This document shows positions 1 through 29,366 of a DNA stretch of 29,366 nt, piece after piece; within the stretch, counting starts at the first letter, position 1; every line of letters starts with the position of its first letter. Under the pieces are notes generated by a model. The model did no database searches, was not told the origin of the DNA, and saw nothing but the letters and a program-made list of their open reading frames with translations. A program made the position numbers and the translations under genes. The stretch comes from a virus: IMG/VR virus record IMGVR_UViG_3300046514_000188, positions 1 through 29,366 of that record; one strand, 5' to 3'.

Positions 1-446
1 AGCGCCGGCCGAAAGACGTGCACGCGGTCGCAGACGAGCTGTAGTAAATCTTTGTCGGCCGAGATGATCAGCACGTCGGCGCCGTCGCTGTCGGGCGGCT
101 GCGCGGCGGCGACCGCCGTCGCGATCAGGTCGTCGGCTTCAAAGCCGCGCGCGGCCCAGATCGGAAACCCGTCGCCGCGCAGGATGTCGATCGCGACGCT
201 GCCCTGATGATACAAGGCCGCATCGCGTTCGGCCGGTCGGTTCGCTTTGTAGTCCGTGCTGATCTCCGCGCGAAACGATTTCCCGCTATCACAACAGATC
301 GCGACGTGCGGATGGGCGCTCGCGAGCGCGCGGATTTTCGCGACGACCTGCACGCTCGTAGCATTCGGGTCGGAGTCCGTGCTCGCGAGCGCCCACGTCG
401 GATGCAGGATCGAACTAAAATCAACCACCACTAAGCGATCACTCAT
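1..446 (-). CDS. 5'-3' exonuclease, FEN/Pol I N-terminal type (partial, C-terminus off the left edge)
   Basis: Reading leftward from the ATG at 446 gives 148 residues of an open frame that continues past the window edge. The order of motifs is that of the 5'-3' exonuclease domain of DNA polymerase I and of T5/T7-type flap exonucleases. These are VVVDFSS near residue 9 (first metal-binding Asp), CCDSGKSFRAEISTDYKANRP (the K-x-FR...YK..R helical-arch segment), RGFEADDLIA (the E-A-D-D metal site) and ISADKDLLQLV (second Asp cluster). The role is structure-specific 5' nuclease activity, removing RNA primers or flaps during phage replication or recombination. It is the last visible gene of the early leftward operon and is separated from the gene before it by a GGYNN array. 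No strong Shine-Dalgarno sequence precedes the ATG. The family call is confident; the exact subfamily cannot be fixed without the C-terminus. Confidence 0.88.
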   Translation of the reverse strand, partial: MSDRLVVVDFSSILHPTWALASTDSDPNATSVQVVAKIRALASAHPHVAICCDSGKSFRAEISTDYKANRPAERDAALYHQGSVAIDILRGDGFPIWAARGFEADDLIATAVAAAQPPDSDGADVLIISADKDLLQLVCDRVHVFRPA

Positions 447-462
447 AGGTCAATCCAATCGA

Positions 463-772
463 GCCACACCTTGCCGTGCCCTACCATGCCGAGCCTTGCC
501 TCGCCTCACCATGCCGTGCCCAACCCCGCCTGCCACACCTTGCCGGGCCGTGCCGTGCCTCGCCGTGCCTCGCCATACCACGCCTGCCGTGCCCCGCCGT
601 TGCCATGCCGCGCCATACCTAACCAGACCAGACCTCGCCGGCCTTCCCTCGCCCCGCCACGCCAGACCGCGCCAGGCCAAACCTCGCCGCGCCAAACCTG
701 ACCTTGCCGGCCACACCGCACCGCGCCTTGCCATGCCAAGCCTTGCCCTACCGGGCCAAGCCGCGCCCTATC
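463..772. repeat. Degenerate pentanucleotide array A (RCCNN / NNGGY)
   Basis: About 310 bp, so about 60 units, in which CC recurs every 5 bases on the plus strand, usually preceded by G or A. The two bases between successive RCC triplets vary freely (for example GCCGT, GCCTT, GCCAT, ACCAT, GCCTC). Occasional 4- and 6-base units shift the register. It begins about 16 bases upstream of the exonuclease ATG and ends at the stop codon of the upstream gene, so it fills that intergenic space. On the transcribed minus strand it is a run of GG doublets spaced by three bases. Open frames exist through it only because stop codons are rare in this composition; none has a ribosome binding site or recognisable product. 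Confidence 0.9.
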
Positions 773-1282
773 TCACGCCGCTGATACGGCGCCTTCTATC
801 GCGGTCCGCGCGCGCCGCACCGCTTTCACGATCTGATCAAATTCGCTATAACGATCTTCAAACGCGCGCAGCTCCGCCGCCGCCTGCTCGATGGCCTGCG
901 CCAGCAGCTCGCTGTCCTCGACGACGCGCGCCATCGGCACATACGCGCGCTGCCGCTCGTCGCCGACTTGTTCCACGAGACTGACGAACGCGCGCAGCAC
1001 GCGCGGCGCCTCGCGCGGGTCGCTCCGCGGGTGCACGACGCGAATCGACGCGAGCACATGCCGCGCCTGGTGCTCGCGGTGTAGTTCCGCCGCGCGCACG
1101 TCGTCCCATTCAAAGCACGGATGCAGCGCGGACGCCTCATTCCGCGCCGCGTCTACGACTGTGCGCGGCGTCAGCCGCCCGCCGTGTTCGGTCTGGAGCG
1201 TGTCGAGTTCATCGCCGACCGTTTGCGCCGGCGCCGTCTTGTTCGTCAGCCGACATGCCTTTGCCCATACGTATGCCGCCAT
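773..1282 (-). CDS. Conserved phage protein of unknown function, 169 aa
   Basis: The ATG at 1280-1282 is preceded by GGAGG four bases upstream, so translation should start here. An in-frame extension back to 1351 is possible but would be coded by repeat-array DNA and is rejected. The protein starts MAAYVWAKACRL and has the segments VGDELDTL, HGGRLTPRTVVDAARNEAS, HPCFEWDD and ELHREHQARHVLASI, followed by a largely helical, acidic C-terminal half. I recognise this 'TP..VV..AR...S.LH..FEW' pattern from uncharacterised phage proteins in replication/recombination modules, but know no function. It lies between the two GGYNN arrays in the same orientation as its neighbours. Confidence 0.82.
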   Translation of the reverse strand: MAAYVWAKACRLTNKTAPAQTVGDELDTLQTEHGGRLTPRTVVDAARNEASALHPCFEWDDVRAAELHREHQARHVLASIRVVHPRSDPREAPRVLRAFVSLVEQVGDERQRAYVPMARVVEDSELLAQAIEQAAAELRAFEDRYSEFDQIVKAVRRARTAIEGAVSAA

Positions 1283-1309
1283 GCGTCCTCCGTCTGATGA
1301 AAAAAACCA

Positions 1310-2108
1310 TGCCACGCCAAAGCGCCACCCCGACTCGCCCCGCCCGGCCACGCCTCGACATGCCTGCCAAGCCCCGCCATATCACGCCCGGCCGTGACGG
1401 GCCGTGCCTTGCCGGCCACGCCTTGACTGGCCCAGCCATGCCGGACCCAGCCAGACCAGACCATGCCAGGCCTTGCCGGCCTTGCCGGGCCGGGCCAAGC
1501 CTGGCCTCGCCATGCCACGCCTTACCAGACCGTGCCCTGCCGCGCCACGCCGGCCTTACCAGACCTAGCCCAACCCAGACGCGCCGGGACCAGCCACGCC
1601 CAACCCCACCCCGCCTCACCTGCCAAGCCACACCGGACCCAGCCAAGCCATGCCACGCCGTGCCTTACCCCGCTCAGCCCCGCCGTGCCGGGCCAGCCAC
1701 GCCACGCCGTGGAGGACCAGCCGCGCCAGGCCTCGCCTAACCTCGCCACACCGACGCCGTGCCATGCCTCGCCGCGCCCAACCAGGCCGGCCTTGCCCAG
1801 CCACGCCACGCCCGACCAGACCCCGCCTTGCATTGCCTTGCCGGGCCTGCCACACCCGACCAAACCGCGCCGCGCCTTACCGGACCTGACCGTGCCGCGC
1901 CACGCCTGCCCTGCCGGCCATGCCCTACCCGAACTTGCCAAGACGCACCTCGCCCCGCCGGGACCGACCGTGCCTGCCGCGCCATACCCGACCAGGCCAC
2001 GCCTCACCGCGCCGCGCCGTCCGCGACGGGCCTGACCACGCCGGACCTGCCTCGCCCGGCCACGCCTCACCATGCCTCGACGTGCCTTGCCTGCCTTGTC
2101 GGCCTCAC
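1310..2108. repeat. Degenerate pentanucleotide array B (RCCNN / NNGGY), the longer copy
   Basis: About 800 bp, so about 160 units, of the same 5-base pattern as the array at 463-772: plus-strand RCC triplets separated by two free bases, with sporadic 4- and 6-base units. It begins just upstream of the GGAGG ribosome binding site of the 169-aa gene and runs to the base before the TAG stop (2109-2111) of the gene above, so it occupies the whole intergenic gap. Neighbouring units differ, so this is not a simple clean microsatellite: CC/GG and the spacing are kept while the other bases drift. No inverted structure, tRNA or gene can be seen inside it. Confidence 0.92.
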
Positions 2109-2777
2109 CTACACCGCCGGCGAATCCGCCTGCGTCGCCACAGAAAATCGTCCGAATTGCCCATTTCGCTCCGGCCGCCACTCGCCAATCCCGACCCCAA
2201 AGCCCGCGAGGTTCAGTAGGTTGACAATCTGCGCCGGTGAGATCGCGGAGGCGTTATAGGAAATCCTCACGGTCGCCCGCCACGTCGGAAACCATCCGCG
2301 GAACCGAATATCCGCCGTGCCCATCCCGATCCGCACCATGTCCCCACCAGCGCGCATGACCGGCGTGCCGTCAATCTCCACGAATTCACCCTGCACATGG
2401 ATCCGCCGCCGCATCTCGGTCTTCTTCGCGCCATCGACGTCGCCCGCCGCCGTGATCATCGCGTTCTTGAACGCGATCGATGGAAACCCGAACCGCGCCT
2501 GCGCGACATCCTCGAGCGTGGGGTTCTCCGGCATCGGCGTCAGCCAATAGAGCGACTCCACGAAATCGCGATGGGGATCCTTCGCGACCTTCGCGGTCTT
2601 CGCTTTCTTCATCTGCTTCGCGAGCATTTCCTCTCTCGCTTTTTTGCTCCAGGCATGACTAACCAATCCGGTCTCACCGATGACGACGACTTCCATCTCC
2701 TGCACGTCGATCTTCGGGATCGAAATCGGCGTGTCGATGCTCACTGGGGCAGTCTTCGAGCCTGTGCTTTTCGCCAT
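2109..2777 (-). CDS. Conserved phage protein of unknown function with a Gly-rich C-terminal loop, 222 aa
   Basis: Start chosen at ATG 2775-2777, with GAGG six to seven bases upstream. The longer open frame to 2906 is Arg/His-rich and lacks a site. The protein opens MAKSTGSKTAPVSI, then has a strand-like segment (DVQEMEVVVIGETGLVSHAW), a Lys-rich helix (AREEMLAKQMKKAKTAK), a middle region with FPSIAFKNAMITAA and MVRIGMG, and ends with NLLNLAGFGVGIGEWRPER. I recognise this as a widespread phage early protein of unknown role. The beta-rich layout and the GFGVGIGEW glycine loop are loosely reminiscent of RAMP-fold proteins, which is only an impression. It sits between the chain of small overlapping genes and array B. 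Confident that it is a gene, not of its function. Confidence 0.85.
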   Translation of the reverse strand: MAKSTGSKTAPVSIDTPISIPKIDVQEMEVVVIGETGLVSHAWSKKAREEMLAKQMKKAKTAKVAKDPHRDFVESLYWLTPMPENPTLEDVAQARFGFPSIAFKNAMITAAGDVDGAKKTEMRRRIHVQGEFVEIDGTPVMRAGGDMVRIGMGTADIRFRGWFPTWRATVRISYNASAISPAQIVNLLNLAGFGVGIGEWRPERNGQFGRFSVATQADSPAV

Positions 2778-2874
2778 GTGGTCCTCACGGTTCCGCTGTG
2801 ACCGCCTGTGGTGTGCGCGGGCGGTCGGTCGCGCATGGCGCCGTGAAGCCGGCGCCGAGCTCGTCGTGACTACT

Positions 2875-3105
2875 TCACGGCGATCCGAGATCGCCAGGAA
2901 TGTCAACGGACCTGTTGCCGTGCAGGCAATCAGCCAACGTGGAAAACACGACGACGCGAGCGGCCCTCGGATCGCTGAGAAGGAGGCCCGCCCCTAATAA
3001 CTCGCTCACGACGGCATTGCTAAGGTCCCGTAATCTCTCGCCGCGTTCGCCGGCGCGGGCGTGGTCGTGCGCTTCGGCCTGGCGGATCTCGTCCTCGTGC
3101 CTCAC
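2875..3105 (-). CDS. Small acidic/helical protein, 76 aa, GTG start
   Basis: The GTG at 3103-3105 overlaps the TGA stop of the previous gene (3102-3104) in a GTGA arrangement, continuing the ATGA pattern of the four genes before it. That decides the start. The product (VRHEDEIRQAEAHDHARAGERGERL...) looks helical in its first half, followed by LSNAVVSELLGAGLLLSDPRAARVVVFSTLADCLHG. No family is recognised. It is the last member of the coupled cluster. About 100 bases without a gene follow before the next start at 2777. Confidence 0.62.
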   Translation of the reverse strand: MRHEDEIRQAEAHDHARAGERGERLRDLSNAVVSELLGAGLLLSDPRAARVVVFSTLADCLHGNRSVDIPGDLGSP

Positions 3106-3299
3106 GACGGCACCTCCGAGAACTGCAAATCGGGATGGCGCTCGGCGAGGTGCTGCCGATAGCGCTCGCGGAGCTCCAGGCTGATCGCGACCGCGTTGGT
3201 GCCGGTCTGCACGGCCACCCACGGGCAATCGATGCAGCAGATCGACGCCTGGACGGTGAGTCGCGGCGGCGGCGGAAACGTCAACAGGGTGGCGCTCAT
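3102..3299 (-). CDS. Small putative zinc-binding protein, 65 aa
   Basis: The ATG at 3297-3299 overlaps the TGA of the preceding 47-aa gene (ATGA), which supports this start over the longer frame to 3401. The protein has CCIDCPW near residue 22 and HLAERHPD near residue 53, a C-x2-C plus H-x4-H spacing that could bind one zinc ion. The Arg-rich helix between them (ISLELRERYRQ) resembles phage zinc-finger-like small proteins. The metal-binding role is inferred from the motif only. Confidence 0.68.
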   Translation of the reverse strand: MSATLLTFPPPPRLTVQASICCIDCPWVAVQTGTNAVAISLELRERYRQHLAERHPDLQFSEVPS

Positions 3300-3439
3300 C
3301 GGCCGTTCTTCCCGTCGGTGTAAAGGTGATCGACGCGCCACTTTTCCGAGACGTAGACGGCGCGGTCCCGTGGCAGCAGTGGCCGATGCCGCGCGAGCCA
3401 CAGCGCGACGAGCAACGCGCCGACGACGGCGAGGCTCAT
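3296..3439 (-). CDS. Very small single-span membrane protein, 47 aa
   Basis: Too short for ordinary gene callers. Start ATG 3437-3439 and stop TGA 3296-3298 both lie in 4-nt ATGA overlaps with the neighbours, which is strong positional support. Residues 2-16 (SLAVVGALLVALWLA) form one short hydrophobic helix, followed by a basic stretch (RHRPLLPR) and a polar tail ending TDGKNGR. It would sit in the inner membrane with the basic, C-terminal side in the cytoplasm. Function unknown; tiny membrane proteins in early operons can act in exclusion or lysis control, but nothing here shows this. Confidence 0.6.
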   Translation of the reverse strand: MSLAVVGALLVALWLARHRPLLPRDRAVYVSEKWRVDHLYTDGKNGR

Positions 3440-3642
3440 GATTGTGAGTCCTCCGATTCCGCGGTTATCGCCATCTGCCGGTAGCTCTCCCAGTAGTCTG
3501 GAAAGGCATCCCGCAAGCGGCCGCGATTAACGAGATCGGCCTGCCGGTAGAGGCGCGCGAGTTGCTGAATGAAGCCGCCGCCGAAGCGCAGCATCGCGTC
3601 GATGATGTCGGCATCGTCCCCAGCGGGACTCGTGTGCGTCAT
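3436..3642 (-). CDS. Small helical protein, 68 aa, unknown function
   Basis: Start ATG 3640-3642 overlaps the TGA of the upstream HTH gene (ATGA). The longer open frame to 3720 would overlap that gene deeply and is rejected. The sequence begins MTHTSPAGDDADIIDAML and continues with a helical core (FGGGFIQQLARLYRQADLVNRGRLRDAFPDYWESYRQMA) and an acidic end. The 'F.Q.LA.LY..AD..N...L..AF..YW..Y' pattern is familiar from short phage early proteins of unknown role. No catalytic motif can be seen. Confidence 0.7.
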   Translation of the reverse strand: MTHTSPAGDDADIIDAMLRFGGGFIQQLARLYRQADLVNRGRLRDAFPDYWESYRQMAITAESEDSQS

Positions 3643-3920
3643 TTCACGCCTCGCCCGGCCGCTCGGCGCCCAGCTTTGAAGTAACGCGATGCCGTGTCCT
3701 CCTCCTCGCCATCGAGCCACGCCTGCAGCTTCTTCCCGCTGAAGCGCGGGCGATTCCCCAGCCGCGGCAGCAGTTCGAAGCGCGCGAACTCGCCCCGCTG
3801 GTAGAGCTCCCAGGTGCGGGACGCGCCGAGCCCCACGAGCTCGGCCAGGTCGCGCAGCACGAGCACGGCCGGCAGCGCGTCGCCGGCACGAAAGCGGGGC
3901 GCGGTCAGGGTCGGACTCAT
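3639..3920 (-). CDS. HTH_17/AlpA-like DNA-binding protein, 93 aa
   Basis: Start ATG 3918-3920 overlaps the stop of the regulator gene above it (TGA 3917-3919). Residues about 20-70 carry a winged-helix excisionase-type DNA-binding pattern: LRDLAELVGLGASRTWELYQR (helix-turn-helix with the W-x-L-Y recognition helix) and then RPRFSGKKLQAWLDG (wing followed by the typical 'F...+L..WL' ending). Such proteins act as excisionases or small transcription factors. Its place second in the early operon, away from attP, fits a regulator better than the excisionase, but this is inference. Confidence 0.75.
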   Translation of the reverse strand: MSPTLTAPRFRAGDALPAVLVLRDLAELVGLGASRTWELYQRGEFARFELLPRLGNRPRFSGKKLQAWLDGEEEDTASRYFKAGRRAAGRGVK

Positions 3921-4225
3921 GCGCGTCCCCCCGCCATCACCTCGGCCTGGCGGCGCCGCTCGTCGCGGGCGGCCGCGCGCGTGACCTGCAACTGCGTCGG
4001 CTTCATCTCGGGCCAGGCGATTTCGAAGGGTTGCACCTCGAGCATGCGGGCAATGGCGGCGCGTTCGTCCTTCCGGAGCGGCGCCCCTTCGCCATGCTCG
4101 ATTTGCCAGTACCGGGTCTGCGTCATGCCGATCCGCGTCGCGATCTGGTGTTGGGTCAGTTCCCGTTCCGCGCGGAGCACCCGGAGGGTCCGGGCGGGGC
4201 GCGACCGTCGAGGTAGTTTGCCCAT
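3917..4225 (-). CDS. XRE-family helix-turn-helix regulator, 102 aa
   Basis: Start at ATG 4223-4225. The frame is open further upstream, but that part would be coded through the promoter/operator. Residues about 12-65 are a Cro/C1-type HTH domain: LRVLRAERELTQHQIATRIGMTQTRYWQIEHGEGAPLRKDERAAIARMLEV, with the Q..IA..IG...Y...E.G signature. The basic tail (RAAARDERRRQAEVM) is helical. It heads the leftward early operon and faces the divergent promoter pair with a 19-bp palindrome, so autoregulation is likely. The predicted -10 box ends eight bases from the ATG, implying a leaderless mRNA as for lambda cI. It could be the repressor or a Cro-like protein; sequence alone does not decide. Confidence 0.85.
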   Translation of the reverse strand: MGKLPRRSRPARTLRVLRAERELTQHQIATRIGMTQTRYWQIEHGEGAPLRKDERAAIARMLEVQPFEIAWPEMKPTQLQVTRAAARDERRRQAEVMAGGRA

Positions 4226-4232
4226 GCCGGAA

Positions 4233-4262
4233 TCTATACGTGACAAACCGCGGGTTTGTCTA
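4233..4262 (-). promoter_or_regulatory. Predicted leftward early promoter
   Basis: On the minus strand TAGACA (4262-4257) and TATAGA (4238-4233) are separated by 18 bases and resemble sigma70-type -35 and -10 boxes. The expected start of transcription would fall at about 4226, next to the regulator's ATG at 4225, so the message would be leaderless or nearly so. The local A+T-rich stretch is unlike the surrounding DNA. Confidence 0.6.
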
Positions 4263-4268
4263 TAAAAT
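4240..4268 (+). promoter_or_regulatory. Predicted rightward promoter for the integrase-side transcript
   Basis: On the plus strand GTGACA (4240-4245) and TAAAAT (4263-4268) are 17 bases apart, a good sigma70-type arrangement; TATAAA at 4261-4266 is an alternative -10. Transcription would start near 4275, a few bases before the ATG at 4280. It overlaps the leftward promoter face to back across the same palindrome. Confidence 0.58.
4242..4260. promoter_or_regulatory. 19-bp palindromic operator candidate
   Basis: GACAAACC-GCG-GGTTTGTC: two perfect 8-bp arms around a 3-bp centre. It covers the spacer and part of the -35 box of both divergent promoters, so a dimeric repressor bound here would block both. 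The XRE regulator encoded immediately beside it is the obvious ligand. No second full copy was found nearby. Confidence 0.72.
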
Positions 4269-4279
4269 AAAAATTCCAA

Positions 4280-4516
4280 ATGGAAAGACAACCACAGGCG
4301 CGCGCCCGGGCTCGTTACAATCGCAAGAAGATGCCACGCACCAAGGTGCCGCACCCGCTCGATGCGGCGCTGCGCAAACACGTCCGCGACCTCAATCCCT
4401 TTTGTCCGGTTTGTGTCCGCGCTGCACAGAAACCGCGGCTTGCACTGAATTTCCAATTGCGTTTGGCGAATGGTTCCGGCGATAACTGGCCGGGTGCACT
4501 GCTTCTAAAGGAGTGA
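4280..4516 (+). CDS. Small basic protein with a CPVC motif, 78 aa (putative)
   Basis: The first open frame after the rightward promoter starts at ATG 4280, about five bases from the predicted transcription start, so it would be nearly leaderless. The N-terminus is strongly basic (MERQPQARARARYNRKKMPRTK), then DAALRKHVRDLNPFCPVCVRAAQ with a C-x2-C pair. Its last codons contain the AAAGGAG ribosome binding site for the next start, and its TGA is five bases before that ATG. This fits translational coupling to the integrase frame. No family is recognised. An internal ATG at 4331 is an alternative start. Confidence 0.45.
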   Translation: MERQPQARARARYNRKKMPRTKVPHPLDAALRKHVRDLNPFCPVCVRAAQKPRLALNFQLRLANGSGDNWPGALLLKE

Positions 4517-4521
4517 TCCCC

Positions 4522-4725
4522 ATGTCGACCGTTCCCAGCCGTGTCAGCGTGTGCCGGGCGATCTCCCAGTTGTCCCGTGATTTTTTTGTTCCGCTCGCGC
4601 GGATGATTTTGAGTGCTGCTCGCGACGACGCATATTCCAGATCGCCAGCACGCTTTTTACCGCTCGCCGGCCTTCACTCGGCAAGCCTTCCCAATCGCGC
4701 AACAGTTTCAGAAAGTAGGAGTTTT
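4522..4725 (+). other. In-frame 5' extension of the integrase with its own ribosome binding site
   Basis: AAAGGAG at 4507-4513 is ideally placed for ATG 4522, which opens a frame that runs without a stop into the integrase at 4726. The 68 encoded residues (MSTVPSRVSVCRAIS...) look like no known integrase N-terminus and contain a T7 tract at 4581-4587. Either two integrase forms are made, or this is a leader. The typical integrase opening begins only at 4726. Confidence 0.5.
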
Positions 4726-5988
4726 ATGAGCAGGGGACGGACAACGCCGCTACCGCCGGGAGTCTCGCGCGAACCAGATGGACGCCTCCGCGCCCGCGTC
4801 AATGTCGGCGGCCGTCCCGCCTCGCGACGCTTTCCGCCAGACACCGACCCCGCCGTCGCCGCGGCGTGGATTGAAACGACGCGCTGCGCCCTCACCGACC
4901 AGCGCGCGGACTATGGCGATGCGCCGCTCGTGACCCACCGGCCGGCGCGGGATGGGAGCAGTTCGCTGGAGACGGAGGTCGCGCGGTATCTCCCACAGAT
5001 CGCCGGGCGGCCGAGCACGAAGGCGGATACGTCGCACCTGCGCGCCTGGCTCGCCGTGGTGATCGAAGGCGTGCGGCTCGGGACGCTGCGCCGCTCGGCC
5101 ATCACGACCGAGCTCGTCAATCTCGCCATCGCCCAGTGGCGCACGATGCCCTCGTCACACACCGTGCGCCGGGTGCGGGTGATGGCGCACGACCGCGACG
5201 GGCACACGATGCCGGCGTATGAACGGAAGGCACCCGTCACGAGCGGCGCCGTCGTCTCAGACCGGACGATTCGGCATCGGTGCCGCGTCCTCGCGGATCT
5301 GTATCACGCGCTGGACGGGAAACGCGCGATCACGCCCGTGGACGATGCCAAGCTTCCGAAGCTCCCGAAGGACCATCCCATCGGCGTCGACGTCTCGATC
5401 GTCTTGGCGGTCGCCTGGAAGCTGGCGCAGGCCACGGTGTCCAGGCCGCGTGTGCGGGCGCCGCACGATCCCGAGGCGTATGCGGCGCGCGAGGCGGCCA
5501 GGCGCCGCGACTACCAACAAACCTACGCGCGGTATGTCGTGCTCGTCACGACCGGGCAGCGACCGTGTCAGGTCATGCGCGCGCAGCCCGAGGATCTCGA
5601 TCTGGAGCTCGGCACGTGGCTGGTCCGGAGCGCGAAGCTTGAGCCCGCGCACACCATCACGTTAACGGCGGATATGCGCCAGGCCTGGCAGGCGTTCATC
5701 GACGCCGAGGCGTGGGGCGACTACGACACGACGACGCACGCCAACCGGGTGCACGAGGCCGGGTGGCCGCGCGGCGTCCGGCCCTACAACGCGCGCCACA
5801 CCCTGATGATGGATGCGCTGAAGGCCGGCATCGACCTGGGCGATGTCCAGGCGCTCGCCGGCCACACCAGTCCGTTGACGACCCGGCGCACATATGCGCC
5901 GCACCAGATCGACCGGCAGCGCGCCGTGACCCAAAAACTTGAGGGGCGGATGAAGGATCTGTTTGCGCCGCGGCTGGTGAAAAAATGA
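4726..5988 (+). CDS. int: Phage tyrosine recombinase (integrase), 420 aa from the internal start
   Basis: Catalyses site-specific recombination between attP and the host tRNA-fMet gene. Reading from ATG 4726 (AGGAG close upstream), residues about 8-30 (PPGVSREPDGRLRARVNVGG) are the usual integrase arm-binding start. A core-binding region follows (SHLRAWLAVVIEGVRLGTL). The catalytic domain has TTGQRPCQVMRAQPEDLDL (Arg I), RSAKLEPAHTI (Lys), YNARHT (Arg II; Tyr where many members have His), LAGHTS (His) and RTYAPH (nucleophile Tyr). The frame is open further upstream, and ATG 4522, with its own AAAGGAG, would add 68 residues that do not resemble an integrase domain. The stop lies directly beside attP. 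Confidence 0.93.
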   Translation: MSRGRTTPLPPGVSREPDGRLRARVNVGGRPASRRFPPDTDPAVAAAWIETTRCALTDQRADYGDAPLVTHRPARDGSSSLETEVARYLPQIAGRPSTKADTSHLRAWLAVVIEGVRLGTLRRSAITTELVNLAIAQWRTMPSSHTVRRVRVMAHDRDGHTMPAYERKAPVTSGAVVSDRTIRHRCRVLADLYHALDGKRAITPVDDAKLPKLPKDHPIGVDVSIVLAVAWKLAQATVSRPRVRAPHDPEAYAAREAARRRDYQQTYARYVVLVTTGQRPCQVMRAQPEDLDLELGTWLVRSAKLEPAHTITLTADMRQAWQAFIDAEAWGDYDTTTHANRVHEAGWPRGVRPYNARHTLMMDALKAGIDLGDVQALAGHTSPLTTRRTYAPHQIDRQRAVTQKLEGRMKDLFAPRLVKK

Positions 5989-5993
5989 CCGCC

Positions 5994-6047
5994 CGTGGAG
6001 CAGTCCGGTAGCTCGTTGGGCCACGGCCCAAAGGTCGCGAGTGCGAC
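5994..6047 (+). other. Degraded tRNA-fMet-like sequence (5' part), beside the integrase stop
   Basis: The bases TGGAGCAGTCCGGTAGCTCG match the D-arm region of bacterial initiator tRNA (stem GAGC/GCTC intact). They are followed by an anticodon stem TTGGG/CCCAA and AGGTCGCG. The anticodon loop is one base short and reads CCACGG, so there is no CAT anticodon. The preceding bases cannot form the acceptor stem and the T arm is lost, so this is not a working tRNA. It lies in the opposite orientation to the true tRNA-fMet 3' part at 6186-6237, with which it shares an inverted 13-base match (6027-6039 against 6211-6223). Confidence 0.72.
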
Positions 6048-6050
6048 ATG

Positions 6051-6139
6051 CCTGGGCAAACCTTCTGGGCAAGTCGATTTGCCCAGGCCAGAAAATGGCC
6101 GGAAAAGAGCGGATGTTGCCGCAGGTTGACTTGCCCAGA
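6051..6139. repeat. Four copies of a CTGGGCAA(A/G) motif: candidate integrase arm sites
   Basis: Between the integrase and the tRNA core are CCTGGGCAAA (6051-6060) and TCTGGGCAAGTC (6064-6075) on the plus strand, then TTTGCCCAGG (6078-6087) and GACTTGCCCAGA (6128-6139) inverted. The first and third are perfect 10-bp inverted partners, and the second and fourth are perfect 12-bp inverted partners. Repeated short sites next to an attP core are what lambda-type integrases or excisionases bind with their arm domains. They could also form hairpins that end the integrase transcript, although no T-run follows. Confidence 0.7.
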
Positions 6140-6185
6140 CCGGTGGCACTTTGAGGTCGAAATCGGTGATTTTGTTAAGGAAAGG

Positions 6186-6237
6186 TGGTTGCGGGGGCGG
6201 GATTTGAACCCGCGACCTTTGGGTTATGAGCCCAACG
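6186..6237 (-). other. attP core: 3' part of a tRNA-fMet (CAT) including CCA
   Basis: On the minus strand this 52-base stretch carries the anticodon stem-loop TTGGG-CTCATAA-CCCAA, the variable loop AGGTC, the T arm GCGGG-TTCAAAT-CCCGC, and the acceptor strand CCCCGCA-ACCA. The A72-A73-CCA end is typical of initiator tRNA. There is no D arm or 5' acceptor strand upstream (6238-6260), so it is a fragment, not a gene. A tRNA 3' end next to an integrase gene is the standard attachment core, restoring the host tRNA after integration. Confidence 0.88.
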
Positions 6238-6355
6238 GAAGATCGGGCAACAGATAGAGACATAAGGGTTTAACGACGTTACTCTTTCCTGCCTAGCCAA
6301 AAATCCACGACTTTCCGCCCAGTTTGAGCCTGTTTCCACATCGCACTTGCAAATC
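6238..6355. other. Second attP arm / upstream region, no gene seen
   Basis: The stretch between the tRNA-derived core and the next plus-strand start holds no open frame of interest. It has partial matches to the arm motif (GGGCAA at 6244-6249, GCCCAG at 6318-6323), which may be weak sites of the other attP arm. No clear promoter was found. Confidence 0.4.
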
Positions 6356-6682
6356 ATGGCAAGCTGGAAGATTATTCCGTTTAGAAATTTCATGCGTCCG
6401 CCGAAAGAACCTGACGCCGACACCGCCCGCCGCCGGCGGCGCATCACAGAACAACTCCAGCGCTTCAGCGAAGACGACGTGCGGATCGTCGAAGCCTTGA
6501 CGGAGCATCTTGATCAACGGTCGTCGCCTCATCAGGCTCTCGATGCGACCGGTAAGGACTCCCCCCTCGTCGCGGCGCTGATCCAGAACGTGCGCCGAAT
6601 CGCCGACTGCTCCCACGCTTCCGCAGCCGGATTGAACCGCTTCCTCGAGGCGATCCTCGCGACCGAACCCCTTGGGTCGTAA
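6356..6682 (+). CDS. Small protein of unknown function, 108 aa
   Basis: ATG 6356 was chosen; a TTG three codons upstream and ATG 6392 are alternatives, and none has a strong ribosome binding site. The product begins MASWKIIPFRNFM and has an Arg-rich turn (TARRRRRITEQLQRF), helices (EDDVRIVEALTEHLDQ) and a Ser/Ala-rich end. It precedes and slightly overlaps the HTH gene, in the same direction, so the two are likely an operon running from attP toward the virion module. No family recognised. Confidence 0.58.
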   Translation: MASWKIIPFRNFMRPPKEPDADTARRRRRITEQLQRFSEDDVRIVEALTEHLDQRSSPHQALDATGKDSPLVAALIQNVRRIADCSHASAAGLNRFLEAILATEPLGS

Positions 6683-6926
6683 AAACAAGCCTGCCGTGCT
6701 CGTGAGCCAGCGCCCGCCCGTCGTGAGCCCGTACCTGACAAGCCGAGAGGCGCTCGTCTACCTTCGCCTCAAGTCGTTGTCGGCGCTCTATCACCACATC
6801 CGCGAGAACGCGCTGCCGGTGTTACGGGCCGGCGGGGATCTGCGGTTCGACACGCGGGAACTCGATGCGTGGTTGCGCGGGACGACGGCGATCGAGATCG
6901 TGCGGACGCGGAGAAGTCATTGTTGA
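6672..6926 (+). CDS. Excisionase-type HTH_17 DNA-binding protein, 84 aa
   Basis: Residues about 20-70 show the winged-helix excisionase pattern: SPYLTSREALVYLRLKSLSALYHHIRENALPVLRAGGDLRFDTRELDAWLRG. This comprises the first helix, 'L.L.S...LY..I', a wing with 'LP.....L+F', and the closing 'EL..WL'. Lying on the far side of attP from the integrase, it is the best candidate for the recombination directionality factor. The start is uncertain: TTG 6672 overlaps the end of the gene before, and GTG 6702 or 6708 could be used. The gene is convergent with the virion module, with only six bases between stop codons and no visible terminator. Confidence 0.74.
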   Translation: MGRKNKPAVLVSQRPPVVSPYLTSREALVYLRLKSLSALYHHIRENALPVLRAGGDLRFDTRELDAWLRGTTAIEIVRTRRSHC

Positions 6927-6932
6927 TGCGGG

Positions 6933-8063
6933 TCACAGCGGCGCCCCGTCCGGCCGTCGGCCGCCGTTGCCGAATCCGCGGGCGACAAGCAACCCTGGCG
7001 CATTGCCGCACTCGAAGCCTTTGAGGTTGCCGATGTCCTCGTCAGCCAGCCGCTCGTCGCCGTCGTCATCGTTGTTGTATTGACAGGTGGCGACGGTTTC
7101 CCACACCACGTAGTCGATCGGGTGCCCGCGGCCGCTGTCGCCGAGTCCCCAGACACCGCCCGGTGCCAGGCGGTCGAGGCCATCCGTGACGCGCGCGGCC
7201 ATCATGCCGGCCGTCCAATACGGATCGCACTGGTAGCAGATGCCGTCCACCTTGCCGTAGTTGGCGTTCCAGAAGTCGCTCGGCGTTTCGTGATTTTCCT
7301 GCCAGCTGATGTAGTGCGGATAGAAGTGCAGCATGATCAGGCACCGCATCCCGATCAGCGCGGCGTCGTGGTCGATCATCTGCCGGCAGACGGTGGGCGA
7401 CCAGAAGTTCATCTCCCAGGCCGGCGTTTCGACCTGCATCGCGCCTTCCGACAGCAGGCGCTCAATCAGCGCATCGGGCGCGGCGAGCTCCGGCGGCGCA
7501 CTGCGCTGCTTCGGGAGCGGCGGCCGGCGGAAGCGGTCGCGCAGCCGGTTCAGCGTCGGGTCGCGCGGCGCCGACTTCCCCATCGACGGCGTGTAGTACT
7601 TCGACCGCATCAAGTGATGCACGAAGAGGCCCGCCTCGCGGCAGCGCACACTCATCGCCACGTAGTCGTCTTCGCTCTGGCCGTTCGCGAAGCTGTCCTG
7701 GGGCGAGAGCGAGATGTGCGTGTAGCCGTAGTCCCGATGCATCCGCAGAATGATGTCTTCCCACTCGCGGCCGTAGCGGTCGAGAAAATACGTGAGCACA
7801 CGCGACTGCGCCGGCCCGTCGGCGCCGCCCGGCACGCGCGGCAGTCCCGGCACCGTCAGCCCCCAGGCATCGCCGCGCCACCAGCGCACGTCGGCGTGCG
7901 GCGGCGGCTCTTCGCGGAGCTCGGTGTAGACCGGCAGCGGGGCGCCGGTGTCAGGGTCGACGGTGTCCGTGTCGAACGGCGGGAGCGGCGGGCGCACCAC
8001 AATCACCGGCGGCGGCGGCTGCGGCGACGACAGCAGCGGCCAGGTGTGCGCGTAGCCGGTCAT
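6933..8063 (-). CDS. Last gene of the virion module; possible TIM-barrel (glycosidase-like) protein, 376 aa
   Basis: The N-terminus is a Pro-rich linker (about residues 12-60: PQPPPPVIVVRPPLPP). From about residue 85 the protein looks like an alternating strand-helix barrel, with VLTYFLDRYGREWEDIIL, YGYTHISLSPQDSF, CREAGLFVHHLM, CLIMLHFYPHYISWQ and VDGICYQCDPYWTAGMM. Strand ends rich in H, D, W and Y are usual in carbohydrate-active barrels, so it may cleave or bind host surface glycan, but no family is certain. The Gly-rich end (FGNGGRRPDGAPL) is unusual. Its start overlaps the stop of the preceding small gene (ATGA). Confidence 0.75.
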   Translation of the reverse strand: MTGYAHTWPLLSSPQPPPPVIVVRPPLPPFDTDTVDPDTGAPLPVYTELREEPPPHADVRWWRGDAWGLTVPGLPRVPGGADGPAQSRVLTYFLDRYGREWEDIILRMHRDYGYTHISLSPQDSFANGQSEDDYVAMSVRCREAGLFVHHLMRSKYYTPSMGKSAPRDPTLNRLRDRFRRPPLPKQRSAPPELAAPDALIERLLSEGAMQVETPAWEMNFWSPTVCRQMIDHDAALIGMRCLIMLHFYPHYISWQENHETPSDFWNANYGKVDGICYQCDPYWTAGMMAARVTDGLDRLAPGGVWGLGDSGRGHPIDYVVWETVATCQYNNDDDGDERLADEDIGNLKGFECGNAPGLLVARGFGNGGRRPDGAPL

Positions 8064-8365
8064 ACGTTCGGAATCTCGTCGGTGTAGGGCAGCAGGTAGA
8101 CCGGGCCGGCGTCGCCAATCGGCGCATACACCAGGCGGTCGACCTTGAGCAGGGCCGTTTCATACGGCCCCGCACTGCCCGCCGGCCGCGTCTCCAGCGT
8201 GCCATCCGGCTGCACCGAGAGCACCGTGCTGGCGCCGGCGGGATACGTCACCGTGACGCGGTCACTGTCGTCATCGAGATGGTGCACTTGATGCGGGCCG
8301 ATCGCGAGCACCGCGGTGGCACCGGTAGACGTGGTGCGACTCGCCGCCGTCTTCGACTCAGACAT
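8060..8365 (-). CDS. Small beta-rich virion-module protein, 101 aa
   Basis: Begins MSESKTAASRTTSTGATAV and continues with alternating polar/hydrophobic strands (VHHLDDDSDRVTVTYPAGAST, VLSVQPDGTLETRPAGSAGPYETALLKVDRLVYAPIGDAGPVYLLPY). A short beta-structured protein between the ejection-type proteins and the terminal barrel protein suggests a fibre or tail accessory part. The stop overlaps the next start in ATGA. Function not recognised. Confidence 0.68.
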   Translation of the reverse strand: MSESKTAASRTTSTGATAVLAIGPHQVHHLDDDSDRVTVTYPAGASTVLSVQPDGTLETRPAGSAGPYETALLKVDRLVYAPIGDAGPVYLLPYTDEIPNV

Positions 8366-8376
8366 AACGCTCCTTC

Positions 8377-10092
8377 TTACGGGTTCAGTTCAGAGATGGC
8401 CCGCGGCCCTTCCACGATACCCAGCCGGCCCGCGGCGGTGCGCAACCAGCCTTCAAGTCCTGACCGCTGTCCACTGATGATCGCGTCCGCGATGCCGGTC
8501 TTGACGTTGGCTGAGAGCGACTGATAGCGTGGCGACGCCAACACCTGTTGCGCCAGCTTCGCCACCTTGCCGACCGCCCACGCCTGGCCGAGCGAGCCTT
8601 TGATGGCCGCGCCGGCGACCTGCCCCGCCCCTTCCGCCATCGGCGCCAATAGCCCGCCGACTTGCCCGGTCTTCCGCAACACCGTCGCGGTCATCACCGT
8701 GTCGAGGTCTTTCCAGAACGCGAATTCGCGATTGAGCGCGGCGAGGTCTGGACGGTCGCTCTGGACGATGGAGCGGATCGCGTCCCCGCCCATCTTCTTC
8801 GCCCACTTCGCCGACTCGGTCGGGCCGATCTGGCCAAACGACGGCGTGGCATACGCGATTTCATCCCAGGCACGGCGCAGGCCGACGAGATCATCCACGC
8901 TCATATCGTTGCCGTGTGCCTGCACGATCTGCTTCAGCCCATCGATCTGTTTCACCTTCGCAGGATTCAGGGCAATCGCGATCTGCACCTGACCGCCTGG
9001 CATGGATCCAACGACTGTCGCGCTCGGAGGCAGCGCCGCCGCTTCAGCGGCCGACACGATCCGGGTCTTGACGTAGCGCGCTTTCGCGGTATCCAGCGCC
9101 GCCATCAGCCGCTGTGGCGCGTCCTGCACGGTGTCGCTGCCGTAGACCGACAGCGCCTCATCGATGGCCTCACCGGCTTGCTGTCGCGCGGCGTCGAAGA
9201 CATCAACCGCACCCGCGCGTGTCCGACCGAGCGCCCCGAGCACCTCGCTGCCACGGTCCAATATCTCCGGCGTGCGCTTCTCCACGATCGCCTTAAACGG
9301 TTTCGTGGTCGGGTTGAAGAACTTGCCGACATTCACCTCAGCACTGCTCTTGAGCGTGTCCGCGATCTTAGACGCCACCATGCCGATGGTCGGCACTGCG
9401 GCAGAGACGCCAGCGGTGACGCCAGCCGCCGTGTTCGAGCCGCCTTGCGCTTTCACCAGGGCGGCGTTGCCGGCGGCGCTGACCGCCGCCTTTGGTATCA
9501 ACGCCGCGAGTTTCGGGCTGAGCACTCTCGTGAGATACGGCGCCGCGAGCTCGCTCGCCTTCACACCGGCGGCTTCGACCGCGCGTGTCGGTGCAAGGAG
9601 CTCAGCGCCTTGCTCGACCAGGCCGCCGATGGTCTGGCCCGTGTTCGCGGATTCGACCTGCGATGGCTTGAGCGGGATGAACTTGGGCGACACCGCATCG
9701 ACGCCGGGGATCTTGCGCAGCAGTTCGCCGCCGCGAATGCCGGAGCGAAGCAGACTCTTACCCGCGCCAACCGCGACGTCTTTCGCAAAGCCGCCGATGT
9801 TGCGGATGTTCGCGAGGAGTTGATCGCCTTCCGCCGCTGACTCTGTCTTGAGCCGCACGACAGGGTCGCCTGTCGCATCGACCTCGTTGGTCGTGCGGAA
9901 CGTGGGCGCCATCGCCTGTTTTAGATCCCAGAGGTCCGCTTTCACCTCGTTGGGAATCGCGAGGTCTTTCACCTTCTGCGCGAAGTCGTCGGCGCTGGTC
10001 GCCTGTTGGAAGGCGTCCCAGACATCGGCGCGCACGGCATTAGGTGCCTGCACTTGTTGGAGTCGTTCGGCGACGGGATCACGATCAGGCAT
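8377..10092 (-). CDS. Large Ala-rich virion protein, ejection-protein position, 571 aa
   Basis: A long, Ala-rich helical protein: DPVAERLQQVQAPNAVRADVWDAFQQATSADDF and a near-repeat of the same helix (AIPNEVKADLWDLKQAM). Next come a weakly hydrophobic Gly/Ala region (about residues 95-240) and a long C-terminal helical part. In P22-like phages the genes after the hub encode three proteins ejected into the cell (gp7, gp20, gp16); this is the fourth large protein in such a block. Assignment rests on position and composition. The gene starts two bases after the stop of its neighbour. Confidence 0.72.
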   Translation of the reverse strand: MPDRDPVAERLQQVQAPNAVRADVWDAFQQATSADDFAQKVKDLAIPNEVKADLWDLKQAMAPTFRTTNEVDATGDPVVRLKTESAAEGDQLLANIRNIGGFAKDVAVGAGKSLLRSGIRGGELLRKIPGVDAVSPKFIPLKPSQVESANTGQTIGGLVEQGAELLAPTRAVEAAGVKASELAAPYLTRVLSPKLAALIPKAAVSAAGNAALVKAQGGSNTAAGVTAGVSAAVPTIGMVASKIADTLKSSAEVNVGKFFNPTTKPFKAIVEKRTPEILDRGSEVLGALGRTRAGAVDVFDAARQQAGEAIDEALSVYGSDTVQDAPQRLMAALDTAKARYVKTRIVSAAEAAALPPSATVVGSMPGGQVQIAIALNPAKVKQIDGLKQIVQAHGNDMSVDDLVGLRRAWDEIAYATPSFGQIGPTESAKWAKKMGGDAIRSIVQSDRPDLAALNREFAFWKDLDTVMTATVLRKTGQVGGLLAPMAEGAGQVAGAAIKGSLGQAWAVGKVAKLAQQVLASPRYQSLSANVKTGIADAIISGQRSGLEGWLRTAAGRLGIVEGPRAISELNP

Positions 10093-10094
10093 CG

Positions 10095-11624
10095 CTACCG
10101 CCTAAACGGATTCGTCACCACAGGCGCCACAGGCGCCGTCGTCGGGGTCGTGGCTGCTGGGACGGTCGGCACGGTGCGGCCTTCGTTCTCTAACAGATGC
10201 GTCGAGAATCCTTGGAGCCCCTTAATCTTCGCAATGAGCGAGGCGGGCGTGCCCTTCTCGTTTAACATCGCGTTGATCTTGGCGGCTCCCTCCGCGCTCC
10301 GCATCCCATGCACGCCCATGTTCGCCAGCGAATACGATTCGATCGCGCCGGCGAGTTCGGAAAATTCAGGTGGCGGATTGCCGAGGAAATCTCGCAAGGT
10401 GTTGAATCGTCCCATCGCCGGTCCCAGCGTCGCCGCAACGGCGGGATCGGACAGTTTCGCGATGATGTCGTTGCCGGTTTGGTTGACCGCCGTGGCGCTC
10501 GCGAGCCGATTCGCGAGCGTCCCGCTCAGTGGCTTGTTGTAGGTCTGCCCTTTCACCTCGCTCTTTGGCTTCCACTCGATGACGGTATTCCCGTTCGCGT
10601 CTTGATGCTCGACCTTGACCAGCGCATTCCCTGCCGCGTCTTCCATGGCCTTGTTGTGGCGCGCAGTTTCTGCTTGCGCCGCCTGTTCCCGGCCGGCCGT
10701 CATGGTGCTGATTTCTTCCAGCCGCTGGTTATGGCGCGCGGTTTCGTTGTGGAGTTTTGTTTCTGGGAGATCGGCGAGGGCGGCCCTAGCGGCGTCTCGC
10801 ACGGGCGGCGGCTGTTTGGGATCGTTCGCGGTGGCAGCCAGTGAGGCTGCCGTGGGCGTTTCCTTTTTCTCTGGGGCGGTGAACACTGCGCCGAGTTCCG
10901 GATGCGCCTTCTTGATGACAGAGGCCCCCGCCGGGACGTTCTCCGTCTCGGATTCCGCCTTCCCGGCGGCGGTCCCGGTCATTAGCATCTGCGTGAACTG
11001 CTTGATGCGCGCCGGGTCCGTTTCAGCCAATATGCTGTTCGCCTGCTCCGGCGGAATCAACGCGCCGCCGGGTCGCTTGGGATTCGCATACACGGTGACG
11101 AGGAGATGCAAGTCGCCAGGGCTATAGCCACCGGCTGCCACCTTCTGCGCCCCGACGCCCATGTCTTCAAGGTCGCGACGTTTATCGGCGTCCTTGCGCT
11201 GTTGCGCCTTATCGGCCGCCTCACTCAGATGATCTGTGAGCTCCGCGATCTGCGGGAGTTGATGGCCATGTCCTGCCGCTTGCGCCCGCTCCAGCAGCGC
11301 CTTTTGATTCGGGCGGCCGGTCTCCGGATCGATCACACTCGGGTCATTCAGGAGCGTGCCGAGATAATCCCGGTCCGCTTGCTGTCGCTTCGCCTCATCC
11401 AGCTTCAACCCACCGAGTTGTAAATCCTGCTGGCCGACCTGCAGCTGCTGCTGCTGGATCTGCTGCTTCAGCCGGTCCTGCTCGAGCGCCCGCTGCTGCT
11501 GCATCGCCTGCCCTGGAATCGAGGACAGATTGCGGATTAAGTCCGCGTAGATGTTGCCGCGTTGCAGCGTGCCGGCGGCGGCAGCGTTGCCCTTCGCCAT
11601 CAAGATTTCGGCTATCGACGCCAT
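10095..11624 (-). CDS. Gln-rich coiled-coil virion protein, ejection-protein position, 509 aa
   Basis: The N-terminal 100 residues are strongly coiled-coil and Gln-rich (QAMQQQRALEQDRLKQQIQQQQLQVGQQ). The middle contains two ETARHN repeats (ETARHNQRLEEI, ETARHNKAMEDA), a motif common in internal virion proteins of short-tailed phages. The C-terminal region (LANRLASATAVNQTGNDIIAKL...LRDFLGNPPPEFSELAGAI) is helical and ends in a Thr/Pro-rich tail. A role inside the capsid as an ejected or DNA-translocation protein is inferred from composition and position. Confidence 0.75.
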   Translation of the reverse strand: MASIAEILMAKGNAAAAGTLQRGNIYADLIRNLSSIPGQAMQQQRALEQDRLKQQIQQQQLQVGQQDLQLGGLKLDEAKRQQADRDYLGTLLNDPSVIDPETGRPNQKALLERAQAAGHGHQLPQIAELTDHLSEAADKAQQRKDADKRRDLEDMGVGAQKVAAGGYSPGDLHLLVTVYANPKRPGGALIPPEQANSILAETDPARIKQFTQMLMTGTAAGKAESETENVPAGASVIKKAHPELGAVFTAPEKKETPTAASLAATANDPKQPPPVRDAARAALADLPETKLHNETARHNQRLEEISTMTAGREQAAQAETARHNKAMEDAAGNALVKVEHQDANGNTVIEWKPKSEVKGQTYNKPLSGTLANRLASATAVNQTGNDIIAKLSDPAVAATLGPAMGRFNTLRDFLGNPPPEFSELAGAIESYSLANMGVHGMRSAEGAAKINAMLNEKGTPASLIAKIKGLQGFSTHLLENEGRTVPTVPAATTPTTAPVAPVVTNPFRR

Positions 11625-11627
11625 GAT

Positions 11628-13193
11628 TTATGACCCCGCCGGTCGGCCGGCGATCAGCGCATTGATCGCGCGCTGCGCGACGGCGTTGTTCTGATTGAAG
11701 AAATCTTGCACGCCCGTCCGGTTGATCTGGTAATTCTGCAGATACTCGTTTAGTTGCCGCGCCTGATCGTTCAGGTATTGCGTGTATTGATTCTGGTAGG
11801 TCGTCTGCGACGGCCCGAGTTGATTGCTCAGATACTCGTTTTCGTTCTGCTGCCGGCCGGCGAGCGCGTTATTCACGCCGCCCTGGAAGACGTTATAGTT
11901 CGTGTTGTAAGCCGCGAGCGCGTTGTTGAAGGAGCCCTGCCCTTCGTTGAAGTTCTGTTGTCGGGCGCCGAGGTCGAGCCCCGCCTGCGTCGCATACTGC
12001 CCGAAGTTTTGCTGCTGCCCCGCGAGCGCCTGGTTGAACTGCTGCCCTTGTTCGGCGACGTTCTGCCCGCGCGTCTGTAGCGACTGGTTGAACAGATTGT
12101 GGTATTCGTTGCTGGCGTAGTCCTGCGCCGCGCGTCCGAGCTCCAGCTGCGTGCCGCCGCTCAGAATGGACCCGCGGGCGGCGGCACTGCGTTCGCGCGC
12201 CTGCTGGTCGAGCGCGAGCCGTGATTGAAAGCCCGGACTGTTCTGCAGGTCCGCGGCCGACGGCGCATAGAAAGACGACCACGGATTCGGCGCCACGTTA
12301 CTCCCCGCCGGGAGGTTGACGACTTCTGGCCCCTGTTCGCCGACGACGGCGTTGCCGCCGCTGAAATCCTGCACGCCGGTGGCGAAGTGCGGCAGCGTCG
12401 CCGGATTGAAGGTGTTCCCCGTGCGCAGCGCGTCCGAAATCGCCGGCGGCGTGAATTGGCCGCCGGTCCACTGCCGCAGCGCATAGGGCGTATTCAGCGC
12501 GGGATCCCGCGCGGGCGCGTTGAAGTCCCCACCCTGCCACGTCGCGGGCGTATACGGCGTCTGCAGGTTCCCCGGCACCGGCGGCGGCGTGTAGTTGCCG
12601 CCGGTCCACGGCTGCGACTGATACGGCGAGGTCGGCACGCCATAGGCGGTCAGCGTGTTAGGAGGGGCGCCGCCCCCCGTGCCCAAGGGGCCGCTGGTGC
12701 CGGTGCCGCCGCCGCTATCCTGAAACTTCTGCACCGTGCCGTTGCGGACACCCGCCGCGCCATCGCCGCGATTGATGCGATCAGCCCAGTAGGCCCACGC
12801 CGAGTCGGCGCCATTCGGGTCGCTGCTGATCTTCTGGAACCAGTAGTTCGGGTCGTCCGTGCTCCCAGCATCGCTCAGTTGCTTTTTGATGCGCGACATC
12901 AAGTCGCCCCCGCCGGCGCTGCCCGTCGAACCTGCGTGCGCCTGCGCTTCGCCGCTGCCTTTGATCTGCGACTCGATGCCGGCTAGATCTGTGGCGCCAT
13001 ATTTCCCGCTCATCCAGTTCTGGTATTCGTCCTGCGTGGCGGGCCGTCCCAGATACTGCTGATACAGCGCGTTGATCTGGTCGAAGCTCGCGCTGTTACT
13101 CGTGGGCGGCGGGGCATTCTGATCGAACCAGTTCGGATCAGCGGTGGTCGCGGCGGGATCGTTGGTGTCGCCGACCGTTGGATTGAGCGCCAT
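11628..13193 (-). CDS. Modular virion protein with a DUF4214-like start, a tape-measure-like motif and a Gln/Asn-rich end, 521 aa
   Basis: Three parts can be seen. Residues about 38-70 (ALYQQYLGRPATQDEYQNW) match the LGR...E...W pattern of DUF4214-like domains. Residues about 190-275 contain three Trp/Gly/Pro repeats (QPWTGGNYTPP, ATWQGGDFNAP, RQWTGGQFTPP). Around residue 290, VVGEQGPEVVNLPAGSNV is the GE-GPE...LP-G motif usually seen in tail tape-measure proteins. The last 180 residues are Gln/Asn-rich repeats (FNQALAGQQQNFGQ, NNALAGRQQNENEY). It lies in the ejection-protein block. The mixture is unusual for a short-tailed phage. Confidence 0.78.
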   Translation of the reverse strand: MALNPTVGDTNDPAATTADPNWFDQNAPPPTSNSASFDQINALYQQYLGRPATQDEYQNWMSGKYGATDLAGIESQIKGSGEAQAHAGSTGSAGGGDLMSRIKKQLSDAGSTDDPNYWFQKISSDPNGADSAWAYWADRINRGDGAAGVRNGTVQKFQDSGGGTGTSGPLGTGGGAPPNTLTAYGVPTSPYQSQPWTGGNYTPPPVPGNLQTPYTPATWQGGDFNAPARDPALNTPYALRQWTGGQFTPPAISDALRTGNTFNPATLPHFATGVQDFSGGNAVVGEQGPEVVNLPAGSNVAPNPWSSFYAPSAADLQNSPGFQSRLALDQQARERSAAARGSILSGGTQLELGRAAQDYASNEYHNLFNQSLQTRGQNVAEQGQQFNQALAGQQQNFGQYATQAGLDLGARQQNFNEGQGSFNNALAAYNTNYNVFQGGVNNALAGRQQNENEYLSNQLGPSQTTYQNQYTQYLNDQARQLNEYLQNYQINRTGVQDFFNQNNAVAQRAINALIAGRPAGS

Positions 13194-14324
13194 TTACGCG
13201 GCTCCCATCGTCGTGTAGCGGTTGCCCACGACTGTTGCGCCTTGATCAAGATAGTGCTGCACTTGGGCGGTCGGCACGTCCTGCTCCGTGCCGTCAGGGG
13301 CGCGCAGGCGCGTGGTAGCGGGCTGCGTCGTGCCGCCTGGGGGCCGAACCGGCGGCACCACGTCGGCGGCTGGACCGCTGCCTTGCATCGGCGCCGGCGG
13401 CGCGACGCTCGAGCGCGCCGGGAAGCCGCCCGAGGCACTCGGCTGCGCCATGTATTGCGCTTCGCGATAGTTGGCGTCGTCGCCCGCCGCCTTGTAGGGC
13501 GCGAGCCGGCCGAGATAGTCGCCGTATTGGTTGCGGTTGTAGGTCTGTTCTTCCCTCGTGGCGGCGATAGCTTCATCGAACTGCTTCTGCTGCTGCGCGA
13601 GGGCGTCGGCGCTCGCACCCGCCTGCTTGTTGGCGGCGTAGATATTGCCGAAGATATTGGCGAGCGCGGGAATCGTGGTGTCCTTCCCGAGCAGTTTGGT
13701 CAGCCACGAGCTCGCGCCGCCACCCCCGCCGCTGTTCGCCGCGATGTCTGCGAGAGTGTTCCCTGCGGCGCCGACGTTGGGAATGGCACTGCCGCTCGCG
13801 AACAAGTCCTCGACCGTTGTCGCGGCGGCGGCCGGCACGGCTCCCGCGCCGCCCGCCCCAGCCCCCTCCACGGCTGGTCCGAGGAATTCGGTCGATCCCC
13901 AGCCCCCCGTCGCGGCTGTTCCACCAGCGCCGCCGCCCGTGGCTGCACCGCCGCCGCCCAAGGCGGCGCCAATCGCCGGCGCCGCGATCCCGGCGCCGAC
14001 GCCGCCCGCCGCGGCCACGCCGATCACGTTCGCCCAATTCGTCGGGTTCTCCCACTGGCCCGTGGTCCAGTTCCACTTCATGCCCTGATGGAAAAAACCG
14101 CTGTCCTGGCCGGCGCGGTCGCCCGATTGCGTGCCCGACCCCGTGAACGTCCCTCCCGCGTCGAACCATTCGCGGGGGTAGAACGTTTTCTGGCCGCGAA
14201 TCATGCGCCAGTAGCGGCCGGATGCGTCCTTGTTAAAGTCGCTCAGGCTCAGGGGATGGCCCAGACCGGCGAGCCCTTCCGTCGTCAGGGGCGTCAGCCC
14301 CCACGGTTCAGTGGTCGTTGCCAT
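13194..14324 (-). CDS. Gly/Ala-rich virion protein, gp7-like position, 376 aa
   Basis: Begins MATTTEPWGLTPLTTEGLAGLGHPLSLSDF and then has a Trp/Gly region (YWRMIRGQKTFYPREWF, KWNWTTGQWENPTNW). From about residue 98 there is a long Gly/Ala hydrophobic stretch (VIGVAAAGGVGAGIAAPAIGA) able to span a membrane, then helices with AANKQAGASADALAQQQKQFDEAI and a Pro-rich end. The membrane-capable segment plus QQ-rich helix is typical of podoviral ejected proteins. The start overlaps the stop of a 12-codon frame (TGATG). Confidence 0.75.
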   Translation of the reverse strand: MATTTEPWGLTPLTTEGLAGLGHPLSLSDFNKDASGRYWRMIRGQKTFYPREWFDAGGTFTGSGTQSGDRAGQDSGFFHQGMKWNWTTGQWENPTNWANVIGVAAAGGVGAGIAAPAIGAALGGGGAATGGGAGGTAATGGWGSTEFLGPAVEGAGAGGAGAVPAAAATTVEDLFASGSAIPNVGAAGNTLADIAANSGGGGGASSWLTKLLGKDTTIPALANIFGNIYAANKQAGASADALAQQQKQFDEAIAATREEQTYNRNQYGDYLGRLAPYKAAGDDANYREAQYMAQPSASGGFPARSSVAPPAPMQGSGPAADVVPPVRPPGGTTQPATTRLRAPDGTEQDVPTAQVQHYLDQGATVVGNRYTTMGAA

Positions 14325-14362
14325 CAGCGGCGCTCGCTGTCGTCACGGGTGTAAAAGGCCAT
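14324..14362 (-). CDS. Micro-ORF, 12 codons, possible translational coupler
   Basis: ATG 14360-14362 is preceded by GGAG seven bases upstream, overlapping the TAG stop of the gene above. It encodes MAFYTRDDSERR and ends in a TGA that overlaps the ATG of the next gene (TGATG). The next gene has no separate strong site, so ribosomes finishing this tiny frame may restart on it. It may be an expressed leader or chance. Confidence 0.4.
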   Translation of the reverse strand: MAFYTRDDSERR

Positions 14363-14370
14363 TGCGGCTC

Positions 14371-14874
14371 CTAGTCCTGCGCGAGGTAGCTGGCGGTGAG
14401 GATAAACGTGCTGGTATTCGCGAGGTTCGCCGGCGTCAAAAACACGGGGGCCGTCGCGCCGCCGGCCGGCACGCCCTGCAGATAGATGAAGTTCGTGCTC
14501 GGCTGGATGAAGCCACTGATCGACGCCCAACTCCCAGGTAAGGAAAAATAGGCCACCCCCACGCTCCAGGCTGGGGCGTTGGCCGTGTGCGCCTCGGCCT
14601 GAAACGGCAACCCCTGAACGATCACCGTGCCCGTCACGGTTCCCAACACCGTCAACGCGACTGTCGCCGTGGCGAACACCAGGCGGCCGACTTTTCCATA
14701 CCGTCCCGCCTGAGTGCTATACGTTTGCCCTGACGTGCCCGTTGATCCTCCCAAGACCGGCGCCCACTCGCCTTCACTGTAGAGATTCGTAAAGTACTGC
14801 TGCCAGAGCGGCGACAACACGAGGCCCGCCGCGCCGGTCAGGGCTGTCGTTAAGGGCGGGATCGGCTTCGTCAT
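14371..14874 (-). CDS. Fibre/collar-type structural protein, 167 aa
   Basis: Residues about 45-85 (GTSGQTYSTQAGRYGKVGRLVFATATVALTVLGTVTGTVIVQGLPF) follow the 'Y..Q.GRY.K.G.LV......L' pattern found in distal beta-domains of many phage tail-fibre and collar proteins. The N-terminus (MTKPIPPLTTALTGAAG) and the Gly/Ala-rich C-terminal strands fit a small trimeric fibre. It directly follows the gp10-like gene, where P22 has its tail needle. A needle or fibre role is inference. Confidence 0.72.
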   Translation of the reverse strand: MTKPIPPLTTALTGAAGLVLSPLWQQYFTNLYSEGEWAPVLGGSTGTSGQTYSTQAGRYGKVGRLVFATATVALTVLGTVTGTVIVQGLPFQAEAHTANAPAWSVGVAYFSLPGSWASISGFIQPSTNFIYLQGVPAGGATAPVFLTPANLANTSTFILTASYLAQD

Positions 14875-16395
14875 TTACAGTTGTCCCGTCCCTGGTGTGA
14901 CCCTGATCCAGAGTCCCGGTCCCCACACGCACGGCCGGATGGCATGCTGACGCACCGACAGGACGAGGCGATCCGCCCGATAGCGGCCCAGTTGAAACCA
15001 TTGGGCGACCGCCTGGCCGTCCATCTGCCCGCCGACCGCTGCCGGGATCGGTGGCCCCTGTGTCCGCAGGTTATCGCCACTGATCAGCAGTTCTGGGACG
15101 GGGACCGGGAGGCCGTCCGCGATCGACTCGAGGCCTAGTTCGAGTTGCTGAAGAAAGATCCATTGATTCTCGACACCCAGGTATGGGGCGATGCGTTGCC
15201 GCAAGATCGTATTCGTCACGCCCGCGCTGGCCGTCTGATCGGTCAGAGTCGCCGCGTCTAATCCACAGAGAAACGGCGTGTCACGCTGGCCCACCAGCAC
15301 GAGCGGGCGCTGCCCGGTGTTCTGCGTGAGGCCGCAGACGCCGCGGGCTTGCCACGTCTCCAGCCCAAACGTCCCAGATCCTGGGGCGGTTTCGATGAAA
15401 TTCCCGCGATTGTGCCAGGCCTCCTCCGTCACGTCATACGACCACGTGACCTTATAGGAGGGCCAGGTCCAACAGATAAAGACATGCCCGCGTTCCGTAT
15501 AGGCGAGCGCCTCGGCTTCGTCGGGATACACCGCCTGCGAAATATTCGCACTCACGCCGGCTGTGGAAATGGCGCGGACCTGCAATCCCGTCGCGGCAAA
15601 AATTTGACTCAGCCCGAAGTCTTTCGTGGCGCCGACCCAAAAGACGGTATCAGCAATAGAAATGATGCTGGCATAGCTGGTGGTGCCTTCGTTGATGACG
15701 GAGCCTGGCATAGGGAGAAAGGGGGTCGTGGCGTCGCCGCTGTCGATGAACAGTTCCGTCGTCTTGGTGCCAATCACCCAGATCCGCCGATTATTCACCG
15801 CAAAGCCGGTAATGTTGTCGGACGTCGAGGAGCGGGTAAAGAAATCTGTCGCGGACCAGACGAGGCCGTTTTCGAGATTCGAGAACCACATCTTTGGCGT
15901 GTTCACTTCATTGGCGAGGAAATACCCATCCATGTAGCCGACCATGCGAGGCACAAAAGGCAAGGGCACCACGGTCCATGCGGCGGTGACCAGATCGAAG
16001 ATATACAGCACCCCCGCCGAACACACGGCGAGTTGATTGCCGCCCGCACCATTCGATGCAAAGGTCACGGGCCGCTGGGCGGGGGAGGCGGCGACCGGAT
16101 GAATATTGATCACCGACGCCAGGGGACCGGGGATCACTTCATAGAACGACGCCCCATTCACGCCGAAGATCCGCCCATCTTGCGAAAAGAGACCCCGGCA
16201 GGTCACCTCGGGCAGGACGAGCGGGGCGCTGGTCGAGGGATAGGCGCCCTGTCCCGGCGTGCCATAGAAGAAGGCTTTTTTGGGATCGTTCGCGGTGCGC
16301 GTCGTTTCCAGATAGATGTTAAAGCACGCATCGCACGCCTGGCTGAACGACTGCGCGGGATTAGCGGGTCCGACAAAATTCGGCCACAGCGGCAT
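14875..16395 (-). CDS. P22 gp10-like packaged-DNA stabilisation / tail hub protein, 506 aa
   Basis: Part of the short-tail tube that plugs the portal after packaging. The sequence follows P22 gp10-family proteins: MPLWPNFVGPANPAQSFSQACDACFNIYLE at the start, KAFFYGTPGQG, CRGLFSQDGRIFGVNGASFYEV, then beta-propeller-like repeats including ELFIDSGDATTPFLPMPGSVINEGTTSYAS and VGATKDFGLSQIF. ATG 16395 is preferred over GTG 16401: it overlaps the upstream TGA (TGATG) and has AGGGA at good distance. The family assignment is from recognised sequence pattern. Confidence 0.85.
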   Translation of the reverse strand: MPLWPNFVGPANPAQSFSQACDACFNIYLETTRTANDPKKAFFYGTPGQGAYPSTSAPLVLPEVTCRGLFSQDGRIFGVNGASFYEVIPGPLASVINIHPVAASPAQRPVTFASNGAGGNQLAVCSAGVLYIFDLVTAAWTVVPLPFVPRMVGYMDGYFLANEVNTPKMWFSNLENGLVWSATDFFTRSSTSDNITGFAVNNRRIWVIGTKTTELFIDSGDATTPFLPMPGSVINEGTTSYASIISIADTVFWVGATKDFGLSQIFAATGLQVRAISTAGVSANISQAVYPDEAEALAYTERGHVFICWTWPSYKVTWSYDVTEEAWHNRGNFIETAPGSGTFGLETWQARGVCGLTQNTGQRPLVLVGQRDTPFLCGLDAATLTDQTASAGVTNTILRQRIAPYLGVENQWIFLQQLELGLESIADGLPVPVPELLISGDNLRTQGPPIPAAVGGQMDGQAVAQWFQLGRYRADRLVLSVRQHAIRPCVWGPGLWIRVTPGTGQL

Positions 16396-16688
16396 CAGCA
16401 CATCCCTGACGGATCGGTCACGGGCGCGAGCGGTGGCAGGGGTGAGGTCACATCGACATCCGTGCCCACCAGCGCCTGCGCCGTCGTCCGCGCCGCGAGA
16501 TTCGCATTAAGCCGATCCAGCAGCGCCCGCGCCGCGTGCCGTAGCACGATCGGGTCAAACGGCACCCCGTTCATGCGGATGATGTCTGGCACATCCGCCA
16601 GGCCGACGCCACGGGCCACGATAATGATCTGGAGCCCGCTTGTCTCGAGCTCGCTCTTGACTGAATCGACGCGCACGCTGGTATACAT
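16395..16688 (-). CDS. Small virion-module protein, 97 aa
   Basis: MYTSVRVDSVKSELETSGLQIIIVARGVGLADVPDIIRMNGVPFDPIVLRHAARALLDRLNANLAAR: a beta start followed by helices. It is encoded directly upstream of the gp10-like gene and overlaps it by one base. I do not recognise a family; a connector or chaperone role next to the hub gene would fit the position but is not shown. Confidence 0.7.
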   Translation of the reverse strand: MYTSVRVDSVKSELETSGLQIIIVARGVGLADVPDIIRMNGVPFDPIVLRHAARALLDRLNANLAARTTAQALVGTDVDVTSPLPPLAPVTDPSGMC

Positions 16689-16691
16689 AGC

Positions 16692-17012
16692 TCACCGTTG
16701 GATGCGCTGCGCCCAGTCGAGAAAGACGACGACATCGCCGACCGTGCGTAAGCCGTGGTCGATGCCGAGAAAGCGGGCGGCATAATGCAGGACCGCCTGC
16801 ACCTTGCCGGCGTCCTCCAGATCGAAGTCGTCGGCGAACTGCGCCACCGGCAGGCCGATCACGGAAAACGACCGATGCACCGCGCGCCGAATCGCCGGGT
16901 CGATCACCCAGTCATCCTCCGGCACGGCGTCCGGATCGTCGCCGCCCCAGGCCAGCAGGATGGCGCCGAGCCAGCGGCAGAACCGCCGCCACTGCAGCAC
17001 CAGGGCCGTCAT
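16692..17012 (-). CDS. Small virion-module protein, 106 aa
   Basis: The N-terminus has a hydrophobic, Trp-rich helix (ALVLQWRRFCRWLGAILLAWGG), then an acidic part (DDPDAVPEDDWVIDPAIRRAVH) and helices (VQAVLHYAARFLGI, TVGDVVVFLDWAQRI). The start overlaps the stop of the lectin-domain gene by four bases (ATGA). The N-terminal helix could touch a membrane. Function unknown. Confidence 0.66.
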   Translation of the reverse strand: MTALVLQWRRFCRWLGAILLAWGGDDPDAVPEDDWVIDPAIRRAVHRSFSVIGLPVAQFADDFDLEDAGKVQAVLHYAARFLGIDHGLRTVGDVVVFLDWAQRIQR

Positions 17013-18166
17013 GCGCCGGCTCCCAAGGCCGCGAGCCGATGCACCACGGCGGCGCCGCCGACGGTGGTCGCGGCGCCCCAGGTGATGAAGCTGTTGCTCG
17101 CCTTCTGCGATTGAAAGCTGGCGATGTTGTAATCGAGGCTGCGCGCCACGTTCGAGACGCGCGCCTCGTCAATGTCGCCGTTGAAGTTGGCCCACTGGAA
17201 CGGGCCGCCACTCGTCTCGAGTTCGATACCGATAGAGGTCGTGTCGAGCCCGCTCGGCGTCACACCAGACCCAAGGAACGACGTATTCGGACTGACCGAC
17301 ACGCCGTCGAAGTGCAGCGCGAGGCTGGTGCTGTTGGTAAACACCGCCGCAATGTGGTGCCAGTTCGTATCGACCGTCACCGCAAAGTAGTTAAATTTGT
17401 TCGTGCCAGCGCCCGCAATATCGTTCTCGAGCACCATGATGTAGGTGACATGGTCGGTCGAGAAGCGCCAATAACAGACCCAGAACGCTTCTTGTCCGGA
17501 GTTTTTCGACAGCGACACCATGATGCGCTGTTCACTGTCTGTCGTGATCAGGTCGGTGAGCTTGGCCCAACATTCGAGCGTCAGTGGAAACGTCGTCGTC
17601 GCCGCCGCCGCGACGCTGAGATATTTCGCGTTCGGGTTGGCCGTCCGCACAAAATGCGCGCCGCCGGCGATGTCGCCCGTGGTCGCGGTGACGCTGTTGG
17701 TGTTCGTGAGGTTCGCGGGCGTGGACGTGCTGCCCGTCAGCGTCAGCGTCGAGCCGTCGCCGAGATGATAGACGTTGGTGTAGCCGGTGTTCCACGCCGC
17801 CGTTTTACCAAACGCGCCGCCGTTCGGGTCGGTGGTGATCGTCGCGTCGCCGTAGAACATATAGAGCACGACCGCCGACGCGCGCGTCAGTGTTGGGATT
17901 TTCACCCACGCCTCGAGCTTCCCGTTCACACCGTCATACAGCACGCGCTCAGCCGGATAGCGAGTCGTCTGCGCCACGCTGTCAAAGAAGGCGATATCGA
18001 AGCCGTCGGGCCTGATGACCCCGCCGTTGCTGGTGTCCTTGAGGTCCGCGTCGGCCGCCTGCGGCCCGTAGCCGAGGCCGATACAGAGCGGCCAGTCCAC
18101 CGGGTCGCTGCTCATGCTGATCGCATTGCTCGCCAGCGTCAGTTGCTTGTATTTCGCGAACGCCAT
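17009..18166 (-). CDS. DUF2341 + LamG-type lectin virion protein, 385 aa
   Basis: Start taken at ATG 18164-18166, giving MAFAKYKQLTLAS; the longer frame to 18322 is an Arg-rich overlap with the fibre gene. Residues about 5-125 match the DUF2341 pattern (YKQLTLAS...DWPLCIGLG, GFDIAFFDS, VNGKLEAWVKIPTL, VVLYMFYGD). Residues about 170-345 form a LamG/concanavalin-A-like jelly-roll (AGGAHFVRTAN, FPLTLECWAKLTD, WHHIAAVFTN, ALHFDGVSV, NGDIDEARVSNVARS). Such two-domain proteins bind carbohydrate. Beside the spike-base and fibre genes it is a likely receptor-binding or decoration protein. Confidence 0.82.
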   Translation of the reverse strand: MAFAKYKQLTLASNAISMSSDPVDWPLCIGLGYGPQAADADLKDTSNGGVIRPDGFDIAFFDSVAQTTRYPAERVLYDGVNGKLEAWVKIPTLTRASAVVLYMFYGDATITTDPNGGAFGKTAAWNTGYTNVYHLGDGSTLTLTGSTSTPANLTNTNSVTATTGDIAGGAHFVRTANPNAKYLSVAAAATTTFPLTLECWAKLTDLITTDSEQRIMVSLSKNSGQEAFWVCYWRFSTDHVTYIMVLENDIAGAGTNKFNYFAVTVDTNWHHIAAVFTNSTSLALHFDGVSVSPNTSFLGSGVTPSGLDTTSIGIELETSGGPFQWANFNGDIDEARVSNVARSLDYNIASFQSQKASNSFITWGAATTVGGAAVVHRLAALGAGA

Positions 18167-18168
18167 GA

Positions 18169-20085
18169 TCAGGCGCCCTTGTAGCCGGCGATCGACACCT
18201 TCGTGCTGGCGCTCGTCGTCACGTTCTGCACAAAGATGGCGGTCGCGGTCGTCGGTTGTCGCAGCGGTGTGGGAAATGTCACGACCGCGCCGCCTTGTGC
18301 CGCGGCGGCCGGCACCACCCACAGCGTCGTGCCGCTGCTGCCATCCTGAATCAGCACATCGGTCGGATGGGTCGCATCGGAGTTCGACACCGTGATCGTC
18401 GTGATGTAGTTCCGCAATCCGGCGGCCGGCGCGGCGACGCAGGTGGTCGAGGTGGTGGCCGTCATCTGGCCGGCGGTGACACCGGAGACAAAATTCTCCG
18501 GATTCGCATAGGGTAGGACGATCAGCTTCCCGACCAGATCCGCGACGAGTTGCACCATGCGCCCGGTCGTGACCGCGCTGTTCTCGGCGCTGACCGCCTG
18601 CGCGCCGTTGTTGATCGGATTCGACCCAATCGCAACATTGTTCGCGACGTTGCCGCCGACCGCGAGGGTCCCGTTCACGCCGGCCGTCGCGGTCGTCTGA
18701 CCGCCGACCTGCGCCAGGTTCACCGACTGGTTCGCCGGCAGCGCCACACTGTCGGGCGTCACCAGCAGCTTTGTCATGCTGGCGGCGCCCTGCACGGTGA
18801 CGACGCCGCCGGCCGGCGTGCCGGCGACGCCCGCGCCGATCACGGTCGCATTGAGGGAGGCGGCGACGGCCTGGGCGACATTGACCAGGCCCGTGCCATC
18901 CGTGGGGAGCTCGACGCGCAGCGCCCCGGTGGCGACGCCGTGGCCGGTGACCGGCTGCGTCCCGTTCCAGTCCACCGACAGCGACGCCGCATTGTCATCG
19001 ACATGGACGACGTTGCTGATGGTGCTGACCGTGCCCGAGTCCACGATCACATGGCCGATGACGTTGGTGCCGGCGTTGAGGCCGACCACGCCGGTGCCAT
19101 CGGTCGGGAGTTCGACGCGCAGCGCGCTCGCCGCCGTGCCGTGGCCGGTGACCGCCGCCGTGCCGCTCCAATTAACCCCGACTCCATCGGGGACCGACAC
19201 ATACAGCTGGCCCTTGTTCGTGGCATTCAACGCGATGTTGTCGCCATCGGCACTGACCTGCGACGTGGTCAGGATGTCCTGGCGCCGCGCCATCAGCATG
19301 TTGCCGATCGGGTCCGCGAGGGCTGGCACGTCTTCGGTGGCTTGCGTGCCGCCGCTGACACTGACCGCGGTGCCGGCGGCGTCCAGCAGCGTCACGTAGG
19401 CGGCGCCGAAGTTGGTGCCGCGCTGCGCGATGTTGTCGCCGTTGGTCGTGACCGTGGCGGCCGGCGTATCGGCGCGCACAAGGATCAGGGCCGTGCCGGT
19501 CGGGTCGCCGGCCGCCGGCGCATCCTCCGTGTATTGCGTGCCGCCGCCGATCGACGCCGAGTTGTCGACGTTGACGTGTAAGCGGTGGTTCACCGAATCC
19601 CAGACATCCGCGGTGATCTTGTCCAGGCCGCGCAGATGGCTGTTGACGGTGCCGGGGTTATCCCCGACCACCGCGGGGTCGGTGGTGCTGCCGGTGGCCG
19701 CATCCGCCCCGTCGGCGATCGATACCGCGCCGCCGCCGCTGCCGCCGCCGGCCGCCGCCGCCCCACCCGTCGCCGCCTCCACCGCATTGAGGGTGACGAC
19801 CGCCTGGCCGCTCGTCCAGGCCGACATCCGGACCTGCATCGACACCAGCGGCGCCGCCGCCTGCCACAGCCCGTTCACGGTGGTTTGCACCACCGACACG
19901 GTGCCAGCGATCGGCGTGGCACTGAGCGCGGTGAACGTCACGCCATCGATGCTGCCTTCGAACTGCACCGTGCCGGCCCAGGTGCCGGTGATCTGGATGC
20001 CGAACCCCGCCAGGCCAGGCGGCGTCAGGCGCACCGTGGCGCCGACCGCGGCGAGGAGGCCGACGTTTTGTGCGGAGGGCGCCAT
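18169..20085 (-). CDS. Repetitive fibre / head-spike protein, 638 aa
   Basis: Almost entirely beta-structured and Gly/Ala/Thr/Val-rich. Residues about 1-105 look like a separate beta domain (GFGIQITGTWAGTVQFEGSIDG), followed by a Gly/Ala linker. Tandem repeats can be seen: GGTQYTEDAPAAGDPTGTAL and GGTQATEDVPALADPIGNML; GTAAVTGHGTAASALRVELP and GTQPVTGHGVATGALRVELP. The C-terminal 90 residues (YITTITVSNSDATHPTDVLIQ...STKVSIAGYKG) form another beta domain. It follows the spike-base gene by overlapping starts and stops, so it is probably the fibre mounted on it. Confidence 0.8.
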   Translation of the reverse strand: MAPSAQNVGLLAAVGATVRLTPPGLAGFGIQITGTWAGTVQFEGSIDGVTFTALSATPIAGTVSVVQTTVNGLWQAAAPLVSMQVRMSAWTSGQAVVTLNAVEAATGGAAAAGGGSGGGAVSIADGADAATGSTTDPAVVGDNPGTVNSHLRGLDKITADVWDSVNHRLHVNVDNSASIGGGTQYTEDAPAAGDPTGTALILVRADTPAATVTTNGDNIAQRGTNFGAAYVTLLDAAGTAVSVSGGTQATEDVPALADPIGNMLMARRQDILTTSQVSADGDNIALNATNKGQLYVSVPDGVGVNWSGTAAVTGHGTAASALRVELPTDGTGVVGLNAGTNVIGHVIVDSGTVSTISNVVHVDDNAASLSVDWNGTQPVTGHGVATGALRVELPTDGTGLVNVAQAVAASLNATVIGAGVAGTPAGGVVTVQGAASMTKLLVTPDSVALPANQSVNLAQVGGQTTATAGVNGTLAVGGNVANNVAIGSNPINNGAQAVSAENSAVTTGRMVQLVADLVGKLIVLPYANPENFVSGVTAGQMTATTSTTCVAAPAAGLRNYITTITVSNSDATHPTDVLIQDGSSGTTLWVVPAAAAQGGAVVTFPTPLRQPTTATAIFVQNVTTSASTKVSIAGYKGA

Positions 20086-20351
20086 CAGATTTGGTAGAGC
20101 GCCACGAGCAGCGTCGCCGTGGTCGACGTCGCGTTGATGCGGCGCACGCCGATCGGCAGGACGGTGCCGACCGGCGGCGCCGTAAAGACACAGGTGCTGT
20201 TATCCGCCATCACCGCGACGAGATTGCCGGCGCCGCCGACGTAGATGCCGTCCGTCAGTTGCTGCGTCTGCTGATAGCGGACCAGATCGACGGTGTCCGA
20301 CGTCGTAATCGGGATGAATTTATTGAGCGGGCCGCGCGTCAGTAGGCTCAT
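20085..20351 (-). CDS. Spike-base-like structural protein (RCAP_rcc01079-like pattern), 88 aa
   Basis: The sequence ITTSDTVDLVRYQQTQQLTDGIYVGGAGNLVAVMADN...VLPIGVRRINATSTTATLLVALY follows the pattern 'DT.DL......iyVGg.Gnl..v......lPi.v.R..atgTTA...vAly'. I associate this pattern with spike-base proteins of gene transfer agents and many phages. It would anchor the fibre encoded next on the head or tail. The ATG overlaps the TAA of the endonuclease gene upstream. Confidence 0.78.
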   Translation of the reverse strand: MSLLTRGPLNKFIPITTSDTVDLVRYQQTQQLTDGIYVGGAGNLVAVMADNSTCVFTAPPVGTVLPIGVRRINATSTTATLLVALYQI

Positions 20352-20915
20352 TTAGTAATTCCCTGTGTGATATTTCATGGCCGCTTCAAGAAACCCAGGT
20401 TTGTCAAAAGCCGCCATGAGGGTATTGCAGCTATTACATAACAGACCTCGAACCTTCCCGGTCTGATGGCAATGATCAATACATGGCCGATAGAGCTGCA
20501 CATCACACACAGCACAGAGTCCAGATTGTTCAATCATCATGCGATCAAAATCATGCCGCCGGATGCGATACATCGTCCACAGTGAATCGTCGTAGCTGTC
20601 GCGCGTGTATTTCCCTTTCTTCTCGGCTGTAATTCCACGCTGACATTCACGGCAATACCAATGCAATCCGTCGACGGATGACCGATTCAGCGCGAACTGG
20701 AGACGCTCTCTCATCTGGTTGCAGCGGCTGCATCGTTTGGACTCTGGTAATTTGTCAACGTTGAATTTGCTCTTGTTTTTCGCGTAATAGCGCGCCTGTT
20801 CTTTGCGATTGCAGATCCTACATGTCCGACCTAGCCCATTTATGTGCTGTGCCGATTTAAAAAAGTCCGTCAACGGTTTGAGCGTATTGCACGACGTGCA
20901 TTGTTGAGTGTCCAT
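20352..20915 (-). CDS. HNH / recombination endonuclease VII family endonuclease, inserted in the virion module, 187 aa
   Basis: Cuts DNA, probably as a free-standing homing endonuclease. Two N-terminal zinc-ribbon-like repeats (CTSCNTLKPLTDFF...CRICNRKEQARYY; CSRCNQMRERLQF...CRECQRG) precede the Endo VII core CAVCDVQLYRPCIDHCHQTGKVRGLLCNSCNTLMAAF, with the D-H-C-H metal/catalytic set and paired Cys. ATG 20915 is preferred over TTG 20921. The gene is visibly more A+T-rich than every neighbour and interrupts the conserved order of head and spike genes. Its C-terminal codons repeat the end of the adjacent gp4-like gene (14-base near-repeat), suggesting insertion. Confidence 0.88.
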   Translation of the reverse strand: MDTQQCTSCNTLKPLTDFFKSAQHINGLGRTCRICNRKEQARYYAKNKSKFNVDKLPESKRCSRCNQMRERLQFALNRSSVDGLHWYCRECQRGITAEKKGKYTRDSYDDSLWTMYRIRRHDFDRMMIEQSGLCAVCDVQLYRPCIDHCHQTGKVRGLLCNSCNTLMAAFDKPGFLEAAMKYHTGNY

Positions 20916-20947
20916 CCACAAACAATATCCAGCCTACAACATAAAAT

Positions 20948-21688
20948 TCAGTAATTGCCGGTTTGGATGTTGTAGCCGCGTCTCCCGCTCGGGCCGAACG
21001 CGGTGGCGAAATCATTCGACAGATCACTCAGCCGCAGATTCGACCGGAAGATGTTCGCGAACGTCTCGTGGGCTAGGATGGCGTCTTCCGCCGGCATGTC
21101 CCGCCCATACGGGCCGGCGAGACGGCGCTCGAGGTTGTAGACGATCGCCTCGTCGTAGCCGTCGGGAAAGGTATAGACCGTGGTGCTGAGATCGGCGAAA
21201 GGACCGACGCCTTGTTCCACGTAGAGCCCCAGCCCGTTCACATTGTTATCGGGGACGGGCCACAAATACAGCCGACCGAGCCCGACCTGCGGGCTGTAGT
21301 AGATCGCCGTTGGCTGACTCCCCGGCAAGGTCTTGATGGCGATGGCCCGATACATATCGTCGGTCAAGATCGCGAGCGGTATCTCAACCGTCGAGGTGTT
21401 CAGGATGAGTGTCGCCCCCATGAGCCGATTCTGATTCGAGAGGGAGAGCGGAATATCCCCGCCGATGCCCACAGAATAGTCGGTGTTGGGGCCGCCCTTC
21501 CCAGCAATCAGGGGAAAGCCGTGGCCGATCGTGGCGTAGGATGTGAATTGCTGCGCCCACGTCCCCATCATCAGATTCAGTATGGCGAGCGCCTGCGTCG
21601 TCTGCGCCGCCGGCAGCGTCGCACCAGGCTGGAAGACGTTGAGGCGTTCGAATGCTTGCGTAATATACGAAAGCGCCGTGCCGCTCAT
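20948..21688 (-). CDS. P22 gp4-like head-to-tail adaptor, 246 aa
   Basis: Binds below the portal ring and starts tail assembly. Helical N-terminus with ALSYITQAFERLNVFQPG, TQALAILNLMMGTWAQQ, then the beta part QPTAIYYSPQVGLGRLYLWPVP and the family's signature PDGYDEAIVYNLERRLAGPYGR, followed by helices (DAILAHETFANIFRSNLRL). Length and order match P22 gp4-type adaptors. The C-terminus YNIQTGNY is echoed by the TGNY end of the endonuclease gene that follows. Confidence 0.85.
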   Translation of the reverse strand: MSGTALSYITQAFERLNVFQPGATLPAAQTTQALAILNLMMGTWAQQFTSYATIGHGFPLIAGKGGPNTDYSVGIGGDIPLSLSNQNRLMGATLILNTSTVEIPLAILTDDMYRAIAIKTLPGSQPTAIYYSPQVGLGRLYLWPVPDNNVNGLGLYVEQGVGPFADLSTTVYTFPDGYDEAIVYNLERRLAGPYGRDMPAEDAILAHETFANIFRSNLRLSDLSNDFATAFGPSGRRGYNIQTGNY

Positions 21689-21692
21689 CGCG

Positions 21693-21923
21693 TCACGCCG
21701 GCTGACAGCGCGCCCGCACCAGGCGTAGCACCGCCGTCAGCGCCTCGAGCTCGCTGCCAATGCCGCTGGCGACTGTGGGCCACGGCGGTGGATTCTCCGG
21801 ATAGGGGATCGCACTCCAGTTCCCGCGATCCGGCAGTGCATTCAGCGCCGGCAGCGATTTCACGATGACGGTCGGGCGCGTGGGATGGTAGACCCACGAG
21901 GGGAAGCCGTCAGGGGCCGGCAT
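21693..21923 (-). CDS. Small virion-module protein, 76 aa, paralogue of the next upstream gene
   Basis: MPAPDGFPSWVYHPTRPTVIVKSLPALNAL aligns closely with the start of the gene at 21927-22286 (MAAPNGYPSWVYSRTEPAVIVRSLEAFSSL), and both keep the W....P..P.NPP segment. The C-terminal part is a short helix (ELEALTAVLRLVRAR). Adjacent duplicated genes, three bases apart. Function unknown. Confidence 0.7.
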   Translation of the reverse strand: MPAPDGFPSWVYHPTRPTVIVKSLPALNALPDRGNWSAIPYPENPPPWPTVASGIGSELEALTAVLRLVRARCQPA

Positions 21924-21926
21924 GGC

Positions 21927-22286
21927 TCACTCCCTCCCGCGATGGTTGCGGGTCTTCGGCTCCGCGGGCTCCTCGACCTCCGCGTGCTTGCGATGGCCGT
22001 GCTCTTTCTCCGCGTGTTCCTTCTCCGCGTCCGGCTCACTCGGCACCGTCGCCAGGAGCGCCGCCGGCGGTTCCGGCAAGCGCTGCGTCAAGAGCGCCAG
22101 GATCGCCAAGAGCGCCGCGAGCGGCGTCCCCGGCAGGTCGATGTCCGGCCGCTGCGGCGGATTCTGGGGCGACGGCGTCGTGCCCCAGGTGCCGGTCAAG
22201 GAGCTGAAGGCCTCGAGGCTGCGGACGATCACTGCGGGTTCGGTGCGCGAATACACCCAGGACGGATAGCCATTCGGTGCAGCCAT
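21927..22286 (-). CDS. Small virion-module protein, 119 aa, paralogue with a charged tail
   Basis: ATG 22284-22286 overlaps the TAA of the gene before it and has AAGGAG upstream; the in-frame extension to 22316 is not needed. The N-terminal half (APNGYPSWVYSRTEPAVIVRSLEAF) is shared with the gene at 21693. The rest has a hydrophobic helix (AALLAILALLTQRL) and a His/Glu/Lys-rich charged tail (EKEHAEKEHGHRKHAEVEEPAEPK). The tail may bind metal or nucleic acid, but no function is known. Confidence 0.72.
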   Translation of the reverse strand: MAAPNGYPSWVYSRTEPAVIVRSLEAFSSLTGTWGTTPSPQNPPQRPDIDLPGTPLAALLAILALLTQRLPEPPAALLATVPSEPDAEKEHAEKEHGHRKHAEVEEPAEPKTRNHRGRE

Positions 22287-22735
22287 TACTTCTCCTTCGG
22301 TTTCGGTTGCGCCCATGACGCCAGGCCGCTTTTCGGCGGGATCGGCGTCACCGGCACGGACGGCATGTGGCCGGAATAGTCGGCTTCGGCGGCGCGCACT
22401 TCCGCGGCCGCTTTCTCGCTCAGCTTGTACTTGATCTCGTGCTCGCGTTCGGCCGCCAGCTTCGCGAATTCGAGCGCCTGCATTTCGTGCGCGTCGATCG
22501 CCTCGATCGGCGTCGGCCGGAAGCCGCGCCCGCGGAGGGCGTCGGCCTGGAGCTCGTCGTCGGCGATCTGCGACTCCATCGGCGCGGTCGTGCTCGGCGA
22601 CAGCGCGCGATACAGCATCATCGGGTATTCACGAAAGACCCACGGACGCTCACCGGGTCCGAGCTCGGAGGGGTGCGCCTCCCACTTGCGGCGCTCTTTC
22701 GCGAACGCACTTTCTGGCGAATGTAAAATTGGCAC
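22286..22735 (-). CDS. Helical virion-module protein, 149 aa, GTG start
   Basis: GTG 22733-22735 follows an AAAGG site and a hairpin. The sequence (MPILHSPESAFAKERRKWE..., WVFREYPMMLYRALSP, HEMQALEFAKLAAEREHEIKYKLSEKAAAEVRAAE) is helical, with a charged coiled-coil-like middle and a Pro/Lys end. Its place between the head decoration-type gene and the adaptor genes suggests a minor head or assembly factor. No family recognised. Confidence 0.7.
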   Translation of the reverse strand: MPILHSPESAFAKERRKWEAHPSELGPGERPWVFREYPMMLYRALSPSTTAPMESQIADDELQADALRGRGFRPTPIEAIDAHEMQALEFAKLAAEREHEIKYKLSEKAAAEVRAAEADYSGHMPSVPVTPIPPKSGLASWAQPKPKEK

Positions 22736-22749
22736 GGTGTTTTACCTTT

Positions 22750-22795
22750 GAGCGCCTGCCTCAATTAGCGCAGGCGCTCGTTGAGTTCTCTCAAC
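22750..22795 (-). other. Two tandem hairpins between the head genes and the next gene
   Basis: GAGCGCCTGC (22750-22759) and GCAGGCGCTC (22770-22779) are perfect 10-bp arms around a 10-base loop. Directly beside them GTTGAG-TTCT-CTCAAC (22780-22795) forms a 6-bp stem with a 4-base loop. On the transcript they are followed by AAAGGUAAAA, not a U-run, so they are not a classical terminator. They more likely stabilise the upstream head-gene mRNA 3' end or reduce read-through. Confidence 0.6.
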
Positions 22796-23427
22796 TACGT
22801 GACGACCACACCCGTCGCACTGACCACGTTCCACAGGCCGTTCTCGGCGATGAGCGTGATCGTGGCGCCCTTGAACGCCGCGAACGTCGCGGTGGTATGC
22901 GGCGACCCCGTCACGGCATCGGCGATCAGCGTCGTCGCCGTCACGACATGCGCGAACGCCGTCTGTGAGGTGATCACCACCCGCGTGCCGTTCAGCGACA
23001 GTGAGGGCGCGGCCAGCGTCAGCGCCGCCGCGGAGCCTTTGTTGATGTTGTAGACGACCGGCCCCAGCGGCTGCGGAATCGCGCCATCCGCGCCCAGCGT
23101 CACCGGGTTATCGATCGCCGGGTCGATCAACACCAACTGCCCCGGCGCAATCTGGCCGAAGTCGTTCGGGTTGCTCGAGGTGATGACCGGCGCGAGGACA
23201 TCGTGCGCGGCGGCCACCGTGCCTTCGCTGCCACGGCAGCGCACGGTGATCGTGTTCGTCGCCGGCACGCCGGTGAGAAACATCAACTCGCCGTCGATCT
23301 GGATGGCTTGCGGCGGCTGCGCGTTCTGGGTGCCGACGGTCGGAAAGCCGGTGCTGGTGCTGGTGACGCCGAACGTCGTCACCGACGCCGTGATGGCTGA
23401 CGTGAGAGTGGTTTGTGTGAGTGCCAT
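22795..23427 (-). CDS. Head decoration / structural protein, 210 aa
   Basis: Beta-rich, Thr/Ala-rich protein encoded right after the coat gene. It starts MALTQTTLTSAITASVTTFGV, then QAIQIDGELMFLTGVPATNTITVRCRGSEGTVAAAHDV, a 'G.E.m.l..v...t.....RG..GT.a.aH' pattern shared by small phage head proteins. A second beta part follows (VVITSQTAFAHVVTATTLIADAV...ATFAAFKGATITLIAENGLWNVV). Good GAGGG site before ATG. A head decoration role is inferred from position and pattern. Confidence 0.75.
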   Translation of the reverse strand: MALTQTTLTSAITASVTTFGVTSTSTGFPTVGTQNAQPPQAIQIDGELMFLTGVPATNTITVRCRGSEGTVAAAHDVLAPVITSSNPNDFGQIAPGQLVLIDPAIDNPVTLGADGAIPQPLGPVVYNINKGSAAALTLAAPSLSLNGTRVVITSQTAFAHVVTATTLIADAVTGSPHTTATFAAFKGATITLIAENGLWNVVSATGVVVT

Positions 23428-23454
23428 GATTGAATCCCTCGTATCACTCAGGAG

Positions 23455-24681
23455 CTAACTCCAAAGACGAAGCGCGAAATAAGGCAACACCGACGCCACG
23501 CCCCCGATCGAGTCGATGCGTGACGGTTGCTGATCGGTCTGGATGTTGTACTGCTCCACCCACCGCAGGCTCACGCCGGTTTCCTTATCGTTCTTCCGTG
23601 CGGCGTTCGCCCCTGGCAGCTTCGACGGCAGATCGACCATCACGAATGCGAAGGCGGCGGGGTTGAAGAGCAGCGACTGCTTGCTGCTCTGCGTCGCCAT
23701 CGTGCCGGCGACGGCGCCCGTGGCGCCGACGAACAGGATGCTGGCGTTGTTCGCGGGCGAGGCGGTCACGGTCTGCAGCGCGCCGCTGGTGATGATCGGC
23801 GGGCTGATCGTCAGCGTCGCGGTGCTGGTGCCCGAGACATCCGCGACGAGCACGAACTGCTGCAGGTCGCCCGTGTCGATGTAGGACACCGGGTTCACCG
23901 CGTTCACGCCGGCAATCGTGAACACGTCGCCGGCCTTCAAGGCGTAGGTGCCCCAACCGCTGGTCGTGACCGTCGATCCGGTCTGGCCTGCGCTGTTCAC
24001 CAGCGGCGTGCTCGCCGTGAACGTGCCGGTCGTGTGCGTCGGGACGTTCGGATCCCAATACCACTCATCGATGCCCATCGCCGCGCCGGAGAACTGGCCG
24101 GTCTTCCAATAGGTGGTGATCTGATTCTGGGGATTGAACTGCGTGAACGCGGTTTTCAGAATCGCGCTCTGCGATTTCGGGTCGAGCACCGCGCAGAATT
24201 CGTCGGGGACGCCAACGTTGCGCAGCTTCGCGACCGCATCGGTATACGTGCCTTCCGCCGAGATCGGCGTGCCCGGTGAGCCTGCGGAGTAGTAGACCGA
24301 CTTGTAGACTTCCGCGCCCGCGACCACGTCCCACTTGTTCGCCTGCGCGGCACCCGCGGGCTTCGTATACCGCTCCTGCACTTCTTCGACGAGCAGGCGG
24401 TCATCGGCGCTCGACCACCCCATGCCGACCTGGAACTGATGGTTGACCGTGATCGGGACGGTCTGATTGAAAATCGCCTGCTGCACGAGCGCCTGGCCTT
24501 CGGTCACGACGAAGCGCTGTTGAATGCGCGCCTGCACCGTGTAGCCGATTTTTGCGCCGCCGGGATCGTTCTCCCACGTGCGGTCCCACGAGCGGTCGAA
24601 CTGCCCGATTAACTTGAGATTGTTCTTGAAATTGACGGCGACGTCGGTAGTAACCCAACTTGGACTGATAAACGTATTCAA
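23455..24681 (-). CDS. Major capsid (coat) protein, P22 gp5-like, 408 aa, TTG start
   Basis: Forms the HK97-fold capsid shell on the scaffold. The start NTFISPSWVTTDVAVNFKNNLKLIGQFDR is the typical P22 coat-family opening ('NTFitp..i...al..l.nnl...'). The end LFNPAAFAFVMVDLPSKLPGA and GVSLRWVEQYNIQTDQQPSRIDSIGGVASVLPYFALRLW is also typical. A Ser/Thr/Val-rich region at about 215-305 is probably the inserted telokin-like domain. The start codon is a TTG (24679-24681) and no ATG fits the family's beginning. It sits next to the scaffold, as in P22. Confidence 0.88.
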   Translation of the reverse strand: MNTFISPSWVTTDVAVNFKNNLKLIGQFDRSWDRTWENDPGGAKIGYTVQARIQQRFVVTEGQALVQQAIFNQTVPITVNHQFQVGMGWSSADDRLLVEEVQERYTKPAGAAQANKWDVVAGAEVYKSVYYSAGSPGTPISAEGTYTDAVAKLRNVGVPDEFCAVLDPKSQSAILKTAFTQFNPQNQITTYWKTGQFSGAAMGIDEWYWDPNVPTHTTGTFTASTPLVNSAGQTGSTVTTSGWGTYALKAGDVFTIAGVNAVNPVSYIDTGDLQQFVLVADVSGTSTATLTISPPIITSGALQTVTASPANNASILFVGATGAVAGTMATQSSKQSLLFNPAAFAFVMVDLPSKLPGANAARKNDKETGVSLRWVEQYNIQTDQQPSRIDSIGGVASVLPYFALRLWS

Positions 24682-24714
24682 GCTGCACCCGCCCTTACAG
24701 CGGGGCGCGAACGG

Positions 24715-25695
24715 CTAGGCCCGACGACGACCGTTGCGGTAGTAGAACTGTTCGTGCGCCGCAAGCGAGGCGTCATCACCCGGCGGTTCGTCACCACCGC
24801 GCATCGGACCAGTCCGCACCGGATTAGGCGGGCGTGGGACCTGAGATGTCATCACGGGCGCAGTAGCCGATCCGGTGCCGGCAGCTACACTGCGCGTGGA
24901 GGGAGACGGCGCAGCGAGGTGCTGCGAAATGAGCGCGAGCGTTTCGAGTTGATCGAGCGGCGACTGCGCGAGCACGCGCGGGAGCTCGCCGGGGAATTTT
25001 TGGAAGTAGTAGAGGACGTCGGCGCCGGTGCGGTGTTCCCAGACCCAGCGGTCGATCAGCGAGCCCTGCGGAATCGCGGAGGGCGCATTGAGCGCGACGT
25101 CGTTGAAATCGGGATACCGTTCCTGCGCGCTTGCCACTTTTTGTTGGAACGTCTGCGCGAACTGGCGCTCGGCCTGCTGCTGCTGGACCTGCTGTTCGCG
25201 GCGCCGGTAGGTCCAGTCGGCCATCGCTTCTGCGTGACGCTCGACGGCCAGGTTGTAGTCCTCGTCGGGCTTCAACTGGTCGATGAAGCCCTGGAGCCTA
25301 GGCGCCTGCGTCGATGCCGGCGTGGGGGGCGCGGCGGGCCGCGGGGCGGGTGCGGGCGCCGGGGCGGCGCGGCGCAGCGACTCGAGTTCGGCTTCGCGCT
25401 CGCGCAGGCGCTTCGTTAGTTCGTTGATGCGGGGCGCGTCGGCCGGCGTGGCGGCGTGGCTTTTCGCGCGCTTGCCGGACTTGAAGCGGCCCTGCTCATC
25501 GCGCTCGCCCGCCGCCGGCTCGGCGCCGTCTGCGCTTGAGGTCGCGGACGGCTCTGGAGCGTCGGCGGCGGGCGCGTCACGGTCGTTTCGGGCTTGCGCT
25601 GAGAATTGAGCCTCGTGGTCCGAGAGGGACAGTTCGGCCGGTTCGGCGGGGGGACTGCCGGCGTCAGCGCTGGGAACCGGGAGCTCGTCGGCCAC
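24715..25695 (-). CDS. Scaffolding protein, 326 aa, GTG start
   Basis: Guides coat assembly and leaves the procapsid. The acidic, Ala/Pro/Ser-rich N-terminus with DEQGRFKSGKRAKSH is followed by a coiled coil (INELTKRLREREAELESLRR) and a Pro/Ala linker. The conserved-looking helical part (RLQGFIDQLKPDEDYNLAVERHAEAMADWTYRRREQQVQQQQAERQFAQTFQQKVASAQERYPDF) and a Gly/Pro-rich tail ending YYRNGRRR complete it. The basic C-terminal end would bind coat protein. The gene lies between portal-side genes and coat, as gp8 does in P22. GTG 25693-25695 was chosen as start; the preceding site is weak. Confidence 0.82.
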   Translation of the reverse strand: MADELPVPSADAGSPPAEPAELSLSDHEAQFSAQARNDRDAPAADAPEPSATSSADGAEPAAGERDEQGRFKSGKRAKSHAATPADAPRINELTKRLREREAELESLRRAAPAPAPAPRPAAPPTPASTQAPRLQGFIDQLKPDEDYNLAVERHAEAMADWTYRRREQQVQQQQAERQFAQTFQQKVASAQERYPDFNDVALNAPSAIPQGSLIDRWVWEHRTGADVLYYFQKFPGELPRVLAQSPLDQLETLALISQHLAAPSPSTRSVAAGTGSATAPVMTSQVPRPPNPVRTGPMRGGDEPPGDDASLAAHEQFYYRNGRRRA

Positions 25696-25731
25696 GGATG
25701 GCCTGTAGTCTGCGCCCAGCGCGGCGGTAGT

Positions 25732-25762
25732 GTCAAGAATTTGACGGTGTCAAAATTTTGAC
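25732..25762. promoter_or_regulatory. Two tandem AT-rich palindromes in the gap before the scaffold gene
   Basis: GTCAAGAATTTGAC (25732-25745, one mismatch) and GTCAAAATTTTGAC (25749-25762, perfect) are 14-bp dyads, 17 bp centre to centre, in the only sizeable gap of the head-gene region. On the minus strand they contain two TTGACA boxes, but no good -10 box is seen at the right distance. They look like a tandem operator or a phage-specific promoter element. Confidence 0.55.
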
Positions 25763-25768
25763 GGTGCG

Positions 25769-27190
25769 CTACTTGGTGCTGTCGTCTGAATGGAGTTGGG
25801 AGGCGGCGGCGCCGGCGGCGAGCGGCGGCAGCAGGCCGTATTTGCGGAGGATCTCGATCAGTTTGTCATCGTGGACGACGTAGTTGCGCGTGCCGGGGTC
25901 CGCGATCTTTTGCTGCGCCCACGTCTCGGCCGCTTCGCGCGTCGCGTGCGGGGCGCTGGTCGTAAAGTATTGCTCCCCGTTCGCGCGGTTTAGGCGAATC
26001 TTGCTCTGCCAGCCCTCTGGCCCCTTGAAGACGTCGATCAATTCACCACCGGTCGTGCTGCGGGAGGCTTGATCCAGATACTTCACCCCTGGCACGCCGC
26101 GTTCCTTGAGCCAGTCAGCGGCGAACTGCGCATCTGGCCCCAGTTCCCGATAAAGTTCCGCGCCGGTGCGCGGCCTCGTGGGATCGTTCGCGGCCCATCG
26201 CTTCGCGACTAATTCTTGCACGGCGGCAGGTTGCTCACTTATTGGCTTGTCCCAATCTAAAAACTGCGCTGGATCAGCCTTGATATTCACTTCATATGTT
26301 TTGCCGCTAGGTTTTAATTGCGCGGGGTCCAAGGCGGCGAGCGCATCAGCCGCCCGGTCATACATGGCATCAGACCCGTAGCCGGACTCATACTTCCGCA
26401 TAAACTCCGCGTGGTCGCGCAATTCTTTGATGCGACGCGGCAGAGCCTCCGTCATCGACTCACCGCTCCGCACGTTACCAGACAGAAAATCTAGATCGCG
26501 GCCGAGGCTTGACCGTGGGTCAACCGGCTGTCCTTGATATTCAAAGCCCTTCGAGAGTGCCTGTTTGTAGCACTTTGCCACTCCCTCGTTCTCCGCGAAA
26601 TACAGCCCATGCCCATACGCCTGCGCGCCTTCGCCCGTGCCGACCTTGCCCAGATCGAACCGCTCGAAGTCGTGCGGCGAGCCGTGATAGGCGCGGATGC
26701 CTTGCGCTGCACTCTCTGCGCCCTCCGCGGCGCGTTCGCCCGTCGCCAGCGCCTTCAGCGCCTTGCCAGGTATGAACGGCGCGGCCGCCGCCAACAGGGC
26801 GCCCGCATTCGTCCACGTCGGACCTGCCGGCCCCTGATCACCAAGGCCTGTGACGCCACGGAATAGGTCCATGCCGCGTTCCAGATACGGCGCGAGAAAC
26901 GCTAACGGCGGCGTCTGCGCCGCCGCCTGCCCATACTGATTCGGCTGCACGACCGCGTTGCCCTGCGCGTCCTTCTCGTTGTCGCCCTGGAACACCGGCC
27001 GCACGACCGCCTCGCCCTGCGGATCTTTCTCGTTGCTGCTCTGGAACAGCGCGTGGACCTGACCTTGCTGCTGCACCAGCAGCTGCGCGCCGAGCTCGGC
27101 GTCGTCCCACTCGCTATACGCCTCGGGATTCTGTTCCTTCATCCGCCGGCCGATCGCGGCGGCGAGGTCGGCCATGTCCATCGCAGGCAT
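25769..27190 (-). CDS. Two-part protein: shared N-terminal domain + ADP-ribosyltransferase-like domain (ART-PolyVal type), 473 aa
   Basis: Residues 1-150 are shared with the neighbour at 27193-27906, except that the NEKD-QG-AVV-P motif occurs twice here. From about 165 begins an ADP-ribosyltransferase-like domain: AYHGSPHDFERFD, GTGEGAQAYGHGLYFAEN (H-G...G.GLYF NAD-binding pattern), a helical insert, then KTYEVNIKADPAQFLDWDKP and VPGVKYLDQ, closing with NYVVHDDKLIEILRKYG. A short beta-alpha insert (about 385-432, GWQSKIRLNRANGEQYFTTSAPHATREAAETWA) interrupts the end. Between portal and scaffold, it could be packaged and injected to modify host proteins. The family call is by motif; catalysis is unproven. 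Confidence 0.82.
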   Translation of the reverse strand: MPAMDMADLAAAIGRRMKEQNPEAYSEWDDAELGAQLLVQQQGQVHALFQSSNEKDPQGEAVVRPVFQGDNEKDAQGNAVVQPNQYGQAAAQTPPLAFLAPYLERGMDLFRGVTGLGDQGPAGPTWTNAGALLAAAAPFIPGKALKALATGERAAEGAESAAQGIRAYHGSPHDFERFDLGKVGTGEGAQAYGHGLYFAENEGVAKCYKQALSKGFEYQGQPVDPRSSLGRDLDFLSGNVRSGESMTEALPRRIKELRDHAEFMRKYESGYGSDAMYDRAADALAALDPAQLKPSGKTYEVNIKADPAQFLDWDKPISEQPAAVQELVAKRWAANDPTRPRTGAELYRELGPDAQFAADWLKERGVPGVKYLDQASRSTTGGELIDVFKGPEGWQSKIRLNRANGEQYFTTSAPHATREAAETWAQQKIADPGTRNYVVHDDKLIEILRKYGLLPPLAAGAAASQLHSDDSTK

Positions 27191-27192
27191 GT

Positions 27193-27906
27193 TTATGGTT
27201 CCTGATTTCTGCGGCTCGGCACCACCTGCCCGATCATCGCGTTCTGTCCGCGCCTCGCCTGTTCTTCGAGTGCGACCTTGAGATTTCTAGCCACATCTGG
27301 TCCCGACGTTGACCGCAGACGCCAGATTTCGTTAGCAAGTCCAGCGTCAGATAAGGTCCGCGCCGTATTGCGATACGCATCGTAGCCAGTGGCTTGGTTG
27401 ATGCGGCCTATTTCAGTGAGTGCGTCTCGGAGTTCACCACCACCTTCGTTAGCTCGTTGTGCAACGCGAATGGCCTGGGCGGCTTCTTCTGCCGCGCGTT
27501 CACCACTCGCCGCCGCCTTCACAGCCGAAAGTCCTTTGGGTGCAAACGGCAGCACCGCCGCGAGCAGTTGGCCGGCGTTCGTCCACGTCGGACCCGCCGG
27601 CCCCTGATCCCCAATGCCCGTGGCGCCCCGCAAGAGGTCCATACCACGTTCTAGATAGGGCGCGAGAAACGCTAAAGGCGGCGTTTGCTCCTGCAGCGCC
27701 TGCCCATACTGATTCGGCCGCACGACGGCATTACCCTGCGGGTCTTTTTCGTTGCTGCCTTGGAATAGCCCGTGGACCTGCCCCTGGTGCTGGATCAGCA
27801 ACTGCGCGCCGAGCTCGGCGTCCGGCCAGTCGCCATACGCCTCCGGATTCTGCTCCTTCGCCGCGCGTCCGATCGCCGCCGCGAGCTCGGCAAGGTCCGT
27901 AGGCAT
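27193..27906 (-). CDS. Paralogue with the shared N-terminal domain and a different C-terminus, 237 aa
   Basis: Residues 1-140 match the start of the next gene closely (LAAAIGR..KEQNPEAY..W.DAELGAQLL.Q.QGQVH.LFQ, NEKDPQGNAVVRPNQYGQ, TPPLAFLAPYLERGMDL.RG.TG.GDQGPAGPTWTNAG). After that it diverges into a helical C-terminus (LRDALTEIGRINQATGYDAYRNTARTL, LANEIWRLRSTSGPDVARNLKVALEEQARR) with no ADP-ribosyltransferase motifs. The start overlaps the portal stop (TGATG) and the gene ends two bases before the paralogue starts. The DNA is also closely similar in the shared part, so the duplication is recent or kept alike by conversion. Confidence 0.8.
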   Translation of the reverse strand: MPTDLAELAAAIGRAAKEQNPEAYGDWPDAELGAQLLIQHQGQVHGLFQGSNEKDPQGNAVVRPNQYGQALQEQTPPLAFLAPYLERGMDLLRGATGIGDQGPAGPTWTNAGQLLAAVLPFAPKGLSAVKAAASGERAAEEAAQAIRVAQRANEGGGELRDALTEIGRINQATGYDAYRNTARTLSDAGLANEIWRLRSTSGPDVARNLKVALEEQARRGQNAMIGQVVPSRRNQEP

Positions 27907-29366
27907 CAGACCGCCCCGGCGGGCTCAGGCGCGGGTTGTGGCGGCGGGGGCTGCGCGCCCTGCTCGAGCGCCTGCGCGTGCGCCTGGTCCCCCTGCTGCA
28001 ACGTCTGCGCGTGCTCCTGCGCCCCGAGCGCCGCCTCGTGCGCCCGGTCCATCATGCCCTGCTGCGCCTCGTGCTGCTGCGACCCGACCCGCGCCCGCTC
28101 CTCGAGGAACAGCGCCATCCGGTCGACCTTCGCGCCGAGCTCGGCGACGGTGATCTTCGTCTCGCGGTCCAGCGCCGCAATCCGCTCGCGTGATTCGAGC
28201 TCCATCTGCGTGCGCCTGAGTTCGGTCTGATACTTCGCGTTGTCGCTCTGGATTTCCTGCGAGGCGTGCTGCAGAAGCTTCTCGGCGTCATTCAACCGCT
28301 GTTGTAGCTGCTGCATCTGCGCCGCAATCGGCGGCGGAATCGCGCCCTGGCCTTGCGCCTGCTGCGTCAGCATCTGCTGGATCGGTGGCGCCAGCATCAC
28401 CTTCGCGCGCTCGGCCATCTCGAGATGTCCCGGCCCGTCTTGGTTTTTCAAGAACAAGTCGCCGAACCAGGTAATCAGCTGCGGATTGGCCTGGATCAGA
28501 TCCGCCATCATCGAGGCCTCTTCCTGCCGGCGTGAATCGAACGCTTTCGTCACTCTGACCACGACGTTGAAGGTCGCATCCGGCGTCAGCGTGTAGACGG
28601 GCGGCGTCGGTGGTGGCGCTGGCGCCGGCGGCCGCATCATGCCTGGCGGCATGCCCGGCGGCATCATCCCTGGAGGCGGTGCGCCCATTGGTCCCGGCGG
28701 CGGTCCCCCTGGTCCCATCGGCGTGGGGGCGCCAGTGAGAGGCGGCCCAGGCAGACCTGGCATCGGCGGGCCGCCAGGCGCACCACCCATCGGCGGCGGC
28801 ATCATCCCTGGCATGGTGCTCGTCGCGCCTTGTCCCATTCCCGGCGGCATGAACGTCGGCGTCGGCCGCTGCCCGATCTGCACGGTCTCAGGCTCACCTT
28901 GGCCGTTGATGATCCGTGCGAGTCTACCGGGCCGCTTGCCGTAGATCGGATACAGCAGGTTGTTGACGATCTGCCCTTCGTAGCGCATCGACCGCCTGAG
29001 GTTATTCAAGAAGTGGCTGGTGCCGTGCTGTGACTGCGCGATCAGCACCTGCGCCATCTTGCCGCTGCGAATGCTTGAATCCTGCCGGCCGATGTTCGCG
29101 TCGGGCACGCCGGTCGTGCTCTTGATCGCCTGGTCAAACATCTGCACGCTGAGGGCGAGGTCGTTGATCGGCGTGTCGACCGGCGTCCGAAACGGCGGCG
29201 GCGCCGGATTGCCCATGAGGTCCGTGGTCTTGTAGGGCAACGCCGGCAGCGTGCGCGTCGTCGCCGCCTGATACCACGCGCGATAGACTTCCCACGTCCC
29301 CTCGGCCACCATCCACGGCGGAATCGGCGTCAGGCCGACCGTCTCCACCAGTTTGCTGACCATCGA
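27906..29366 (-). CDS. Portal protein, P22 gp1-like (partial, N-terminus off the right edge)
   Basis: Twelve-subunit ring through which DNA is packaged and ejected. The open frame enters from the right edge; the Met at 29363 is internal. The visible 486 residues include SGKMAQVLIAQSQHGTSHFLNNLRRSMRYEGQIVNNLLYPIYGKRPGRLARI (P22-portal wing/stem region). An approximately 80-residue Pro/Gly/Met-rich insert (about 170-250) follows, then FNVVVRVTKAFDSRRQEEASMMADLIQANP. The long helical C-terminus is Gln/Glu/His-rich (MQQLQQRLNDAEKLLQHASQEIQ...EALGAQEHAQTLQQ), resembling the P22 barrel that extends into the capsid. The Pro/Gly/Met insert is not usual. The family call is good. Confidence 0.87.
   Translation of the reverse strand, partial: SMVSKLVETVGLTPIPPWMVAEGTWEVYRAWYQAATTRTLPALPYKTTDLMGNPAPPPFRTPVDTPINDLALSVQMFDQAIKSTTGVPDANIGRQDSSIRSGKMAQVLIAQSQHGTSHFLNNLRRSMRYEGQIVNNLLYPIYGKRPGRLARIINGQGEPETVQIGQRPTPTFMPPGMGQGATSTMPGMMPPPMGGAPGGPPMPGLPGPPLTGAPTPMGPGGPPPGPMGAPPPGMMPPGMPPGMMRPPAPAPPPTPPVYTLTPDATFNVVVRVTKAFDSRRQEEASMMADLIQANPQLITWFGDLFLKNQDGPGHLEMAERAKVMLAPPIQQMLTQQAQGQGAIPPPIAAQMQQLQQRLNDAEKLLQHASQEIQSDNAKYQTELRRTQMELESRERIAALDRETKITVAELGAKVDRMALFLEERARVGSQQHEAQQGMMDRAHEAALGAQEHAQTLQQGDQAHAQALEQGAQPPPPQPAPEPAGAV

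What the first reader, a model, noticed from the sequence alone, without database searches (positions are those of the whole stretch)
25769..27906. Tandem genes with one common N-terminal domain and exchangeable C-termini, one an ADP-ribosyltransferase
Both proteins begin with the same 140-150 residues, including the motif KEQNPEAY..W.DAELGAQLL. One ends in an ADP-ribosyltransferase-like domain, the other in an unknown helical domain. They lie between portal and scaffold. A plausible reading is that the shared domain loads the protein into the capsid and the variable end acts in the host after injection, so the locus would be a cassette for delivered effectors. Sharing is visible; packaging and delivery are inferred.
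Basis: partly seen in the sequence, partly recalled or inferred. Interest (0 to 1): 0.78.

Follow-up and report, generated by a model that had tools for sequence, protein, structure and literature searches.

The report
Swappable phage head-gene slot carrying ADP-ribosyltransferase
A soil-type short-tailed phage carries, between two head-assembly genes, a swappable pair of sister genes with the same front end, one of which ends in an enzyme domain that probably rides in the virus particle and chemically tags host molecules at the start of infection; the enzyme class was already known, but the exchange slot and shared front end had not been described in anything I read.

Summary
The 237-aa and 473-aa proteins share their N-terminal ~149 residues (69% identity, E=1e-62), lie between a P22-like portal and the scaffold, and the longer one ends in an ADP-ribosyltransferase (ART). 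The ART belongs to the known ART-PolyVal/HYD2 class: H169, Y197 and D373 are 99-100% conserved in 81 relatives, and its predicted fold matches a cyanophage pre-ejectosome chain (Z 11.1) and PARP ART domains (Z about 8).

The shared part is not one domain. It is a 3-helix module A, a repeated disordered linker and a hydrophobic module B; A and B each occur without the other.

The portal-scaffold interval is an exchange slot. In 36 loci it runs from -4 to 2,452 bp: empty, HNH endonuclease, small ORFs, ART with another N-terminus, or module A followed by an unrelated 600-aa region in another frame. Flanking genes stay up to 98.7% identical.

Packaging and delivery are therefore plausible, from ART gene neighbourhoods, the ejectosome match and published precedent. 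They are not shown: module A is missing from every other ART family seen, and the slot also takes HNH genes, which are not expected to be packaged.

Verdict: a new variant of known phage ART effectors, in an exchange slot analogous to, not homologous with, the MuF toxin slot.

The parts
27193..27906 (-). 237-aa protein: module A + linker + module B + private helical C-terminus
   Evidence: ATG overlaps the portal stop codon by one base (TGATG)
25769..27190 (-). 473-aa protein: module A + duplicated linker + module B + ART domain
   Evidence: starts 2 nt after the 237-aa gene
27736..27906 (-). module A (residues 1-57) in the 237-aa protein
   Evidence: local HMM search
27020..27190 (-). module A (residues 1-57) in the 473-aa protein; predicted 3-helix mini-domain, residues 6-43 mostly at pLDDT about 90-96
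26942..27052 (-). tandem duplicated linker (ALFQSSNEKDPQGEAVVRP / VFQGDNEKDAQGNAVVQP) in the 473-aa protein
27715..27771 (-). single linker unit (GLFQGSNEKDPQGNAVVRP) in the 237-aa protein
26693..26914 (-). module B (TPPLAFLAPYLERGMDLFRG..PTWTNAGALLAAAAPF) in the 473-aa protein; also precedes the ART in L088
   Evidence: L088 E=2.4e-16
27466..27684 (-). module B in the 237-aa protein
25835..26701 (-). ART domain (residues 164-452) with conserved H169, Y197, D373
25895..26059 (-). beta-beta-beta-alpha insert in the ART (residues 378-432), dsRBD/RAD52-like shape; near-identical insert in L082
27196..27465 (-). private C-terminus of the 237-aa protein (about 90 aa), no homologue found
27906..29366 (-). 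P22-like portal, truncated by contig end
   Evidence: longer in L005
24715..25695 (-). head scaffolding protein
   Evidence: phrog_8865
23455..24681 (-). major capsid protein, P22 coat family

Best explanation
The portal-scaffold interval of this podovirus group is an accessory, exchangeable slot inside the late head operon. In this phage it holds a duplicated gene pair. The 473-aa copy is an H-Y-D type ADP-ribosyltransferase of the ART-PolyVal class. Most likely it is made with the head proteins, enclosed in the procapsid next to the portal, ejected with the DNA, and ADP-ribosylates a host macromolecule early in infection. The 237-aa copy keeps the same N-terminal region on a different C-terminus and is probably a second cargo or a helper packaged the same way. 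Shown: shared N-termini, ART identity, head-operon position, exchange of slot contents. Inferred: packaging, ejection, catalysis, target, and a loading role for module A.
For: Shared N-termini under purifying selection, dN/dS 0.26. Overlap with the portal stop codon (TGATG) and a 2-nt gap between the genes. H169/Y197/D373 conserved in 99-100% of 81 relatives, the triad given for polyvalent-protein ARTs by Iyer et al. 2017 (PMC5512222). Structural matches to a cyanophage A4 pre-ejectosome chain (Z 11.1, 138 residues) and PARP1/tankyrase ART domains (Z about 8); ART-PolyVal viral proteins are among Foldseek's best viral hits. ART in the same slot with a different N-terminus in L070 and in phiGT1. 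Portal and terminase are the commonest annotated upstream neighbours of 53 ART genes. Slot contents vary while the right flank is 98.7% identical over 10 kb between window and L015. The third slot content, a 600-aa region, sits in the same slot in L171 and next to a transglycosylase-bearing protein in L180. Phage ARTs are frequently encoded beside head genes and thought to be packaged (PMC9503650).
Against: No virion proteomics for this phage; I could not read the phiGT1 mass-spectrometry table. Ten of 36 slots are effectively empty and others hold HNH genes, so the slot is not dedicated to packaged proteins. Module A is absent from all other ART proteins seen. The 237-aa C-terminus has no known relative.
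Confidence: 0.6

Rival explanations
1. Moron model: the slot is a generic insertion site for accessory genes. The ART is expressed late inside the producing cell and acts there (anti-defence, superinfection exclusion or host shut-off) without being packaged; position between head genes only reflects tolerated insertion.
For: The same slot holds HNH endonucleases and assorted small ORFs or nothing. In L088 a related ART with module B sits after an adaptor-type gene instead.
Against: ART genes across phages cluster with portal, terminase and scaffold genes. The closest solved fold is a virion ejection-complex protein. Expression with head genes would be late for most host-takeover roles (inference).
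Confidence: 0.27
2. Structural paralogue model: module A + B is a minor head or portal-associated part and the variable C-termini are decoration; the ART fold serves a structural or vestigial role.
For: Shared N-terminus conserved under purifying selection next to the portal.
Against: The slot is empty in 10 of 36 loci with the same head genes. All three catalytic residues are retained.
Confidence: 0.08
3. Toxin-immunity model: the pair is a polymorphic toxin (473 aa) and a cognate partner (237 aa) that neutralises it by pairing through the shared N-terminus.
For: Adjacent genes with a common N-terminus, one without catalytic domain; MuF phage toxins include ARTs (PMC5576092).
Against: No small immunity-type ORF follows the ART (73 nt to the scaffold), unlike 89% of MuF toxins. 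ART genes in L070 and phiGT1 have no such paralogous partner.
Confidence: 0.05

Closest known systems
ART-PolyVal (Pfam PF18760) / Tox-ART-HYD2 ARTs of phage polyvalent proteins (Iyer et al. 2017, PMC5512222)
   Same: Same domain family, same H-Y-D residues, head-gene neighbourhood, proposed packaging and injection.
   Different: Here the ART is in a small protein with only one recognisable enzymatic domain, and is paired with a paralogue sharing its N-terminus.
MuF polymorphic toxins of temperate phages (PMC5576092)
   Same: Gene next to the portal, constant N-terminus with exchangeable C-termini, ART among the C-termini, delivery proposed but unproven.
   Different: No MuF domain detected, no small downstream immunity ORF, P22-like podovirus, N-terminal module unrelated.
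Sulfitobacter phage phiGT1 gp5
   Same: ART with 31% identity over residues 165-451, two genes downstream of the portal and ahead of the scaffold.
   Different: Different N-terminus; the gene before it (gp4) is not a paralogue.
T4 Alt
   Same: ART carried in the phage head and injected to modify host proteins (literature).
   Different: Different ART clade (R-S-E) from a myovirus; not compared by sequence here.
Cyanophage A4 pre-ejectosome protein (PDB 9k3a chain B)
   Same: ART-like fold match, Z 11.1 over 138 residues, in a phage ejection complex.
   Different: 1,071-residue chain; no sequence-level match by profile search.

Membership tests
ART-PolyVal / Tox-ART-HYD2 | Match to Pfam PF18760 at the curated cut-off | tested here: inconclusive
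   Window protein 26.3 bits against cut-off 31.2; its homologue L070 passes with 32.4
ART-PolyVal / Tox-ART-HYD2 | H in strand 1, Y in strand 2, D in strand 5 | tested here: met
   H169, Y197, D373 at 99%, 100%, 100% of 81 sequences, in or directly after predicted strands E165-171, E196-199 and E368-372
ART-PolyVal / Tox-ART-HYD2 | ART fold | tested here: met
   PARP1, tankyrase and cyanophage A4 chains at Z 8-11; ART-PolyVal viral models among top Foldseek hits. Foldseek against PDB alone gave nothing significant
ART-PolyVal / Tox-ART-HYD2 | NAD-dependent ADP-ribosylation | not testable with these tools
   needs an enzyme assay
Polyvalent proteins | Two or more functionally disparate domains in one polypeptide | tested here: inconclusive
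   Only the ART is recognised; module A and the dsRBD-shaped insert have no assigned function
Polyvalent proteins | Packaged in capsid and injected | not testable with these tools
   gene context only
MuF polymorphic toxins | N-terminal MuF domain (PF04233 or PF06152) | tested here: not met
   no such match up to E=1 in Pfam-A
MuF polymorphic toxins | Gene in the portal/terminase module with exchangeable C-terminal domains | tested here: met
MuF polymorphic toxins | Small immunity-type ORF downstream | tested here: not met
   73 nt between ART stop and scaffold start

The most novel reading that the evidence does not exclude
Module A is a small capsid- or portal-docking tag, independent of MuF, that this phage group attaches to interchangeable effector domains, so the portal-scaffold slot is a modular delivery cassette, with two differently armed proteins carried in the same virion.
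Probability: 0.3. Interest if true: 0.68.

Novelty: new variant of a known kind. Interest (0 to 1): 0.46.

Why it matters
If the proteins are packaged, a 40-residue module and a defined gene slot would give a testable, natural delivery tag in a P22-like head, and slot contents across relatives would be a list of candidate first-minute effectors. Even if they are not packaged, the portal-scaffold interval is a clearly bounded accessory hotspot that can be mined for phage genes of unknown function.

Tried and rejected
Foldseek against PDB with the whole model gave no significant hit (best E 0.04), dominated by the dsRBD-shaped insert; the second aligner recovered ART folds. Profile searches of PDB sequences found nothing relevant. 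The 600-aa region of L006 was folded but with mean pLDDT 43, so no fold search was run. Host assignment failed: neither the N-terminal region nor an alignment of ten capsid proteins found a bacterial genome contig. The N-terminal module was not found in phage, plasmid or genome collections, nor in further viral contigs with a degenerate motif. NCBIfam gave nothing. The idea that the 237-aa C-terminus is a decayed ART was tested by DNA and six-frame comparison and not supported. I could not find the cyanophage A4 structure paper in the library.

Full report
1. The observation. On the - strand the window reads portal (27906-29366, cut by the contig end), a 237-aa gene (27193-27906), a 473-aa gene (25769-27190), scaffold (24715-25695) and major capsid protein (23455-24681). 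Portal and coat match P22 families and the scaffold matches phrog_8865. The two proteins share 103 of 149 aligned N-terminal residues (E=1e-62). Their C-termini are unrelated, also at DNA level. The portal stop and the first ATG overlap (TGATG), and two bases separate the sister genes, so both belong to the head operon. dN/dS of 0.26 at dS 0.60 shows that both shared parts have been kept, not left to decay.

2. The shared part is modular. A model of the 473-aa protein (41 sequences in the alignment, mean pLDDT 74) shows a confident three-helix unit at residues 6-43, mostly low confidence from 44 to 124, then helices leading into the ART. Residues 47-83 are two copies of an 18-19 residue unit, of which the 237-aa protein has one. 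Module A (1-57) is found in the window and in six viral contigs: two nearly identical relatives (L004, L005) and four contigs of one other phage type (L006-L009). It was not found in 50,697 phage records, 72,556 plasmids or the bacterial and archaeal genome contigs. Module B also precedes an ART in L088, without module A (E=2.4e-16).

3. The ART. Pfam ART-PolyVal matches at 1.4e-5, below its cut-off, but homologue L070 passes it. Across 81 sequences H169, Y197 and D373 are 99-100% conserved, which is the H-Y-D set described for polyvalent-protein ARTs (PMC5512222). VIA-align matched residues 122-454 to a cyanophage A4 pre-ejectosome chain (Z 11.1, rmsd 3.4, 138 residues) and to tankyrase and PARP1 ART domains (Z about 8). 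Phage proteins, several named ART-PolyVal, lead the Foldseek viral hits. An insert at 378-432 has a dsRBD/RAD52-like shape and is nearly identical in L082. Catalysis and target are untested.

4. The slot. I collected 67 loci around related capsid genes and could measure the portal-scaffold gap in 36, counting the window. It runs from -4 to 2,452 bp. Ten are effectively empty (93 bp or less). Others hold HNH-type genes (L019, L022, L025, L026, L041, L052), small ORFs, an ART with a different N-terminus (L070), or module A followed by a 600-aa region (L015 and L006-L009). Some of these loci are near-identical copies of one phage, so the counts are loci, not independent events. The right flank is 98.7% identical over 10.3 kb between the window and L015 and 97.9% over 2.5 kb to L019, with the break just after the ART stop codon. 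The HNH gene of L019 ends in a short relic that resembles the start of module A. So the content is exchanged while the flanks stay.

5. The third partner. In L006-L009 and L015, module A and the following 600-aa region lie in different reading frames, so a single polypeptide is not shown there. The 600-aa region recurs in the same slot of a distant phage (L171) behind a different N-terminus, and in L180 next to a protein with a transglycosylase-type domain. Its fold could not be predicted.

6. Where ARTs of this kind lie. Of 53 immediate upstream neighbours of ART genes, portal and terminase families are the commonest named matches; portal and head-tail adaptor lead downstream, followed by scaffold. 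The family counts may overlap, so I treat them as minima. N-termini ahead of the ART vary from about 10 to several hundred residues with no common domain visible. phiGT1 gp5 is an ART in the equivalent interval; whether it is in the virion is recorded in a supplementary table that I could not open.

7. Reading. The most probable mechanism is delivery of the ART with the genome, as argued in general for phage ARTs near head genes (PMC9503650) and for MuF toxins (PMC5576092). What is new here is the bounded exchange slot in P22-like podoviruses and the sister pair with a common front end; I found no earlier description, but only open-licence papers could be searched. The idea that module A is the loading signal is not excluded but has only lineage-specific support. 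The main rival is a generic accessory-gene site whose products act in the producing cell; the HNH occupants favour it. I therefore file this as a variant of phage ART effectors, working like a MuF cassette but not a member of it.

Noticed in passing
window 4513-5988 (+): Tyrosine integrase gene (PF00589, phrog_1), suggesting a temperate phage; no host genome was found.
   Followed up: partly
L006:5998-8149, L015:4552-6703 and sister contigs: Module A and the following 600-aa open region are in different reading frames in four contigs of one phage type, so it is either a fixed frameshift or unusual decoding.
   Followed up: partly
L019:5184-5777: HNH-type gene in the slot whose last residues (PPDLSELAAQLGAQLLV) look like a relic of module A.
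   Followed up: partly
window 25895-26059: beta-beta-beta-alpha insert of about 55 aa within the ART; about a quarter of relatives have an insert at this point, of varying sequence.
   Followed up: partly
window 18883-19170: Internal repeats of 87 bp within the 638-aa gene (79% match between window and L015 at shifted positions).
   Followed up: no
L088:5767-6981: ART protein with module B but no module A, encoded after an adaptor-like gene rather than next to the portal.
   Followed up: partly
window 20352-20921 (-): Endonuclease VII family gene whose protein also matches a Lar-like restriction alleviation family.
   Followed up: no
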